Source: Tildeniella torsiva UHER 1998/13D (lineage in GTDB: Bacteria > Cyanobacteriota > Cyanobacteriia > Phormidesmidales > Phormidesmidaceae). From it: a DNA stretch of 64,000 nucleotides. Numbering within the stretch: position 1 is the first letter of the stretch; each line of letters opens with the position of its first letter. The notes under the pieces are model-generated. The model was not told the DNA's origin. It worked only from the letters and a program-made list of their open reading frames with translations, and searched no databases. Of this stretch, positions 1 through 64,000 are shown one piece after another. The translations under genes were made by a program, and so were the position numbers. The stretch is from positions 1-64,000 of the forward strand of contig JAHHIH010000003.1 of assembly GCA_019358835.1 (NCBI GenBank), in the 5' to 3' direction.

Positions 1-521
1 GGCTTTGTTTCTAGACTATGTAGTTGTCGAGGTTCGCTGCATCCCTCGGTGAAGAACTCGTTCGAGTCGTTTCCCTCAGGCGCTTTACTAATATAAGGCC
101 GATAAGCGATGGTGTCAACTACTTGAGACTATTTTGTTCCCGCGCCCTAAACCCCTTGCACCCCAAGGGGTTTCGCGTTTTTTGCGTGGCCTAAACTCGC
201 CTCTTCCAAAAACTATTTTCAAAAAAACTCTCGCTAGACGCTGCATCTGGCGGTCGAAAGTCAATCAGCAACAGCACCCCTAGCGTGCCGAAAAGCTACC
301 TGTGCTCGAATTAAGGGCTTTAAGGGGGCATCAAAAGCAACCTGTAATCCCATATACAGACAGTGCCCAAAAAGGTTCTCTGTTTTGCAGTGCTGCTGGC
401 GCACGGACTAAAAGCAACTCTCTAAGAACCAAGCAGAGGATCTCTCAGCGCTGGGGGCATGTTTGTTGAATACTATTTAGAGGCAATGAGTATGGGTCTG
501 GGTTCGTAACCGGGGGGAGTT
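1..521. other. Left-edge intergenic region upstream of glyQ
   Basis: No coding region of convincing length was seen here. The first 96 bases are open in frame 1 on the + strand and end at TAA (94-96), but the translation matches nothing I recognise, so they may be a 3' end, a leader or nothing. A terminator-like hairpin follows at 149-173, which suggests that a transcript enters from the left. Bases 174-510 are A/T-richer and presumably hold the glyQ promoter, although no convincing -35/-10 pair was found. Confidence 0.4.
149..185 (+). terminator. Rho-independent terminator for a gene left of the window
   Basis: A 10-bp perfect stem (AAACCCCTTG at 149-158, CAAGGGGTTT at 164-173) closes a 5-nt loop and is followed by TTTCGCG and a run of six T. 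No gene that it terminates lies inside the window, so it probably belongs to the one to the left. Confidence 0.6.
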
Positions 522-1409
522 GTGCATTTTCAATCTGTGATTGCAACGCTGAATGATTTTTGGGCTAAGCAGGGCTGCGTGATTATGCAGCCCTACGACA
601 CGGAGAAGGGGGCGGGGACGAAGAGCCCCCATACGTTTTTGCGGGCGCTGGGGCCAGAGCCTTGGTCGGTGGCCTATGCAGAACCCTGTCGGAGACCGGC
701 CGATGGGCGCTACGGGGAGAACCCGAACCGCTATCAGCATTATTTTCAGTACCAGGTGTTGATTAAGCCATCGCCTGAAAACATCCAGGAGACTTATATA
801 GAGTCGCTGCGGGCGTTGGGGATCAAACCGGAAGACCACGATATTCGATTTGTGGAAGATAACTGGGAAGATGCGGCGGTGGGCGCTTGGGGCGTGGGTT
901 GGGAAGTGTGGCTGGATGGGATGGAGATTACCCAGTTCACCTATTTCCAGCAGTGTGGGGGGATTGACTGCCGCCCGGTGTCGATTGAGCTGACCTATGG
1001 GCTAGAGCGGTTGACGATGTATTTGCAGGAGGTGGATGCGATCGCCAAGATTCAGTGGAACGATCAGCTCACCTATGGCGATATCTATATGCAGGCGGAG
1101 GTCGAGAACTCGACGTACAATTTTGAGGCTTCAAATCCAGAACTGCTGTTCACGCTGTTTGATTTGTACCAGCAGGAAGCAGAACAGCTGATGGATCGAG
1201 GGCTGGTGCTGCCAAGTTATGACTATGTTCTGAAGTGCTCACACACATTTAATCTGCTGGATGCGCGAGGCGTGATTTCGGTAACAGAGCGCACCCGATA
1301 CATTCGCCAAGTACGAGGATTAGCCCGACGAGTGGCGCAGCTTTACCTAGAACAACGGGAGAAGCTAGGGTTTCCCCTGTTGGCAAGTGAGCAGCAGAAT
1401 GTAGCTTAG
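522..1409 (+). CDS. glyQ: Glycyl-tRNA synthetase alpha subunit
   Basis: Class IIc aminoacyl-tRNA synthetase alpha chain. It forms an alpha2beta2 enzyme with GlyS that charges tRNA-Gly in the cytoplasm; the alpha chain holds the adenylation core. At 295 residues it has the family's usual length. Family hallmarks include [11 protein letters not shown] near the N-terminus, [17 protein letters not shown]-like text (here [17 protein letters not shown]) around residues 55-70, and [18 protein letters not shown] in the middle. The start is GTG; a G-rich ribosome-binding site (511-518) lies only 2 nt before it, which is unusually close, but the N-terminus [14 protein letters not shown] matches the family. 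glyS is not in the window, as is common in cyanobacteria where the two genes are unlinked. The assignment is secure. Confidence 0.97.
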
Positions 1410-1424
1410 AAAACTGCCTTAGCG

Positions 1425-1462
1425 AAGAAGGCGTCTCCACAAATTTGAAGACGCCTTCTTTG
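1425..1462. terminator. Terminator between convergent glyQ and aminotransferase genes
   Basis: A 12-bp perfect stem (1425-1436 with 1449-1460) and a 12-nt loop are followed by TTTG on the + strand. The inverted repeat sits 15 bp after the glyQ stop and 33 bp beyond the end of the convergent aminotransferase gene, so it could act on both transcripts. The T-tract is better for glyQ. Confidence 0.7.
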
Positions 1463-1493
1463 TTGGCTATGGGGTAATCAGCGACTTGACGCG

Positions 1494-2660
1494 TTAAGCC
1501 AATTGACGCAGCACTGTCCCCAATGCGTGTAACAGGGCATCGACATGCTTTGTCTGGCTGTTGTAGCCCATGAGGCCAATTCGCCACACCTTGCCCCCAA
1601 GTTCTCCAAGACCACCGCCGACTTCGATGTTGTAATCGGCCATAAGTTGACGGCCAACAGCTTTGGCATCGACGCCGTCTGGTACGCGTACGGTAGTTAG
1701 GGTAGGTAGACGAAGGGATTCTTCGACGTGACAGGTGAGGCCGAGATCCGCTAACCCTTGCCAAAAGTAGGTGGCGGTTTGTTGATGACGCTGCCAACGG
1801 GCCTCTAGGCCTTCTTCAGCTAGTAACCGAAGAGCTTCACGCAGGGCATAGGTGAGGTTGACTGGTGCAGTGTGGTGATAAACCCGCTCTGGCCCCCAGT
1901 ATTTCCGCAGCAGGGCTGCATCGAGGTACCAGTTGGCGACAGGCTGGCGACGGCGCTCTAGCTTGGCGACAGCCCTAGGACTCATGGTGAAGGGAGAGAT
2001 ACCTGGGGCGCAGCTCAATCCCTTTTGGCTACAGCTATAGGCTAGGTCTACCTGCCAGTTATCAAGAAAAATCGGTACCCCCCCCAGGCTGGTGACGGTG
2101 TCAACCAGCAGCAAGCAGTCATGGTTAGCGCAGGCAGCACCTAAACCGTCGAGGGGCTGGCGGACTCCGGTGGAGGTTTCGGCATGGACGATCGCCAGCA
2201 CCGCAGGCCGATGTTCATCTAGGGCAGCAGTCAGTTCCGCTAGCGTAAAAGCTTCGCCCCAGGATCGGTGAATGGTGACAACGTCGGCTCCATAGCGCTG
2301 GGCCATATCAACTAGGCGGTGGCCAAAGTAGCCTTTGACCGCAACGAGGACGCGATCGCCCGGTTCAACAGCATTGGCGATCGTGGCCTCCATCGCCGCC
2401 GACCCCGTACCCGCCACGGCGTAGGTGAGGGGGTTCGTCGTTTGCCAGGTATAGCGCAGCAGATCTTGAACCTCATCCATCATGGTTAAATAGGCGGCAT
2501 CTAGGTGGCCGATGGGCTGCTGGTTCATAGCGGCAATGACACGGGGGTCAGCATTACTCGGGCCGGGGCCTAACAACAGCCGTTCGGGTACCGTTAGGGG
2601 CGGGAGCGATACTGGCGGTGCCAGCCGAACAGAAAGATTTGAGGATAGGGTGGTTGCCAT
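1494..2660 (-). CDS. Class V aminotransferase (alanine/serine-glyoxylate type)
   Basis: Pyridoxal-phosphate aminotransferase of the AGXT/PucG-like class V group, 388 residues from the preferred start. It probably transfers an amino group from alanine or serine to glyoxylate, which in cyanobacteria would serve photorespiratory glycolate recycling. The N-terminal LLLGPGPSNADPRV motif is typical, and the PLP lysine lies in SQKGLSCAPG near residue 190. GTGSAAMEA supplies the cofactor phosphate-binding loop. I chose ATG at 2658-2660; a TTG six codons upstream is possible but adds nothing conserved. The gene is alone, convergent with glyQ. The class is certain; the exact amino donor cannot be read from sequence. 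Confidence 0.9.
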   Translation of the reverse strand: MATTLSSNLSVRLAPPVSLPPLTVPERLLLGPGPSNADPRVIAAMNQQPIGHLDAAYLTMMDEVQDLLRYTWQTTNPLTYAVAGTGSAAMEATIANAVEPGDRVLVAVKGYFGHRLVDMAQRYGADVVTIHRSWGEAFTLAELTAALDEHRPAVLAIVHAETSTGVRQPLDGLGAACANHDCLLLVDTVTSLGGVPIFLDNWQVDLAYSCSQKGLSCAPGISPFTMSPRAVAKLERRRQPVANWYLDAALLRKYWGPERVYHHTAPVNLTYALREALRLLAEEGLEARWQRHQQTATYFWQGLADLGLTCHVEESLRLPTLTTVRVPDGVDAKAVGRQLMADYNIEVGGGLGELGGKVWRIGLMGYNSQTKHVDALLHALGTVLRQLA

Positions 2661-2783
2661 GGGTAACACCGAAGACAATAGAGGGCTGAACCGAATGAAT
2701 GAACTGGCTTTATTCTCCTATGGATGCGGCATTCTGTAGTGTTGAACACACCGGCAGAACCTGAGCTCAGGATCGGTCTGGGT

Positions 2784-4244
2784 CTAAGCTCCAGGATCTA
2801 GAGCCTTTAGCCAAACGACAAACAAAACGCCGGGGTTTTTAGGGTAATTAGCCGCTTCTGGCGGTAGCCACGGCGTGCCTTGAACCGGGCTAATGAGATC
2901 GATGTGCCCCCCCATGCCCTGTACTAGATCTTGCACAATTGCTAGACCCAAACCCGTACCGGGAACCTGGCCCTGGGCCTGAACGCCGCGAAAATAGCGG
3001 GTAAACAGCTGGGCCTGATCGCCAGGGGGAATACCGGCACCGGTATCGCCGATAGCAATGCCCTGAAACATCTCTTCTCCTAGCCGCTGCCCTAGCCCAG
3101 CGAAGACCCAAACCAGGGAGCCAGCAGGTGCATATTTCAGGGCATTGTCGAGCAGGTTGTAGAGCACTTCTGCCAGGGCCGCAGCGTCTAGCCAAACCGG
3201 GGGTAGGGGGTTAGGAATGTGGTGTACGAGGTGCAATCCTCGCTCATGGGCCAGGGGCGCGATCGACTGCACTAGCGGAATGGCAACCTCAGCGATCGCC
3301 CCAGGCTGCACCGTGAGCGATCGCCCCAGGCCATGCCTCATCTCTGGGTTTGAGGTGTTTGAGGGACGACCTTGGAGCATCGTCGGAGCTCGGTTCAACG
3401 GCGCTACATCGCTATCAATGACAACGCTGGGGCGATCGCCCGACTCACGGGTTGAGCCCGGTAGCAGCAGTCTACCAACCGGTGGCGTAGTGGCCTGCTC
3501 CAGGGTTTCATCTCCTTCGGCAACGGCGGTATCAAAGTGCTGAGCCAGATCTTGCAGTCGCCGACTCTCGCGAACAATGCCTTCGGCAATAGGTCGATTG
3601 GTGTCTTCGGGAGGCAACCGTTTGACCATCAACTTGCCGAAGGTTTGCAGCGCCGTGAGCGGATTGCGAAACTGATGCAGCAGATCGTGGAAGGTTTCAG
3701 ACTGATCGGCCTGGTTGAGCTGGCGCTGGTTGAGCTGGCGCTGAAGCCACTGATTGCGTTGATCCATCACGCAGGCGATCGCCAGCGTACTGGCAACTTG
3801 CTCCGCCTGACGATAATCGTCTGACGTCCATGGTAGAGCTTCACGGGTGCTCACGATCATGCCGATTACTACGCCATCGTGGGCCAACGGCAGTACCAAG
3901 GGGTATGTCGTCAGTTCAGACTCCATACCCTGCCGCCGTTTGCCAGGCTCTAGCCCAAACGGTGGTGTGAGCGAACCTGGTTCTGGAGATGGCGCGATTG
4001 GGGGTTGTGTACTGGCATTGGCTTCACTGGTGGTATCGGATACCGCCAGCAGCCCTTCGCGCAGGTCTTTCCACAGGTTGGCGGTCTCGGGGTAAGCCAC
4101 CAGGGGGATAAGGGTAGGATTGATCGACTCAGCCGCCGCCTCGGCTAGGTAAACCACGGTTGAAGCCGCTCCCAAGGCCTGAGTCAGCAGCAGCACCTGG
4201 GACTGACACAGAGCGATAAATTCAGAGCTGGGAGAGCCAATCAT
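2784..4244 (-). CDS. GAF-like sensor histidine kinase
   Basis: Cytoplasmic two-component sensor kinase of 486 residues with no transmembrane segment. The N-terminal 165 residues look like a degenerate GAF sensor interrupted by a Pro/Ser-rich stretch (about 70-110). A HisKA dimerisation helix follows with the phospho-acceptor at His190 in HQFRNPL; the residue after it is Gln where most kinases have Glu or Asp. The HATPase_c domain has N-box NLLDNALKYAP, G1 GDTGAGIPPG and G2 GTGLGLAIV. Between HisKA and HATPase lies a roughly 100-residue insert of low conservation. The helix before His190 contains an exact 15-bp tandem duplication (3711-3740) that duplicates five residues (NQRQL/LNQRQ). No response regulator lies next to it, so the partner is unknown. 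Confidence 0.88.
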   Translation of the reverse strand: MIGSPSSEFIALCQSQVLLLTQALGAASTVVYLAEAAAESINPTLIPLVAYPETANLWKDLREGLLAVSDTTSEANASTQPPIAPSPEPGSLTPPFGLEPGKRRQGMESELTTYPLVLPLAHDGVVIGMIVSTREALPWTSDDYRQAEQVASTLAIACVMDQRNQWLQRQLNQRQLNQADQSETFHDLLHQFRNPLTALQTFGKLMVKRLPPEDTNRPIAEGIVRESRRLQDLAQHFDTAVAEGDETLEQATTPPVGRLLLPGSTRESGDRPSVVIDSDVAPLNRAPTMLQGRPSNTSNPEMRHGLGRSLTVQPGAIAEVAIPLVQSIAPLAHERGLHLVHHIPNPLPPVWLDAAALAEVLYNLLDNALKYAPAGSLVWVFAGLGQRLGEEMFQGIAIGDTGAGIPPGDQAQLFTRYFRGVQAQGQVPGTGLGLAIVQDLVQGMGGHIDLISPVQGTPWLPPEAANYPKNPGVLFVVWLKALDPGA

Positions 4245-4487
4245 GGCGGCGCAACATAAGAGTGTGACGGAAGAAAAATTAAAGTTTTGTCAATTTTTTA
4301 ACAATTCTGTTCAGGCTAGATCTGTTCAGACACCCTTGTATCCTTTATAGGCCTTGGCATCCAGAGGTTTTAGGCTGATTTTTAAGAGAAGTTGAAATTC
4401 TTATTTTGAGCCTATATACTTGGCCTGGTTAACAAATTTTGTAACCGAAACTACATCCAAATATCCACTGAGAGGGAGGTAGGCAAC

Positions 4488-4814
4488 TTGGCAAGGAGAC
4501 GCAAGCGTAAGAGTCGTCGTCGCTTAGAAGGCCGTCGCATTTTAGAAGCTGTTCCTCAGTATAGTATTGAGAGCGGCAACGAAAAACCCGTAACCGCAGC
4601 TCGGAATTTCATCCATTCCGAGGGCATTGCCCCCCCAGCCCTGCTGCTGGTTAAGCGGAACGAGCACACCACCGACCGGTACTTTTGGGCCGAGAAGGGT
4701 TTGTTTGGTGCCCAGTACGTGGAAGAGAATCATTTTCTCTTTCCCAGTCTGCGGGTGCTGCTCGGCGAAGAAGATGAAGAAAACGCCTCAGTTCTAGAGA
4801 CCTTGACTCACTAA
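4488..4814 (+). CDS. DUF3155 family protein
   Basis: Small basic protein of 108 residues belonging to DUF3155, a family known from cyanobacteria without an assigned function. The N-terminus is extremely rich in Arg and Lys (MARRRKRKSRRR), which suggests nucleic-acid or ribosome contact, while the C-terminus is acidic (EEDEEN). The start is TTG at 4488, supported by a strong Shine-Dalgarno GGGAGGT (4474-4480) seven bases upstream; no ATG precedes it in frame. It is a single gene closed by a clear terminator. Its role is unknown. Confidence 0.85.
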   Translation: MARRRKRKSRRRLEGRRILEAVPQYSIESGNEKPVTAARNFIHSEGIAPPALLLVKRNEHTTDRYFWAEKGLFGAQYVEENHFLFPSLRVLLGEEDEENASVLETLTH

Positions 4815-4881
4815 GGTAACTGTTCTGGTTGTGAGCATCTGCTTTACCGATGTCTCCGTCAGCATTACCGTTTATCTAGAG

Positions 4882-4910
4882 AAAGCTAGCCCAAGGGCTA
4901 GCTTTTTTTT
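4882..4910 (+). terminator. Rho-independent terminator after the DUF3155 gene
   Basis: AAAGCTAGCCC (4882-4892) pairs with GGGCTAGCTTT (4895-4905) and the T-run continues to 4910. Strong stem and an eight-T tract make this one of the clearest terminators in the window. Confidence 0.9.
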
Positions 4911-4914
4911 GGCC

Positions 4915-5445
4915 CTAGGGATCGAAACCTTGATTTAGGGCAATCAGCTCATCGCGGTGGGCTGTAATTGCAACCTGGGCGATCGCCCCCTCTGCCGGAC
5001 TATCGAGCGCCGCATCGGGCCGAACCTCTAACCGAATCTCCTCATCGCGATCGGAGCCGCGCCAGTAGAACCACCCCGCCCCTGGGCTGAGCGCTAGCAG
5101 TCCCAAAAAAATAGCGCCATAGGCTGGCCACAGATTGGCCAGTACGAGGGCAAAGCAGAGAGTTCCCACGGCGGCCAGCAGGGTTAAAAATCCCGCCAAA
5201 AATAAGCTGGGGCGGACTCTACCCCGCAGGGTAATGCGCTGTGGTTCAGCTTCAGCGGCGACCACCGTATAGGCCCGCCCTTCAAAGTAGGTGGTTAGGT
5301 TTTGCAGCAGAGCGAGGGGATCTATGGGGCGCGCTAGCGTCAGGGTTTCGATGCGGTCTTTGGTGGAAGCACGAATAAAAAAAACTAACCCCACTATCAT
5401 CAGTAGGGTCAGCAACAATGTCGAATAGATTACGGTATTAGTCAC
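4915..5445 (-). CDS. Cofactor assembly of complex C subunit B-like protein
   Basis: Membrane protein of 176 residues with one N-terminal hydrophobic segment (about 5-23) and a pair of segments around residues 78-125. Length and layout fit the CCB-type proteins found in cyanobacteria and chloroplasts, which help attach haem c(i) covalently to cytochrome b6 of the b6f complex in the thylakoid membrane. The match rests on my recollection of the family (CCB1/DUF3529 type) rather than on a catalytic motif, so the subtype is uncertain. The PadR gene lies 72 bp upstream on the same strand and may share a transcript. Confidence 0.55.
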   Translation of the reverse strand: MTNTVIYSTLLLTLLMIVGLVFFIRASTKDRIETLTLARPIDPLALLQNLTTYFEGRAYTVVAAEAEPQRITLRGRVRPSLFLAGFLTLLAAVGTLCFALVLANLWPAYGAIFLGLLALSPGAGWFYWRGSDRDEEIRLEVRPDAALDSPAEGAIAQVAITAHRDELIALNQGFDP

Positions 5446-5517
5446 GCCAGGCCATGCAAAGCTACCTCTCTAGGGTACGGAATGATGGATCATTCAGGTA
5501 GGCCTGGCAGGGCTGAT

Positions 5518-5907
5518 TCATCGGTGCGGGGCAGAGTAGGCTGGGCTTTGGGCGCAAGCAGGCCGGGCGGGGTCGCCCATATAGGTTTTCCAAAATTCGG
5601 CCAGTTCTTCGGCCTGAAGCCGCCAGTCAGGGTTAAGACGATACATGCGGCGGGGCCGACCCCGACCTTCTACTTTTTTCCAGTAGCCGTCAATGGCGTT
5701 TTCGTCCTCCAGAAACTTAAGTGCCCCGTAAAGCACCGTGTCTGACAGACGATAGTGGGGATACTGGTGGGTTAACCGCTGAATTAACTCGGTGCCGTAG
5801 GAGTCTTGCTGGAGCAATACCGATAACACGTAGCAAACGGCAAGCTCTTTGTTGAGGTAAATTGGCGGTGGATCCTCGAAGAACTGATAAATATCCTCAA
5901 ATTTCAT
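5518..5907 (-). CDS. PadR family transcriptional regulator
   Basis: Winged-helix regulator of 129 residues. The N-terminal 90 residues show the PadR pattern: a helix with LAVCYVLSVLLQQDSYGTELI, a recognition region around YRLSDTVLYGALKFLEDENAI, and the wing GYWKKVEGRGRPRRMYRLN. The C-terminal dimerisation helix is short, as in cyanobacterial PadR-like proteins. It is followed on the same strand, after 72 bp, by the complex C assembly gene. A hairpin formed by GCCAGGCC (5446-5453) and GGCCTGGC (5501-5508) lies in the gap and could be an operator or attenuator. Ligand and targets are unknown. Confidence 0.87.
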   Translation of the reverse strand: MKFEDIYQFFEDPPPIYLNKELAVCYVLSVLLQQDSYGTELIQRLTHQYPHYRLSDTVLYGALKFLEDENAIDGYWKKVEGRGRPRRMYRLNPDWRLQAEELAEFWKTYMGDPARPACAQSPAYSAPHR

Positions 5908-6016
5908 GGGATCGCTCCAGGTGTATTTAAAGTTTGCCTGCCCTAGGACAGGACAGAGTTAAAAGCAACCTATTAGCAGCCGACAGATTTGTAGGTTAAT
6001 TCTAAGCACAGGTGAT

Positions 6017-6037
6017 CCCCACAGTATCGAAGTGGGG
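6017..6037. other. Hairpin between the DUF3084 and PadR genes
   Basis: CCCCAC (6017-6022) and GTGGGG (6032-6037) form a short GC stem with a 9-nt loop in the 213-bp gap. It lacks a T-tract on either strand, so it is not a convincing intrinsic terminator. Confidence 0.3.
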
Positions 6038-6120
6038 GCATATGGTAACTATCTGCAAATTTTTTTAGACATTATTAAATATTCGCCGCCAAAGATAATT
6101 TAATTGGATCCCTTTTCGCC

Positions 6121-7545
6121 CTAAGATTCGCCTGGGGTACGGCGATTTAGGAGCTGATCGCGGCTACCGCCTAAAGGATTATTCAATTCACCGGTCTGAA
6201 ATAGAATTCGTCCGTCACGCACCGCCGCCAGCTGAATCTGAACTGGCCCTGCCGTGAAGATATCGGTAGCCGCGATCGCCTGGAGTTCGACAGCTTGGCC
6301 CGATTGCTGCACCGTTTCTAAGAAGTTCAGCACGGTCTCTGGCCGGTTGTCGGCCACTTGTAGTGTGTCGCTCACAACCCCATCCTGCCGGGCCCGGAAC
6401 TGAGCCGCCGCCAGCAGCAGATTGAGGCGCTCGACTAGCTGGCGATCGCCCAGGGGAGGAGGGTCGAGGGTAACGGTCGCCAATCGCTCGCCCAGGGCGT
6501 ACACCTGCTGATTGGGGGTGGCGTCGATGAAGACCTGTACGCAAGGCTCACCTTGCTGCACCACACAGGGCTCACCCGTGATGTAGTTGGCCGCAGAGAG
6601 CAGCCGCACCACGTAGTCTTCGCCCGTAGATAGGCGATCAATCAGCGCCTCGACTTCGCGGTTGCCGATCAGTAAAATTTGCTGGTCGATCAAAGCCCCA
6701 GGGGCAATGGCCCGAGATACCAGGCGGTTGGCCTCGAGGAGAAAGCCCGTGACAAACTCCTCGGCCTGCTCTCGATTTTCGGCCCGTCCCTGCCCCACTA
6801 AAATTTCCTGGTTGCGGTTGAGCGCAATATTGCCCCTAAACAACCCCTGGTATTGCGTTTGCAGAACGGCTACCTGCTGCTCTAAAAAGTCTTGCTCGGC
6901 TTCTAGGCTGGTGAGGCTGCGCTCGCGCTGGGCGATCGCCCGATCGCGATCGGCAATCTGCACGTCTAGTTCGGCGATGGCGCGATCGCGATCGGCAATC
7001 TGGCGGCCAATAGTGGCCTGCTGCCGCAGCAGACTATCGCGCTGCACCCGCAGCACATCCGTCGACTGGCGCAGGGTAGCGGCCTGCTGAGACACAGCAT
7101 CTAGCTGACTGAGGGTTTGGCGCAGTTGCCCCTCAGTGGCCTCCTGCTGGGCTACAGCCTGATTGAGCGATTGGTTAGTGTCCTGCAGTCGCGTCAGGGC
7201 TCGCTGCCGTTCGTCGGTAGCCGACTTCAAATCGGCTTCTACACTCTCCTGGGTAGACTGAGCCTGAGCAAGATCGGCTTCAGCACTTGCCAGATCATCC
7301 TGAATCTTACCCAGCTCAAATACTCCGGTGCGCAGCTGACTACTCACCCCAAATAGCAGAGCCAGCGTAGACGCCGAAATCACGCTGCCGGTGGCAATGC
7401 TCACTAAGGTGGCGGTTTGTCGAGGGCGCAGGTTGAACAAGCTGAGACGCGCTTTGCCCACCTTGGTGCCCACGCGATCGCCCAGAGTAGCAATAAAGCC
7501 CCCCAGAATTAAAACCGCCAAAATCAATACGTAACCAGAAACCAT
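6121..7545 (-). CDS. DUF3084 family membrane-anchored coiled-coil protein
   Basis: 474-residue protein of DUF3084, a cyanobacterial family of unknown role. Two N-terminal hydrophobic segments (about 3-22 and 45-70) anchor it, and the intervening RVGTKVGKARLSLFNLRPRQ is the conserved part of the family. Residues about 78-230 are a long coiled coil rich in Gln, Arg, Ala and Asp. Inside it a 14-residue unit (QIADRDRAIAELDV / QIADRDRAIAQRER) is duplicated; the corresponding 20-bp DNA (6941-6960 and 6983-7002) is identical and overlaps HIP1-like GCGATCGC. The C-terminal 240 residues form a globular domain that carries two Cys. It stands alone downstream of ntcA. Confidence 0.85.
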   Translation of the reverse strand: MVSGYVLILAVLILGGFIATLGDRVGTKVGKARLSLFNLRPRQTATLVSIATGSVISASTLALLFGVSSQLRTGVFELGKIQDDLASAEADLAQAQSTQESVEADLKSATDERQRALTRLQDTNQSLNQAVAQQEATEGQLRQTLSQLDAVSQQAATLRQSTDVLRVQRDSLLRQQATIGRQIADRDRAIAELDVQIADRDRAIAQRERSLTSLEAEQDFLEQQVAVLQTQYQGLFRGNIALNRNQEILVGQGRAENREQAEEFVTGFLLEANRLVSRAIAPGALIDQQILLIGNREVEALIDRLSTGEDYVVRLLSAANYITGEPCVVQQGEPCVQVFIDATPNQQVYALGERLATVTLDPPPLGDRQLVERLNLLLAAAQFRARQDGVVSDTLQVADNRPETVLNFLETVQQSGQAVELQAIAATDIFTAGPVQIQLAAVRDGRILFQTGELNNPLGGSRDQLLNRRTPGES

Positions 7546-7662
7546 GCACCAGCCACAGGGGAGTTTGCACCTACTCTACTGCATGGGTTGAGACCCTGGA
7601 CGCCTCAATATTGCCGGTAGCTAGGTTGGCTACCCAACCCAGTAAGCCCAGCCAAACCTGCA

Positions 7663-8334
7663 CTAAGTAAACTGCTGACTCAGATTGACCGGATCATGCA
7701 CAGTAATCTTCTTTTTATAAATAGAGATCATGCCTTCCTGCCGCAGGTCTCCCAACAGGCGAGTTACGGTCACTCGGGTAGAACCAATGGCCTCGGCAAT
7801 CGCTTGGTGAGAGAGCTTCAGGTCGATGGTGATGCCGTCCTGGCTGGGCACGCCAAAATCGCGGCAGAGAATCAGCAAGAAACTCACCAGGCGAGAGCCC
7901 ATGTCTCGGTGGGCCAGGGTTTCAATCATCATCTCAGTCTGCAAGATTCGAGAAGATAGGCCTCTCAGCATCAGCAAAGCCAATTCAGGGTTTTCTTCTA
8001 GCGCCTGCTCAACCTGCTCGATGGGCACCGACAACAGCTCTACCGGAGTAAACGCCACGGAATGATAGAAGCGATCGGAGCGATTGCCGGTAATCAGCGA
8101 TAAGACCCCAAACACGCTATTCTCTCGCAGCAGAGCGACCGTAATTTCTTCTCCGGCTTCATACACCCGCGACAGTTTGACGGCCCCTTTCAGCAGAAAA
8201 TACACCCGTTCTGCCGGATCTCCAGGAAAGAAAATAGTCTTGCCCCGCTCATAGGACTCGACTACGGGGGGAAACGCCCCCCCAGATAGCTGACGAAAAA
8301 CATTGGCAAGGGGCTTATCTTGGGTCACTACCAT
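7663..8334 (-). CDS. ntcA: Global nitrogen regulator NtcA
   Basis: Crp/Fnr-family transcription factor of 223 residues, the master nitrogen regulator of cyanobacteria. It binds 2-oxoglutarate, is helped by PipX, and recognises GTA-N8-TAC boxes. The N-terminal cyclic-nucleotide-like beta barrel (about 25-140) has [26 protein letters not shown]; the long dimer helix follows (about 120-150), and the helix-turn-helix is [24 protein letters not shown] (about 174-197), the near-invariant NtcA recognition element. Start ATG at 8332-8334. A GTA-N8-TAC motif at 8528-8541 is a candidate autoregulatory site. The gene is divergent from thrC. Confidence 0.98.
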
Positions 8335-8527
8335 AACGTTCTGCTAAGAGCATCACAGAGAGCATCTGCACTAAATTCGCCGTTCCGGTGTCGCTATGAC
8401 AGCTAGACATACAGCACAGAGCGCCTTGGGCATAAAGCATAAAGCAGTCTGAGAGGTCTGGCACGTTAGCCAATGCAAACATTCCATGACTTTAGATCAC
8501 TTAACCTCAACTGCAAGGTAGGTGTTT

Positions 8528-8541
8528 GTATACCAAGCTAC
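8528..8541. promoter_or_regulatory. Candidate NtcA-binding site
   Basis: GTA-TACCAAGC-TAC matches the GTA-N8-TAC consensus exactly. The nearest TAN3T hexamer toward ntcA (8494-8489 on the minus strand) is 33 nt away rather than the usual 22-23, so classical class II activation is not clearly supported. Such motifs occur about once per 4 kb by chance; the location upstream of ntcA, which is autoregulated in other cyanobacteria, is what favours it. Confidence 0.4.
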
Positions 8542-8705
8542 CTTATTCCGCTCAGGACTGATTTTGCAGGCCCTGCGCACTGCCTTAGGGCCTGCCCAAC
8601 CGCAGATTGGTGGCAAAACGGCAGCAATTCATAGAACAACGCGTCAGTTACTCCTAGGAAATCAGCCCTGCCAAGCAAACCGCTTTCAGATGGGAGATTC
8701 ATCCA

Positions 8706-8728
8706 TACCCGACTAAAAAAGTCGGGTA
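8706..8728 (+). other. Hairpin in the thrC leader
   Basis: TACCCGAC (8706-8713) and GTCGGGTA (8721-8728) pair perfectly around the loop TAAAAAA. It lies 90 bp before the thrC ATG and has no T-tract after it on the + strand. It could be a leader structure or an operator. Confidence 0.45.
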
Positions 8729-8818
8729 CATTTGACCAAGTATTGTTTCCAGTGTTACTTTCTGGATCAACTGAGCAAAGCTAACGATCGCTCCCAAGTA
8801 ACCGCAGTAGAGAACGCC

Positions 8819-10123
8819 ATGACACAGTCCATCGAACAAGCCATCGCCGCAAAGCCTACCTTTTCGGCCTTGAAGTGTCGAGAATGTGGTGAGACCTATG
8901 ACCTTGGCGCTAAGCATGTGTGCGAAGACGTGTGCTTTGGCCCGCTGGAGGTCGCCTACGATTACGATGAGATTCGCCAACGGGTCACCCGCAGCAGTAT
9001 CCAGGCCGGCCCCCTCTCAATTTGGCGCTACAAAGACTTTTTACCCGTCAGCACCGACAACCCCATTGATGTGGGAACCGGCATGACGCCCCTAGTGCGC
9101 GCCAACCGGCTAGCGCGACAGCTAGGGCTAAAAGAACTCTATATAAAGAATGATGCCGTCAACATGCCCACCCTGAGCTTTAAAGATCGGGTGGTATCGG
9201 TAGCGCTGACCCGGGCGAGAGAGCTGGGGTTTACTACCGTTTCCTGTGCCAGCACGGGCAATTTGGCCAACTCTACGGCCGCGATCGCAGCCCATGCTGG
9301 CCTTGACTGCTGCGTGTTCATCCCTGCCGATCTAGAAGCAGGTAAGGTGTTGGGCACCCTGATCTACAACCCTACGGTAATGGCCGTGCAGGGCAACTAT
9401 GACCAGGTCAACCGTCTATGTTCTGAAGTAGCTAATACCCAGGGCTGGGGATTCGTCAATATCAACCTGCGCCCTTACTATTCCGAGGGTTCAAAAACCC
9501 TGGGCTACGAGGTAGCTGAACAACTGGGCTGGCGCTTGCCCGACCACATCGTAGCGCCGCTGGCATCGGGGTCGCTGTTCACTAAGATCTACAAAGGCTT
9601 CCAAGAATTCGTTAAGGTCGGCCTGGTTGACGACAAGCCCGTACGCTTTAGCGGTGCTCAGGCCGAAGGCTGTTCTCCCATTGCTCAAGCCTTTAAAGAA
9701 GGCCGCGATTTTGTGACCCCGGTCAAACCCAACACGATCGCCAAGTCCATCGCCATTGGCAACCCCGCCGACGGCATCTACGCGCTCGACATCGCTCGCA
9801 AGACTAACGGCAACATCGAGTCAGTCACCGATGCTGAAGTCATTGCAGGTATGAAGCTGCTGGCCGAAACCGAGGGTATCTTTACCGAGACCGCTGGCGG
9901 CACCACCATTGCGGTACTTAAAAAGCTAGTGGAAGCCGGTAAAATTGACCCTGATGAGTCTACCGTGGTTTACATTACCGGCAACGGTCTAAAGACTCAG
10001 GAAGCTGTACAGGGTTACATTGGCGAGCCCTTTACCATTGAGCCTAAACTCGACAGCTTTGAGCGTGCCCTAGAGCGCTCCCGCACCCTCGACCGACTGG
10101 AATGGCAGCAGGTACTGGTATAA
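8819..10123 (+). CDS. thrC: Threonine synthase
   Basis: PLP-dependent enzyme that converts O-phosphohomoserine to threonine, the last step of threonine synthesis, in the cytoplasm. The 434-residue product has the long-form N-terminus with a Cys-containing segment (LKCRECGETYDLGAKHVCEDVCFGPLEV) that resembles a zinc-ribbon-like element. The PLP lysine lies in NMPTLSFKDRVVSVAL, and the phosphate loop is CASTGNLANSTAA. I chose ATG at 8819 because MTQSIEQAIAAKPTFSALKCRECG fits the cyanobacterial family; a TTG at 8732 would add an unsupported leader. The MoaD/ThiS-like gene starts 111 bp downstream on the same strand. Confidence 0.95.
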   Translation: MTQSIEQAIAAKPTFSALKCRECGETYDLGAKHVCEDVCFGPLEVAYDYDEIRQRVTRSSIQAGPLSIWRYKDFLPVSTDNPIDVGTGMTPLVRANRLARQLGLKELYIKNDAVNMPTLSFKDRVVSVALTRARELGFTTVSCASTGNLANSTAAIAAHAGLDCCVFIPADLEAGKVLGTLIYNPTVMAVQGNYDQVNRLCSEVANTQGWGFVNINLRPYYSEGSKTLGYEVAEQLGWRLPDHIVAPLASGSLFTKIYKGFQEFVKVGLVDDKPVRFSGAQAEGCSPIAQAFKEGRDFVTPVKPNTIAKSIAIGNPADGIYALDIARKTNGNIESVTDAEVIAGMKLLAETEGIFTETAGGTTIAVLKKLVEAGKIDPDESTVVYITGNGLKTQEAVQGYIGEPFTIEPKLDSFERALERSRTLDRLEWQQVLV

Positions 10124-10234
10124 GGGATTGCGGTTGAAGGTTTAAGCGACTGATTTTCAGCTTAAACCTTCAGCCCTCATCTCTACCCTGGTTCTGACAG
10201 ATGATCTTATTTCCCCGATTCATTTACTACACCC

Positions 10235-10510
10235 ATGGCTGTTAAAGTACTGATTCCGACTCCGCTGCAAAAGTTTACTAACAACCAAGCTGCTCTTGAA
10301 TGTAGTGGTGGCAATATCATAGACCTGCTCAATGACTTGGAGAGCAACTGCCCCGGCATTAAAGCCAGGCTCTGCGACGATTCTGGCGAACTGCGTCGTT
10401 TTGTCAACTTCTACGTTAACAGCGAAGACATTCGCTTTCTTGATGGCAAAGAGACTGCCCTCAATGATGGAGACGAAGTCAGCATCGTCCCTGCCGTAGC
10501 TGGGGGCTAG
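10235..10510 (+). CDS. MoaD/ThiS family sulfur carrier protein
   Basis: Ubiquitin-fold sulfur carrier of 91 residues that ends in the diagnostic Gly-Gly (VPAVAGG), the site that is adenylated and thiocarboxylated. The pattern [51 protein letters not shown] and [16 protein letters not shown] is the MoaD/CysO signature. Its position behind thrC recurs in other cyanobacteria as I recall, and suggests a role in sulfur transfer for amino-acid synthesis (CysO-like) rather than molybdopterin. The E1-like activating enzyme is not in the window, so the pathway is inferred. Confidence 0.88.
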
Positions 10511-10528
10511 GGCTAAAGCTATAGGTAG

Positions 10529-10586
10529 GCTGCTCAAAATAAAATCGCTGAACAAAGCTTTGTTCAGCGATTTTATTTTGAGCAGC
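10529..10586. terminator. 58-bp perfect palindrome, probable bidirectional terminator
   Basis: Two 29-bp arms pair without mismatch or spacer around AAGCTT (centre 10557/10558). The GC core CGCTGAACAAAG/CTTTGTTCAGCG is flanked by A-rich and T-rich tracts, so it reads as an intrinsic terminator on either strand. The outer GCTGCTC/GAGCAGC extends it far beyond what a terminator needs. Confidence 0.7.
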
Positions 10587-10870
10587 TCAGCGGATTGCCT
10601 TAAGTAACCGTCTCTATTTTCTTGCCAATCTGTAGGCTGTGCAGGTCTAGTTTTTTACTTCACTACAATAGCCTTACTCAATGAGAAAATTTGGATGGGT
10701 TTTCAGGAAATGAGAGCTGCTATAAAAGCCCAGATATAGTCATCACCACCTTGGTTAGGACAGGCGAAGACAACGCTCCTTGGTTAGTTAACCAGCACCT
10801 TTACTAAAAGGCATCGCTCACATTAATCTCGACGTTGCATTGCTGGCAATTATTTCAAACCGGACTAAAG
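10587..10870. other. Intergenic region between the sulfur-carrier and pilin genes
   Basis: About 284 bp, A/T-richer than the neighbouring genes, without a convincing ORF. It is bounded by the palindrome on the left and the pilin terminator on the right. With those two elements the gene-free stretch is 443 bp (10511-10953). It might hold a small RNA, since terminators face it from both sides, but no promoter was identified. Confidence 0.3.
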
Positions 10871-10916
10871 AAAATGGGGATCAGCTACATTCAAACAAGT
10901 AGCTGATCCCCATTTT
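10871..10916 (-). terminator. Terminator of the pilin gene
   Basis: An 18-bp perfect stem (10871-10888 with 10899-10916) closes a 10-nt loop. On the minus strand the 3' arm ends in TTTT followed by CTTTAG, so it terminates the pilin transcript 37 bp after its stop codon. Confidence 0.85.
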
Positions 10917-10953
10917 GTTACTGAAAACTGTAAGCTAAGCGTTACGCAATGAC

Positions 10954-11496
10954 TTAGAGTTTCTTCCAGGTGCCCGAGGTGCAAGCGGTAGCAGACTGGC
11001 TTGCAGAAGTGCTGAAGCTGGTGAGCGCACCGGCAGCAGCAGCTACGTTAGCAGCAGTCGATTCACAGATGATTGCAATCGTGGTAGCTTCTTGAGTTGC
11101 GCTACCCGAGTTTAGCTGGGCAGCGCCAACGTAGCTCTTCAGAGCAGTATCAACTCTATCGGCAAAAGCAGTTGCGCCGAAGGGGCCACTAGCACCAATG
11201 GTGTAGTTGTAGTAGGTGGTTGCAGAAGGAATACCAATAGCCAGTTCCACAAAACCAGGGGCAAAGGTGGGGTTTTCTAGACGATAAGCTTGCTGGCCAC
11301 GGTTCATAGAACCAACGTAGGTTTTAGCTTCAGACTGACGGGCTTTGTTGGCTTGGTTCAGGAAAGAAGGCAGGGCGATCGCAGCCAGAATACCGATGAT
11401 GATAATAACCACCAGCAGTTCAATTAGGGTGAAGCCGCCTTCTTCTTTCTTAGCGATGAAGTGCTTGAGCAGGTTGGCTTTGAGAGATGCTTTCAT
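10954..11496 (-). CDS. Type IV pilin-like protein (PilA type)
   Basis: Prepilin of 180 residues. A 21-residue basic leader ends in EEGG, then the class III signal GFTLIELLVVIIIIGILAAIALPSF gives the PilD cleavage site before Phe22 and the hydrophobic assembly helix, with Glu at mature position 5. The remaining 130 residues are rich in Ala, Ser, Thr and Gly and carry two Cys near the C-terminus that may form the D-region disulfide. Such pilins build surface pili used for twitching, phototaxis and DNA uptake. The ATG is preceded by AAGGAGA nine bases upstream, which suggests high expression. It is monocistronic, with its own terminator. It could be a major or a minor pilin. Confidence 0.92.
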   Translation of the reverse strand: MKASLKANLLKHFIAKKEEGGFTLIELLVVIIIIGILAAIALPSFLNQANKARQSEAKTYVGSMNRGQQAYRLENPTFAPGFVELAIGIPSATTYYNYTIGASGPFGATAFADRVDTALKSYVGAAQLNSGSATQEATTIAIICESTAANVAAAAGALTSFSTSASQSATACTSGTWKKL

Positions 11497-11581
11497 AGGT
11501 GTATGTCTCCTTGGGTTTAGGCGGCGGTAGAGGTGTTGTTTGCGCCTGGGTCTAACTTACCCACTTGTTCTGACTGAGCGA

Positions 11582-14212
11582 TCACACCCGACTAAAAAAG
11601 TTTTTGGGCAGAGAAGGCGGGGGTGTAATTTCAAAGCGATTGTTGACGGCACTGGGTAAGTTAAGCTGCTCAGTTTGAATCGTCTCTAGGGTTTGATCTA
11701 GCGCTACAAACTCTCTGGGCAATTCCTCAAACAACCCTAGCAGGCGGGGGATAACCCACTGCTCCATGCCTTCTATGGGGGCAATAAAGTTGATGCCTTG
11801 GGCATATCGGTTGCGATAGGTGAGCCCTAACAGGCTACGGCCAGTCAGTTCCGCCGGTTCTACGAAGGAAGTCAGCCACGATCGCGCATCCCGATATTGC
11901 CCCAGGGATTCGGCTAAGATGGCCTGCTCGGGCGCGGGGAGATTGGTTTGGGCAAAGTAGCTCTGGGCAGCGGCAGGCGAAAGCCAGGCCCGCAGCAGCA
12001 ACAGGGCCTGATCTCGGGGAGTGGTTGCTAGGGCCTGATTGACGACAACCAGGGCCGCTTCGAGGCTCTGGTCTGTTGCCAAAAGCGCTTGGGTGATTGG
12101 TCTTAGCCGGTTAACGCTGGCGGTGAGCGGTTGTCTCTGCCACCAGCGAATTAATGCTGTTTGGTCGTAAAAAGTAGAATATCCCGGCACCTCGGGCGTT
12201 AGCCCTGTGAGCATGGACTCGTGATCCGCCAATGCCTGCTCTAAAACCTGCTGTTTGATTGGGGTTAGGGGTTCTTGCTCCCACAGGGGCATAGTCAAAA
12301 ATTCGGGCTGAACCAGGCCTTGCAGGCTAAATGCGGTTACGGCTGCGGCTGTTTGGCCTTGGGCTAGGTAGGCTTGCCCCAGCACATAGCGGCTCAAGCC
12401 ACTTTTTCTGGGGAGTAGCTGTACGGCACGGCGACTATAGTCCTCCGCTGCTGCTGGGTCTTGGGGCAATAGCAGAACCGCCATGTTGTAGTTAAACCAG
12501 GCGTCGTTGGGAGCGATCGCAGCAGCACTATACAGGTTGGCCGAGGCATCTTGGCGCACGGCAGCTTGCTCAGCGGGAGGAACTAGAGGCAGCAGTTGAT
12601 AGATATTTTGCCCGGCTAGGGCAGGGTAAGTTGGATCCCAAGGCACGAAGGCAGCGGCGGCAGAAAGCTGCTGTAGAGAGCCAGCCACATCTCCTCGTTC
12701 GGCCTGGCTAAGGGCGCGATGGGCGAAAAAGAAGCCCAGGTCAGCCATCAACCATAAGTAGCTCGTGATCACCAGCCAAGCCACTAACCCCAGACTGAGA
12801 TAGCGGCGGGCCGCACTACCCAAAGGGGCAGGAGGAGGCAGCTCGGCTTGGCTGGCTAGGCCTAGCAACAGCCAAACCAATGCCATCAGCACCATAGAAA
12901 TGCCGATATTCTCGAGCTGGTAGTCGGTTAGGCTAGAGACCCCGTAGGCCAACAGGCCCCCACCTACGCCGTACAGCAACCATAGATTGGTGGAATCATT
13001 CACCGTTCGGGACAGGCGTAGCCAGAGTGTGGCTAGGAGCAACAGCCAGGCCAGGTAGACTCCAAGACCCAATAGTCCCATCTCCCCCAAGAGCTGAGAC
13101 AGCGTGCTGTGGAGCTGCTGGGAGTGATCTAAGCCTAAACCCGTTTCTATGGGGCGATAGAGGTTTGAAACGCGACTCATGACCCCTGGGCCAACGCCAA
13201 CCAGGGGTCGATGATGCAGGATATTGAGGGCGGTCTTAAACATAAAGTAGCGGTCTAGCAGTGGGCCATCTTGCACCACAAAGCCGGAGGGGTGGTTGAA
13301 ATCTAGGCCGCTAAATAAGCTGCGAACCCTTGAGTTGCTGGCCAGAACCCCGATCGCTACAGCTAGCCCCAGCCCGCCCAATAGCCAGGGCTGGTTTTTG
13401 CCCTTAGCGGTGGGATTGACTACAAAAGCAATGACAAGTACAAGCAACCACACCAAAATCCCCAGTAACGCCCCCCGCGACCCGCTGACGTAGAGGGCGA
13501 TCGCCGCCGAAACCGAGGCCGCCACTGCCAACCACCGCAGCCATCCCTTAAAGGCCACAGCACAGGCTGAAACAAACGGCAGTGCCAGAGCAAAGTAGCC
13601 GCCCACAAAATTGTGGTGCCCAGAGGGCATGGCGTTGCGCAGGGCGGTAGAGAAACCGTCGTCTACCTCTGTCCCTGCCTCAGGGCGCCACAACAGCAGT
13701 GAAATTAGCGCCGTGCCAAGCATAGCTGTGGCGATCGCAGCAGCTACCTGAGTAGTTTTGACCTGGGTCTGGTTAAACCAATTGACCCCGCAGTACAGCG
13801 CCAAAAAGTAGACCGTCGCCAAAATCACGTTCCACAGGGCTACGATTTTAAAGTCGCTGGCCAGGCTACAAATGATTAAGCTAGCGCCTGTGCCCGCCAC
13901 GGCCCAGTCGAGGCCGTAGCCCAGCGGGCGAAACGGCCGCTCAAACTGACGCAGCAGCCAGATCAGCCATCCGCCAAAGGCCAAAAACCCTAGCTGCCAG
14001 ACCAAAGCCCAGGGCCAGCCCACCATACGCAGGTAGCTGTGGGGCAGCCAGGTCATGACGACAACCGCAGCCACACCTACCCCTCCCAACCACCACCCCT
14101 TAAAAGCAGCCTCTGAGGGTTGTTGCGAAGATGTATCTTGGGCCATAGGAGATGCCAATAGGGTATAAAACGGCTGGGGCGATCGCCACGAAGACGCTGG
14201 ATTGAACCGCAT
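11582..14212 (-). CDS. O-antigen ligase family protein with C-terminal TPR-like region
   Basis: 876-residue integral membrane protein. The N-terminal 460 residues hold about ten to twelve hydrophobic segments and the large periplasmic loop of the Wzy/WaaL family (PF04932-like), with the recognisable SGSRGALLGILVW and the pattern NILHHRPLVGVGPGVM...LDHSQQLHSTLSQLLGEMGLLGL around residues 325-375. The C-terminal 380 residues are soluble and helix-rich with TPR character (for example NAWFNYNMAVLLLPQDPAAAEDYSRRAVQLLPRKSG). Family members ligate or polymerise glycan chains on the outer face of the cytoplasmic membrane; the substrate is unknown. The start is ATG 14210-14212. The next glycan gene, a GT2, is 20 kb away, so there is no local polysaccharide cluster. 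Confidence 0.85.
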   Translation of the reverse strand: MRFNPASSWRSPQPFYTLLASPMAQDTSSQQPSEAAFKGWWLGGVGVAAVVVMTWLPHSYLRMVGWPWALVWQLGFLAFGGWLIWLLRQFERPFRPLGYGLDWAVAGTGASLIICSLASDFKIVALWNVILATVYFLALYCGVNWFNQTQVKTTQVAAAIATAMLGTALISLLLWRPEAGTEVDDGFSTALRNAMPSGHHNFVGGYFALALPFVSACAVAFKGWLRWLAVAASVSAAIALYVSGSRGALLGILVWLLVLVIAFVVNPTAKGKNQPWLLGGLGLAVAIGVLASNSRVRSLFSGLDFNHPSGFVVQDGPLLDRYFMFKTALNILHHRPLVGVGPGVMSRVSNLYRPIETGLGLDHSQQLHSTLSQLLGEMGLLGLGVYLAWLLLLATLWLRLSRTVNDSTNLWLLYGVGGGLLAYGVSSLTDYQLENIGISMVLMALVWLLLGLASQAELPPPAPLGSAARRYLSLGLVAWLVITSYLWLMADLGFFFAHRALSQAERGDVAGSLQQLSAAAAFVPWDPTYPALAGQNIYQLLPLVPPAEQAAVRQDASANLYSAAAIAPNDAWFNYNMAVLLLPQDPAAAEDYSRRAVQLLPRKSGLSRYVLGQAYLAQGQTAAAVTAFSLQGLVQPEFLTMPLWEQEPLTPIKQQVLEQALADHESMLTGLTPEVPGYSTFYDQTALIRWWQRQPLTASVNRLRPITQALLATDQSLEAALVVVNQALATTPRDQALLLLRAWLSPAAAQSYFAQTNLPAPEQAILAESLGQYRDARSWLTSFVEPAELTGRSLLGLTYRNRYAQGINFIAPIEGMEQWVIPRLLGLFEELPREFVALDQTLETIQTEQLNLPSAVNNRFEITPPPSLPKNFFSRV

Positions 14213-14306
14213 CAATGCGATCTCTGCCCCGGTGGGTAGACTTATTCTAGAACCACCCCAAACCCTGAAACCCGCTCTATAGGTTTCTTACCCTTGCACC
14301 AAAACC

Positions 14307-15116
14307 ATGCAACGTTCTTCAAGCAAAGGCCCCTTACCCCTACCCTGGGTTAAACCTCTAGCAATTTGGGGATTGCCCGTTGCCCTGCTGGTGGCCTTAG
14401 TGCCTTTACAGCGACAGCGTCTAGCTACCCTGCAAGATCGCAGCGTTACCGATCAAAGTCTTCATCAGCAAGACCAAGCGGCGGCTGCCACCTTAGCGCT
14501 GGCGCAGAAAATGCCCGCCTTCGGGTTCGACAATCTGGTAGCTGACTGGTTTTTTCTGCGGTTCTTGCAGTACTTTGGCGACGACGAAGCGCGTGCCAAG
14601 ACGGGGTACGACCTCAGTCCGGAGTTTTTTCGGGTTGTCATCCCCAAAGACCCGTATTACCGAATGTTTTATTTATTTTTGTTGGGCAGCACCAGCAATT
14701 TCGCCGCCCAGCCAGAGCAAAGTGTCGCTATTACCGCCCAGGGGCTAGAGCATTTAACCCCAACGCTGCCCTCCGACGGCTTTTACATCTGGCGCTACCG
14801 CGGTGTAGATGAACTGCTCTATCTAGGCGACGGCAAGGCGGCTCAACAATCCTTTCAAACTGCTGCCGACTGGGGACGGCAATCGACCGAGGCAGATGCC
14901 GTGATCATTGCAGACAATTCTCAGCGGACGGCAGATTTCTTAGCCAATAACCCTCTTAGCAAACAGGCCCAGGTCAATGCCTGGGCCAGTGTCTTGGCCA
15001 ATGCCTTTGACGATGCGACTCGCCAAAAAGCCATCGATCGGATTAATGCTCTCGGCGGCAACGTCATGATCAATGAAACCGGCGAGATCCGGCTTCAGTT
15101 TCCGCCCGACGATTAA
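14307..15116 (+). CDS. Conserved hypothetical membrane-anchored protein
   Basis: 269 residues with one N-terminal transmembrane segment (about 17-36, WGLPVALLVALVPL) and a largely helical remainder. ADWFFLRFLQYFGDDEAR and IPKDPYYRMFYLFLLGSTSNFAAQPEQSVAI resemble helical-repeat (TPR-like) proteins that I have seen annotated as hypothetical in cyanobacteria. It is divergent from the ligase gene (94 bp apart), so the two may share a promoter region and a cell-envelope role; that is inference. It ends one base before the convergent cyclophilin gene. Confidence 0.7.
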   Translation: MQRSSSKGPLPLPWVKPLAIWGLPVALLVALVPLQRQRLATLQDRSVTDQSLHQQDQAAAATLALAQKMPAFGFDNLVADWFFLRFLQYFGDDEARAKTGYDLSPEFFRVVIPKDPYYRMFYLFLLGSTSNFAAQPEQSVAITAQGLEHLTPTLPSDGFYIWRYRGVDELLYLGDGKAAQQSFQTAADWGRQSTEADAVIIADNSQRTADFLANNPLSKQAQVNAWASVLANAFDDATRQKAIDRINALGGNVMINETGEIRLQFPPDD

Positions 15117-15117
15117 A

Positions 15118-15642
15118 TCACAATTGACCGCAGTCGGCGATCACCACAGGCTCAGAGGTTTGGCCGCTGCGGCTGCCCACCTGCTCCATGGTGCTGACCA
15201 CATCCATGCCTTCGACGACGCTGCCAAAGACGACGTGCTTGCCGTCGAGCCAGGGGGTAGCCACAGTGGTTAAAAAGAACTGCGAGCCATTGGTGTTGGG
15301 GCCAGCGTTGGCCATGCTCAGCAAGCCGGGGGTGGTGTGCTTGAGGGTAAAGTCTTCGTCGGCAAACTTCATGCCGTAGATCGACTCACCGCCGGTACCG
15401 TTGCCACGGGTGAAGTCACCCCCCTGGCACATAAATTCGGGAATGATACGGTGAAAGCTAGAGCCTTTGAAGTGCAGGGGCTTGCCCGAGGTGCCCATAC
15501 CTTTTTCGCCAGTGCACAGGGCGCGAAAGTTCTCGGCGGTTTTGGGGGCGACATCGGCCCGTAGTTCCATGACGATGCGGCCTGCGGGGGTGCCACCGAT
15601 GGTGATGTCAAAAAATACTCTGGGATTGGTTGCTTCTGTCAT
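15118..15642 (-). CDS. Cyclophilin-type peptidyl-prolyl cis-trans isomerase
   Basis: Single-domain cyclophilin of 174 residues without signal peptide, so cytoplasmic. It catalyses cis-trans isomerisation of Xaa-Pro bonds. The active-site signature is intact: [23 protein letters not shown] (catalytic Arg in FHRI), [18 protein letters not shown] and the tryptophan-containing [22 protein letters not shown]. The stop lies one base from the stop of the convergent hypothetical gene, leaving no room for a terminator between them. Confidence 0.96.
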
Positions 15643-15865
15643 AGCTATTTCTTAAAGGGGCAGGGTTAACCTTTGCCATTAACCCATAGTTTGGGTCAGG
15701 TGAACACCTGCTGCAATGGCAGGGCAGGATGCTGTTTCACTATAACGATGAAACCCTTTCCTAGGAGCAGCAGGCATGCCGTGCCCTTGTTGGCAACATT
15801 CCACCCACGGTCTGCAGCGTGATAGCGAGCGCCTACATTGCTGAATCTGGGGCTAGAGATGAGTG

Positions 15866-16225
15866 CTAGGGGCGACCCCACTCTAGATACCGAATGGCAG
15901 GCCCATCGCCAGCATCCTCAACAATGACCGTGACGGCCTCTGAGTAACCGTCGCCCGCGATCGCCACGTAGGCCCAGCCTAAGTCTGTCAGGCGCTGCTC
16001 AGGCAACTGCCACTGCTCCATCGTGACGATTAGCTCCACATTGGTAGGTGGGCCGTCGCCGTATTCAATCATGGCCTCGTAGGTTTCGCGTAGGCGCGCT
16101 GGGGTTAGGTCTGCGCTCAGCTCTGGCAAGAGGAGGGTATGGGCTAGGGCAAAGTTACCGTCTGTCAGCGCTCTGGCAAACTGTACCGCCAACTGCGCGT
16201 AGGGGGCTTCGCAGTTACATTCCAT
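15866..16225 (-). CDS. Hypothetical protein, third gene of the DUF4160/DUF2442 cluster
   Basis: 119 residues, acidic, no membrane segment. The fold looks like a small alpha/beta protein (helical YAQLAVQFARALTDGNFALAHTLLLP, then a strand-rich second half), which resembles SnoaL/DUF3828-like proteins, but I cannot assign a family. Its ATG overlaps the end of the DUF2442 gene by 11 bp, which implies translational coupling. It could equally be an unrelated gene of the same transcript. Confidence 0.6.
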   Translation of the reverse strand: MECNCEAPYAQLAVQFARALTDGNFALAHTLLLPELSADLTPARLRETYEAMIEYGDGPPTNVELIVTMEQWQLPEQRLTDLGWAYVAIAGDGYSEAVTVIVEDAGDGPAIRYLEWGRP

Positions 16226-16484
16226 TGCTCAGGCCAGGGCTAGGCACCGTGCCATTTTTCCACAGCTCGTACTCACTGATATCCACCTCGTCGTTCCAAA
16301 CAATGCCATAGCCGCCAGGCTCAAGATTGAAACTTTTGAAGAAAACTGGCTGTCGGAGAGGAGCAAACATCGGTTTATCTAGCAGCGGAGTAATGTCGTA
16401 ATCTCTAACATCTTGGTTGGTGAATATGACTCTGAGAATGCGATCGCTAATAGCCTCGACTTTGTAAATCTTGGGATATTCCAT
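16215..16484 (-). CDS. DUF2442 domain-containing protein
   Basis: 89-residue protein with the DUF2442 pattern (VEAISDRILRVIFTNQDVRDYDITPLL, then GYGIVWNDEVDISEYELWKNG). Members of this family are regularly paired with DUF4160 proteins and the pair is suspected to be toxin-antitoxin-like, though no activity is established to my knowledge. Here it follows the DUF4160 gene by 14 bp and overlaps the next gene by 11 bp. Confidence 0.85.
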   Translation of the reverse strand: MEYPKIYKVEAISDRILRVIFTNQDVRDYDITPLLDKPMFAPLRQPVFFKSFNLEPGGYGIVWNDEVDISEYELWKNGTVPSPGLSNGM

Positions 16485-16498
16485 AGCAAGTGAAACAC

Positions 16499-16747
16499 TT
16501 ATTTCAGCGGGGGCAGCTTACGAAAGTCTTGGTCATTCCACATGTTTAGGAGATCTTGCTGATACAGTTCTGCCCAATCGATAACCATTTTCTGGGCACG
16601 GCTGGGCAAATCGCCTTCTATGACTTCTAGCGATTCGATACTCACTAATGCATTGTATTCACCGTAGATTGCGTGGAAATGAGGCGGCGGATGATCCCCA
16701 AAGAAAATCTTAATGATAATCCCGTAAAATCGCGTAACTTCTGGCAT
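16499..16747 (-). CDS. DUF4160 domain-containing protein
   Basis: 82 residues from the ATG at 16745-16747; a longer reading frame upstream adds 30 residues that overlap the putA stop and look unconserved. The DUF4160 core is clear: MPEVTRFYGIIIKIFFGDHPPPHFHAIYGEYNA with the characteristic HxPPHFHA-type histidine cluster, then RAQKMVIDWAELYQQDLLNMWNDQ. The His-rich motif suggests metal or nucleic-acid chemistry but this is inference. It lies 73 bp downstream of putA and heads a three-gene run with DUF2442 and a hypothetical protein. Confidence 0.87.
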   Translation of the reverse strand: MPEVTRFYGIIIKIFFGDHPPPHFHAIYGEYNALVSIESLEVIEGDLPSRAQKMVIDWAELYQQDLLNMWNDQDFRKLPPLK

Positions 16748-16820
16748 TGCTAATCTAAGAGACCTCTGGTGCAGCAAAAGATCCCTGGGTTCTTGAAGAA
16801 CCCAAGGATCTGGTCTTGGA

Positions 16821-19800
16821 CTAATCCACCCCCTCAATTGGGGCGAAGCCTTGGCGCTGGACGTTTTCGCTGACGTGGCGAGGCTCTAGAAATTGCAGCA
16901 GGTAATCTGGGCCACCCGCCTTAGAGCCCACCCCCGACATCTTGAAGCCACCGAAGGGCTGGCGAGAGACGATCGCCCCCGTAATCCCCCTATTGATATA
17001 GATATTGCCGACAGCAAACTCGTTCTGCACTCGCTCAATGTGGGAAGGAGTGCGCGAGTAGAGGCCACCCGTTAAACCGTAGTCGGTATCGTTGGCAATA
17101 CGTAGGGCATCGTCGAAGTCTTGGGCTTTGATGACGGCTAGCACGGGGCCAAAGATTTCTTCTTGGGCGATCGCCGCGTCGGGCTTCACATCGGTAAACA
17201 CCGTGGGGCCAACGAAGTAGCCGTCGGCAGGGGTGGGCATTTCTAGGGCCAAGGTGGCTTCGGCTTTGCCTTTCTCGATGTACTCCTTGATCTTCGCCTG
17301 GGCATTGGCGTCGATCACAGGGCCAACCTTGGTGCTGGGCTTCACCGCTTCGCCCACGTTGAGAGAGCGGGTAGCTTCGACTAGACGGTGCACAAAGGTG
17401 TCGTACACCGAAGCCACCACGATCGCGCGGGAGCATGCCGAGCATTTCTGGCCGCTGTAGCCAAAGGCGGAGTACACCACCCCCTGCACCGCCTGATCCA
17501 GATCTGCGCTTTCGTCGATGATGATGCCGTTTTTGCCGCCCATCTCAGCGATCACGCGCTTCAGGTGGCGCTGGCCGGGTCGCCACTGGGCGGCATCGGC
17601 ATAGATGCGGCAGCCCACCTCGCGGGAACCCGTGAAGGCGATCATGTGGACATCGGGGTGGTTGACCAGGTGCGCGCCCACAGTGGAGCCTCGGGCCGGA
17701 AGGTACTGGAACACGCCGGGGGGCATCCCCGCTTCGATCAGAATTTCGGCGATCTTGGCGGCGATCACGGCGGAGTTTTCAGCAGGTTTTAGGATGGTGC
17801 AGTTGCCCGTCACCAGGGCCGCGACGGTCATGCCAGTGACGATCGCCAGAGGAAAGTTCCACGGCGAGATCACCACCGCAATGCCGCGCGGGAAGTAGCG
17901 GTAGCGGTTGGTTTCACCGGGGTAATCGTAGGTGTAGCCAGCATCTAGCCGCTCCATTTCGTCGGCGTAGTAGCGGCAGAAGTCGATCGCTTCAGAGACC
18001 TCGGGGTCGGCCTGGCCCAGGGGTTTGCCGACTTCGTAGACCATCCAGGCGTTGAGTTCGTGGCGGCGCTCTTCCATAAGCTCAGCGGAGCGGCGAAGAA
18101 TAGCTCCCCGCTCTTTGGCCGAGGTGGCGGCCCAGGCGGGGAAGGCGGCTTTGGCGGCGGCGATCGCCGCATCCGCCTGCTCTTGACTGGCCAACCCCAG
18201 ATTGCCAACCAGCTCCGACGGCTTCGAGGGGTTCACCGAATCTGCCGTGGCCTCGGTATCGACCGCTTCACCGTTGATGATTGGGTTGTAGCGCTGGCCG
18301 AGCTGGGCGTGGACGGTCTTGAGGGCTTCGGTGGCTTGGAAGCGCTTGGTGGCGATCGCGAAGTCGAGGTCGGGGGCGTTGGGGTAGGGGGTGGGGGGTA
18401 GGGGGTGGGGGGTCGTGTCGTAGCCAGGGGTATCTTCTGCGGCAAACTCTGGGGCGGCTAGCAGGGTTTCTACAGGCACATCCTCCTGGTTTTGGCGCAA
18501 GAAGGAGCTGTTGGCGGTGTTCTCTAGCAGGCGGCGGATCAGGTACGACATCCCTGGAATCAGCTCGCCGAAGGGAGAGTAGACGCGCACGCGGTAGCCC
18601 TTGTCAGCAAGAGTTTTGGCCAGTTTGTCGGCCATGCCGTAGAGCACTTGCAGCTCAATGTTGCGGCGGGGGATGTTGAGTTCTTCGGCGATCGCTATGG
18701 CGTGGGCCTGCGACCTGACGTTGTGACTGCCAATCGCGGCATAGAGGTACTGATGGTTCTCCAGCAGCAGCCTGGTCATGCGCTCGTAGTTGGCGTCGGT
18801 GGAAACCTTTTGGTTATAGACCGGGCTGCGCCAGCCATTTTGCCGCGCGGTAATGGTCTCTTGATCCCAATAGGCCCCTTTCACCAGGCGTACGGTGACG
18901 GGAGTGCCCCGGTTCTTCGCCCAAATCACCAGATCTTTTAGGTCGTTGTAGCTGTCTTGTAGGTAGGCCTGGAGGGTGACACCGATGTTGTCGCGCTGGC
19001 GAAACTCAGCTTCCATGAGAATGTCTTTGAGAATCGCCAGGGTGAGCGCTTTGTAGCGGTACTGCTCCATGTCGAAGTGGACGGCGACGCCGAGCTCATC
19101 GGCGCGGCGCAGCAGGGTGCGAATGTGTTCGCTCACCTTAGCCCGGCTACCGTCAGCATCCAGCGGGTCAAACTGGGAGTAGAAGGCGGTGAGTTTGACG
19201 GAGACCTGAACTTTGGAAAGTTCTTTACCGTCTGCCATATCGACGGCATCCACAGTCTTCCAGGTTTTCGCCGCCGCCGAGAGCTGCTCCATCAAATCCA
19301 TATACCGCTGAAGGTAAGCACGGGCTTCTTCTTCAGTGATCACCGCTTCGCCGAGCAGATCCATGGTGAAGGTGAGCTTGTCCTTCCGCATCCGCTCGAT
19401 CGCCTTGATCGCCTTCTCGACGGTTTCGCCTGAAATATAGCGGTAGGCCAGAGTTTCCACCGCTGGGGCGACGGTGGTAGCGGCAAGCTGACCCGGCATA
19501 GAATCGGGATTGGTGAAGTTCAGCAAACCCTTCAGCGCGTTGGGTAGTTCCACCTCTTCCGCCGATAGGTACTCTTGCAGGTGGCGGGCGATCTCGGGCT
19601 TGCTGCGTAGAGCTGGCAGGGCGTCGATGAAGCGAAATAGCTGCACCTTCAGCCCTGGGTTGCCCATGGCGAAATCCATAATTTTGTCGTCCCAGCGCAT
19701 TTGGTCGCGCATTTGGGCGAAGATATTTTTCTTCTCGCGGGTGGCCACTAGCAGGGCATTTGCGATCGCGAGGGTCTTGGCCTCGTACTGTAGTGAGTCG

Positions 19801-19829
19801 GTCTGGGGCTTGATTGCTGGGGCTACCAC
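16821..19829 (-). CDS. putA: Bifunctional proline dehydrogenase / glutamate semialdehyde dehydrogenase
   Basis: 1002-residue PutA-type enzyme that oxidises proline to glutamate in two steps. The FAD-dependent proline dehydrogenase barrel spans about 80-460 (SVKLTAFYSQFDP, VRLVKGAYWDQE, YRVRVYSPFGELIPGMSYLIRRLLEN). The P5C dehydrogenase spans about 515-985 with the NAD-binding fold, GGKNGIIIDESADLDQAV and catalytic Cys796 in GQKCSACSRA. There is no N-terminal ribbon-helix-helix, so it is not the autoregulatory form. The interdomain linker (about 470-490) carries a Pro-rich low-complexity insert coded by a G/C-run (18381-18412). The GTG start is preceded by AAGGAGA. It probably supplies nitrogen and carbon from proline. 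Confidence 0.95.
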   Translation of the reverse strand: MVAPAIKPQTDSLQYEAKTLAIANALLVATREKKNIFAQMRDQMRWDDKIMDFAMGNPGLKVQLFRFIDALPALRSKPEIARHLQEYLSAEEVELPNALKGLLNFTNPDSMPGQLAATTVAPAVETLAYRYISGETVEKAIKAIERMRKDKLTFTMDLLGEAVITEEEARAYLQRYMDLMEQLSAAAKTWKTVDAVDMADGKELSKVQVSVKLTAFYSQFDPLDADGSRAKVSEHIRTLLRRADELGVAVHFDMEQYRYKALTLAILKDILMEAEFRQRDNIGVTLQAYLQDSYNDLKDLVIWAKNRGTPVTVRLVKGAYWDQETITARQNGWRSPVYNQKVSTDANYERMTRLLLENHQYLYAAIGSHNVRSQAHAIAIAEELNIPRRNIELQVLYGMADKLAKTLADKGYRVRVYSPFGELIPGMSYLIRRLLENTANSSFLRQNQEDVPVETLLAAPEFAAEDTPGYDTTPHPLPPTPYPNAPDLDFAIATKRFQATEALKTVHAQLGQRYNPIINGEAVDTEATADSVNPSKPSELVGNLGLASQEQADAAIAAAKAAFPAWAATSAKERGAILRRSAELMEERRHELNAWMVYEVGKPLGQADPEVSEAIDFCRYYADEMERLDAGYTYDYPGETNRYRYFPRGIAVVISPWNFPLAIVTGMTVAALVTGNCTILKPAENSAVIAAKIAEILIEAGMPPGVFQYLPARGSTVGAHLVNHPDVHMIAFTGSREVGCRIYADAAQWRPGQRHLKRVIAEMGGKNGIIIDESADLDQAVQGVVYSAFGYSGQKCSACSRAIVVASVYDTFVHRLVEATRSLNVGEAVKPSTKVGPVIDANAQAKIKEYIEKGKAEATLALEMPTPADGYFVGPTVFTDVKPDAAIAQEEIFGPVLAVIKAQDFDDALRIANDTDYGLTGGLYSRTPSHIERVQNEFAVGNIYINRGITGAIVSRQPFGGFKMSGVGSKAGGPDYLLQFLEPRHVSENVQRQGFAPIEGVD
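18381..18413. repeat. G-run insert in the PutA linker
   Basis: A run of G4-G6 tracts separated by single T or TA on the + strand (GTGGGGGGTAGGGGG...). It codes for the Pro-rich linker between the two PutA domains and could form a G-quadruplex on the + strand. A 23-bp part (18391-18413) is nearly identical to 55291-55313. Confidence 0.8.
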
Positions 19830-20004
19830 GGTGTTTGTCTCCTTATTCCCTTACTCCATCTTGAGGGAAAAAAGCCGGGTTAAGCCACCGTGTCAAGATT
19901 CTATGGGAGACGGGGGAATCGCTTTGTAGACGGCTAGCTGCAAAAATTCGCTTGGCTGACTTCTATGATGAAAACAGCCAATTACCTGCCTGGGTTCTGT
20001 AGTA

Positions 20005-20580
20005 ATGACGGCTTACACCATTAAGCTCCAGCCCGCCCTGACCATGACCGATGACCAGTTTTACCAGCTGTGCATCACCAACCCCGACCTCAAGTTTGAG
20101 CGCAACGCCGAGGGAGATCTGCTGATTAAGTCGCCAACAGGGGGAGAAACCGGCAACCGCAACGTGGAGTTAGCCACAGAGTTTGTGCTTTGGAACCGCG
20201 AGCATCGGTTGGGAGTTGTCTTTGACTCATCCACCGGGTTTAAGCTGCCGGGAGGTGGAGAGCGATCGCCCGATGTCGCCTGGGTCGAGCAGTCTCGCTG
20301 GAATGCCCTCACCCCTGAGCAACGGCAAAAATTTCCGCCCATCGCCCCCGACTTTGTACTGGAGCTACTGTCACCCAGCGATCGCCTCTCCGTCGTGCGA
20401 ACCAAAATGCAGGAATACATGGCTAGCAGCGTGCGCCTGGGCTGGCTGATCAACCCCAGCAGTCGCCAGGTCGAAGTTTATCAACCGGGGCAGTCCCCCG
20501 AGTTGTTGAACAACCCATCCCACCTTTCTGGAGATCCTGTCCTCCCTGGATTTGTTCTAAATATGGCATTAGTCTGGTAG
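20005..20580 (+). CDS. Uma2 family endonuclease (DUF820)
   Basis: 191-residue member of the PD-(D/E)XK-like Uma2 group, which is strongly expanded in cyanobacteria. The usual core is present: FYQLCITNPDLKFERNAEGDLLIKSPTGGETGNRN, SSTGFKLPGGGERSPDVAWV with the catalytic Asp, and the DFVLELLSPSD element with Glu, followed by KMQEYMASSVRLGWLINPSSR. Biological role is unknown in the family. The antitoxin-like gene starts 25 bp downstream and may be in the same transcript. Confidence 0.9.
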   Translation: MTAYTIKLQPALTMTDDQFYQLCITNPDLKFERNAEGDLLIKSPTGGETGNRNVELATEFVLWNREHRLGVVFDSSTGFKLPGGGERSPDVAWVEQSRWNALTPEQRQKFPPIAPDFVLELLSPSDRLSVVRTKMQEYMASSVRLGWLINPSSRQVEVYQPGQSPELLNNPSHLSGDPVLPGFVLNMALVW

Positions 20581-20605
20581 ATGTAAGGCCCATTTATCCG
20601 CCACC

Positions 20606-20848
20606 ATGAAAGCTTACGAATTACCCGCAACGGTCATGGCCAACGGCCATTTGACCTGGCCTGATTTTCAGCTAGATCCTGCCCTAAAGGATGCTCAAGT
20701 CAGAGTGATCGTTCTAGTTGAAGAGGCCAATGACCTGAGCGATGAGGATTGGCTAAAGGCGGCAACTCAGAACCCTGCCTTTGATTTTCTCCAGGATTCT
20801 GAAGAAGATATTTACAGTGTGAGTGATGGCAAGCGTTTCAAACCCTAA
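20606..20848 (+). CDS. Antitoxin-like protein upstream of a PemK/MazF toxin
   Basis: 80-residue protein of the small cyanobacterial antitoxin type: an N-terminal strand pattern (ELPATVMANGHLTWPDFQLDP...QVRVIVLVEE) and an acidic helical tail ending in DFLQDSEEDIYSVSDGKRF. Overlap of its last codons with the toxin start (20826) is the classic type II arrangement. The family is inferred from context more than from a diagnostic motif. The frame is intact although its partner is broken. Confidence 0.7.
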   Translation: MKAYELPATVMANGHLTWPDFQLDPALKDAQVRVIVLVEEANDLSDEDWLKAATQNPAFDFLQDSEEDIYSVSDGKRFKP

Positions 20849-21181
20849 GGGCAAGGTTGTCTTAGTGCCTTTCCCGTTTGACGATCTATCGGCAACGAAG
20901 GTAAGACCAGCCGTTTGTCTAACCCACGCCATCGGCCCCTATCAGCATGTTTATTGGCGTTTGTCACTAGCCGCATTTCAGACCAGCCACTGCCGACAGA
21001 CATCGTTTTTGATGCATCTCATCCTGACTTTGCCAGCAGTGGACTGCGTAAACCCTCTACTTTACGGCTCCATTACCTGATGACAGCGCGCACCTCACTC
21101 ATTTTGCGAGAGCTAGGAATATTATCCAACGCGACTCAAAATGATGTGGCTCAACGATTGTGTGCGCTCTTTACCAATTAA
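20826..21181 (+). pseudogene. PemK/MazF-type toxin, frameshifted
   Basis: The first 42 codons encode MASVSNPKGKVVLVPFPFDDL followed by SATKVRPAVCLT, the N-terminal signature of PemK/MazF endoribonucleases. At about 20950 the frame changes by one base: continuing from the +1 phase gives LLAFVTSRISDQPLPTDIV, then HPDFASSGLRKPSTLRLHYLMT and ILRELGILS to a stop at 21179-21181, the rest of the same family. One extra T in the TTT at 20950-20952 would restore a protein of about 118 residues. As written, the first frame runs off-family to about 21080. It is either a genuinely inactivated toxin or a sequencing error in a short homopolymer. Confidence 0.85.
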
Positions 21182-21195
21182 GTTCAATTAATCTA

Positions 21196-21726
21196 ATGAC
21201 CGAAGATATCCGCGATCGCGCCAAAATCCAGTACGCCTACGGCCAAGCCGCCTTTGAGCGGGGCAGCTACCGCGAGGCCGTAGAGTTTTTTGAGGAGGCC
21301 GTTAAACTCGCCAAGGCTACTACACCTCTGGGGGGCGAAATTCAAACCTGGCTGGTGAATGCCTACAGTGCGGTGGGTAGGCAAAACGAGGCGATCGCCC
21401 TCTGCCAAGCCCTAGCCCGCCACCCCGACTTAGACACTCGCAAGCAGGGCAAAAATCTGCTCTACATTCTGCAAGCACCTCAGCTCCAGCGCCCGACCAA
21501 CTGGATGACCGAAATTCCCGATCTCGACAGCCTATCTCGGGACGGTGCTCAGAGTTCGGGCGGTTCGGGTTATTCAGCAGCGGCAAAGACGGCACCGCGA
21601 TCGCGCCCTAAACCTGAGCCCCCTCCCCTTGACCCTAGCCAGATCAATACCAAAGACAACGGATTTTTGTGGGCAGCTCTAGCGGGGGTAGCCCTGGTGC
21701 TGGGCGGGCTACTCTGGCTGAGCTAG
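21196..21726 (+). CDS. TPR-containing, C-terminally membrane-anchored protein
   Basis: 176 residues from the ATG at 21196; a longer in-frame start exists but overlaps the toxin remnant. Residues about 5-85 form two tetratricopeptide-like helical hairpins (IQYAYGQAAFERGSYREAVEFFEEAVKLA and TWLVNAYSAVGRQNEAIALCQALARHPD). A Ser/Pro-rich linker follows and the C-terminus is a single hydrophobic helix (FLWAALAGVALVLGGLLWLS), so it is a tail-anchored protein. Similar proteins are common in cyanobacteria without a known function. Confidence 0.8.
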   Translation: MTEDIRDRAKIQYAYGQAAFERGSYREAVEFFEEAVKLAKATTPLGGEIQTWLVNAYSAVGRQNEAIALCQALARHPDLDTRKQGKNLLYILQAPQLQRPTNWMTEIPDLDSLSRDGAQSSGGSGYSAAAKTAPRSRPKPEPPPLDPSQINTKDNGFLWAALAGVALVLGGLLWLS

Positions 21727-21765
21727 CGCCTGACAGCGTTTACCCGAATCCTAGACATTAACTAG

Positions 21766-21782
21766 CCAAAGCATTGCTTTGG
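21766..21782. promoter_or_regulatory. Palindrome upstream of the ABC substrate-binding gene
   Basis: CCAAAGCA-T-TGCTTTGG is a perfect 17-nt palindrome 53 bp before the start of the PhnD-like gene. It is followed by a run of G rather than T, so an operator is at least as likely as a terminator for the TPR gene. Confidence 0.35.
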
Positions 21783-21835
21783 GGGGGATCCGACCCGTAT
21801 GATTTAGTGCTGCTGTTTAGAGCACTATTCAAACC

Positions 21836-22786
21836 ATGGTGAGCATCCGTCGTTCGTGGATTGCAGGGGTATCGAGCCTGCTACTGCTGCTGCCTCTGGG
21901 AGCCTGCGCCCCCTCTGAGCCAGGGCAACAGGCCGCTGGAGAAGGCGGCGCAGCGACGGAGCAGAGCACCCTTCCCCTAACTGCCGGAGCCATTCCTGAC
22001 CAGGACCCCGAAGTGCTCCAGCGGCTCTACACCAAGCTGGCCGACTATTTGGAGGCCGAGCTGGGCGTTCCCGTCGAATACAAGCCCGTGACTGACTACG
22101 CCGCCGCCGTCACCGCCTTTAAGGTGGGGGATTTAGATTTGGTCTGGTTTGGCGGGCTGACCGGCGTACAGGCGCGGTTGCAGGTGCCGGGGGCTGAGGC
22201 GATCGCCCAGCGCGACATCGATGAACAGTTCCACAGCGTTTTCATCGCCAACACCGCTACTGGCCTGAAGGAATTCTCGGATATTCAAGAACTCCCCCAG
22301 ATCAAAGGCCGCACCTTCACCTTTGGCAGCGAGTCTTCCACCTCAGGACGATTGATGCCCCAATACTTTATGGAAGAGGCAGGCTTAGACACCGCCCAAG
22401 ATTTCAAAGGCGAGGTCGGCTTTTCGGGCAACCACGACACCACCATCAAACTGGTGGAAGCGGGCACCTACGAGGTAGGGGCGCTCAACGAGCAGGTCTG
22501 GCTCGATCGCGTCGCGGAAGGAGCCGTTGACACCACCAAAGTCGCCGTCATCTGGCGCACCCCACCCTACTACGACTACCACTGGGTGATCAGCCCCGAA
22601 GTTGACGAGCGCTACGGCGACGGTTTCGCCGAAAAGGTGCAGGCCGCATTGATGGCCCTCGACCCCGCCGTGCCAGAGCAAAAAGAAATTCTCGATTTGT
22701 TTGGGGCCGAGCGCTTTATTGCCACCGACAACGACAACTACGCCGAGATCGAAGCGGTGGGCCGCAAGATCGGCAAAATTCAGTAG
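21836..22786 (+). CDS. PhnD-like ABC transporter substrate-binding lipoprotein (putative selenate/phosphonate)
   Basis: 316-residue periplasmic binding protein. The signal peptide ends in a lipobox (LLPLGAC, Cys about 24), so it is a membrane-tethered lipoprotein. The mature domain follows the PhnD/PtxB pattern: GAIPDQDPEVLQRLYTKLADYLEAELGVPVEYKPVTDYAAAV, VWFGGLTGVQARL and FTFGSESSTSGRLMPQYF. Cyanobacterial members of this type are often annotated as putative selenate binders, but phosphonate or phosphite are alternatives that sequence cannot separate. The ATP-binding subunit overlaps the stop codon by one base (TAGTG). Confidence 0.85.
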   Translation: MVSIRRSWIAGVSSLLLLLPLGACAPSEPGQQAAGEGGAATEQSTLPLTAGAIPDQDPEVLQRLYTKLADYLEAELGVPVEYKPVTDYAAAVTAFKVGDLDLVWFGGLTGVQARLQVPGAEAIAQRDIDEQFHSVFIANTATGLKEFSDIQELPQIKGRTFTFGSESSTSGRLMPQYFMEEAGLDTAQDFKGEVGFSGNHDTTIKLVEAGTYEVGALNEQVWLDRVAEGAVDTTKVAVIWRTPPYYDYHWVISPEVDERYGDGFAEKVQAALMALDPAVPEQKEILDLFGAERFIATDNDNYAEIEAVGRKIGKIQ

Positions 22787-23541
22787 TGCCTGGGGTGATG
22801 GCGGGGCCAATCTTTCAGCTAGAGAGGGTAAGCTGCCAGTTTGGGTCGGTGGCAGCCCTGACCGATTGCAGCCTGGCGATCGCCCCCGGCGAACGGGTGG
22901 CGCTAATTGGTCCCAGCGGCGCGGGCAAGAGCACGCTGCTGAGCCTGCTCAACGGCAGCCAGGCACCCACCACCGGGCGGGTAACTATTCTGGGGCAGGA
23001 GGTCAATCGCCTCAGCCCCAAAAAGCGGCGGCGGATTCAGCGGCTGGTGGGCACGGTCTATCAGCAGCACCACCTGGTGGGCAACCTGGCGGTAGTTCAC
23101 AACGTCAATGCCGGGCAACTGGGGCGCTGGTCGCTGCCGAGGGCGCTGTGGTCGCTGGTGTGGCCCCAGCAGGTGCAGACTGCGGCCCAGGCGCTGGCTC
23201 AGGTGGGCATTGCCGACAAGCTCTATGCCCGCACCGATCGCCTCTCGGGTGGGCAGCAGCAACGGGTGGCCCTGGCGCGGGCGTTAGTGCAAGACCCCGC
23301 CGCTATTCTGGCGGATGAGCCGATCTCAAGTGTGGATCCGGAGCGATCGCGGGCGATGATGGATTTGCTGCGCCAGCTCAGCGAGACCACCGGCAAAACC
23401 CTGGTGATTAGCCTGCATGAGGTGGAGTTTGCGGTTAAGTATTGCGATCGCATCGTCGGCCTGCGCCAGGGTCAGATTCTTTTCGATACCCCAGCCACAG
23501 CAGTCAGCGATGAAATGATGGCTGACCTGTACCAGCTTTAG
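22786..23541 (+). CDS. PhnC-like ABC transporter ATP-binding protein
   Basis: 251-residue ABC ATPase with Walker A GPSGAGKSTLLSLLNG, Q-loop region, signature LSGGQQQRVALARAL, Walker B AILADEPISS and H-loop ISLHEVEF. It belongs to the PhnC branch and energises uptake with the PhnD-like protein. The start is GTG at 22786 overlapping the previous stop, or ATG at 22798-22800, the fifth codon. No permease (PhnE type) follows: the next gene, 159 bp on, is an unrelated hydrolase. The operon as seen is therefore incomplete. Confidence 0.92.
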   Translation: MPGVMAGPIFQLERVSCQFGSVAALTDCSLAIAPGERVALIGPSGAGKSTLLSLLNGSQAPTTGRVTILGQEVNRLSPKKRRRIQRLVGTVYQQHHLVGNLAVVHNVNAGQLGRWSLPRALWSLVWPQQVQTAAQALAQVGIADKLYARTDRLSGGQQQRVALARALVQDPAAILADEPISSVDPERSRAMMDLLRQLSETTGKTLVISLHEVEFAVKYCDRIVGLRQGQILFDTPATAVSDEMMADLYQL

Positions 23542-23649
23542 AGCAGGTCTAGAGCGAAATTTGCCCGCAAAAAGTCTTGAAAAGACAACAGACAGCCAAT
23601 TTTGTATTGAGGAATATATGCAAGAGGCGGATTTCCAGGGTTAAGTAGT

Positions 23650-23683
23650 GGCTGCTACAAAAAAAATCGTCTCTGTAGCAGCC
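23650..23683 (+). terminator. Hairpin after the PhnC-like gene
   Basis: GGCTGCTACA (23650-23659) and TGTAGCAGCC (23674-23683) form a 10-bp stem with an A-rich 14-nt loop. There is no T-run after it, so termination strength is uncertain; it ends 16 bp before the next start codon and could also affect its translation. Confidence 0.4.
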
Positions 23684-23699
23684 GGTTTACTACCCCTGA

Positions 23700-24443
23700 A
23701 TGAAAATCGCCACCTGGAATCTTGAGCGATCGCTGCCCCAGTCTGTACAGGCTGAACGCCAGCGACAATGGCTCAGCCGCATCGATGCCGACATCTGGAT
23801 TTTGACCGAGACTCACCTGGGCATTACCCCCAGCGAAGACTACTACTCCGTAGCCAGCGGGCAGCCCGATCGGCCTGGGGATGACGGCGAACGCTGGGTG
23901 CAAATCTGGATCAAAGCCGGGGAACTCACGCCTCTAGAGACCCGCGATGCAGCTCGAACTGCCGCTGCCCTGCTAACCCTGCCCACAGGCCAACAGTGGG
24001 TGCTGTATGGCACCGTATTGCCCTGGTTGGGGAGTAGCTGGCGAGAATACCCCGCGTCCCAGGGCCAGGCCTTTGCCGCCGCCCTAGCCGCCCAACAAGC
24101 CGATTGGCAACGGCTGCGGGCCACCTATCCCCAGGCCGTTTTAGTCGTGGCCGGAGACTTCAACCAAGACCTCAATGCTCTGCACTACTACGGGTCGCGC
24201 CGCAATAAGCAGGCTCTGCGGCAGGCCCTAGACCGTTTGCAACTTGTCTGCTTTACCGCCGGGGAGAACGATCCGGTACACCAGCTAATTAACGGGCAGC
24301 ACTCTAACATTGACCACATCTGCCTGAGTCAAGACCTGCCGGGGCCGTTCCAGCGATCCTTTGCCTGGCCACCCCGGTTGGACGATCTGCGGGGCTTGTC
24401 TGACCACTTTGGCATCGGCGTTGAAATTAGGTTTGAGGTGTAA
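23700..24443 (+). CDS. Endonuclease/exonuclease/phosphatase (EEP) family protein
   Basis: 247-residue metal-dependent phosphohydrolase of the EEP superfamily. Motifs in order are MKIATWNLERS (Asn ligand), WILTETHLG (Glu), VVAGDFNQDLN (Asp/Asn pair) and the C-terminal LSDHFGI (Asp-His). No signal peptide, so cytoplasmic. The superfamily includes nucleases, lipid and inositol phosphatases, and the substrate cannot be called here. The position behind an ABC transporter is probably accidental. Confidence 0.85.
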   Translation: MKIATWNLERSLPQSVQAERQRQWLSRIDADIWILTETHLGITPSEDYYSVASGQPDRPGDDGERWVQIWIKAGELTPLETRDAARTAAALLTLPTGQQWVLYGTVLPWLGSSWREYPASQGQAFAAALAAQQADWQRLRATYPQAVLVVAGDFNQDLNALHYYGSRRNKQALRQALDRLQLVCFTAGENDPVHQLINGQHSNIDHICLSQDLPGPFQRSFAWPPRLDDLRGLSDHFGIGVEIRFEV

Positions 24444-24449
24444 GTAAAG

Positions 24450-24475
24450 GTAGGGGCAGACCTACGTGTCTGCCC
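24450..24475. repeat. Dispersed 26-bp hairpin repeat, copy 1
   Basis: GTAGGGGCAGACC-TACGTGTCTGCCC contains the inverted repeat GGGCAGAC (24454-24461) / GTCTGCCC (24468-24475). A second copy in opposite orientation lies at 34340-34365 with 22 of 26 identical positions. Here it sits between convergent genes and could act as a terminator. Confidence 0.7.
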
Positions 24476-24503
24476 GGTTCGAGTAGATGGGCGGATGATG
24501 GAT

Positions 24504-25187
24504 CTACCAGAGGCAGATTTTAGTCACCGCGATGTTGCCGCTAAAGCACACAGCCACGTCGGAGTCGGGGTCGTGGCGGCGATCGCCATACCTACCCGTA
24601 TAGTAAAACTGGCCCTGGTCAACCTTAAACTCGGTGGGCAGCGGCTGGGTGCAGGGGGGGCAAAAGACAACCTCAGGCTCGGCATCGCCCGACTGTAGGT
24701 GGGGCAAATTAACGTTCCAAAAGCAGCCAGCCGGCAAACCCTCGGCCATCAGCAGGTCAATTACCCGAGTCGTCAAGCGAGTCGCCAAGTCCCAGTCCAC
24801 CGGGCGACGATTTTGAATGTAGTGGGAAATGGCAATTCCCGGCACCCGCAGCAGGGCCGCTTCCCGCACCGCCGCCACGGTGCCCGAAACATGGAGATCG
24901 GCCCCCATATTGCCCCCCGCATTGATGCCCGAAAGTACCCAGGTGGCCTTAGGGCACAGGTGACTGAGGGCAACGCGGGTGCAGTCGGCGGGGGTGCCGC
25001 CAATGGCAAAGGCGCGATCGCTGCGCTGGTCGATCGCGATCGGGCCGCCCCGGTTCATCTGGTGGCTACAGCCTGAGAGATGCTGGTCAGGAGCCACCAC
25101 CCAGGTGGGATAGTTAGCCAGGGCATTGCGCAACGCCTGAATGCCCGGAGCATCAATGCCGTCGTCGTTGGTGAGCACAAAGGTCAT
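24504..25187 (-). CDS. surE: 5'/3'-nucleotidase SurE
   Basis: 227-residue phosphatase that hydrolyses nucleoside monophosphates and short polyphosphates with a divalent metal. The metal site is intact: MTFVLTNDDGIDAPG (Asp-Asp), the Ser of HLSGCSHQMN near residue 40, and the Asn in LSGINAGGNMGADLHVSGTVAAVREA. The product has the family's usual length. Two terminators separate it from hemB upstream on the same strand, so it has its own promoter. Confidence 0.95.
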   Translation of the reverse strand: MTFVLTNDDGIDAPGIQALRNALANYPTWVVAPDQHLSGCSHQMNRGGPIAIDQRSDRAFAIGGTPADCTRVALSHLCPKATWVLSGINAGGNMGADLHVSGTVAAVREAALLRVPGIAISHYIQNRRPVDWDLATRLTTRVIDLLMAEGLPAGCFWNVNLPHLQSGDAEPEVVFCPPCTQPLPTEFKVDQGQFYYTGRYGDRRHDPDSDVAVCFSGNIAVTKICLW

Positions 25188-25214
25188 GGGTGCAATAGCA
25201 GAAATTCTCTGCCA

Positions 25215-25255
25215 AAAAACTAGAGCGTAGCCCTGACATCATAGGACTACGCTCT
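25215..25255 (-). terminator. Second terminator between hemB and surE
   Basis: A 9-bp stem (25222-25230 with 25247-25255) is followed on the minus strand by AGTTTTTT. It lies directly upstream of surE and after the first hemB terminator, forming a tandem terminator. Confidence 0.75.
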
Positions 25256-25306
25256 GGGAATTTTTAGCCTGTAGGGAGGATTGATTAAGCAGTCCTGGCA
25301 GCAGCC

Positions 25307-25335
25307 AAAAAAACGGCGGTGGGGCAGTGCCCACC
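25307..25335 (-). terminator. Terminator of hemB
   Basis: On the minus strand GGTGGG (from 25335) and CCCACC (to 25318) enclose six bases and are followed by GCCG and seven T (25313-25307). It sits just after the hemB stop. Confidence 0.75.
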
Positions 25336-25348
25336 CCACGACAAGGGA

Positions 25349-26329
25349 TTAACCCAGCCAGCGGGCCACGTCTTTGGCGTGGTAGGTCAAAATCAGGTCG
25401 GCCCCGGAGCGCTTGAAGCTGGTCATGGTTTCCATCACCACTTTTTGCTCGTCGATCCAGCCGTTGAGGGCGGCGGCTTTGACCATGGCGTATTCGCCCG
25501 ACACGTTGTAGGCCGCTACGGGTAGATTGGTGGCCTGCTTCACCCGCCAGATAATATCCATGTAGGCCAGGGCGGGCTTCACCATCAGCATGTCAGCCCC
25601 TTCGGCAATGTCTAGCTCAATTTCTTTGAGGGCTTCGGTGCCGTTGGCCGGGTCCATCTGGTAGGTGCGGCGATCGCCAAACTGGGGCGCACTCTCCGCC
25701 GCATCGCGAAACGGCCCGTAGTAGGCCGAAGCGTATTTCGCTGCGTAGGAGAGAATCGGCATATCTTCAAAGCCGCTCTTATCCAGCCCGGCGCGAATCG
25801 CCTGCACAAAGCCATCCATCATCCCCGAGGGCGCGATGATGTCGGCCCCGGCGTTGGCTTGAGCCACGGCAGTTTTCTTCAGCAGTTCCAGGGTGGGGTC
25901 GTTGAGCACCCGACCGCTGAGGTCGCCTACCTCCAGATAGCCGCAGTGACCGTGGGAGGTGTACTCGCACAAGCAGGTATCGACAATCACCATCAGGTCG
26001 GGCACTGCTTCTTTGACGGCGGTGGTGGCCTTTTGCACAATGCCGCAGTCGTGCCAGGCTCCGGTTGCATCGGTGTCTTTTTCGTCGGGGATGCCAAACA
26101 GAATGATGGCGGGAATGCCCAGGTCGTAGACTTCCTTGGCTTCTTCTACGATTTTGTCGATGGAGAGCTGATACACCCCCGGCATGGACGAGACTTCCTT
26201 CGCCACCTGATTGCCCGGCACCGCGAACAGCGGATAGATCAAGTCAGCCTGGGTGACCAGGGTCTCTTGCACCATGCGGCGAAGTTGCGGGTGCTGGCGC
26301 AGACGGCGAGGGCGATGGGTCGGAAACAT
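25349..26329 (-). CDS. hemB: Delta-aminolevulinic acid dehydratase (porphobilinogen synthase)
   Basis: 326-residue enzyme that condenses two 5-aminolevulinate molecules to porphobilinogen, the common precursor of chlorophyll, haem, bilins and B12. The two Schiff-base lysines are in [17 protein letters not shown] and [12 protein letters not shown]. The metal site reads [14 protein letters not shown], with all three cysteines, so it is the Zn(II)-type enzyme rather than the Mg-type with Asp ligands found in plants. Length is typical. The start is ATG 26327-26329. Two 14-bp-type palindromic repeats lie 32-62 bp upstream. It is followed by a tandem terminator. Confidence 0.97.
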
Positions 26330-26691
26330 AGCCTGTAGGGTGATGAGGACTGATTCTAAAAATGAAGCTTCATTAAACTAAAGCTTCATTTAGGGACGAA
26401 AACAAGCGCTTGGTTACGTTCCGTAACTAAGTTTGAGCCAGTCCGGAGTCCAGCTGGCACGCGGCGGCGGCGGAGAGGACGGATGGAGTGCATTAGGGGG
26501 GCTGGCCCAAATTTAGATGGGCTCAGGTTGATGAATTGTCAAGACAACGGCGATCGCTCACATAACGTCCCCCGCCAAACAACCCAAGCCCACCGAGTTT
26601 TTTTCCCAAGACGCGTTGCAAAATCCCCAAGACAGTATGCTATGTTTATAAGCCGTATCCGGTAAACGACTGCACACGGTTCCCCGCAAGG
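26330..26691. other. Intergenic region between hemB and tRNA-Lys
   Basis: The 362-bp gap carries the hemB upstream palindromes (26361-26391) and, on the + strand, the presumed tRNA promoter. A possible pair is TTGCAA (26616-26621) and TATGTT (26641-26646) with a 19-bp spacer, which is only a weak match. No coding region is supported. Confidence 0.4.
26360..26391. promoter_or_regulatory. Paired palindromes upstream of hemB
   Basis: AATGAAGCTTCATT (26361-26374) is a perfect 14-bp palindrome. AAGCTTCATT recurs 16 bp later (26381-26390), giving direct repeats, and the first and last arms also pair as an 11-bp hairpin (26360-26370 with 26381-26391). This looks like a double operator for a dimeric regulator in the hemB promoter. 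Confidence 0.5.
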
Positions 26692-26763
26692 GGGTCGCTA
26701 GCTCAGCGGTAGAGCACTCGGCTTTTAACCGATTGGTCCTGGGTTCGAATCCCAGGCGACCCA
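26692..26763 (+). tRNA. tRNA-Lys (anticodon UUU)
   Basis: The 72-nt cloverleaf has acceptor stem GGGTCGC/GCGACCC, D-arm GCTC-AGCGGTA-GAGC, anticodon loop CTTTTAA with TTT, and T-arm CTGGG-TTCGAAT-CCCAG. The discriminator base is A and the 3' CCA is not encoded. It is a single tRNA gene. Confidence 0.97.
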
Positions 26764-27011
26764 TTTTAATAAACTGGCCTTTGTCTGCCTTCCGGTAGCA
26801 AAGTTCACGGTTCCTGCCCCGCAGTGTTTTATGATGGGGTCAAACAGCAGGGCAAACACATCCCAGCTGAGTGGGGAGTTCTTTTAAGCTTGACTTTAGC
26901 TTGTCCAAACATTTCGTTATATATCCATCGATCTATTCTAAGATTGATGAGTAAGGCTACCTACTGAAACGTCTGAAGGCCTAACGGCGAGAACACACTA
27001 GGAGGATTTTT

Positions 27012-28091
27012 ATGGCGCTTGTCTCACTGAGGCTACTGCTGGATCACGCGGCTGAGAACGGCTACGGCATTCCGGCCTACAACGTAAACAACCTGGAGCA
27101 AATCCTGGCGATCATGAAGGCGGCGGATGACACCGACAGCCCCGTGATTTTGCAGGCCTCTCGCGGTGCGCGCTCCTACGCTGGCGAAAACTTCCTGCGT
27201 CACCTGGTGCTCGCTGCGGTCGAAACCTACCCCCACATTCCCGTGGTGATGCACCAAGACCACGGCAACTCCCCCGCCACCTGCTACTCGGCGCTGCGCA
27301 ACGGCTTCACCAGCGTCATGATGGATGGCTCTTTGGAAGCTGACGCCAAAACCCCGGCGAGCTTCGACTACAACGCCGCTGTTACCGGTGAAGTGGTGAA
27401 AGTGGCCCACTCCATCGGCTGTAGCGTTGAAGGCGAACTGGGCTGCCTCGGCTCCCTCGAAACCGGCGCTGGCGAAGCGGAAGACGGCCACGGCTTTGAG
27501 GGCACCCTCAGCCACGACCAGCTGCTGACCGACCCCGACGAAGCAGTGCAGTTTGTCGAAGCTACCCAGGTGGATGCTCTGGCCGTTGCGATCGGCACCA
27601 GCCACGGCGCTTACAAGTTCACCCGCAAGCCTACTGGCGAAATTCTGGCTATCAGCCGCATCGAAGAAATTCACCGCCGTCTGCCCAACACTCACCTGGT
27701 TATGCACGGGTCTTCCTCCGTGCCCCAGAAGTGGCTCGACATGATCAACGAGTACGGCGGTAATATTCCTGAGACCTACGGTGTACCGGTCGAAGAAATT
27801 CAAAAGGGCATCAAGAGCGGCGTGCGCAAGGTGAATATCGACACCGATAACCGTCTGGCTATCACCGCAGCCATTCGCGAAGCGGCCTTCAAGGATCCGT
27901 CTAACTTTGATCCTCGCCACTTCATGAAGCCCTCGATGACCTATATGACCGAGGTCTGTGCTGAGCGTTATACCTCCTTTGGCACCGCCGGCCAAGCTAG
28001 CAAGATCAAGCAACAGCCCGTGGAAGTTTACGCCGTTAAGTACGCCAAGGGCGAGCTTGACGCTAAGGTTTCCACCACCGCTGCGGTCTAG
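27012..28091 (+). CDS. fba: Fructose-bisphosphate aldolase, class II
   Basis: 359-residue zinc-dependent aldolase. In cyanobacteria this type acts on fructose-1,6- and sedoheptulose-1,7-bisphosphate in the Calvin cycle and glycolysis. Recognisable elements are [43 protein letters not shown] with the metal-binding histidine, [23 protein letters not shown], the [13 protein letters not shown] segment and [13 protein letters not shown] is preceded by AGGAGG (27000-27005), a near-perfect ribosome site fitting high expression. The gene is monocistronic with a strong terminator. Confidence 0.97.
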
Positions 28092-28144
28092 TTACATGCC
28101 ATCGGTCAGTTCTGTAAAGGGAGCTGACGTTACCTGAACCAACC

Positions 28145-28180
28145 CAGGGCTTCTTCGTTTGAGGAAGCCCTGTTTTTTTA
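28145..28180 (+). terminator. Terminator of the aldolase gene
   Basis: CAGGGCTTC (28145-28153) pairs with GAAGCCCTG (28164-28172), followed by seven T. A clear intrinsic terminator. Confidence 0.92.
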
Positions 28181-28306
28181 GATTATTTTGCTATTCCGGC
28201 ACTGGTATAGCCATAAAGTCTGGGTTAGAACGCCCAAAGTACCAAGATTCAAGCCTATCGGGCGTTTTTTTCGCTCTTCTATTTTCGTTCTTTCGCTGCA
28301 TCTCCT

Positions 28307-29185
28307 ATGGCCCCCACTACTCCCCGAGAAATTCTGGCGGCGCTGCTGCCCTACCTCAAAACCGCTGGAGCCTACGCCCAGCAGATTCAGGCCCAAATTG
28401 CGGCTCAGCCCGACAAAGACGGCAAGGGCGACAACTTTTTTGCCTCGGCCCTCAGTGACGCAGATCTATCGATTCAAACCATGATGGAGGTGGTGCTGCT
28501 AGGCCTATTTCCCTCGGTGCGCTTCTACGGCGAAGAGCATGAGCAGACCTACAACACCAAGTACTTTCGCGCCATCGACCTGGGGCCAGCGGGCGACTAT
28601 TTGCTCACCCTCGACCCCATCGACGGCACCCAGTTTTATCTGGATGGGCACTCGAACTACCAGATCATTCTGGGGATTCTCAATGCCGATGAGTACGAGG
28701 GTGCGATCGCCATTACCCCCAGCCAAGACCTCTACTACTACACTCTGCGGGGCGAGGGCACGTTTATGGGGAGTCTGGCCCAGTCTCTCGATGAATGCAC
28801 CCAGATTAAGGTGCAAAGCCCTACGCCAGCGATCTGTCTGGGTTGGCAAATGGGGGAGTTGGTGCCCTATTTGAGCGATCGCTACCGGGTCTACCACACC
28901 AAAACCGACTATTCAAAAGAGACCCAAATTCCCAACTTTAACGGCCTACTCAGCGGCGATTTGGCAGGGGCCGTGCTCGCCCGAGGGCAGTTTATTGACG
29001 GTGCCGCTCTGGCCTTTATGGCCCAGGAAATGGGTTACATTGTCACCACGTTTACCGGCGACCCACCGCCGCCGCTGCACACCTGTAGCAACTATCTGCG
29101 CCCCGGCATGGTGATTGGCAGCTCTAAAGCTGTGCATAGTGATTTACTGGCCGCTGTCAACGCCGCCAGAGTAGTTGGATCCTAA
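28307..29185 (+). CDS. Inositol monophosphatase family protein
   Basis: 292-residue Mg-dependent phosphatase of the FIG/IMPase/BPNase fold. The metal-binding motifs are GEEHE (Glu) and DPIDGTQFYLDGHSNYQIILGIL, which matches the DPIDGT signature. A C-terminal Asp-containing segment (LSGDLAGAVLARGQFIDGAALAFMAQEMGY) occupies the place of the third motif WDxAA, here not canonical. The substrate could be inositol phosphate, fructose bisphosphate or 3'-phosphoadenosine phosphate; cyanobacterial homologues are simply called inositol monophosphatase family. Confidence 0.85.
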   Translation: MAPTTPREILAALLPYLKTAGAYAQQIQAQIAAQPDKDGKGDNFFASALSDADLSIQTMMEVVLLGLFPSVRFYGEEHEQTYNTKYFRAIDLGPAGDYLLTLDPIDGTQFYLDGHSNYQIILGILNADEYEGAIAITPSQDLYYYTLRGEGTFMGSLAQSLDECTQIKVQSPTPAICLGWQMGELVPYLSDRYRVYHTKTDYSKETQIPNFNGLLSGDLAGAVLARGQFIDGAALAFMAQEMGYIVTTFTGDPPPPLHTCSNYLRPGMVIGSSKAVHSDLLAAVNAARVVGS

Positions 29186-29229
29186 AAATTCAGCAGGTTG
29201 GAACAGAAAGTTTTGAGTTCTTAGTTTTG

Positions 29230-29273
29230 AGTTTTGAATTGCTCGGTTCACTTTGAATTCAAAATTCAAAACT
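29230..29273. repeat. Inverted A/T-rich repeat between convergent genes
   Basis: AGTTTTGAATT (29230-29240) and AATTCAAAACT (29263-29273) form an 11-bp stem. Several variants of TTTTGA(G/A)TT are packed in 29205-29273. Similar ATTCAAAATTCAAAA runs are common intergenic repeats in filamentous cyanobacteria, as I recall. It lies between two convergent genes and may serve as a bidirectional terminator. Confidence 0.6.
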
Positions 29274-29284
29274 TCTCGCCTCCC

Positions 29285-32200
29285 CTACTGCCAGACATCC
29301 AAGTCTTGCCCCCAGTTCTGGGTGAGCTGGAGCCACTGGTCGCGGCGGCGCTCCACATCGGCGGCAATCCAGATCAGGGCGATGCCGACTAAGATGCCAA
29401 CCACCCACTTGATGAACGGGAAGGCCGCATTGAGCACCACCAGCTGGTTGAGGGCGTTGAGGGCAAAGACCACAGTGCCTATGTAGAGCAGAGCCCGAAT
29501 GCGCAGCAGGAGTCCGGCGGCGATCGCCCCCAAGGCCATTGCCCCCACTGGCAAGCCTGCCCAGCGTTCGGTCAGCAGCGCCGTGAGCAATATTATGGCC
29601 AGGGCAATCAGCCGCAGCCAGTGGCGTTGTTCTTTGCCCTCGGGGCGCTTCAGCGCTGGATCTATCTGGGCGATGTAGAGCAGAGCCAACCCCAGAGGCA
29701 GCACCCAGGCAAGGCTGTCGTCGATGGAGCGATTCTCAAGCCAGACCCAGATCGCCCAGGTCGCACAGAGTACCGAGAGGTAAGACACGCGAATTTTGCC
29801 GCTGTGCCAGGCCAGCCAACCGTAGAACCCCACCAACACCCACAGAGTTGGGATATGGTCGAATCCTCCTGTAATTAGGGCAATCAACAGCGGGACGACA
29901 ACGGCCATCACCCGCCAGGGACGCTGGGGCCAGCCCCAGGTGGCCCAGGGTAGCCAATAGACGGGCACCGCCACGGCGCAGGCCACTACACCCCACCAGT
30001 TGTCGAGAAATTCTAAAGCGGGAAACAGCGATCGCCCCAGGGCGAACCAGCCGACAAGTTCTACAAGTCCGGCGTAAACCCAGGCTTGCTTGACCGATTC
30101 AGCAGTCCCCAGGCGACCCTGACTGAGGGCGTAGAGCACCAAGGCGATGGCGATCGCCAATCCCAACCATCCCAGCGTCGCCTGACTAAAGCCAATGCCA
30201 ACGCTGCCCCCCAGCATTAGCAAGCTGCCAATGAACCAGTGCAGGTGAGCCGCCCAAATCAGCTCGATTTGAGGGATGCCCAGGGTGCGATCAAGCTGCC
30301 CTGCAGCCAGCCGATACAAGATCATGATCAGCGCCGCGACTCCCGCCAGCACCAGCAGCGCATCTGCCGCCTCACCGCCAGAGCCTTGCAGCATCTGGTA
30401 GATCACCAGCTCATACCACCCCACCGACAGCAGCGCCAGAGCCAGCCACCGGGCCAGGGCGGTTTGGGAACGTCGCCCTATTTCTAGCACCAGCAGGGCC
30501 GCGACGACGACGAGCCAGCCCGTCCAAGCCGTGGCCGTGTAGGCGCGTAGAGCCAGGGCCAATCCGGCATAGAGCAGCGTCAGGGTTTGCAGGGAAGGAG
30601 CCAGGGCTGGGCGGGAGCGTCCCACAATTGCGGATAAGGCCAGGGCGATCGCCCCCAGCCCCAAAGTCGGCACCGCCAAAGCCACTACCGTGGGATAGCG
30701 CTCTATCATTATCCCAGCGACCAGCAGTTCTACCCCCCAGCCCGCCAGGTAAATGGTGAAAGGCCTCGCCGTTCCCCAGTAGCGGAGGATCAGAGTCGCT
30801 AAGAATGCCGCCAGGACAGCCACGATCAAAGGACGAGGTTCGCGCCAGTCAAGGTAGTAGAGCGAGACTGCAACGGTGGAAAGAGTCAGCAAGCCAATGG
30901 CCAAAATGTGACCCCAGCGATCGCAGGCCACCCGATAGAGAGTTGTCAAAGATGGCGTTTCAGCCTCCGGGGAAGCGGGCAGCAATCGCCAGGCAATCCA
31001 CAGCACCGCCATTAGACCCACCGTCACCAGCCCCCAGTCGGCCAAATGACGCGGAAAGCCCGTCACCCAATCCGCCAGGCTGCTATAGACCCAGCCCAAG
31101 GCAAAGCCCACCGTTAAAAACGCCACCCCTGGCCGTCGATAGACCGTGCTATTCACTGCCGTCAGGGCTGTCGCCGAGCCCAGACCCACCAGCCGAGTCC
31201 ACGGCAGCCCCAGGGTAAAGGGCAGCGCAATGCCTGTGATCAGGACGCTGGCGCGGTGGCGACCGATCAGCAGCAGCACCAGCGGTATCACCAGACCCAC
31301 CCAGCTTGTGCTGGCACGCCAGCCGCTATCGAGCAGGTTGCCCCAGAGTAGGGCGTAGCTCAGGGCAGATAGCCCCATTCCGTAGAGCCAGGCCGTTCGG
31401 CCCCAGAGGGCGCGCAGAAATTTGCTCAGCACCAAGGCCACCGTTGCCAGCGCCACCATGATCAAAACCCAGCGGCCCAGGGGTAAGTTCGGCCAGCGAT
31501 CGCCAATAGCCACCACAATACTCCCCAGGGCCAAGCCGTAGGTGACGACAATGCGCCACTGAGCCGGAGCAGCCCGCCGCAAGGTTACCACCAGCGCCGT
31601 GATTGTAGAGGCGATTAAATTCACTACCAGCACCGGCCCGCTGGCCAGGCTGATCAGCGTCAGCAAAACGTTGCTGCCTAGGGCAACACCGTCGCTAAAG
31701 CGGCCCAGTTTCAGCTGGTCTCGCCGCCGATACCAGTCGGCCAAGGCCACCATCCCCACCACGTAGGGAAATAGCGAAATTCCCCACAGCGGCCAGGTGC
31801 CCACTGCGAACTCATCCCACCTGGCCAGGGGAGCCAGCATGGTCTGCCGCAGGGATAGGGGCAACATCTCCCAACCAACGAAGCCGAGCTGTACCGCAAT
31901 TCCATAGGCGATCAGCAAATCTCGCCGCTTGCCCAGCTTGCTCAACGCCTGAATACGCAGTGCCAGCCCGAGCAGCCCGATGCCAAACACCTGGATCAGC
32001 CAGTCGGCAATTGCCAGCAGCCACCCCCACCACAGCAGCCCCCGCCCCAGCGCAATTCCGCCGCGAAAGGAGCGGTTTGTAATAGTCTCTGGGGTTGGAT
32101 TGGATTCTGAAATAGGCTCGTCGGGTTTGGGCACCAGCCGTCGCTGGCCCAGCCACACCAGGGTAGCCCCGTAGAGGCCAAAGGCCAGGCCAAACTGCCC

Positions 32201-33202
32201 GACCTGAACCTGCTCCCCTAGGGTTAGCCCCCGCGCGAGCAAAAGACCGAGGGCAGCGGTAATCACCACCGTGGGCCAGCGCAGGCCAGGGGTGGCGGGC
32301 CGTTGCCGCTGGTCGTAAACAGTAGCAGCGGCGGTACCCAAGACCCCGGCATAGACTGCCAGCAGCGGCCCGCCAGCAAGGCTCCAGCCGGTGTGGAGAT
32401 AGGCTAAGCCCAGGGCATTGGCCTGCTCTAGGGGGGTACTGTTTTGCTGGCGCAGCACTTGCAGGGCTGTGAAGGTCAGCAGCAGGGCGGCGATCGCCCC
32501 CACCAGCACCCCGCCCCCGCGCCACACCCCCAGCCCATCCAGCGCCCAAAAATTCAGCGGCACTAGCAGCAGAGTAATCATTTGCAGGGTTTTGGCGGTC
32601 AGCTGCAAATTGGGGTTGCGGCGACACCATAGCCCCGCTGCCCAAAACACCAGGGTGTAGGCCAGCAGCACCAGATACTGCCCCGCCGCGTTAAACCTGG
32701 TCCATTGGGTCGCTGCCAGCACCGCCGACGACAGCACGACTAAAAATACCCCCAGCCCCAGCAGCCACACTACGCTCAGTTCGCTCATCAAGCGACCGAG
32801 CCAGAGGTTTGTCGAAGGGGTGGTCTGGCGTTCGGTAGACGGGCGGGTTCGAGGCCGGGGCGATCGCTGTCGTCGATGGCGAACAGCAGGTTCAGCGGGA
32901 GCAAAGTCCGTGATTAGACTTCCTTCAGCGGGAATAGCTTCTGGGGAGGGCGTCTCTCCCGCAGCCAGGACACCTTCAGGCTCCAGAAAAGGATTGACCG
33001 CATCGGCCAAGTCCAATTCTGCCGTAGCTGCGGTCGCCGCCTGGGGCAGCCAATCACAACTGAGGGTCTGCCCCAGGTCGCGCACCTGTTGGTCAGTAAT
33101 CAGCCCCAGCCGCAGCCAGGTATCCAGCCCTTCTAACAGCCCTGGCTGGTCGGGCGACAGGTCTAGCTGTACTCGAATCGTGGGGTCGCGATCGTCAGCC
33201 AT
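29285..33202 (-). CDS. Giant polytopic membrane protein (DUF2157-like)
   Basis: 1305 residues. The first 135 are soluble and acidic: a helical segment (LDTWLRLGLITDQQVRDLGQTL) of the kind found in front of DUF2157 domains, then a Pro/Glu linker and an Arg-rich stretch before the first membrane segment. From about 140 to 1290 it is an almost unbroken series of hydrophobic helices, on the order of thirty or more, with short basic loops. No catalytic motif is recognisable. Such proteins occur in many cyanobacteria without a known role; transport or envelope functions are guesses. It is a single gene transcribed toward the phosphatase gene. Confidence 0.75.
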   Translation of the reverse strand: MADDRDPTIRVQLDLSPDQPGLLEGLDTWLRLGLITDQQVRDLGQTLSCDWLPQAATAATAELDLADAVNPFLEPEGVLAAGETPSPEAIPAEGSLITDFAPAEPAVRHRRQRSPRPRTRPSTERQTTPSTNLWLGRLMSELSVVWLLGLGVFLVVLSSAVLAATQWTRFNAAGQYLVLLAYTLVFWAAGLWCRRNPNLQLTAKTLQMITLLLVPLNFWALDGLGVWRGGGVLVGAIAALLLTFTALQVLRQQNSTPLEQANALGLAYLHTGWSLAGGPLLAVYAGVLGTAAATVYDQRQRPATPGLRWPTVVITAALGLLLARGLTLGEQVQVGQFGLAFGLYGATLVWLGQRRLVPKPDEPISESNPTPETITNRSFRGGIALGRGLLWWGWLLAIADWLIQVFGIGLLGLALRIQALSKLGKRRDLLIAYGIAVQLGFVGWEMLPLSLRQTMLAPLARWDEFAVGTWPLWGISLFPYVVGMVALADWYRRRDQLKLGRFSDGVALGSNVLLTLISLASGPVLVVNLIASTITALVVTLRRAAPAQWRIVVTYGLALGSIVVAIGDRWPNLPLGRWVLIMVALATVALVLSKFLRALWGRTAWLYGMGLSALSYALLWGNLLDSGWRASTSWVGLVIPLVLLLIGRHRASVLITGIALPFTLGLPWTRLVGLGSATALTAVNSTVYRRPGVAFLTVGFALGWVYSSLADWVTGFPRHLADWGLVTVGLMAVLWIAWRLLPASPEAETPSLTTLYRVACDRWGHILAIGLLTLSTVAVSLYYLDWREPRPLIVAVLAAFLATLILRYWGTARPFTIYLAGWGVELLVAGIMIERYPTVVALAVPTLGLGAIALALSAIVGRSRPALAPSLQTLTLLYAGLALALRAYTATAWTGWLVVVAALLVLEIGRRSQTALARWLALALLSVGWYELVIYQMLQGSGGEAADALLVLAGVAALIMILYRLAAGQLDRTLGIPQIELIWAAHLHWFIGSLLMLGGSVGIGFSQATLGWLGLAIAIALVLYALSQGRLGTAESVKQAWVYAGLVELVGWFALGRSLFPALEFLDNWWGVVACAVAVPVYWLPWATWGWPQRPWRVMAVVVPLLIALITGGFDHIPTLWVLVGFYGWLAWHSGKIRVSYLSVLCATWAIWVWLENRSIDDSLAWVLPLGLALLYIAQIDPALKRPEGKEQRHWLRLIALAIILLTALLTERWAGLPVGAMALGAIAAGLLLRIRALLYIGTVVFALNALNQLVVLNAAFPFIKWVVGILVGIALIWIAADVERRRDQWLQLTQNWGQDLDVWQ

Positions 33203-33263
33203 GCTCTGCCTTGGGGGGACGGTTTTAGAATTATGGAGGTTGCCACAGCAAGTAGATTCTCCA

Positions 33264-33286
33264 ACCTGAGATTCTTAACCTCAGGT
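33264..33286 (-). other. Hairpin downstream of the glycosyltransferase gene
   Basis: ACCTGAG (33264-33270) and CTCAGGT (33280-33286) pair around a 9-nt loop just after the GT2 stop codon. The T-tract is poor on both strands, so a weak terminator at most. Confidence 0.4.
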
Positions 33287-33291
33287 CAGTT

Positions 33292-34257
33292 CTACTCCAT
33301 ATCGGCATAGAGTCGCCCGTGCTTGCCCAGGGTGGTGGCCAGCGTGTAAACCGTATAGAGCCAGCCCAACCCAAAAAACACCCCTCGGCTCAGAATTTTC
33401 AGCGGGTGACCGCTTTTGTTGCAGGGAGGGTGCCCCAGCACGTGACAGTCGAACAGGCGACCGTAGAGGCGTAGGTTTTGCCCCAGGGTCAGGTTTTTGA
33501 GCGCCAGCAAAAAGTGGTTGTGGTAAAAATTCATCTGGTAGTTGAGCGATCGCGTCGCAATGTCGTGGCAGCCGCCCGTCTCTTCTCCCAAATGCACCAG
33601 GTGGGCCTCTGGGTTGTACCAAATGATGTAGCCAGTAGAGCGAATGTGGAGGCAAAAGTCAGACTCTTCGCGCACGGCACTGCCGTAGAAGCGCTCGTCA
33701 AACCGCAGCCCGTGCTTGTCAAACAATTCTCGCCGAAACGACATATTGCATCCCCGCGCCGTCAGCACTTGCTGAGGCTGGGTGGTGTGCACCAGGTCAA
33801 TGTGGTACCAGGCAATTCCCGGATCCATCGCCTGGGGGGGTAAGTAGTCGATTTCCAGATCCGCTTGCTCCGCCAGCTTCATGCGGTCGAACACTCGCCC
33901 CGCCACCGCCCCCACATCGGGCCGCTCCAGAAAGGTGCGGGCATGGGCGTAGAGGTAGCCAGGGGGTAGCACTACATCGTCGTCGATGAAGAGGACGAGA
34001 TCGGAATGCGATCGCTCGATGCCCAAATTTCGAGCCCCAGGCAGGCTCGCCCAGGGCACCGAATATAAAGAAATTTTTCCCTCCACCGCCCAACCCTCTA
34101 ACTGTCGCTGGGTCTCAGGCAGATGACTCTGGGTTTGATCAACGACCACCACCTCGTAGGCCGGGTAATCTTGATCCAACGTGCTGCGAATGGTGTCACA
34201 CAGCACAGCCTCCCGCTGATAGGTGGGAATAATCACAGCAATGGTGGGCCAATCCAT
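33292..34257 (-). CDS. Glycosyltransferase family 2
   Basis: 321 residues from ATG 34255-34257; the frame extends 40 codons further but that part is the intergenic repeat region. The GT-A fold is clear: IAVIIPTYQREAVLCDTIRSTLDQ, the Asp of VVVVDQTQSH, and the metal-binding FIDDDVVLPPGYL. EESDFCLHIRSTGY occupies the acceptor-site ED(X)D region, and the C-terminal about 60 residues have a hydrophobic segment (LSRGVFFGLGWLYTVYTLATTL). It probably transfers a sugar to a lipid- or envelope-linked acceptor. No other glycan gene is adjacent. Confidence 0.88.
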   Translation of the reverse strand: MDWPTIAVIIPTYQREAVLCDTIRSTLDQDYPAYEVVVVDQTQSHLPETQRQLEGWAVEGKISLYSVPWASLPGARNLGIERSHSDLVLFIDDDVVLPPGYLYAHARTFLERPDVGAVAGRVFDRMKLAEQADLEIDYLPPQAMDPGIAWYHIDLVHTTQPQQVLTARGCNMSFRRELFDKHGLRFDERFYGSAVREESDFCLHIRSTGYIIWYNPEAHLVHLGEETGGCHDIATRSLNYQMNFYHNHFLLALKNLTLGQNLRLYGRLFDCHVLGHPPCNKSGHPLKILSRGVFFGLGWLYTVYTLATTLGKHGRLYADME

Positions 34258-34339
34258 AGCAACAGGGGGGTAGGGCTCAGACCAGTATTCCCACTGAGCC
34301 GCCCGAGTTGTCCACCCACCCACCCATTCGCCCGATGCA

Positions 34340-34365
34340 GGGCAGACACAGGGGTCGGCCCCTAC
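34340..34365. repeat. Dispersed 26-bp hairpin repeat, copy 2
   Basis: The reverse complement reads GTAGGGGCCGACC-CCTGTGTCTGCCC and matches copy 1 (24450-24475) at 22 of 26 positions. It lies in the 127-bp gap between the NAD kinase and glycosyltransferase genes. Confidence 0.7.
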
Positions 34366-34384
34366 CCATCCACGCACCTACGCC

Positions 34385-35302
34385 TCACGGCATCTCCACC
34401 GACGTGGGCTTAGCAATATGGGGCAGCCCCCAGCCCAGTTTCTCCCGCAGCACGGTAAAGAACTCGGGCGGTTTTAGCCGAATGAACCGAGCCGGGTAGG
34501 GGGCGCGGCAGGCGCTCACCTCGTCTTTAGTCATCACGTAGCAGCCCGCGTTGCCGTCCACAATCAGCACTAGGGGGTCAGGGTTGGCCGAGCGAATCAC
34601 CACCTGCTCGCGATCGGGAAACACCAGCCCCCGCGATGCCAGCGAGTGGGGGCAAATAGGAATCAGCTGGGTCACAGACACTCCCGGAGCAATCACCGGC
34701 CCGCCCGCCGAGAGCGAATAGGCCGTAGACCCCGTGGGCGTTGACACAATAACGCCATCGGCGGCGATATCGACCGGGGAGTGGCAGCCAATCGCCACCT
34801 CAAAATGGCACATGCTGGTCAGGGGCTCCCGGTGCAGCACCATCTCGTTCAGGCAAAGGGCTTCCCACACCAGGGTAGAGTCGTGGAAAAGGCGCACCGC
34901 CAACATGCCTCGCTCTTCAATTTCGTAGTCGCCCGCCAGCACCTGATCCATCGCCTGGGGCAGCTGGTTTAGGTAGGCCTCGGTCAAAAAGCCCATGTGG
35001 CCGGTGTTGACCGTCAGCAGGGGCACCCCAATGGGGGCCAGCTGTCGAAAGGCCGACAGCACCGTGCCGTCGCCTCCTAGCACTACAGCGAAGCTCATAT
35101 CGGCATCGAAATTGGGCGGCACCAGGCTATCGAGGGGAGTGTGGCAAACCGGGCGCTCGGGCTGAGAATAGCCCAAAATGCCGCCCATGCCGGTGGCCAG
35201 GCTCACGGTGTAGCCTCGGCGAGTCAATTTTTCCTCCCATTCGAGAGCGGCCTGGCAGGCCACAGGCTTAACGTCGTTGTAGATAATGCCAACCTTGGGC
35301 AC
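34385..35302 (-). CDS. nadK: NAD kinase
   Basis: 305-residue ATP/polyphosphate-dependent NAD kinase that makes NADP. Signature elements are present: [36 protein letters not shown] (the GGDGT motif), the conserved LNEMVLHR (NE/D), and [28 protein letters not shown]. The start is GTG. Cyanobacteria usually carry two NAD kinases; which of them this is cannot be decided. The glycosyltransferase gene lies downstream on the same strand, 127 bp away. Confidence 0.96.
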
Positions 35303-35607
35303 AGGCAGGGTCCAACCTTACAATTCGGTGAAATGAGGTAAACAAAACGTGCCCTACACCCGCTAAGATGCCGAACACGCTTGAGGGGATCATAGTTTAG
35401 CTTCTCCCTAGGCTACCGTTTTTTCGTCTAGGGTAAAACAGCCTGGGGCTGAATTGCCCAATAACCCGACCCATTTGGGGGGCTAGGTCGTATCGTTGCC
35501 CACAACACCGGGGTAGACCACGGCCTACGCTACGGTTATCGTACCTGTGGGGGTTTGCCCAACCTGGCTCCGCTCACCGACCGCGTTTTTGTACTGCTTT
35601 TACTGCC
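35303..35607. other. Intergenic region between nadK and the DUF3146-like gene
   Basis: 305 bp between divergent genes. The only visible structure is a weak hairpin around CCCTAG (35407-35412) and CTAGGG (35429-35434). Promoters for both genes must lie here but none was identified with confidence. Confidence 0.35.
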
Positions 35608-35868
35608 GTGACCCGTCGCCATTCAGAAACTACCGCCTACGTTCGCATTACCCACCAGTCGTGGAGCCAGGGCCGCATCGAAGGCGAAGTGCGGGCCAGC
35701 ACCTACGAATGGCAGTTTCAGTGGCGCTTTCGCCAGGGCAACCTCAGGGTGGAACCTTCGTTAGGGCGAGCGCTGATCTGCGAACCCCTCAGCCGATTCC
35801 TAGAACGCTTCGACTACCAGCTCGAACCCGGCGGCGACTACTCGTTTACCATCCGGGCAAAGTTGTAG
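35608..35868 (+). CDS. DUF3146-like small protein
   Basis: 86-residue protein starting with GTG. The pattern TTAYVRITHQSWSQGRIEGEV, YEWQFQWRFRQGNLRVEPSLGRALICEPLSRFLERFDYQLEPGGDYSFTIRA corresponds to a small cyanobacterial family that I recall as DUF3146; the number is from memory. A mostly beta-strand protein with several Trp and Arg, function unknown. It ends 29 bp before the convergent YqgF-like gene. Confidence 0.65.
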   Translation: MTRRHSETTAYVRITHQSWSQGRIEGEVRASTYEWQFQWRFRQGNLRVEPSLGRALICEPLSRFLERFDYQLEPGGDYSFTIRAKL

Positions 35869-35897
35869 ATTTAAGTCAGCGTCGGTAGGCGATCGCA

Positions 35898-36299
35898 CTA
35901 CTCCCCCGTCAGGCGGTTCAAATAGCGCTCGATCAGTAAAATGGCCACAATGTCGTCTATGGGTCGAGAGATTTTGCGCAGCGATTGGGGAATTAGCCCT
36001 GCCACCCCCGACGGAGGATACATTTGCCAGTAGCGATCGCGTGCCTCCAGCGTGGTGTATCGCTCATCCACCAGCATAATCCGGGGTGGATTGGGGAGCT
36101 GGCTGAGAGTGTCTTTCCAATTTCTCGATGCGGTCTGGTCGCCTAGCACAATGGTCGAAATGGGAAATCGCTGGCGCAGGGCAGCAATCTCATCGATGAC
36201 CGCATCGGCGGCGACCACCTGTTGATAGCACAGCAGTCGATCTAACCCCATCACGGCCAAACCACATTTTTGCCGTCCGGGGTCAAAGCCTAAAATCAT
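35898..36299 (-). CDS. YqgF/RuvX-like RNase H-fold protein
   Basis: 133 residues from ATG 36297-36299; an upstream in-frame start would add 51 Pro-rich residues that look like intergenic DNA. The N-terminal MILGFDPGRQKCGLAVMG matches the YqgF motif (Asp of DPG), the middle has IVLGDQTASRNW, then LVDERYTTLEAR (the DER/E motif) and a C-terminal IDDIVAILLIERYL with the conserved Asp. The catalytic acidic set of the RNase H fold is therefore present. It may be a paralogue of the pre-16S rRNA nuclease YqgF with a distinct task. Confidence 0.78.
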   Translation of the reverse strand: MILGFDPGRQKCGLAVMGLDRLLCYQQVVAADAVIDEIAALRQRFPISTIVLGDQTASRNWKDTLSQLPNPPRIMLVDERYTTLEARDRYWQMYPPSGVAGLIPQSLRKISRPIDDIVAILLIERYLNRLTGE

Positions 36300-36719
36300 C
36301 GGCTGAGACAGAGGGGGTGGGGTAGGCTGGCTCACGGGGACAGGGGGTAGATTTTCCCCTCCATTGTGCCACCCCAGTCTAGATTTCTCTGGCAGATGCA
36401 GTGCTTCTATCCCCACAAAACCATTGAGAGGATTGATTGGAGACGGAGACATTGGGCAGCTTTCCCACTATCTAGCAGGCAAAATGAAGTATCTGCCGAG
36501 CCAACGGGGTCGCGTCCCCGCCACATAGCTTACAAAGTAGGGGATTTGCTCGGGAACATGGGCGGCATCCCCGCTATGTAGCGTACAAAGTAGGGGATTT
36601 GCACTAAACTTAGGCGGCATCAGCCCCAGACAGGGGTATGGATCCCAGTTATTTGAGTCGTGTGGTCAAAACTCTTTTGCTGTAGTACACTTGTTTCAAG
36701 CCTGAGGTAACCCTGGCCA
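36300..36719. other. Intergenic region upstream of smc
   Basis: 420 bp that contain two copies of a 34-bp sequence with 53-bp period (36516-36549, 36569-36602). The remainder shows no coding potential. The smc promoter is probably between 36603 and 36700, where the sequence is A/T-rich. Confidence 0.5.
36516..36602 (+). repeat. Two 34-bp direct repeats upstream of smc
   Basis: Both copies start with CCCCGC and end with TACAAAGTAGGGGATTTGC; the last 19 bases are identical and the part between differs at a few positions (CACATAGCT versus TATGTAGCG). Each copy begins with CCCC and has GGGG near its end, so each can form a hairpin. Confidence 0.8.
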
Positions 36720-39700
36720 GTGCACATCAAGCGTGTCGAGCTATCCCACTTTAAATCATTCGGAGGTACGACCCAGGTTCCATTATTGCCTGGGTTTACT
36801 GTCATATCTGGGCCTAACGGCTCAGGTAAGTCAAATATTTTAGACGCGCTGCTGTTTGGCTTGGGGTTGGCCAGCTCTAAGGGCATGCGGGCCGATCGCC
36901 TGCCCGACCTGGTGAACCAAAACCAGATGAGCCGTCGCGCCACCTCCGAAGCCAGTGTCACCGTGACCTTTGACCTTAGCGACGTGGCCGCCGACCTGAT
37001 GATCGATGGCGACGAGGGCACTGCGCCGTCAGGGAATGACCTCAACGGCAATGGTGCCGCCAGCACTAACGGCAACGGCCATTCCCCCACCCTTGAAATT
37101 TCTGGGGCCGACGATACGGCCAACGTCGTCACCCTACCCACGGGGCGAGAGTGGAGCGTGACCCGGCGACTGCGGGTAACCAGCCAGGGCACCTACACCT
37201 CTAATTACTATATCAACGGCGAGCCCTGCACCCTCAACCAGCTCCATGAGCAGTTGCAGCGGTTCCACGTTTACCCCGAGGGCTATAACGTCGTGCTCCA
37301 GGGGGATGTCACCAGCATTATTTCGATGAACTCCCGTGAGCGGCGAGAAATCATCGACGAGCTAGCCGGGGTCGCGGCCTTCGATCGCAAAATTGATCAG
37401 GCCAGAGGCAAGCTCGAGGCCGTGCGCGACCACGAAGAGCGCTTTCGCATTGTCGAGCGCGAGCTGCAAACCCAGCTAGAGCGCCTGGCCCAAGATCGGC
37501 AAAAGGCCGAGAAGTACCAGCGCCTTAAAGAAACCTTTCAAACCAAGAGCCAGTGGGAGGCAGTGCTGCTGTGGCAAAACCAGCAGCGGGCGATCGCCGC
37601 CCTGCACCAAACCCTAGAGCAGGGCGAGGCCAAGTCCACTCAGCTAGCCGAGGCGATCGCCCAGGGGCAGGGGGCGATCGTCGCTCTCGAAGCCGAACTC
37701 GCTACGCTCAATGCCCACATTCGGGCGATGGGCGAAGACGAGCACCTGGCCCTGCAATCCCAGGTGGCCACCCACGAGGCCGAGCTACGCCAGCTCCAGC
37801 GCCAGGAACAGGAGAACCGCAACGCCACCAACCAGGCAGCGGCCCAGCGCCGCGATACCGAGATCGCCCGCCAGCAGCAACAGCGTGATCTAGAGCAGGT
37901 CGGTCAATCCATTGAGTCGCTGACCACGGGCGAGCTAGTGGCGCTGACCGAGGCTAAAAACCAGGTGCAGCAGGCTTTAGAAGAGCGCCGCCAGGCGACT
38001 TTGGCGATCGCCTCTGAGTCCCAAACTAGCATTCAGCAGCAGACCCAGCTGCGCCAGGCGATCGAAACCCTGCGGGACGACATCGAACCCCAGCGGGCCG
38101 AGCAGATTCGCCTGCAAGAGCGCCTGCGTCAGCTCGAACAGCAGATTGAGGCGTTGACCGAGCAGCGCAGCACCCTCGGGTCTGCGCCAGCCGACTCTGG
38201 ATCTGATGCCGGGTTCGCCCAACGGCTGACAGCAGCCGAAAAAGAAATTCAAGATATCACCGCTAAAATCGCCTCCGCCGAGGCCGAACTCTCCGTCCAG
38301 CGCGACACTCAAACCCGTCTATTAAAAGAGCAGCGCGACAAACAGCGTGAACTCGACAAGCTCGAAGCCCAAACCCAGGCCCTGCAAGAGAGTCAGGGCA
38401 CCCACGCTACCAAGCTGCTGCTCGATAGCGGCCTGGCTGGCATCAGCGGGCTGGTCGCTCAGCTGGGCAAAGTGGAGCCGAAATATCAGCTGGCCCTCGA
38501 AATTGCCGCTGGGGCACGCCTCGGCTACCTTGTGGTCGAGAATGACCAGGTGGCCGCCAAAGGCATTGAGTTTCTCAAGCAGCGCCGGGCAGGGCGGGCC
38601 ACCTTTTTACCCCTCAACAAAATTCGCGCCCCCCGCTTCACCCCCGTGCCCGACTGGAAGCGCCCCGATGGATTCCTCGACTACGCCGTCAACCTGATCG
38701 ACTGCGACTCCCGCTACCGCGATATTTTTGGCTACACCTTCGGCAGCACCGTGGTCTTCGACAGCCTCACCTCGGCTCGGCAGCACCTGGGCGACTACCG
38801 CATCGTCACCCTAGAAGGCGAAATTCTCGAGACCAGCGGAGCCATGACCGGAGGCAACGTGTCGTCGCGCTCCGGCAGCCTGCACTTTGGCACCGTAGAA
38901 CCAGCCGAATCCTCAGAGGCCCAGGCCCTGCGCCAGCGGTTGGGCGATATTGAGGTAATGCTAGAACGCTGCGATCGCGACCTCAACGCCACCTCCGCAA
39001 CCCTACAAACCCTCTCCCAAAACTTAATTGCCCAGCGCCAGCAGTACCGCGAGCTACAGCTCGCAGGCGAACAGCAGCAGAGCCAGCAGCAGCAGGCGGC
39101 CCAGCAGCGCGCCCAGCTCGAAACCCAGCTCACCCAGTACCGCCAAGAGCTGGCCAGTACCCAGTCCCGCTTGGGAGAATTAGCCGCCTCCCTACCCACC
39201 CAGGAAGCCGAGATTACCCTTCAGCAGCAGGCCCTCAGCGAGCTAGAGCAATCCCAGGCCCACAGCGAGTGGCAGACGGCCCAAGCAGCGGTGGGGCAGC
39301 TTGAGGCTCAGCTGAGCGATCGCCAGCAGGCTCTCCAAGATGCCGAGCGTCGGTTGCAAGAGCTGCACAACCAGCGCCAGCAGCTAGAGCTGGCCCTGAC
39401 CCAGGCCCAGCAGACTCTCGCCACCCAGGCCCAGCAGCAGGTAGAGCGCGACCAGCAGCTCACCCAACTCCAGCAGCAGCAGGCCTCCCTCAATCGCGAA
39501 ATTGCCCAGCTGCGTCAGTCCATGGCCGCCCTCGACCAAACCCTAGCCGCCGAAAAAGCCGTTCGCGACGAGCTAGAGGGGCGGCTGCGCACCCGGCGTA
39601 CCCAGACCCAGCAGCAGGAGTGGGAGCGTCAAAAGCTGCTCGAAACCCAGCAAGAGCGCCGTCAGCAGCTCGCAGAGGCCCAGGAATTACTGGCAACTCA

Positions 39701-40409
39701 AGCGGCGGAGCTGCCCGACCCCCTGCCCGAGATTCCCGCTGAAACGGATTTGGAGGAATTGCGGAAAGAGCTGCGATCGCTCCAGCGCCGCATGGAAGCC
39801 ATGGAGCCCGTCAACATGCTGGCCCTCGAAGAATACAACCGCACCGAAGAGCGTCTCACTGAGCTGACCCACAAGCTCACCACCCTCGAAGAAGAGCGCA
39901 CCGAGCTGCTGCTGCGCATCGAAACCTTCACCACCCTGCGCCGCCAGGCCTTCACCGAAGCCTACGACGCCGTCAACCTCAACTTCCAGTCGATCTTTGC
40001 CGAACTCTCCGACGGCGACGGCCACCTCCAGCTCGAAGACCCCGAAGACCCCTTCAACGGCGGCCTCAATCTCGTCGCCCACCCCAAGGGTAAGCCCGTG
40101 CGCCGCCTGGCCTCCATGTCTGGGGGCGAAAAATCCCTCACCGCCCTCAGCTTTATCTTTGCCCTCCAGCGCTATCGCCCCTCCCCCTTCTATGCCTTTG
40201 ATGAGGTCGATATGTTCCTCGACGGAGCCAACGTAGAACGCCTCTCTCGCATGATCAAGCACCAGACCGAACAGGCCCAGTTCATCGTGGTCAGCCTGCG
40301 TCGCCCCATGATTGAAGCCGCCCAGCGCACCATCGGCGTCACCCAGGCCCGCGGAGCCTACACCCAGGTGCTCGGCATCGATCTAGAAACCCAAAGTGCA
40401 ACGCTATAG
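36720..40409 (+). CDS. smc: Chromosome segregation protein SMC
   Basis: 1229-residue structural-maintenance-of-chromosomes ATPase that organises and segregates the nucleoid with ScpA/ScpB. The N-terminal head has Walker A SGPNGSGKSN (about 31-40), and the C-terminal head has signature MSGGEKSLTALSFIFALQ and Walker B YAFDEVDMFLD. The hinge is about 540-690 (GLVAQLGKVEPKYQLALEIAAG, TLEGEILETSGAMTGGN). Two long coiled coils rich in Gln separate these parts. Residues about 98-140 hold an Asn/Gly-rich insertion (DEGTAPSGNDLNGNGAASTN) in the N-terminal head region. The start is GTG at 36720. Confidence 0.97.
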   Translation: MHIKRVELSHFKSFGGTTQVPLLPGFTVISGPNGSGKSNILDALLFGLGLASSKGMRADRLPDLVNQNQMSRRATSEASVTVTFDLSDVAADLMIDGDEGTAPSGNDLNGNGAASTNGNGHSPTLEISGADDTANVVTLPTGREWSVTRRLRVTSQGTYTSNYYINGEPCTLNQLHEQLQRFHVYPEGYNVVLQGDVTSIISMNSRERREIIDELAGVAAFDRKIDQARGKLEAVRDHEERFRIVERELQTQLERLAQDRQKAEKYQRLKETFQTKSQWEAVLLWQNQQRAIAALHQTLEQGEAKSTQLAEAIAQGQGAIVALEAELATLNAHIRAMGEDEHLALQSQVATHEAELRQLQRQEQENRNATNQAAAQRRDTEIARQQQQRDLEQVGQSIESLTTGELVALTEAKNQVQQALEERRQATLAIASESQTSIQQQTQLRQAIETLRDDIEPQRAEQIRLQERLRQLEQQIEALTEQRSTLGSAPADSGSDAGFAQRLTAAEKEIQDITAKIASAEAELSVQRDTQTRLLKEQRDKQRELDKLEAQTQALQESQGTHATKLLLDSGLAGISGLVAQLGKVEPKYQLALEIAAGARLGYLVVENDQVAAKGIEFLKQRRAGRATFLPLNKIRAPRFTPVPDWKRPDGFLDYAVNLIDCDSRYRDIFGYTFGSTVVFDSLTSARQHLGDYRIVTLEGEILETSGAMTGGNVSSRSGSLHFGTVEPAESSEAQALRQRLGDIEVMLERCDRDLNATSATLQTLSQNLIAQRQQYRELQLAGEQQQSQQQQAAQQRAQLETQLTQYRQELASTQSRLGELAASLPTQEAEITLQQQALSELEQSQAHSEWQTAQAAVGQLEAQLSDRQQALQDAERRLQELHNQRQQLELALTQAQQTLATQAQQQVERDQQLTQLQQQQASLNREIAQLRQSMAALDQTLAAEKAVRDELEGRLRTRRTQTQQQEWERQKLLETQQERRQQLAEAQELLATQAAELPDPLPEIPAETDLEELRKELRSLQRRMEAMEPVNMLALEEYNRTEERLTELTHKLTTLEEERTELLLRIETFTTLRRQAFTEAYDAVNLNFQSIFAELSDGDGHLQLEDPEDPFNGGLNLVAHPKGKPVRRLASMSGGEKSLTALSFIFALQRYRPSPFYAFDEVDMFLDGANVERLSRMIKHQTEQAQFIVVSLRRPMIEAAQRTIGVTQARGAYTQVLGIDLETQSATL

Positions 40410-40677
40410 TCTTGACTAAGGCAGACACGACATGCAGAAAAAGGAATGTCAGGTTCAAGGCATTCCCCATTTCCTAAGCCCTAAATTTATCGGCTAAATC
40501 AAGCCAGTAGACTGCTCGAATCCGTCTGGTAGTTCGGTCTTCCCTCCTGTAGAATTAGACGATTCTGGTTAAGATAGCTATTCAGGTTAAGGAATCGTTT
40601 TACCTTGGTAACGCGGTCTGCCACCGGCCTGGCTTGTCCCAGCGCTCTGTTGTCTCGGTTCACGAGATGGATTAAAC

Positions 40678-41601
40678 ATGACCTTAGACAAATATCGTCT
40701 TCGCTCCGACTTCCTAGGTACCCAGGTAATTACTCGCAACTCCGGCCAGCGGTTGGGAATTGTCAGCCAGGTTTGGGTTGATGTAGACCAGCGAGAAGTC
40801 GTTGCCATCGGCCTGCGAGAAAATATTATGTCTGGGCTGGTGTCGAGCACCCAGCAGGTCATGGCATTGACGAATATTCGTCAGATTGGTGACGTCATTT
40901 TGGTCGATGACGAAGCCGCTATGGATGACGAAATGAGCGTCGCTCCCTACAGCACTCTGGTCAACTGCGAAGTCATCACCGAAACCGGAGAGCCCCTAGG
41001 CCGGGTGCGCGGCTTTAAGTTCGACGTCACCACGGGTCGCCTCGAAACTATTGTAATTGCCTCCTTTGGGCTGCCCCAAATTCCAGATCAGGTGATCAGC
41101 ACCTACGAACTTTCCATTGATGAAGTGGTCAGCAGCGGCCCCGATCGCCTGATTGTCTTCGAAGGCGCTGAGGAAAAAATGGTGCAGCTCAGCGTAGGTC
41201 TGTTAGAGCGCTTGGGCATCGGCAGCGCCCCCTGGGATCGCAACGACGACAGCGAATACATCATGCCGGTCTCGACGGCCAACCAGCTGCCCTCTGGAGT
41301 GCAGGTGCCCGCCGAATTTAGCAAAGCCCGCCCCGCCACCGCCGAAGAGCGCTGGAGCGATGACGACTGGGGCGAACCGGAGCGGGTTGAAGCACCTTTC
41401 CAGGCCCAGCAGCCTGCGGAGCGCTACCAGGCCGCCACTATGGACGACCAAAGCAGCTACAAAGCCTACGACGCCGATTTTCAAGACGTCACCGAAGACG
41501 TTTGGACAGAGGAAGACGAGGGCGCACCCTACGAAGCCAAGCCCCTCAACATTCCCCAAAAGAAAAAGGTTACCGAGTACGAAGAAGAGCTGGACTACTA
41601 G
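40678..41601 (+). CDS. PRC-barrel domain protein
   Basis: 307-residue soluble protein with two PRC-barrel-like modules. The first is about 8-80 (RSDFLGTQVITRNSGQRLGIVSQVWVDVDQREVVAIGL), the second about 95-170 (LVNCEVITETGEPLGRVRGFKFDVTTGRLETIVIASFG). The C-terminal 110 residues are acidic and probably disordered, ending EEDEGAPYEAKPLNIPQKKKVTEYEEELDY. The cyanobacterial family is uncharacterised; PRC barrels bind partner proteins in RNA processing or photosynthetic reaction centres. It ends three bases before the stop of the convergent DUF389 gene. Confidence 0.87.
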   Translation: MTLDKYRLRSDFLGTQVITRNSGQRLGIVSQVWVDVDQREVVAIGLRENIMSGLVSSTQQVMALTNIRQIGDVILVDDEAAMDDEMSVAPYSTLVNCEVITETGEPLGRVRGFKFDVTTGRLETIVIASFGLPQIPDQVISTYELSIDEVVSSGPDRLIVFEGAEEKMVQLSVGLLERLGIGSAPWDRNDDSEYIMPVSTANQLPSGVQVPAEFSKARPATAEERWSDDDWGEPERVEAPFQAQQPAERYQAATMDDQSSYKAYDADFQDVTEDVWTEEDEGAPYEAKPLNIPQKKKVTEYEEELDY

Positions 41602-41604
41602 TCC

Positions 41605-42723
41605 CTATAGGTCTTCGCCCTCTTTAGCTGGGTCGCTAGTGATGGACTCCAATTGACTCACCAGGAAGGTGAGTTTGTAGGGGTGGCCCAGCTCTCGCGC
41701 TAAAAACTGCTCCAGCAGCTCAACCTGGTTAGACGTAACAGGTTCTGAGGCCCGCACAGTGAGGGAAATTTCGGGCGGGGTACTCACCCAGTTAGCGTCC
41801 ATATTCACTAGGGTGACCCGCTGAAAAGTCAGGGTGCGATCGAGTAGGGCAGCCTTCACGCTCGCCTCTAGCTGGTTTTGCTGGAGCAGCCGCAGAGTTG
41901 TGGCCCCCAAAGGGATCACCAGCAGCGCCGTGAACAGTAGCGTTATGCCCAAGGGCCGCCGGGCCTGATGAGCCATGGAGTAGCCAAACAACACAAAGGC
42001 CACCATGCAGGCCAGGGTAATGCCAAACAGGTTGGTCATATAAAGCAGCAGTGCTCCTAGACTCAGCTCGAGGTTGCCTCGCCCCAGCCACAGGCCTACA
42101 ACGCAGATAGGGGGCATTAGAGCCACTGCGATCGCAGTCCCGGCTACGGTCCCAGCCACCTTAGGCTCAACTTTTGCCACCCCGGCCAACGCCCCAGCCG
42201 TCAGGGCAATGCCCAAATCGAGCAGCGTGGGCTGGGTGCGGGCCATCACCTCACTGCCAAACTGCGCGACTCCCGTGAGCGCCCCCAGCAAAGCCGATAT
42301 CGCTACCGACAGTAGAGAGCCCACAGCCAGCGCCACCATACTGGCGCGAATCAGGGGGCGATCGGCCTCTAGAATGCCAAAGGCCGCACCGCGAATGGGC
42401 AGCATCAGCGGCGCAATCAGCATCGCCCCAATGATCACAGCAGCACTGTTTGAGAGCAATCCCAGAGTGGCAATGATGCAGGCCCCCACCACCAGCACCA
42501 GGTAGTGCCAGCTGAGCTGCGATTCCTCCAGCAGGTCTTGGCGCAGGCGAGTAAGATCGCCCGCCGCTACCGAGCGGCGCATCGGCGATAGCATGCTTTC
42601 GAGCCAGGCGGCGGCGCTCAGCAGCCCATCCCACAGCCAGGTCTGAGCCATCAACCAGCCCCGATACCCCTGTTGGGTCAATCGCTCGACCTGCCGCCGC
42701 AGTTTGGATGGCTTAAATTTCAA
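41605..42723 (-). CDS. DUF389 (TIGR00341-type) hydrophobic protein
   Basis: 372 residues with about 90 soluble N-terminal residues, then seven or eight transmembrane helices (about 75-290) and a C-terminal soluble region of about 75 residues. LVLVVGACIIATLGLLSNSAAVIIGAMLIAPLMLPIRGAAFGIL is the core DUF389 motif. Function is unknown in the family. The start is TTG at 42721-42723, supported by GGGAG seven bases before it. The gene is transcribed toward the PRC-barrel gene. Confidence 0.88.
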   Translation of the reverse strand: MKFKPSKLRRQVERLTQQGYRGWLMAQTWLWDGLLSAAAWLESMLSPMRRSVAAGDLTRLRQDLLEESQLSWHYLVLVVGACIIATLGLLSNSAAVIIGAMLIAPLMLPIRGAAFGILEADRPLIRASMVALAVGSLLSVAISALLGALTGVAQFGSEVMARTQPTLLDLGIALTAGALAGVAKVEPKVAGTVAGTAIAVALMPPICVVGLWLGRGNLELSLGALLLYMTNLFGITLACMVAFVLFGYSMAHQARRPLGITLLFTALLVIPLGATTLRLLQQNQLEASVKAALLDRTLTFQRVTLVNMDANWVSTPPEISLTVRASEPVTSNQVELLEQFLARELGHPYKLTFLVSQLESITSDPAKEGEDL

Positions 42724-42817
42724 AACATGTCTCCCTGGTCACCCGATGCGATGGTTAAAGACCAGACTTTAGGGACGATTGGCGCCATCACCATTACTGG
42801 GAGTACAGGCCACTGCT

Positions 42818-42867
42818 ATCACCCATGACCATCACCCATGACCATCATCCATGACCATCATCCATGA
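42818..42867. repeat. 13-bp tandem repeat at the 3' end of the pentapeptide gene
   Basis: Three full units ATCA(C/T)CCATGACC (42818-42830, 42831-42843, 42844-42856) and a partial fourth (42857-42867). The partial unit contains the stop codon and the last two codons of the pentapeptide repeat protein, so the array begins inside the gene and runs into the gap. Confidence 0.9.
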
Positions 42868-43850
42868 ATAGTGCCGTCGGGCATAGTGGCCCCCGTCAGC
42901 CTGACGTTAACCATAGTAGTGCTGCTAATCTCTGCTCGATCTAGAATGGCCTCACTGAGGTCAGCCTCGCTGAGATCTGCCCGGCCCAAATAGGTTTCGA
43001 CCAATAGAGCCTTGGTGAGAATAGAACGGCGCAGGCTAACCCGAGCCAGATCGGCACGGCTAAAACGGGCATTGGCCAGGTTGCAGTCATCCATCTGGGC
43101 CAGGGCCATGGTGGCTTCGGTAAAGTCAGCTCCCTTGGCGCTGACGCGATTGAGGTTAGCCTGGCTGAGATTGCTGCGGGGAAAGCGGCATTGGGTGAGA
43201 TCGGCCGATTCTAAGCAGCTCTGGCTAAGGTTCACGTCGCTGAAGTTGGCATCGCGCAGCAGCGCCCCGCGTAGATTCGCCCCCTTGAGATTGGCATCGC
43301 GCAGCACAGCCTCGCTGAGGTTGGCGCCGCTGAGATCGACATAGGCCAAGTCGGCCCCCGAAAGATTGGTACCCCGCAGGTCGGCCAAATGCAGCTTAGC
43401 CCCGCGCAAATTGGTGGCGTATTTGCGGTTTTCCTGGCGCAGGTTGGCCCCGCGCAGACAGGCCCCCGTCAGGTTGGCCCCGCTGAGGTCGGCGTTGCGC
43501 AGATCGGCCCCGGTGAGATTGGCATCGAGCAGATCGGCCAGGGTCATGTTAGCGCTGCGCAGGTCGGCCCCCTGGAGGCTGGCCCCGTGCAGATCGGCAT
43601 CGCGCAGCATCGCCGCCGATAGGTCGGCCTGGTTGAGGTTTGCCCCCCCCAGCCGCGCCCGCGACAGATTGGCCTGACGAAATCGCACACGCGTTAAAAA
43701 TGCCAGCATGAGGTTGGCATTTTCCAAATCGGCCTGTACCATGTTGGCCCCAATTAAATCAGCCCCAGCGAGGTCGATGCCCACCAGGGTCTTACCCCTA
43801 AAATCCATATCGCCACGGGCATAGGCATCGAGCAGTTCACAGGCGTTCAT
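42858..43850 (-). CDS. Pentapeptide repeat protein
   Basis: 330 residues almost entirely made of A(D/N)LXX pentapeptides, for example ADLSAAMLRDADLHGASLQGADLRSANM. This folds into a right-handed quadrilateral beta helix of roughly sixty repeats. There is no signal peptide or membrane segment. A break near residue 142 (LRQENRKYATNL) interrupts the regular repeats. Pentapeptide proteins are very numerous in cyanobacteria and mostly of unknown function; DNA mimicry is known for a few. The start is ATG 43848-43850, 17 bp downstream of the cyclase gene on the same strand, which suggests one transcript. Confidence 0.93.
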   Translation of the reverse strand: MNACELLDAYARGDMDFRGKTLVGIDLAGADLIGANMVQADLENANLMLAFLTRVRFRQANLSRARLGGANLNQADLSAAMLRDADLHGASLQGADLRSANMTLADLLDANLTGADLRNADLSGANLTGACLRGANLRQENRKYATNLRGAKLHLADLRGTNLSGADLAYVDLSGANLSEAVLRDANLKGANLRGALLRDANFSDVNLSQSCLESADLTQCRFPRSNLSQANLNRVSAKGADFTEATMALAQMDDCNLANARFSRADLARVSLRRSILTKALLVETYLGRADLSEADLSEAILDRAEISSTTMVNVRLTGATMPDGTIHG

Positions 43851-43867
43851 ATCGAAGACCAGGGGGC

Positions 43868-45778
43868 TTAGGCAGAGGAGCGGGCGGATACACGGGCCGC
43901 TATAGCAGGACGATCGCCAGGGTTGGACGACTCAGAGACAACTTCAGGATGGGCAGGGTGGCCTTGGGCGACCGCCTCTGCCGGCTCTAGCAGACTGTTG
44001 GGGTCTTGGGGATAGTAGGCGCGCATCGCCTGGGCAATGGCCATAGCTACCTGCCCCCCATCGCCGACCTGGCCTAGGCAGTGGGCGATAATGGATAGCT
44101 TACTGTCTAAATCGGAGTAGGTGGGGCAGTATTCAAAGGTTTCTTGCAGCAAGTCATCGAGAGTGCGACGGCTGAGGTTAGACCAGTCTTGGGTGGTGTA
44201 ACCAAAGGGGCCGTAGAGACAGGAGTACAGCAAAATTTTGGCCCGTAGGGGGTTGGCGTACTGAATGATATCGCCCCTCAGGTCGAACAGGGACGAGCGA
44301 TCGCGCCGGGGGCCAGCTAAATCGGCACCACCCCCCAGGGGATTGGAAAGAGTGCCGTGGATCGTCGTCAGATCCGCTGGCTGGTCATAGCCGCTGCTGG
44401 CGAGGGTGGTATAGACCTCAACGCTGGGGCTAGAGGGGCCAGAGGGCTCAGCCAGCACGGTGGCCTCAGCTAGCACAGTGGCCTCAGCCAAAACCGTCGA
44501 TTCAACCAGGGCTGTGGCTTCGGCGAGCGCCTCAGGCTGGCTTTGGTACAGAGGCTGAAATCCCACCATAATTTGGTTTGCCAAGCGGGTGTACTGCTGG
44601 CGGCGATTGAGGTGCTTGACAATGCGGCTCAACCGATAGCGCAGATCTTGGGGTTTGGGGGCAATGGTGAGGGTCTGCTGAATTAGCCCTGGCAAATAGG
44701 TTTCATTGAGGCGGTTGGGGTCATTCTCCCAGCCGCCGTGGCAGAGACAGTGCAGCAGCTTGCGCAGCCGCAGGGCCTCGGGGCTTTGATCAAACTGGTT
44801 GGCAATGGCCTGGCAGCGCTCTTCCACAGAACGCACAGTGAGCTGGGTGAAAATTTCGGGGGTGGCCTCGGGGTTCTGAAACAGCGATCGCCCGTACCAG
44901 GGCTGGAGCTGCCTAATGATAGTTTCGGCGACTTCTCGGTAGAGGTCTTGGCGATTGAGCCCGGCCACCACCCGCTGGAGTTGGTCTTCGAAATCAGCCA
45001 GGGTGGGGCAGCGATCGCGCAGCGACAGCAGCAGCGACCTGAGGTCAAACTGCTCTAGCACCGCCGGGTCGTTTTCCCAGGCGTGCTGATAGGTGGCAAA
45101 CACCAGCTTTTTGATGCGCAGGCTGTGGGTGTTGGTGCTGAGACTGCGCACGGCATTGGCCAGCAGCGCCTCCGTCGTCATCGGGAGGGTGCAGGTGTGG
45201 TCTTCTGACCCCTGGGGGCCAGGCTCGGTGTCTTCGGCATGGAGGGCCAGCTGGTAGGCGGGTACCGGCTCCTCAATATTCTTGAGGTGCAGGGGGCCTA
45301 AGAAAGTGGCATGGAGGTTGAGCCGGGCCTTGACCACGTCGTAGATGGTGCGCGACACGCACAGACCTCGGGGTTTGGCAAAGGTTTGCAGCCGGGCGGT
45401 GATGTTGACCCCATTGCCCATCACATCCTGCTCGCTGACTAAAATATCGCCCAGGTGTACGCCGATGCGGTGGTCGAGATACTGGTTGGGTGCTAGTCCC
45501 TCAGCCAAATCGACCAGCCGCCGCTGCATCTCTAGCCCGCAGGAAACCGCCTCAACGGCGCTGAGAAAGTAAATTAGCAGACCGTCGCCGGTCGACTTGA
45601 GCACAGTGCCGCCAAACTCTCGGCAAATATCGCCGATCAGCGTCAGGTCGCGGTCGATCAGTCGCAGGGTGCATTCTTCGTCGGTGGACATGCGGGTGCT
45701 AAAGCCCACCGCATCGGTGATCATGATGGCGGCTAGCAGGCGTTGCCCCTGGGATAGCGATGACACTCGACGTTCCAT
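43868..45778 (-). CDS. Class III adenylate/guanylate cyclase domain protein
   Basis: 636 residues from the ATG at 45776-45778 (a further upstream in-frame ATG is less likely). The cyclase domain spans about 10-175: AAIMITDAVGFSTRMSTDEE contains the first metal Asp, and LKSTGDGLLIYFLSAVEAVSCG the second metal Asp with a Lys two or three residues earlier, a pattern of cAMP-type enzymes; NITARLQTFAKP carries the Arg-type transition-state residue. The rest is a helical region with three related modules of about 80 residues (for example LLLSLRDRCPTLADFEDQLQRVVAGLNRQ, LRYRLSRIVKHLNRRQQYTRL, YCPTYSDLDSKLSIIAHCLGQ) that may be a regulatory or protein-binding unit. A linker has an 18-bp tandem repeat (44450-44503). 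Confidence 0.87.
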   Translation of the reverse strand: MERRVSSLSQGQRLLAAIMITDAVGFSTRMSTDEECTLRLIDRDLTLIGDICREFGGTVLKSTGDGLLIYFLSAVEAVSCGLEMQRRLVDLAEGLAPNQYLDHRIGVHLGDILVSEQDVMGNGVNITARLQTFAKPRGLCVSRTIYDVVKARLNLHATFLGPLHLKNIEEPVPAYQLALHAEDTEPGPQGSEDHTCTLPMTTEALLANAVRSLSTNTHSLRIKKLVFATYQHAWENDPAVLEQFDLRSLLLSLRDRCPTLADFEDQLQRVVAGLNRQDLYREVAETIIRQLQPWYGRSLFQNPEATPEIFTQLTVRSVEERCQAIANQFDQSPEALRLRKLLHCLCHGGWENDPNRLNETYLPGLIQQTLTIAPKPQDLRYRLSRIVKHLNRRQQYTRLANQIMVGFQPLYQSQPEALAEATALVESTVLAEATVLAEATVLAEPSGPSSPSVEVYTTLASSGYDQPADLTTIHGTLSNPLGGGADLAGPRRDRSSLFDLRGDIIQYANPLRAKILLYSCLYGPFGYTTQDWSNLSRRTLDDLLQETFEYCPTYSDLDSKLSIIAHCLGQVGDGGQVAMAIAQAMRAYYPQDPNSLLEPAEAVAQGHPAHPEVVSESSNPGDRPAIAARVSARSSA

Positions 45779-45908
45779 GGCGACTCGCGATGGTGCACAG
45801 TAGGGGTAAATTGACTCTGGGGCAAGGGCCAATCCCAAAGACTTATACCTTACATATTGCCCGTCTAGACCCTAGAATGCGCTAAACGAAGGCCAGAAGT
45901 CGAACGGT

Positions 45909-47954
45909 TTACCCAGTCTTCATATCGGCGATCGCGCCTCGGGCCATGGAAGCGATGGCCTGGTCGGTAGCTTTAGGCAGTTGGTAGTAGCGCCCGCCGG
46001 CGGTCTTAGCCAACTCTTTACCAAACCCCGTCGAGACAAATTTGCGCTCGGTGTCAATAATTAGCAGTTGATACCCCACGCCGCGAATCCGCCCGGCGAT
46101 CTCCAGCAGCTCCTGCTTGATGTCAGGTTTGGGGGCATCGGGCTCGGGAATGTCGCCCAGGGAGCGCGCCAGGGGCACGTTACCCCGACCATCGGTAATC
46201 GCCACAATCACCACGCTGCCCACATCCCCCGACTGCTGGGCGTTGATGCCTACCCGCACCGCCTGGGTGAGACCGTGGGCCAGGGGCGAGCCGCCGCCGC
46301 AGGGCATGCGCTCGAGCCGCCGCCGCGCCATGGCAATCGAGCGGGTCGGGGGCAGCAGCACCTCGGCCTGCTCGCCGCGGAAGGGAATCAGCGCCACCTG
46401 GTCGCGGTTCTGGTAGGCTTCGGTGAGCAGCTCTAGCACCGCCCCCTTGGCGCTCTGCATGCGATTTAGCGCCATAGAGCCCGAGGCATCGACCACAAAG
46501 ATAATCAGCGAGCCGGCTTTGCGGGCCAGGCGCTTGGCGCGAATGTCGCCCTGTTCGACAATCACTCGGCGACCCGGCTCGCGCTCACGGCGAGATTTTT
46601 GGTAGGGGGCAGCAGCCCGCAGGGTGGCATCTACCGCAATGCGGCGCACCGGCCCCTGGGGCAAAAAGGGCTTGATGTAGCGGCCCCGTTCTTCAGAAAA
46701 AATCAGGTTGGCATTGCCCGACTTGCCATGGCGGCCCATGGTCTGGGCAAACAGCAGCATCGACGGGTCAATGATCACCCCCTCGGGGTCGAAGATAAAC
46801 TCCTCGGGAATGCTGGGAGGGCTGTCGTCCTCGTCGGGGGTATCGTCCTCGTCGTCGTCGTCCTTGTCTTGATCTTCCGTATTGTCCTGGGGTTCCTCTT
46901 GATCTTGATTGGAGGGCGGTGGGGGCGGCGGCGGCGGTTCTTCGGGCATGTCTTGGGGCAGCAGGGAGCGGGGCACAATCACCAGCTCCACCGCCACGCG
47001 CAGGTCGTCGGCGTTGACCTCGGCCCGACCCTCTAAGGCGGCGTGGGCCTTGGCTACCCGCACCGCAAACAGCTCGGCCCGGTGGCCCTGAATGCCGCCC
47101 CGCAGGGCCTCGGTCACCAGGTACTGAATTTGCTCGCGGCTAATGGTAACGTCTTTAAGCCACTCGCGGGCGAGAATAATCTGGGTTCTGAGGGCATCGA
47201 TTTCGTCGGTATAGGCGGCAATTACCGCCTGGGGATCGTTGGCAAACTGGGTAGATTGCTCGACGGCGGCAACCCGGTCTTCGAGGGTTAGGGCGCTGTC
47301 TGCCGAAAGGGCGATCGCAATCCGGTCTAACAAATGCTGCCGCAGCGGCCCCGCCTCTGGGTTGTAGGTGGCAATCAGCAAAGGCTCGCAGGGATGCTGA
47401 AAGCTCAGGCCCTCGCGCTCGATCTGGTTGCGGCGGGCGGTGAGAGCGGCCAGCAGCAGGTTGGCCACCTGGTCATCCAGCAAATTAATGTCATCGACAT
47501 AGAGCACGCCCCGATTAGAGGCGGCCAGCAGCCCCGGCTGAAACACGCTCTCCCCCGCCTGGATGGAGCGAGCCACATCCACCGAGCCCAGCAGGCGGTC
47601 TTCGGTCACCCCCAAGGGAATTTGCACAAAGGGAGCGGGCACTACGCGGGTGGGCAAATCGGGGTAATTATTAGTAGAGTCGCTGAAGCGATCGCGGATT
47701 TGGTCATCCCACAGCTGGGGCGCGGTGGGGTCAGCGTTGCAGCAGGAGCCTTCGACCACCTCAATGGGGGGCAACAGCTGGTGCAGCGCCCGCGCCATCA
47801 CCGACTTTGCCGTGCCGCGCCGTCCGGCAATCACTACCCCGCCCAGGTTGGGGTCTACCGCCGCCAGCAGCAGGGCCATTTTGATTGCCCCCTGCTCAAC
47901 GACTGCCGCCAGGGGAAATACAACCGGAATTGGGGAATCTACTGTGGCCATCAT
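45909..47954 (-). CDS. chlD: Magnesium chelatase subunit ChlD
   Basis: 681 residues, close to the 676 usual in cyanobacteria. With ChlI and ChlH it inserts Mg into protoporphyrin IX, the first committed step of chlorophyll synthesis. The N-terminal AAA+ module (about 10-330) has [14 protein letters not shown] in place of a classical Walker A. The middle is a Pro run followed by a long acidic stretch ([30 protein letters not shown]), typical for ChlD. The C-terminal integrin-I domain has the MIDAS motif [12 protein letters not shown] and [10 protein letters not shown]. The start ATG ATG leaves a one-residue ambiguity. It is a single gene; chlI and chlH are not in the window. Confidence 0.96.
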
Positions 47955-48288
47955 GGCGTGGTCAACGTACTCAGGTAGGGCAAGGGTTCAGTCCTTCACC
48001 ATATCAGGAATTGCCAAACCCTACTCCAGCCTGACTTATCCGGGGTAGAGGATTCTGCCCCGGAGGGCGATCAAGCTACGCCCTTAACCACCGCTTTTTG
48101 TTGCATTGTGTTGCAAACCGCCAAAAGCGTCCGTATTTTCCCCGGCCAATGCTTATTTGGGCCAGCCAAACCTCCGTTATTTCAACATTGGGAAAATACT
48201 GACCATCCCCCATGCTGTTAGGTAAACCTACTGTGTTACAGGGGATAGCCCCCGTAACGGCCCCACCCACTGCCATCTCACCTGCCCT
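47955..48288. other. Intergenic region between chlD and a hypothetical gene
   Basis: 334 bp between divergent genes. Two short GC hairpins are visible: CCGGGG/CCCCGG (48040-48045, 48058-48063) and a compound stem GTTAC-GGGG/CCCC-GTAAC (48235-48258) that lies 31 bp before the hypothetical gene. No ORF is supported. Confidence 0.4.
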
Positions 48289-48891
48289 ATGAGCGTTTCC
48301 CCTCGCCTCGATTCTCTGGTTTCTTTAGCGCCCGCCCCCGGCATGGCCTGCAAGCTGCTGTTTGACCGCGACCTGTACACCCCTTGCCACGTTCGGGTGC
48401 CCGATACCGACCATCGGCTGTCGGCGATCTACGTTGACAACCAGTTCTACAGCTTTCTCAAGATTGTGCCTGAGGCCCGCAAGGCGCTGGATGTAGTGAC
48501 CCGCCTGGGCAAACGAGACCATACGGCGGCAATCACTCTAACCCGGCGGGGCTATGCGGTGTGGGCCCACGAGCCCAGCGCTAGCTATGCGCCCCCCGCC
48601 AGAAAGCCAGGCTATGCCATTCGTCCGGTGTTTGGTCCCCAACCCTGCCTGATGGTGAGTGACAAAACCGCCTACCAAACCTGTAGATTGCAGGTGCCTG
48701 ACGTGACTAAGCCACTGATGGCGCTCACCTATAACGATCGCTACTACAGCTTTTTTAAGCAAGATATCGATGCCGCGAAGGTGTTGGATATTGCCGCTAA
48801 GCTAGCCCGACGGGGCGATGAAACCCTGCTGGTGATTGAGCCACCCACGTTTACGCTGGCGCTGCTAGAACCCAATGCCCGACTGGTTTAG
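48289..48891 (+). CDS. Hypothetical protein with an internal duplication
   Basis: 200 residues, no membrane segment, not assigned to a family. Two halves align: CKLLFDRDLYTPCHVRVPD (about 22-40) with CLMVSDKTAYQTCRLQVPD (about 121-139), then YVDNQFYSFLK with YNDRYYSFFK, KALDVVTRLGKR with KVLDIAAKLARR, and VWAHEPSA with LALLEPNA. Each half is an alpha/beta unit of about 78 residues, separated by a short linker with many Pro. Both halves keep one Cys at the end of the third strand. The duplicated module is likely a small-molecule or nucleic-acid binding fold, but there is no basis to choose. Confidence 0.75.
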   Translation: MSVSPRLDSLVSLAPAPGMACKLLFDRDLYTPCHVRVPDTDHRLSAIYVDNQFYSFLKIVPEARKALDVVTRLGKRDHTAAITLTRRGYAVWAHEPSASYAPPARKPGYAIRPVFGPQPCLMVSDKTAYQTCRLQVPDVTKPLMALTYNDRYYSFFKQDIDAAKVLDIAAKLARRGDETLLVIEPPTFTLALLEPNARLV

Positions 48892-48922
48892 TCGTTAGGC
48901 GGTGGACTGTATACAAAAAACT

Positions 48923-48986
48923 GTGTCGGGGGTGGCGTGATCCTCTAAGGTGATAACTTGAAACCTTTTCACGCTATCTCCGACAC
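48923..48986 (+). ncRNA. Candidate structured leader RNA before the 49000 gene
   Basis: Three nested stems can form: GTGTCGG/CCGACAC (48923-48929 with 48980-48986, 7 bp), GCGTGA/TCACGC (48935-48940 with 48969-48974, 6 bp) and AAGGT/ACCTT (48947-48951 with 48963-48967, 5 bp), with a symmetric 5x5 internal loop and an asymmetric 6x1 loop. The structure ends two bases before the Shine-Dalgarno GGAG (48988-48991). It matches no riboswitch consensus that I can recall. Confidence 0.4.
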
Positions 48987-48999
48987 TGGAGCGCTCGCC

Positions 49000-49398
49000 A
49001 TGACTGACAATACCGAAAACATTACGGTCTTTATCTGTGGTTCGGCCCTGCGCGGCCAGCCCGACAACCAAAACCTTCAGAACGCAGACTTTCTCGGAGC
49101 GGCAGCCACAGCGCCAATCTATCGTTTGCATGCGGTAAAAGATGGCTGGCACCCAGGGATTTACGAAGTCGAGGCGGATGGAATTTCGATTCCCGGTGAG
49201 CTGTACGCGATGACGCCGGAGCAGTACAACTACCTAAAAGACAATGAGCCGCCGCACATGTATCCCCACGAGGTGAAGCTGACGGATGGGGGCACGGCGA
49301 TCGCCTTTCTCTACCCCAAAGCACTGATCGATGAGCACGGCTGGGCCGACATTTCGGCCCACGGCGGTTGGGCAGCCTACAAGGCAGCGACCGTGTAA
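49000..49398 (+). CDS. Gamma-glutamylcyclotransferase/allophanate hydrolase C-domain-like protein
   Basis: 132 residues from ATG 49000, which has GGAG eight bases upstream. The fold pattern is that of the small AtzF C-terminal / gamma-glutamylcyclotransferase-like domain: ITVFICGSALRGQPDNQNLQNADFLGAA, then YRLHAVKDGWHPGIYEV and ISIPGELYAMTPEQYNYLKDNEPPHMY. Stand-alone proteins of this type are often called allophanate hydrolase-related, but the amidase half is absent, so hydrolysis of allophanate is not implied. A strongly folded leader precedes it. The 108-bp gap to the previous gene leaves room for its own promoter. Confidence 0.65.
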   Translation: MTDNTENITVFICGSALRGQPDNQNLQNADFLGAAATAPIYRLHAVKDGWHPGIYEVEADGISIPGELYAMTPEQYNYLKDNEPPHMYPHEVKLTDGGTAIAFLYPKALIDEHGWADISAHGGWAAYKAATV

Positions 49399-49813
49399 AT
49401 GGCTGAGGCAAATACCTAAATTTTGTTGGCCAAAACCATGGCTGCAATGCCCAACCAGAGCCAGGCCTCTAGTTGGGTGTTTCGTTTCAACCGCTGCTTA
49501 GCTCAGGTTTAGAGGCTAACAGCAGGTGTAAATCTACCTAAAATCTTGGCCTAAAACTCTGTGGACTATTGTTAATTTGCCCCCAGGGAAACATTGTTTT
49601 AAGTTGTCTCGGGAATTATACGTAAAGTCTGGCCAGATGCTAAAGCACAGTCGCCAGGGTCATCTAGCCCAGTGTCACATAGCAAAATAAACCCAGTCCA
49701 GATCCAGCTCGGGCTCGGGCTCTGGGTTTGGCTCAGACCAATCGCCTCGTTGCACCAGTGCTATGCCAAACCTCTAACCCCTTGAATTGTTGGCGATCGC
49801 CAGGGAGAACCTG
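49399..49813. other. Intergenic region upstream of the PAS kinase gene
   Basis: 415 bp without a supported ORF. A stem AAACCCAG (49689-49696) / CTGGGTTT (49722-49729) encloses the short tandem GGGCTC units at 49709-49723; it lacks a T-tract. The A/T-rich part around 49560-49630 is a plausible promoter location. Confidence 0.4.
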
Positions 49814-52108
49814 ATGGCCCAGGCCGAGAGTTTAGTCAGTCTTGCCCAACAGCGGCAGGTGCAGCAGCAGCTTGCCGAAATTGAAACCATCTACCAGTCG
49901 GCCCCCATTGGCCTGGGAGTGCTCGATCGCGATCTACGCTTTGTGCGAGTCAACCAGCGGCTGGCGGAGATGAATGGGCTATCGGTCGAAGCCCACCTGG
50001 GCCGTACCATTCGAGATCTGCTGCCCAATTTGGCCGACCAGGCCGAGGCCATGCTGCGCCCCATTCTCGCCACGGGCGAACCGCTGCTCAAGGTAGAGAT
50101 TAGCGGCGAGACCCCGGCCCAGCCCGGCGTACAGCGGGCCTGGGTCGAGAGTTTTTGGCCGCTCAAAGATGGCGATCGCATGATCGGCATCAGCATTGTG
50201 TGCGAAGAGGTGACCGATCGCAAACGCATTGAGGCCGAGCGTCAGCAGGCGCTAGACGACTTGCAGCAAGCCAAGGACGACCTGGAGCAGCGGGTGGCTG
50301 AACGCACCGCCGAACTCTCTGAGATCAACTCTGACCTGCGCCAGCGGAAATCCATTCTGCGCAGTTTGTTCGACAGTGCTGCCATGCCCATGGGCATGGT
50401 TGAACTCCACGAAGGCGATATTCTACACATTTCTAACAACGGGGCCACCGCTGAGTTTATGGGCACTACCCCCCAGGCCATGCAAAATCGGTTCGCCAGC
50501 GATCTGGGGGTGCCTGCCGCCACCATAGATCGCTGGATCGCCTACTATCGCGAAGCTGAGCGCACCCAGGCCCCGGTGCGGTTTGAATATTGCCAGGAGA
50601 ATTATCCTGCTCAGGGGCGATGGCTGTCGGGGAGTGTGTGTTCCGTCGATATCAGCCCCAGCGGATATCCTCGGTTTTCGTACATTCTGGAAGACATTAC
50701 GGAGCGCAAACAGGCCGAAGAGACCCTGGCCCGTCGCGAAGAGCAGCTGCGGCTCACCCTCGAATTTACCCACATTGGCACCTGGGACTGGGATGTCCGC
50801 CAGGACGCCGTGGTCTGGAATGACAACCACTTTAAGCTGCTGGGCCTCGATCCTGCCCACACCAAGGACCCTTACCAGAGCTGGCGCCACGCCATTCACC
50901 CCGACGATTTAGAGCGGGTTGAACATGCCCTGCAAGATGCCCTGCACCAGCACACCGATTACGAAACCGAATACCGCGTGTTTTACCCCGATGGCACCCT
51001 GCGGTGGCTGGTGGGCCGGGGGCGAGGCCTGTATGACGCCGATCAACGGCCTATTCGCATGCTAGGGGTAATTCTTGACATCAGCGATCGCAAGCGGGCC
51101 GAGCAAATTCAAGAATTTCAGGCGGTGATTACCCGCAACATGGCCGAGGGCATTTGCGTGGTCAGGGCCGACAACGCCATGATTGCCTACGCCAACCGCA
51201 AGTTTGAGCAGATGTTTGGCTACAACCCCGGTGAGCTAGACGGACGGCATGTGTCGATCATCAACTATGCCAACGATGAGGCCGGAGCCGAAGCGGTGAA
51301 TCAGGCGATTTGCCAGGCGGTTTTTGACAACCTAGAGGCCACCTACGAAGTTCACAACATTAAAAAAGACGGCACGCCGTTTTGGTGCAGTGCGACCACC
51401 TCAGTGTTTGATCATCCAGAGTATGGTTCAGTACTAGTGGCAGTGCATCAAGACATAAGCGATCGCAAAGAATCTGAAGCCAAACTTCAGGCCTCTCTGA
51501 AAGAAAAAGAACTGCTGCTCAAAGAGATCTATCACCGGGTCAAAAACAACCTGCAAGTGGTCTACAGCCTGCTCAACTTGCAGTCCCGTAAGGTGTCTGA
51601 CCCATTGGCTCTGTCGGTGCTGAGAGATAGCCAAAGCCGGGTGAGGGCCATGGCATTGGTGCATGAAAAGCTCTACAAATCAGACGATCTAACCCGCATT
51701 GATATGGCCGACTACATCCACAGTCTGGCCTATAGCCTGGTTGAAACCTATCAGTCGAGCCGCAGTCACATCTCTCTACAGTTGAAAATTGAGACCTACA
51801 GCTTAGACATTGAAACCGCCCTACCCTGCGGTTTAATGCTCACCGAACTGATGTCAAATTCCCTTAAATATGCCTTTTCTGATGGCCGATCTGGTGAGAT
51901 TACAATTACCTCGTCCCTAGGGTCTGATCGGCAGGTTTTTCTCAGGGTGGGAGACAATGGTGTTGGCCTACCCAGCAATTTTGATCTGCAACAGGTACCG
52001 TCTTTGGGCCTAAGTTTGGTGAGAAACCTGGCCAAACAAATTAAGGGAGAGGTGGCGATCGCCCCCCAGGTCGTTGGCTCTGCCTTTCAAGTCGTGTTTC
52101 CGGCGTAG
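49814..52108 (+). CDS. Multi-PAS sensor histidine kinase (HisKA_2 type)
   Basis: 764 residues from ATG 49814, which has GGGAG at 49802-49806; a TTG nine codons earlier is possible. Four PAS/PAC modules follow one another (about 15-145, 175-305, 315-440, 445-565), with a coiled-coil connector (about 140-175, LDDLQQAKDDLEQRVAERTAELSEI). The dimerisation domain is HisKA_2 with His574 in EIYHRVKNNLQVVYSLLNLQ, and the ATPase domain has LTELMSNSLKYAF, GDNGVGLP and LGLSLVRNL. No membrane segment, so a cytoplasmic sensor of light, redox state or ligand. The receiver/GGDEF/EAL gene starts eight bases after its stop and is the obvious phosphotransfer partner. Confidence 0.93.
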   Translation: MAQAESLVSLAQQRQVQQQLAEIETIYQSAPIGLGVLDRDLRFVRVNQRLAEMNGLSVEAHLGRTIRDLLPNLADQAEAMLRPILATGEPLLKVEISGETPAQPGVQRAWVESFWPLKDGDRMIGISIVCEEVTDRKRIEAERQQALDDLQQAKDDLEQRVAERTAELSEINSDLRQRKSILRSLFDSAAMPMGMVELHEGDILHISNNGATAEFMGTTPQAMQNRFASDLGVPAATIDRWIAYYREAERTQAPVRFEYCQENYPAQGRWLSGSVCSVDISPSGYPRFSYILEDITERKQAEETLARREEQLRLTLEFTHIGTWDWDVRQDAVVWNDNHFKLLGLDPAHTKDPYQSWRHAIHPDDLERVEHALQDALHQHTDYETEYRVFYPDGTLRWLVGRGRGLYDADQRPIRMLGVILDISDRKRAEQIQEFQAVITRNMAEGICVVRADNAMIAYANRKFEQMFGYNPGELDGRHVSIINYANDEAGAEAVNQAICQAVFDNLEATYEVHNIKKDGTPFWCSATTSVFDHPEYGSVLVAVHQDISDRKESEAKLQASLKEKELLLKEIYHRVKNNLQVVYSLLNLQSRKVSDPLALSVLRDSQSRVRAMALVHEKLYKSDDLTRIDMADYIHSLAYSLVETYQSSRSHISLQLKIETYSLDIETALPCGLMLTELMSNSLKYAFSDGRSGEITITSSLGSDRQVFLRVGDNGVGLPSNFDLQQVPSLGLSLVRNLAKQIKGEVAIAPQVVGSAFQVVFPA

Positions 52109-52115
52109 GAGCCCT

Positions 52116-54245
52116 ATGGAGAAAAAGACCATTTTGGTCGTTGAGGATGAAGTTGTCATCGCCATGGACTTGCAGGCGACGCTGATTGACCTGGGCCATC
52201 AGGTACCCGAGATCATCACCTCTGGGGAGGCCGCTGTGCAAAAAGCGTTAGAACTGCACCCCGATTTAGTCTTAATGGATATCCACCTCAGTGGTGCTGT
52301 AGATGGCATTGCCGCCGCCGCTGCCATCAATGAAGCTCTAGATATTCCGGTGATTTATCTCACTGCCTACGCCGACGAAGACACCCTAAAACGGGCTAGC
52401 CTGACTGCGCCTTTTGGCTATATTCTCAAACCCTTTGAAGCTAGAGAATTACGCGCCAATATCGACATTGCCTTTTATAAACACAGGCTCGAAAAAACTA
52501 TTAAAGAACACCGTCAGTGGCTGCTGGCGGTCTTAAATAGCATTAGCGAGGGCGTTGCCGCCAGCGACCCCAGCGGCCTGATCAAGTTTATGAATCCGGT
52601 GGCCGAAGCCCTAACCGGCTGGTCGCAGGCGGAGGCCATAGGGCGATCGCCCGCCGAGGTCTTTCATTTTCTAGACGAGGTGACGCGCAACCTGATTGAC
52701 AATCCCCTGCTGAAGTCACTGCACGAAGACCACACTGTGTATCTGCCCGACAACGCGCTGCTGCTCACCAAGCAGGGGGCTGAAATTCCGGTGGCCGACA
52801 GTGCGGCCCCGATCTACAGCGATCGAGGCAACTTGGAGGGGGCCGTGATGGTGGTGCGCGACAGCACCGAACAGCGCCGCCTGGAGGCCCAGCTAGAGCA
52901 CAACGCCCTGCACGATGCCCTGACCCATTTGCCCAATCGCGGTCTGTTTTTAGACCGCCTCCAGCAGGCGATCGATCGATCGCGGCGATCGTCGGAGTTT
53001 GGCTTTGCCGTCATGGTTCTCGACCTCGATCGCTTCAAGAGCATCAACGACACCCTGGGGCACCTGCTGGGCGATCAGCTGTTGGTTGAGGTTGCCCCCC
53101 GCCTTAAGGCCCACCTGCGGGCCGTCGATACCGTGGCCCGCTTTGGCGGCGATGAGTTTGCCGTGCTGCTAGAAGACATCAGCGATGTGGCCGTGGCCTG
53201 TCGTACAGCGGAGCGCATTTTAGACGAAATCAAACAGCCCTTCCTGATTGAAAACCATGAGCTGTTGGTGACGGCCAGCATCGGCATTGTGATGAACTCC
53301 ATTCCCTACGAGCAGGGGGCCGATCTGCTGCGCCATGCCGATATCGCCATGTATCGGGCCAAGAAGCGGGGCCGGGGTGACTACGAACTCTTTGATACGG
53401 CTATGCACAGCCAGGCGCGCGAGCTGATGCAACGGGAGCACGCCCTGCGCTCTGCGATCGCCCACAACCAGCTCGCCGTGCACTACCAGCCCATCATCAC
53501 CCTGGCCACCGGCGATGTCACCAGCTTTGAGGCCCTGGTGCGCTGGCAAAAGCCCGATGGTGAGCTGATCTACCCAGACCAGTTTATTCATCTAGCAGAA
53601 GAGATGGGCATCGTCACCACCATCGATCAGTGGGTGCTGCGTCAGGCCTGCCAACAGCTCCAGGTCTGGCAACAGACGGGTCTAGGGGCCTGGGTTTTAG
53701 CCGATGGCCAGCTCACCAGACAAATCGACAGCACCGAGCCCTCCCCGGGTATGGCCATCAATGTCAACCTATCGACCCATCATTTTGCCCAAAAGAACCT
53801 GGTAGACACTTTTGCCAACATTCTGCAAGAGACCGGCATGGACGGTCACCAGTTGAAGCTCGAAATTACCGAAAGCGTCTTTATTGAAAATGCCAAAGCC
53901 GCCGCTGCCATGCTCAAGCAGCTCAAGCAGCTCAACGTGCAAATTTGCCTAGATGATTTTGGCACCGGCTATTCATCGTTTAGCTATCTGCACCAGTTCC
54001 CCATAGACATGGTCAAAATCGATCGCTCCTTTGTGCAGGGCCTAGAAACCGACGCCGAGAAGCTCGAAATTGTGCGCGCGATCGTTGGCCTCTGCCACAC
54101 TCTGGGCATGGCCGTTACTGCCGAGGGCATCGAGACGCCCGAGCAGCGCGATATTTTGCACGACCTGGGCTGTGAGTATGGCCAGGGCTTTCTGTTTGCC
54201 AAAGCGATCGATGGGGCCGCAATTACCCAACATCTGCGCAGGTAG
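52116..54245 (+). CDS. Response regulator with PAS, GGDEF and EAL domains
   Basis: 709 residues from ATG 52116; its Shine-Dalgarno AGGAG overlaps the stop of the kinase gene. Order: receiver domain (about 5-120, phospho-acceptor Asp55 in LVLMDIHLSG), PAS (about 135-260), GGDEF (about 275-430, FGGDEFAVLLED intact) and EAL (about 450-700, SFEALVRW, CLDDFGTGYSSFSYLHQFPIDMVKID, ITESVF). The I-site RxxD four residues before GGDEF is not present (DTVARFGGDEF has D-T-V-A), so product inhibition may be lacking. Both catalytic motifs look active, so c-di-GMP could be made or degraded depending on the receiver state. Confidence 0.94.
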   Translation: MEKKTILVVEDEVVIAMDLQATLIDLGHQVPEIITSGEAAVQKALELHPDLVLMDIHLSGAVDGIAAAAAINEALDIPVIYLTAYADEDTLKRASLTAPFGYILKPFEARELRANIDIAFYKHRLEKTIKEHRQWLLAVLNSISEGVAASDPSGLIKFMNPVAEALTGWSQAEAIGRSPAEVFHFLDEVTRNLIDNPLLKSLHEDHTVYLPDNALLLTKQGAEIPVADSAAPIYSDRGNLEGAVMVVRDSTEQRRLEAQLEHNALHDALTHLPNRGLFLDRLQQAIDRSRRSSEFGFAVMVLDLDRFKSINDTLGHLLGDQLLVEVAPRLKAHLRAVDTVARFGGDEFAVLLEDISDVAVACRTAERILDEIKQPFLIENHELLVTASIGIVMNSIPYEQGADLLRHADIAMYRAKKRGRGDYELFDTAMHSQARELMQREHALRSAIAHNQLAVHYQPIITLATGDVTSFEALVRWQKPDGELIYPDQFIHLAEEMGIVTTIDQWVLRQACQQLQVWQQTGLGAWVLADGQLTRQIDSTEPSPGMAINVNLSTHHFAQKNLVDTFANILQETGMDGHQLKLEITESVFIENAKAAAAMLKQLKQLNVQICLDDFGTGYSSFSYLHQFPIDMVKIDRSFVQGLETDAEKLEIVRAIVGLCHTLGMAVTAEGIETPEQRDILHDLGCEYGQGFLFAKAIDGAAITQHLRR

Positions 54246-54256
54246 CCGTCGCCGGT

Positions 54257-56551
54257 TCAGCTGAGTGTCAGCAACCACGCCGTATCTGAGGTATCCCCAA
54301 CCTCGCCAATTTGGACGGCAGCGCTGTAGCCTCGGCTATGGAGGGCGTTTAGGCAATTCTGGGCGGCGGGGGCAGGCACGGCGGCCAGCAGCCCGCCAGC
54401 GGTTTGGGGGTCAAACAGCAGCGGATAGAGGGGGTGATCGGCCCCAGCCGGATCGATAAAGGCGGCAGCCTGGAGGTTTTGGGGATGGAGGGTGCTGAAA
54501 ATACCTGCGGCTAGCGTGTCGGCGGCCCCAGCGAGCACAGGTAAAGTCTCTACGTCGAGGGTAGCCACAGCGCCAGAGGCGCGCACCATTTCGAGCAGGT
54601 GCCCGGCCAGGCCAAAACCGGTGACATCGGTGCAAGCGGTAGCCCCGTGGGCACGAAAGATCTCGGCAGCGGCCTGGTGGGGGGTGAGCAGGTGGGCGAT
54701 CGCATCCTCAATCCACCTGCCCTTGGCTTTGCCCTGCATGTCAGCCGCAAACAGCGTCCCCGTGCCCAACGGCTGAGTGAGAATCAGAGCATCGCTAGGC
54801 CGCATTCCCCCTTTGCGCAGTAGATCGTCGGGGCTGGCGACACCATTGCAGGCGAAGCCAAGAGCCAGCTGGGGGCCAACCGTGGTGTGCCCCCCCACCA
54901 GCGGCGCGTTAGCGGTCAGCAGTCCTTTATAGGTGCCAGCCAAGATTTGGTAGAGCATGTCAGCCTGCTTGGCGGGGGTGGCGTAGGGCACCTGCACCAG
55001 GGCCAGAACCGTGTGGGGCTGGGCACCCATGGCGTAGAGATCGCCCAGGCAGTGCTTGAGGCAGATCTGGGCAAAGATAAACGGGTCGTCTACCAGGGCG
55101 GTGAAGTAGTCTACGGTCTGCACCATGACCTGTCCCGGCGGCACGGTGACTACGGCGGCATCGTCGGGGGCCTCTAGGCCAATTAATACCGCGTCGCTGG
55201 CCACCTCAGGAAAGTCTTGGCGCACTCGGCGGAGGGCTTCGGTGAGGGCGGTGCTGCCGACTTTGGAGCCACATCCGGCGCATGGAGGCTGTGGGGGGTG
55301 GGGGGTGGGGGGTGAGGAAGGGGGCTTTGTCCTGCTCAAAGAGTGGGGGTGAGGGGGAGACATTTGCCCCACCGGGAGATCGCGGAAGCGGGCCATGAAC
55401 TTGCGATCGATGTGGTCTTTCCAGCGGTGGGCCAGGGGTGAATCGATGGAGATGGGGCCGCGATCGGCGATCGCCCTGCCATTCCCCGTCTCTATCAAGC
55501 TGAGAAACTGGCGCTGGGGACGAAAGGGTTTGAGCGGCTGACCCTGCACAAAGCGGCGTAGATTCTCGGCCAACGGCGGCCCCTGGCGCACGGCAAATAC
55601 TCCGGCCTTGGGGCGAGGGCGATGCACCATTGTCGCCACATCCCCAGCGGCAAAAACATTGGGGTGAGAGAGGGTTTGCAGGGTGTCGCCCACCTGAATA
55701 AAGCCTTCGTCGGTGAGGGATAGGCCAGACGCTTGCAGCCAGTCGGGAGCGGCGGCGCTAGTGACCCAAAAGACGCGATCGCACCCCACTTCCAGCCCCG
55801 ACGATCCCCTGACGATGCGCTGCCCAGTGGATTCATCCAGACAAACTTCCTTGACTGCTTCGCTGAGGTGGAGGTGAATGCCGCGATCGCGCAGCACCCG
55901 CTCCAACCGACAGCGCGTCCAACGATTGCGTTCAGTAGCCAGTTCTTGGCCCCGGTGAAACAGGTGCAGCGTCAGGTTGGTCGCCGGTTGGCCCAAGGTA
56001 TCCAGCAGCCCCACCAGCCGTTCGTGGATGCCGATAGTCAGCTCCACACCACCCACGCCGCCGCCTACCACCGCGAGGGTGAGCAGTTTCTGGGGATTCG
56101 CCGCGACACTGTCAACTAGCTGTTGCCACTGGCGCAGTAGGGTGGGCACGGGTTTGGCGGCGATCGCATACTCCGCCGCCCCCGGCACCGACAGCGTCGC
56201 CGGGGTGCTGCCCGTATCGATCGACAGCACATCGTAGGCCAGGGGCGGATGGTTGGCGCACAGCACCCGCTGCTGGGCCAGATCGAGCCCCACGGCGCGA
56301 TCGACCACCAGACGGCACTGGGCAAAGCGCGTCAGCGGCCGCAGGTCGATGTGGGCCTCATCAAAGCTGTAGCGCCCGGCCACGTAGCTGGGCAGCATGC
56401 CCGAGTAGGGCGTATCGACCAGGTCGGTCAGCAGCGTCAGCCGCACCCCAGGCATGGGGGCCATACCCCAACGCCGCAGCACCAGGGCGTGGGTGTGGCC
56501 GCCCCCCACCAGCATCACATCCGTTGAAATTGTTGGTTGCGTCTGCATCAT
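54257..56551 (-). CDS. selD: Pyridine-nucleotide oxidoreductase fused to selenide, water dikinase
   Basis: 764 residues. The N-terminal about 375 are an FAD/NAD(P) oxidoreductase of the NDH-2/Ndi1-like group: VMLVGGGHTHALVLRRWG, GGGVGGVELTIGIHERL (second Rossmann motif) and VFAAGDVATM. A Pro-rich linker (about 395-424) leads to SelD from about 425: CAGCGSKVG has the catalytic Cys427 and Lys430, then DDAAVV and ICLKHCLGDLYAMGAQPHTVLALVQVP. SelD makes selenophosphate from selenide and ATP. The fusion is known in cyanobacteria and its oxidoreductase may feed reduced selenium, an inference. It is convergent with the GGDEF/EAL gene, 11 bp apart. Confidence 0.93.
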   Translation of the reverse strand: MMQTQPTISTDVMLVGGGHTHALVLRRWGMAPMPGVRLTLLTDLVDTPYSGMLPSYVAGRYSFDEAHIDLRPLTRFAQCRLVVDRAVGLDLAQQRVLCANHPPLAYDVLSIDTGSTPATLSVPGAAEYAIAAKPVPTLLRQWQQLVDSVAANPQKLLTLAVVGGGVGGVELTIGIHERLVGLLDTLGQPATNLTLHLFHRGQELATERNRWTRCRLERVLRDRGIHLHLSEAVKEVCLDESTGQRIVRGSSGLEVGCDRVFWVTSAAAPDWLQASGLSLTDEGFIQVGDTLQTLSHPNVFAAGDVATMVHRPRPKAGVFAVRQGPPLAENLRRFVQGQPLKPFRPQRQFLSLIETGNGRAIADRGPISIDSPLAHRWKDHIDRKFMARFRDLPVGQMSPPHPHSLSRTKPPSSPPTPHPPQPPCAGCGSKVGSTALTEALRRVRQDFPEVASDAVLIGLEAPDDAAVVTVPPGQVMVQTVDYFTALVDDPFIFAQICLKHCLGDLYAMGAQPHTVLALVQVPYATPAKQADMLYQILAGTYKGLLTANAPLVGGHTTVGPQLALGFACNGVASPDDLLRKGGMRPSDALILTQPLGTGTLFAADMQGKAKGRWIEDAIAHLLTPHQAAAEIFRAHGATACTDVTGFGLAGHLLEMVRASGAVATLDVETLPVLAGAADTLAAGIFSTLHPQNLQAAAFIDPAGADHPLYPLLFDPQTAGGLLAAVPAPAAQNCLNALHSRGYSAAVQIGEVGDTSDTAWLLTLS
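55291..55314. repeat. G-run insert in the SelD linker
   Basis: Three G6 tracts separated by single T, then G. It codes for PTPHPPQPP just before the SelD active site and matches the PutA linker repeat at 22 of 23 positions. Confidence 0.8.
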
Positions 56552-56676
56552 GGCCTATGTATACCCATTCCATTAATGTATGCCTCCTGAGGCCAGGCTC
56601 GTCCCTCTATTGGGCGATGGAGAAGTCATCTATTTTCGGTAATTTCTAAATAAGACGAATTAAAGGAGGCTTAATT

Positions 56677-57378
56677 ATGCCTTTGCATCGACTTAAAGAT
56701 TACTATCCTAACTACCGTGAGACTCTAGCTGACGGACAGATGGATAGAATAAGCTCCTATTCTGTCTATGCCCAAGGCGAAGACAAGGTGGGAACTGCCA
56801 AAGATTTGCTAGTAGATGATTCGGGTCATTTTCGCTACTTGGTAATTGACACCGGCCCGTGGATTTTTGGAAAAACTGTACTGTTGCCCATCGGCCTAGC
56901 CCGATTTGACTACGACAATACTCGCGTCTACGTCGATGGATTGACCAAGCCCCAGGTCGAACACTTGCCCGAATACGACAGCGACATGGTAGTAGATGAG
57001 CACTACGAAGAACGCGTCAGAGGCATCTATCAACCCATTGCCCAGGGACGTTCTAGTCGTCAGTTTCTAGGTCATAACTATATTCCCGCTGAAGCGCAAA
57101 ACGATTCTCGGGCGGGCGATCTTCGCCAGATGCCGCCTTTGGGCAATATGGCTAGCGCAACAGCCACCCGCGACGATGCTGTAGCAGGAGACCTGCGACG
57201 CATGGGGCCGATTGGGGCTCCTAGTCGTATCACCACTGAAACTCGCCCTAGCAGTCCTCAGAACGATGCCAATATCTACGATCAAGAAACTGGCTTCTAC
57301 GGGCTAAGCGACGAAGACAATCACGGTCTGCTTCGCTCTTACGAGGAGCGCCTGGCCGCCCATCGCAACCGCAACTGA
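56677..57378 (+). CDS. PRC-barrel domain protein
   Basis: 233 residues, soluble. The PRC barrel is about 25-105 (SVYAQGEDKVGTAKDLLVDDSGHFRYLVIDTGPWIFGKTVLLPIGLARFD), of the DUF2382/YsnF-associated kind. The remaining 120 residues are hydrophilic and hold two related short units (AGDLRQMPPLGNM and AGDLRRMGPIGAP) flanked by Thr/Arg-rich text, so probably disordered. ATG has a near-ideal AAAGGAGG eight bases upstream. Similar proteins in other bacteria are stress-linked, but function is unknown here. The second PRC-barrel gene is 16 kb away. Confidence 0.85.
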   Translation: MPLHRLKDYYPNYRETLADGQMDRISSYSVYAQGEDKVGTAKDLLVDDSGHFRYLVIDTGPWIFGKTVLLPIGLARFDYDNTRVYVDGLTKPQVEHLPEYDSDMVVDEHYEERVRGIYQPIAQGRSSRQFLGHNYIPAEAQNDSRAGDLRQMPPLGNMASATATRDDAVAGDLRRMGPIGAPSRITTETRPSSPQNDANIYDQETGFYGLSDEDNHGLLRSYEERLAAHRNRN

Positions 57379-57398
57379 GCTGAGTAAGCTTGGCCAAC

Positions 57399-57422
57399 AT
57401 CCCAGAACCGTGGCTCTGGGAT
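57399..57422 (+). other. Hairpin after the PRC-barrel gene
   Basis: ATCCCAGA (57399-57406) and TCTGGGAT (57415-57422) form an 8-bp stem with an 8-nt loop, 20 bp after the stop. There is no T-run, so it may be a processing or weak terminator structure. Confidence 0.4.
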
Positions 57423-57454
57423 ATTACCTAAATGACCCAACTTCAATGGTTCTA

Positions 57455-57510
57455 TAGGCTGGGTGGAACGCAGTACAACCCAACAGAGGCATGTTGGGAC
57501 AGGCTATACG
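57455..57510. repeat. Imperfect intergenic repeat with nested hairpins
   Basis: CTATAGGCTGGGTGGAACGC and the following GTACAACCCAACA resemble a degenerate form of the GGTTGGGT-GGAACGCA-ACCCAAC repeat that I recall from many cyanobacterial genomes. The stem CCCAAC (57479-57484) / GTTGGG (57493-57498) lies inside, and AGGCTATA at 57501 echoes CTATAGGC in part. Family membership is from memory. Confidence 0.45.
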
Positions 57511-57553
57511 GTTACACCATATAACCAACTAAAGCCTGACGAAATCGTGAGCT

Positions 57554-57595
57554 AAAAAATACTGGCCAAAGTCGCTGCTTTGGCCAGTATTTTTT
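57554..57595. terminator. Bidirectional terminator between PRC-barrel and CobO genes
   Basis: An 18-bp perfect stem (57554-57571 with 57578-57595) closes a 6-nt loop. A-rich on one side and T-rich on the other, it serves the convergent PRC-barrel and CobO transcripts. Confidence 0.88.
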
Positions 57596-57652
57596 ATTTG
57601 AAATTAAGAATCTCCGCTCTGATTTTCCTTTAGAATCGCCGGGAATAATCAT

Positions 57653-58783
57653 CTAAAAATCGACGCCGCGCTTTAAATCAATACCTTTTTCGGCGTAGTG
57701 CTTGTGGTTAAACACCTCGGAGTGAGTGCTGGCCAGCTCAAAATAGGCAGGGCGATTTTTGCAGCGTCCGGTGATAATCACCTCCGTACCGCGAGGTTTG
57801 CGCAGCAGCGCCTGAAGAATTGGCTCCTCGGGCAATAGCTCTAAATCGACCGTGGGGTTGAGTTCGTCGAGGATGATGGTTTTGTAGAGACCGGAGGCGA
57901 TCGCCGTCCGAGCAATCTCCCACCCCCGTTCTGCCTCCACATAGTCAATTTCCTGCTGCTGACCCCGCCAGACGATCGCATCGCGGCCGCAGCGCTGGTG
58001 ATCAACCAGGTTGGGGTAGATTTTGCGCAGGGCCGCGATCGCCGCGTCTTCCGTATAGCCATTGCCCCCCTTAAGCCACTGAATAATCAGCACCCGGTGG
58101 GAGAAGTCCTGGCTAATGCCCCGCCCAATGGCCTGGAGCGCCTTGCCAAGGGCGCTGGTCGATTTGCCCTTGCCTGAGCCCGTGTAAATCTCAATGCCTT
58201 CGATGCCCTCAATGCCCTCGGGTTTGGGCTGAGGCTTCATTTCAGAGTGGAGGTTGGCCACGTCGAGCAAGGGCTGGGGGGCACCGCGCCCGGTGGCAAT
58301 GATCTCCAGGTGGTCGGGCTTGTTGAGCAGAGTTTTGGCTACCTCATCCACATTGAGCAGCCCCAGGTCGAGCACCGGGTTGATTTCGTCGAGCACCACG
58401 ACCGAGTATAGGCCCGAGGCGATCGCCCCCTTGGCCACATCCCAGCCCCGCTGGGCCTCCTGCTTGTCGAACTTGGTAATTTCTTCAGGGCCAAAAAACT
58501 CGGCCCGCCCGGTGCGCACCTGGTCGATCAGGTGGGGAAAGCCCCGCTGGAGCGCCTCAATGGCGGCGTCTTCATCGTAGGTGCGGCCTGGCCCCTTGAG
58601 AAACCGCAGCAGAAGCACTCGGCTCTCTAAAAAGTTCTGAATGCCCAGGCCAATGGAGCGCAGCACCACCCCCAGGGCCACCTGCGATTTGCCCTTGCCC
58701 TCGCCATCGTAGACGTGAATTTGCCCTGTAATTCGCTCGTTGCCCTGCTGGGCGGTGCGAATGCCGATGCCGGTTCTAACCAT
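57653..58783 (-). CDS. Tandem CobO/BtuR-like corrinoid adenosyltransferase
   Basis: 376 residues made of two complete CobO-type domains, about 20-180 and 195-375. Each has a P-loop of the CobA/BtuR form (GEGKGKSQVALG, GSGKGKSTSALG), an internal RGW(D/E)(V/I)A helix and a VVLDEINP / IILDELNP acidic motif, so neither looks inactivated. CobO transfers the adenosyl group of ATP to cob(I)alamin-type corrinoids. The linker carries a 9-bp repeat (58192-58218) giving EGIEGIEGIE. The duplicated form is known in cyanobacteria, where some are annotated only as P-loop NTPases, so a different substrate is possible. Divergent from fraC. Confidence 0.87.
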   Translation of the reverse strand: MVRTGIGIRTAQQGNERITGQIHVYDGEGKGKSQVALGVVLRSIGLGIQNFLESRVLLLRFLKGPGRTYDEDAAIEALQRGFPHLIDQVRTGRAEFFGPEEITKFDKQEAQRGWDVAKGAIASGLYSVVVLDEINPVLDLGLLNVDEVAKTLLNKPDHLEIIATGRGAPQPLLDVANLHSEMKPQPKPEGIEGIEGIEIYTGSGKGKSTSALGKALQAIGRGISQDFSHRVLIIQWLKGGNGYTEDAAIAALRKIYPNLVDHQRCGRDAIVWRGQQQEIDYVEAERGWEIARTAIASGLYKTIILDELNPTVDLELLPEEPILQALLRKPRGTEVIITGRCKNRPAYFELASTHSEVFNHKHYAEKGIDLKRGVDF

Positions 58784-58940
58784 GGGTGTTGCGGATTGCG
58801 TACTAGGTGTGCGGATGTGTGGATTCTTGAGCGGCCCGATCTAAAATCTTAGCGAAAGCCGGGCCGAGGTTATACCCTTGAGAGTGCACCGGGAAACCCC
58901 GATTCAGGGGTCGAGATTTTCGACCCATCCACCGCGCCCC

Positions 58941-59531
58941 ATGCCCATCAACGATTTGCTATCAGAACTTGGCATTTTGCCGCTGCGGGCGATCGCGGTG
59001 CAGAGCATGCTGCTGATGGTAGCCATTGTGCTAGAGGCCATGGTGCTGCGCCAGCAGCTGCGCCTGGGCTACCGCACCAGTATGCAGTATGCCGCCACCC
59101 TTAACCTGCTGGCCACCAGTTTGGGCTGGGTCGCGTTTTTGGCCATTGAGGCGGTGCTGCCCCTGGCCCTGCGCAGCCAGATTATTAGCTACGTGCTGTT
59201 TAATCGGTTCTATGTCAACACCTGGTACGACGCGCTGCCGGTGGTGGTGGTGGTGGTGGCGATCGCCGCCTTTTTCATCACCTACTGGATCAAACTCCAG
59301 GGGCTGCTCTGGCTGCTGCAACTGCTGGGCCAAAAGCCCGTAGACGACACCCCCGAGGCGATCGAGGGCGATCGCCGCCAGCGCTACGAGCGGGCCCGAC
59401 GCGTCCAGCTAGAAGGGCGGCAGGGCAACTCGCCCCGCGCCCTGGCCATGCTCCAAGCCAACGCCGCTAGCTTTACCGCCGTTTTACTGCTGCTGCTGCT
59501 AATCAACCAGAGCGGGGTGCTGGGATGGTAG
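58941..59531 (+). CDS. fraC: Filament integrity protein FraC
   Basis: 196 residues from ATG 58941; an upstream in-frame TTG-type extension looks unconserved. Three hydrophobic helices (about 15-35, 50-75, 95-120) are followed by a basic soluble part (about 130-170) and a C-terminal hydrophobic stretch (ASFTAVLLLLLLINQSG). Similarity to FraC of Anabaena is recognised from the N-terminal membrane region and the gene order fraC-fraD-fraE; FraC sits at the septum between cells and helps maintain septal junctions and filament length. It overlaps fraD by seven bases. Confidence 0.78.
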   Translation: MPINDLLSELGILPLRAIAVQSMLLMVAIVLEAMVLRQQLRLGYRTSMQYAATLNLLATSLGWVAFLAIEAVLPLALRSQIISYVLFNRFYVNTWYDALPVVVVVVAIAAFFITYWIKLQGLLWLLQLLGQKPVDDTPEAIEGDRRQRYERARRVQLEGRQGNSPRALAMLQANAASFTAVLLLLLLINQSGVLGW

Positions 59532-60553
59532 GTTTTTTCGGTTTTTTGCGGCAAACCCTGGTTGAACTGTGGCAGGCGGTGCTGCCGCCGCGCTACTTTT
59601 CCTGGCAGACCGTCATCTACATGAGCCTGTTTTCGTGGCTGATGTCGCTGCTGGCCCGCCTGGTAGAAGCCACCGCCTTTACCGTGGGGCTGCTGGCCAC
59701 CATCAGCTGGATCTGCCTGGCCCTGGGGGTGGGCTGGGCGCTAGAGGCCAACCGAGTCCGGCTGTTTGGCATTCCCGTGGCTCCCTGGGTTTCGGGGGCG
59801 ATTCTGTGCATATTCCTGTTTGGATCCTGGGGCGGACGGTGGCTCCAGCCCGCCTTGGTCTCCTGGCCCCTGGTGTCCTTTGCGGTGATTGCCGTGCCCA
59901 GCCTGGTGAGCTGGGATTTTGACCTGAAAAAGCCGCCGCCCATGGTGCGCCAGCAGCTGGCGCTGCTGTTTTGCCTCAGTCTGCTGTTTAGCAGCTGGTT
60001 TCAGTTTTACTTTCGCATTCAAACCTGGGTGCGCGAATACCCCAGCCTGGTGGCCGACAGCGTTGACCACAGCGCTTTTGTCTATCGTTTTCCGGGGCAG
60101 GAGGTGGCGCTGCCCGCCGGGGTCACCCATCTCACCATCGCCGAAGAAATGCTGCGGGAGCAGATCGACAACAAGCCCTGGCCCTCGGTAGAGCGGTGGC
60201 TGCTCAACCTCGATGGCCAGCGCCAGGCCCTACAGCGGCGGGTGCAGTCTCAGATGGGCCGCGACGCTGACCTAGAAGATTCGCTGTGGCGGCTCGACTT
60301 TCAGCCCCTGGCTAACGGCGACGGCTACACCCTCAAGCTGTGGGCGATTTGGTCGGGGCCCGCCGCCAACCCAAGCGGCTACTACCTAGAAAAAACCTGC
60401 CTGCTGATGCCCGTCAACCGCAGCAGCCCCGTCGATGCCGAGACCGCCGCGCCGGGATACACCACCACCCAGTGGGCCAGCCTCACCTGCGACCTGCAAA
60501 CGCCGCGTCAGGCTGGGCATCCTAGGGGCACACAACAGCAAAGCTCGTCGTAA
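59525..60553 (+). CDS. fraD: Filament integrity protein FraD
   Basis: 342 residues, close to the Anabaena protein. Five transmembrane helices (about 25-165) are followed by a large periplasmic domain of about 175 residues with helical, coiled-coil-like sequence around VERWLLNLDGQRQALQRRVQSQM. FraD is the septal-junction plug component in Anabaena. ATG overlaps the fraC stop region, so the two are translationally coupled. Identification rests on order, length and topology rather than on a short motif. Confidence 0.78.
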   Translation: MVGFFGFLRQTLVELWQAVLPPRYFSWQTVIYMSLFSWLMSLLARLVEATAFTVGLLATISWICLALGVGWALEANRVRLFGIPVAPWVSGAILCIFLFGSWGGRWLQPALVSWPLVSFAVIAVPSLVSWDFDLKKPPPMVRQQLALLFCLSLLFSSWFQFYFRIQTWVREYPSLVADSVDHSAFVYRFPGQEVALPAGVTHLTIAEEMLREQIDNKPWPSVERWLLNLDGQRQALQRRVQSQMGRDADLEDSLWRLDFQPLANGDGYTLKLWAIWSGPAANPSGYYLEKTCLLMPVNRSSPVDAETAAPGYTTTQWASLTCDLQTPRQAGHPRGTQQQSSS

Positions 60554-60564
60554 GGGGTACAGGA

Positions 60565-61356
60565 GTGGTCAAGCCAGTGGTGCTGTCTCGGGTGGGGGTG
60601 ATTGCCCGCACCGTATTTTTAGAGGTGATCCGCGATCGCATTCTCTACCTGGTGGCCCTGTTCGCCCTGCTGCTGGTGATCGCTCGGGTGCTGCTGCCCG
60701 ACATCTCCGCCGGGGCCGAAAACAAGATTTTGCTGGATCTGGGTCTGGCGGGCATTCACCTGCTGAGCGTAGTGGTGGCGGTGTTTGTGGGCACCGGCCT
60801 GATCAACAAAGAAATTGAAAAGCGCACGGTGCTGGTGCTGATTGCCAAGCCCGTCAGCCGGGCCGAGTTCATCGTGGGCAAGCACCTGGGCCTGACGGCG
60901 GTGCTGGCGGTGCTGATCGCCGCCCTAGGTGCCATTTTTATCGTGGTACTGGGGGTCAGCGGCGTGCCATTTTCTCTGGGCAGCATTGGGCTGGCGCTGC
61001 TGTTTATGACCCTGGAGGCGGCGCTGCTGGTGGCCGTGGCCATGGTGTTTGGGGTGTTTACCAGCTCGCTGCTAGCCACGCTGCTAACTTTCGCAGTGTA
61101 CCTGATGGGCCACCTCAGCCAAGACCTGGTGGCCTTTGGCAACCTCAGCGAGACCCCAGCGGTGCAGCGCCTCACCAATGTGCTCTACCTGATGCTGCCC
61201 GATCTAGAACGCCTCAACCTGCGCAATGGGGCAGCCTACGGCTTTGAACTGCTGCCCACCGCCCCAGAACTTTGGGGCCACGCCCTCTACGGGCTGCTGT
61301 ACACGGGGCTGCTGCTGGCCTTAGCCAGCCTGATCTTCTCGCGCCGCCAGTTTTGA
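60565..61356 (+). CDS. fraE: FraE-type ABC-2 permease protein
   Basis: 263 residues with six hydrophobic helices (about 30-260), of the ABC-2 permease fold. VGVIARTVFLEVIRDRILYLVALFALLLVIARVLLPD and INKEIEKRTVLVLIAKPVSRAEFIVGKHLGL are the characteristic N-terminal segments. In Anabaena, fraE follows fraC and fraD and is needed for filament integrity and heterocyst maturation. Start is GTG 60565 with a GGAG overlapping it. No ATPase gene is adjacent, as in other fra operons. Convergent with the DUF1206 gene. Confidence 0.82.
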   Translation: MVKPVVLSRVGVIARTVFLEVIRDRILYLVALFALLLVIARVLLPDISAGAENKILLDLGLAGIHLLSVVVAVFVGTGLINKEIEKRTVLVLIAKPVSRAEFIVGKHLGLTAVLAVLIAALGAIFIVVLGVSGVPFSLGSIGLALLFMTLEAALLVAVAMVFGVFTSSLLATLLTFAVYLMGHLSQDLVAFGNLSETPAVQRLTNVLYLMLPDLERLNLRNGAAYGFELLPTAPELWGHALYGLLYTGLLLALASLIFSRRQF

Positions 61357-61422
61357 GCCTGCATTCGAGGGCAAAACTATCCCTGGAGTTTTGGCAGTCT
61401 GATATTTAGAGGTAGGCTACCT

Positions 61423-62304
61423 TCAGATAACCCTGAGAGGACTGGTCGGAAATTTGCGGTAAAGGGCGGCGACTACCATGTAGACCGCGTAGGCGATAAA
61501 CCCAAAGGCGATCGCCCCCAGCCAAATTTTTCCCCAATAGTCATCGTCTAACTGATCAAACACATAGCTGAGACCTCCGGCTGAATCAGAATCTAAAAAG
61601 TAAGCAGCCTTAACTAAGTAGCTGCCGACTAAGACAAAACTGACTCCCCGAGCTGTAATGCCAAGCTTGCCAATCCAGACCACCCACCGCTTGACCGAAC
61701 TGTCGAGTTCGGCGCGAAACTGACTAATGTAGCTGCCGGTAAACGCCCCGTAAATATAGGTCATACCAACTCCGATAATGCAGCAGCCCACTGCAAAAAG
61801 CACCCAGGGGCCGATGATACGCTCAAACAGCACCGACGCCACATCTTCGAAGGTGTCATCAAAGTCAAAGACTAAGCCTAGGGCCAGATTGCCAGCGGTT
61901 CGGGCGATGCCGAAGTAGGCCAAGCCGCTGGCTCCATAGCCACACCGCTGAATCACCTGGCGAATACCGAGATCTTCTGAACCCCCTGGGTCAAAGAGAG
62001 CCTGAATCAAGCGCCACAGCACGTACCCCAGCAGCCCCAGGGCCAGCAGCCCCAGGATCACGCTACCCAGGGGTTGTCGGCCCAGGGTAACTAAAACCCC
62101 CTCGCTGCCAGACACCTTTTGGCCGTAGCGCAAGTCGTGGATGGCAAACAACCCAATCAAGCCGTAGAGCAGCCCCTTGGCTGCGTGGCCAACGCGAATA
62201 AACTGCTGCACCTGGGGGATTTTAATTAAGCCGTAGGCCCGCCGCCGCGCTGCACCCATCACCTGCTGCAGGTAATGACGAATCAGGCGTTTGGGTCGGC
62301 GCAT
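61423..62304 (-). CDS. DUF1206 membrane protein
   Basis: 293 residues with six transmembrane helices arranged as three repeats of two. The repeated element is F(I/L)RVGHAAKGLLYGLIGLFAI, RCGYGASGLAYFGIARTA and KLGITARGVSFVLVGSYL, each starting with a short basic turn. This is the DUF1206 signature. Its function is unknown. It is 66 bp from the fraE stop in the opposite orientation. Confidence 0.9.
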   Translation of the reverse strand: MRRPKRLIRHYLQQVMGAARRRAYGLIKIPQVQQFIRVGHAAKGLLYGLIGLFAIHDLRYGQKVSGSEGVLVTLGRQPLGSVILGLLALGLLGYVLWRLIQALFDPGGSEDLGIRQVIQRCGYGASGLAYFGIARTAGNLALGLVFDFDDTFEDVASVLFERIIGPWVLFAVGCCIIGVGMTYIYGAFTGSYISQFRAELDSSVKRWVVWIGKLGITARGVSFVLVGSYLVKAAYFLDSDSAGGLSYVFDQLDDDYWGKIWLGAIAFGFIAYAVYMVVAALYRKFPTSPLRVI

Positions 62305-62389
62305 GGCGGTGGTCAGGTTCTATCCAACGACGAGAATGACGTTGGCCGGGCTGAGGCTGGAGATCTCAATTAGACAACAAAGCCAGCTC

Positions 62390-62968
62390 CTAGACATCGC
62401 CCAAAGGAGCGTCATTGCCCACAGTTTTGCGGGCGGCCAGCGCGGCAGCCAGCAGGCTGACGCCACTGAGCAGCAGGCTAATACCCACATACAGGCCGAT
62501 CAGCCACAGGGCGCTGACGGGCCAGCGGTTGAGCACCATAATGCCCAGAATCAGGGTAACCACACCGTTGAGGGCCACCAGCCACGACATGCTGCGGCCC
62601 GCCTTTTGGGTAAAGGCCATCACAATGGTAAAAACGCCCTCAACAATGAACAAAACGCCAAAGGCAAAGGTAAGGGCCAGCAGCGCCGCCCCCAGGTTAA
62701 ACAGAATATAAAGGCCCGCCACAGCGTAGAAAATACCGACGATCAGGTTGAGCCAAAACCCTCTGACCGGATGCGATCGAAAGGACTGAATCACCATGAC
62801 GATGCCGCTGATCAGGGAAATCCATCCCATCATGGCGGTGAAAAAGGCGGAGGCCACCATGGGCGAAATGATTGCCAAGGTGCCCAGCACAATCAGCGCA
62901 ATGCTGAGAAAAATCACCCAATTAGTTGACTTTTTAATCTCTTCGCTAGACAAAAAATCCGTTGTCAT
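62390..62968 (-). CDS. HdeD family membrane protein (DUF308)
   Basis: 192 residues with six hydrophobic helices arranged in pairs; the helix-loop motif LISGIVMVIQSFRSHPVRGFWLNLIVGIFYAVAGLYIL is typical of the HdeD family, named after an acid-resistance gene of E. coli. The N-terminus (MTTDFLSSEEIKKSTN) is soluble. Function in cyanobacteria is unknown. A GAGGAAAC-type ribosome site lies five bases before ATG. It precedes the DUF1206 gene on the same strand by 85 bp. Confidence 0.9.
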   Translation of the reverse strand: MTTDFLSSEEIKKSTNWVIFLSIALIVLGTLAIISPMVASAFFTAMMGWISLISGIVMVIQSFRSHPVRGFWLNLIVGIFYAVAGLYILFNLGAALLALTFAFGVLFIVEGVFTIVMAFTQKAGRSMSWLVALNGVVTLILGIMVLNRWPVSALWLIGLYVGISLLLSGVSLLAAALAARKTVGNDAPLGDV

Positions 62969-63179
62969 GATCGTTTCCTCTTCTTTCGTTATTAAGGGGG
63001 CGGCGAAATTTGCAGCGGTGAACTGAAACGACTAAAAAAATTGTATGTCGCCGAGAAAGTTAGTGAAATTAATAGATGTAAACCTTGCCCATCAATGGAC
63101 TTGGGGCGATCGCTCACCCCCCTTAATCCCACAGTATTGCCTTCCCTAAAAAGCAAGATGGATCTAAAAAACCAGCTCT

Positions 63180-64000
63180 CTAAACTGCCGCTTCATCGCG
63201 ACTGTAGAGAATCTGCATTACCCGCGAGCCCGGCTCGCAGAGGGCGTCGCGGGCTACCACAGCGACTTCGCCCGCCACGCTAGCCCGGTACTCGGCCACC
63301 ACATCCCCAAAGGCATTGCGCTGAATCGCGACGGGTTGATCAGGGATGACGCGATCGCGCAAATCCACCAGCAGCTCTAAAAAACCGCCTGTGGTGGCGC
63401 GAATCGTTTCCAGCGCGTCGCCGTAGACCGTGCCCACCTCGGCAGCGGTGCGTCCCAGGGGGCCATCGACTAAACCGTAGTGCTTGAGAACGTTGAGGCT
63501 GCCCTCCACCGCCAGCGCAATTTTGCTGGCGTCAAACCGTCTGGGGCCACCAATTTCCACCGTCAGGGCCGGAATGCCCGCCGCGACCAGGGCCGTTTCG
63601 AGGGTGCCCACTAGCCCCGGATCGTTTTGAATTTGCTCCACCGGAAACAGCTCGGCCATTTGCCGCACCGTGGGCTGGCGCAGATCGGCAAACAGAAACA
63701 GGGTAAAGTCGCTGCCGGTGGTCACCGTGTGGTAGTCGATCACCAGGTCTACGTTGGTGATCAGCAGGCGATTCCACAGCAGCCCGGCGTGGCGCGTGGC
63801 GGCATTGACGCCGGTTTCATCGCCGGGCCAGACCCGGTTCATGTCAACCTGGGAGCCGCCGCCCTGGGCCGTCAGCCAGTGCGATCGCGTGTACTCCACC
63901 GCCGGGCGCGACACCCCTAGCACCGCCACCACGCTGCCCGCCATCGCCGTGGGGTCGAGCTGGGCCATCACCCGCTGGGCCGCATCGATGCCACTCACCT
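63180..64000 (-). CDS. Succinylglutamate desuccinylase/aspartoacylase family protein (partial)
   Basis: The gene runs off the right edge; at least 272 codons are present and the N-terminal 60-100 residues with the first zinc motif are missing. The visible part has DLVIDYHTVTTGSDFTLFLFADLRQ with the zinc-type His and Asp, PALTVEIGG with the catalytic Glu, and the C-terminal beta domain (GFLELLVDLRDRVIPDQPVAIQ). It is a metallo-carboxypeptidase-like deacylase of the M14 AstE/AspA group. The substrate cannot be read from this fragment. An apparent GTG at the edge is not the start. Confidence 0.87.
   Translation of the reverse strand, partial: VSGIDAAQRVMAQLDPTAMAGSVVAVLGVSRPAVEYTRSHWLTAQGGGSQVDMNRVWPGDETGVNAATRHAGLLWNRLLITNVDLVIDYHTVTTGSDFTLFLFADLRQPTVRQMAELFPVEQIQNDPGLVGTLETALVAAGIPALTVEIGGPRRFDASKIALAVEGSLNVLKHYGLVDGPLGRTAAEVGTVYGDALETIRATTGGFLELLVDLRDRVIPDQPVAIQRNAFGDVVAEYRASVAGEVAVVARDALCEPGSRVMQILYSRDEAAV

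Follow-up and report, generated by a model that had tools for sequence, protein, structure and literature searches.

In the cyanobacterium Tildeniella torsiva UHER 1998/13D, a strong RNA hairpin is found immediately upstream of a gene encoding a stand-alone allophanate-hydrolase C-terminal-domain (AH_C) protein, on the forward strand of contig JAHHIH010000003.1 (assembly GCA_019358835.1), of which positions 1 to 64,000 were analyzed here (the window). In all likelihood this leader hairpin is a genuine cis-acting RNA restricted to one genus, and probably a control element of the AH_C gene that has not been described before. The reading that we favor, with somewhat more than even confidence, is that the hairpin is located in the 5' or intercistronic leader of the gene and is gated by a trans-acting factor. 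Here, the leader upstream of the AH_C gene would be transcribed, the stem, which borders the 30S landing site, would limit translation initiation and/or protect the mRNA, and a frozen loop block, AUCCUYUAAGGU, would be the recognition site for a factor that alters the effect of the stem. Candidates for this factor are RNA-binding proteins and small RNAs and, with lower likelihood, small molecules.

The hairpin (48923-48986, + strand) is composed of 64 nt, i.e., an 18-pair stem and a 28-nt apical region (Table 1). The stem is an uninterrupted helix (48923-48940/48969-48986) with three G-U pairs among its 18 pairs, and 14 nt separate its 3' end from the ATG at 49000. The minimum free energy (MFE) of the segment 48923-49010 is -36.3 kcal/mol, compared to -22.6 +/- 3.47 kcal/mol for dinucleotide-preserving shuffles (z -3.95), none of 200 shuffles being as stable, while that of the 64-nt hairpin alone is -33.6 kcal/mol (z -7.0, 0 of 300 shuffles as stable). 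The strongly folded 64-nt leader element described in an earlier, sequence-only reading of this DNA is thus real, and the placement of GGAG (48988-48991) eight bases before the ATG agrees with the positions. That reading also described three perfect nested stems of 7, 6 and 5 bp. The outer 7-bp stem, a "symmetric internal loop" and the 6-bp stem instead form the one 18-pair helix when G-U pairs are allowed, while the third, AAGGU/ACCUU, is present as a weak apical stem. A single base (T48987), rather than two, lies between the hairpin and GGAG.

Table 1. Features of the AH_C leader and the adjoining genes (positions in the window)
Feature	Position	Strand	Remark
200-aa ORF, upstream, same strand as the AH_C gene	48289..48891	+	ends 31 nt 5' of the hairpin
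TGTATACA palindrome immediately 5' of the hairpin, a candidate operator or -10 element	48908..48915	+	
18-pair stem, 5' strand	48923..48940	+	every pair formed in the own-hairpin MFE structure
Frozen 12-nt block AUCCUYUAAGGU, 5' side of the apical loop	48940..48951	+	1 of 12 columns varies (C/U), 16 species
Weak apical stem AAGGU/ACCUU (48947-48951/48963-48967) and loop	48947..48967	+	own fold
18-pair stem, 3' strand	48969..48986	+	ends 14 nt 5' of the start codon
Linker to the start codon	48987..48999	+	UGGA invariant in 16 species
Stand-alone AH_C protein, 132 aa	49000..49398	+	PF21986

A covariance model (R1) built from 16 aligned orthologous leaders matches 16 of the 26 genomes of the genus (Nodosilinea and close kin, as inferred from named relatives) with E values of 1.1e-22 to 1.8e-17, at one site each and always just 5' of the AH_C gene; the element also occurs in L054, an additional named relative, and N. 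nodulosa PCC 7104 (L060) is among its carriers. Searches with R1 gave no match in 13 other genera among 63 genomes of the order (E 0.1) or in 158 other genera among 388 genomes of the class (E 0.01), where the same 16 were found, in both cases with filters that can lose weak matches. When the threshold is relaxed to E <= 1, the 26 genus genomes yield five extra weak sites elsewhere (E 0.15-0.78), three of these in genomes without a strong match; each was viewed and the loop block is absent from all five. The AH_C gene is present in 24 of the 26 genomes, and the hairpin in 16 of these 24. Two genomes, G001 (L018/L067) and G014 (L020/L062), harbor the exact 12-mer AUCCUYUAAGGU in the same spacer with another stem. 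In L067 the 12-mer is closed by GGUUCCCU/AGGGAGCC, and in both L067 and L062 a GGGAG before the first AUG is found within the 3' strand of the stem, the whole L062 fold being without a shuffle control. The L067 fold is modestly better than shuffles (10 of 200 as stable); for an L062 segment that starts 3' of the 12-mer, and hence lacks the stem, 144 of 200 shuffles are as stable. Six genomes (G002, G006, G015, G019, G021 and G024) have the gene without a recognizable copy of the element.

All 18 consensus-stem pairs are found in the MFE structure of the hairpin studied here and 9 to 18 of the 18 in those of the other 15 leaders (strict alignment columns), and the z scores of the 16 folds range from -1.5 to -7.0 (mean -3.8). 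The check for compensatory substitutions proposed in the sequence-only reading gave a divided outcome, i.e., few two-sided changes and a folding energy that is kept beyond neutral simulation. Two-sided changes are seen among the 16 leaders at two pairs (three cells) only; columns 20/54 contain U-A, U-G and C-G, and columns 21/53 contain G-C, G-U and A-U, while the stem otherwise changes mostly one-sidedly via G-U. A partner-shuffle control was not exceeded (157 of 500 for cells paired, 44 of 500 for the covariation score). A tree-based neutral simulation scored by pair count was not significant: the observed count was equalled or surpassed in 224 and 218 of 1000 null runs, and in 39 and 32 of 1000 once two pairs, unformed in many species, had been removed post hoc. 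In an energy-scored neutral simulation, run after the pair-count outcome was seen, the mean MFE on the + strand was -26.06 kcal/mol, compared to -22.07 +/- 1.55 kcal/mol for the null (2 of 500 as low), while the reverse complement gave 119 of 500 and the plus-minus difference 6 of 500; the corresponding counts in a first energy-scored run were 1 of 300 and, when stem rates were pooled, 0 of 300. The simulations are limited by rates taken from parsimony, by a tree drawn from 16 short gene sequences and by a reconstructed ancestor that is paired.

The number of stem cells that are paired is 261 of 284 on the + strand, 203 of 284 on the - strand and 192 of 284 with strict Watson-Crick pairing, and a DNA palindrome or an antisense RNA therefore fits worse. 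The stem does not evolve clearly more slowly than fourfold sites (12 of 36 columns invariant vs 6 of 37, p 0.11). These data provide moderate evidence for selection on a + strand RNA hairpin, and they illustrate that, for a G-U-rich hairpin with too few two-sided changes for covariation analysis, a strand-specific, tree-based folding simulation can still detect a signal. The weak covariation and the limitation to one genus are also what a functionless chance hairpin in a recently diverged spacer would display, but the simulated folding excess, the frozen block and a consensus stem that recurs in each of the 16 folds make such an origin very improbable.

The most conserved part of the apical region is UCCUYUAAGGU, of which 10 of 11 columns are invariant, compared to 3 of 18 in the remaining loop (Fisher p 3e-4) and to 6 of 37 fourfold sites of the AH_C gene (p 1e-5). 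Conservation of the weak apical stem AAGGU/ACCUU is not well supported, as all five pairs are found in the MFE structures of 8 of the 16 leaders and two-sided changes number zero. The ACCUU partner drifts, three of the five pairs departing only by broken cells; the freezing therefore concerns the sequence of the block and not its pairing with ACCUU. Judged by this pattern, the block looks like a recognition site.

A conserved structured core attached to a gene, as riboswitches have, is found here, with covariation itself weak. If the hairpin were a metabolite riboswitch, its 28-nt apical region would bind a nitrogen metabolite, of the ureide type or another, as a small aptamer, with the stem as expression platform; the frozen core, the single gene, whose wider relatives often adjoin M20-family amidohydrolase and ABC-transporter genes (see below), and the GGGAG within the stem of L067 and L062 are in line with such a function. 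Validated riboswitch classes are usually wider, whereas this element was found in a single genus and 5' of a single gene. Furthermore, the remaining loop evolves at a neutral-like rate (3 of 18 columns invariant), an alternative conformation that sequesters the Shine-Dalgarno (SD) sequence was not seen and there is no Rfam match, so that we regard a metabolite riboswitch as distinctly unlikely.

The frozen 12-mer could also act as DNA, i.e., ATCCTYTAAGGT (partial dyad CCT-YTA-AGG) would be an operator or promoter element in the leader to which a transcription factor binds, with the hairpin being incidental. Two hairpin-less genus members carry an exact TAAGGTGATA 5' of the AH_C gene at other distances, -152 (L023/L066) and -126 (L108), and one genome has an extra copy of the 12-mer with a matching flank, intergenic near a psaA-like gene. 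An operator leaves the + strand-specific folding excess unexplained, and a motif regulon was not seen, which renders it improbable. The folds around TAAGGTGATA in L066 and L108 are no better than shuffles, and the motif in these members may be a remnant or a separate element.

Across the 26 genus genomes the 12-mer has 51 matches, 18 at the AH_C leader and 33 elsewhere, compared to 10 for a reversed-pattern control; this excess may arise because the reverse complement reads as the sense codons Thr-Leu-Glu-Asp. A second copy was not found on either strand of the T. torsiva genome, and a regulon of the 12-mer was rejected, none being seen among the genus sites viewed. Of the 33 other sites 18 were viewed, and only one, the extra copy mentioned above (L145:1495-1530, genome G022), continues like the loop. 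This second frozen-loop copy, ATCCTCTAAGGTGA-N3-CTTGAGAA with the flanks GCUUUC/GAAAGC, is intergenic, the psaA-like ORF being on the opposite strand, and the 13 bases that follow agree with L011 at 11 positions, by eye. Its fold over 81 nt does not surpass shuffles in stability (z 0.15, 110 of 200), and a 46-nt form gives z -1.34 (18 of 200). A model trained with this site (R2) scores it at E 9.9e-4, which is therefore no independent proof, and the copy is a lead. Those of the weak R2 matches that were viewed (L186, L179, L182 and L183) have no convincing closing stem.

The loop also contains AAGG followed by YUG, which raises the question of an upstream ORF that would run into a AUGACUGA overlap and be translationally coupled to the AH_C gene. 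The YTG is found in 16 of 16 leaders, about 7 nt after AAGG, and in 11 of 16 the frame reaches a TGA inside ATGACTGA, but in four of 16 (L002, L010, L013 and L017) the frame differs and in L015 it stops early, so that this explanation is hardly credible. A conserved leader peptide in the YTG frame was rejected for the same shifts and early stop, as was one in the frame that ends with CTC-TAA, where a start codon common to the 16 leaders is absent.

The 14 nt that separate the stem from the AUG are within the usual footprint of the 30S subunit. In thermometers of the ROSE or fourU type the SD sequence is paired inside the stem. Here, in each of the 16 aligned leaders, the SD-like sequence follows the consensus stem on its 3' side. 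It is GGAG only in this genome and GGAA, which is a weak SD, in the other 15. The thermometer-like function considered in the sequence-only reading is therefore unsupported; by thermometer standards the stem is also very stable. GGAG in the leader studied here is unpaired with a probability of 0.63 and the start codon with one of 0.49; in a longer fold with co-transcribed upstream sequence these values are 0.44 and 0.23, respectively. Both stem arrangements, i.e., that of the 16 leaders and that of L067 and L062, fit a control of initiation or of mRNA life. In a bolder version of the proposal, which we consider fairly unlikely, the element would be a Nodosilinea-specific new class, either a small riboswitch or a protein- or sRNA-gated RNA, in which AUCCUYUAAGGU would respond to the status of nitrogen catabolism (ureide- or urea-type) and gate AH_C translation. 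It would come in two stem architectures, with the SD-like sequence next to the stem (16 species) or GGGAG within it (two).

An 18-pair stem may also serve mRNA processing or stability with no signal input, i.e., as a 5'-terminal or intercistronic structure that either shields the mRNA or is a substrate of RNase III or E. The palindrome TGTATACA, located at a near-fixed distance upstream (11 of 16), could make the transcript begin at the stem base, and the ORF on the same strand ends close upstream of the hairpin (Table 1). A processing hairpin leaves unexplained why one loop stretch is frozen beside a drifting remainder, and we consider it unlikely. The GTATAC at the TGTATACA position, just 5' of the hairpin in these 11 loci, is a palindrome that we take to be a possible GntR-type operator. 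Among 68 orthologues scanned, 20 have GTATAC within 300 nt 5' of the AH_C gene (11 of 16 hairpin-bearing, 9 of 52 others). Beyond the window, it is found 5' of the gene in L102, L106, L117, L120, L121, L122, L128, L027 and L028, with two copies in L102, L106 and L117, some as TTGTATACAA. No sigma-70-type promoter scored in 48780-49060. An intrinsic terminator was rejected, with none found in the same interval and no U run after the stem, as was a repeat or mobile element, the hairpin having a single copy in this genome.

A search of the window with 4227 Rfam 15 families gave only a tRNA (26692-26763) at gathering score. The Rfam comparison suggested in the sequence-only reading thus finds the leader hairpin absent from Rfam 15 at gathering score, and the guanidine riboswitch classes, the consensus of which that reading had already found not to match, were rejected at the same threshold. 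Up to E 10 the leader gives only six matches, all to microRNA models and far below gathering, the best with E 0.28 and 17.9 bits vs a gathering score of 92; the related loci L145, L108, L066, L067, L062 and L021 gave no Rfam match to E 0.5. Together with the conservation in 16 species and the strand-specific excess in folding stability, this result strengthens the earlier suggestion of a possible new cis-regulatory RNA. If real, it would add an RNA control element absent from Rfam 15 and attached to the AH_C enzyme family.

Some stem-loops in 5' leaders influence translation or the stability of the mRNA, for instance when bound by an RNA-binding protein or a small RNA. The hairpin resembles these in its strong stem near the start codon and its recognizable loop, but has its own sequence and its own loop block. 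Guanidine-I riboswitches (ykkC, RF00442) are likewise cis-regulatory RNAs of nitrogen-related genes and are present twice in this genome, but the leader does not match their model and precedes another gene. Both copies, at G000:C40:9494-9599 (L190) and G000:C32:86732-86873 (L191), score above cut-off; one is followed by an agmatinase-family gene (below NCBIfam cut-offs), the product of which we would guess to be akin to the guanidine hydrolase Sll1077, and the other by a type III glutamine synthetase gene. The glnA and Downstream-peptide motifs are also cyanobacterial leader RNAs, which PMC2864571 links to nitrogen, whereas the present leader has no match to their Rfam models and was found in a single genus. 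None of the titles and abstract openings examined on guanidine and Sll1077, allophanate hydrolase and its C-terminal domain, allantoate in cyanobacteria, Nodosilinea riboswitches, cyanobacterial leader hairpins and RNA-motif discovery describes the element.

The product of the downstream gene matches PF21986 (AH_C) with 100.3 bits (cut-off 27) and PF06094 (GGACT) with 48.4 bits, and is similar to allophanate hydrolase in PDB entry 4gyr (E 4.4e-07). Searches with the AH_C protein gave matches in 76 of 96 genomes, some to distant paralogues only. We know of no settled role for the stand-alone form of this enzyme family, and the input of the element, if real, would point to one. In Nodosilinea the gene comes after the 200-aa ORF, for which no Pfam or NCBIfam family was found at E 0.001, unlike in the loci scanned outside the genus. 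Six of eight part-scanned AH_C loci outside the genus adjoin a gene for an M20-family amidohydrolase (L072, L079, L117 and L121) and/or an ABC-transporter ATPase (L071, L072, L076 and L079), while in L112 and L129 the single scanned neighbor is unrelated. The M20 protein of L121 is classed as an allantoate amidohydrolase/hydantoinase-carbamoylase (NCBIfam above cut-off), and the ATPase of L076 is similar to PotA/PhnT-type ATPases, below cut-off. From these neighbors in wider relatives one may reasonably guess, by association, that the AH_C gene takes part in nitrogen recycling of the ureide type.

A second AH_C-like protein, with 38% identity, is encoded elsewhere in the T. torsiva genome (G000:C40:176158-176532). 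On the 3' side of the AH_C gene, 49787-54245 encodes a multi-PAS HisKA_2 histidine kinase overlapping a receiver-led protein that, by eye from the translation and with no family call, resembles REC-PAS-GGDEF-EAL.
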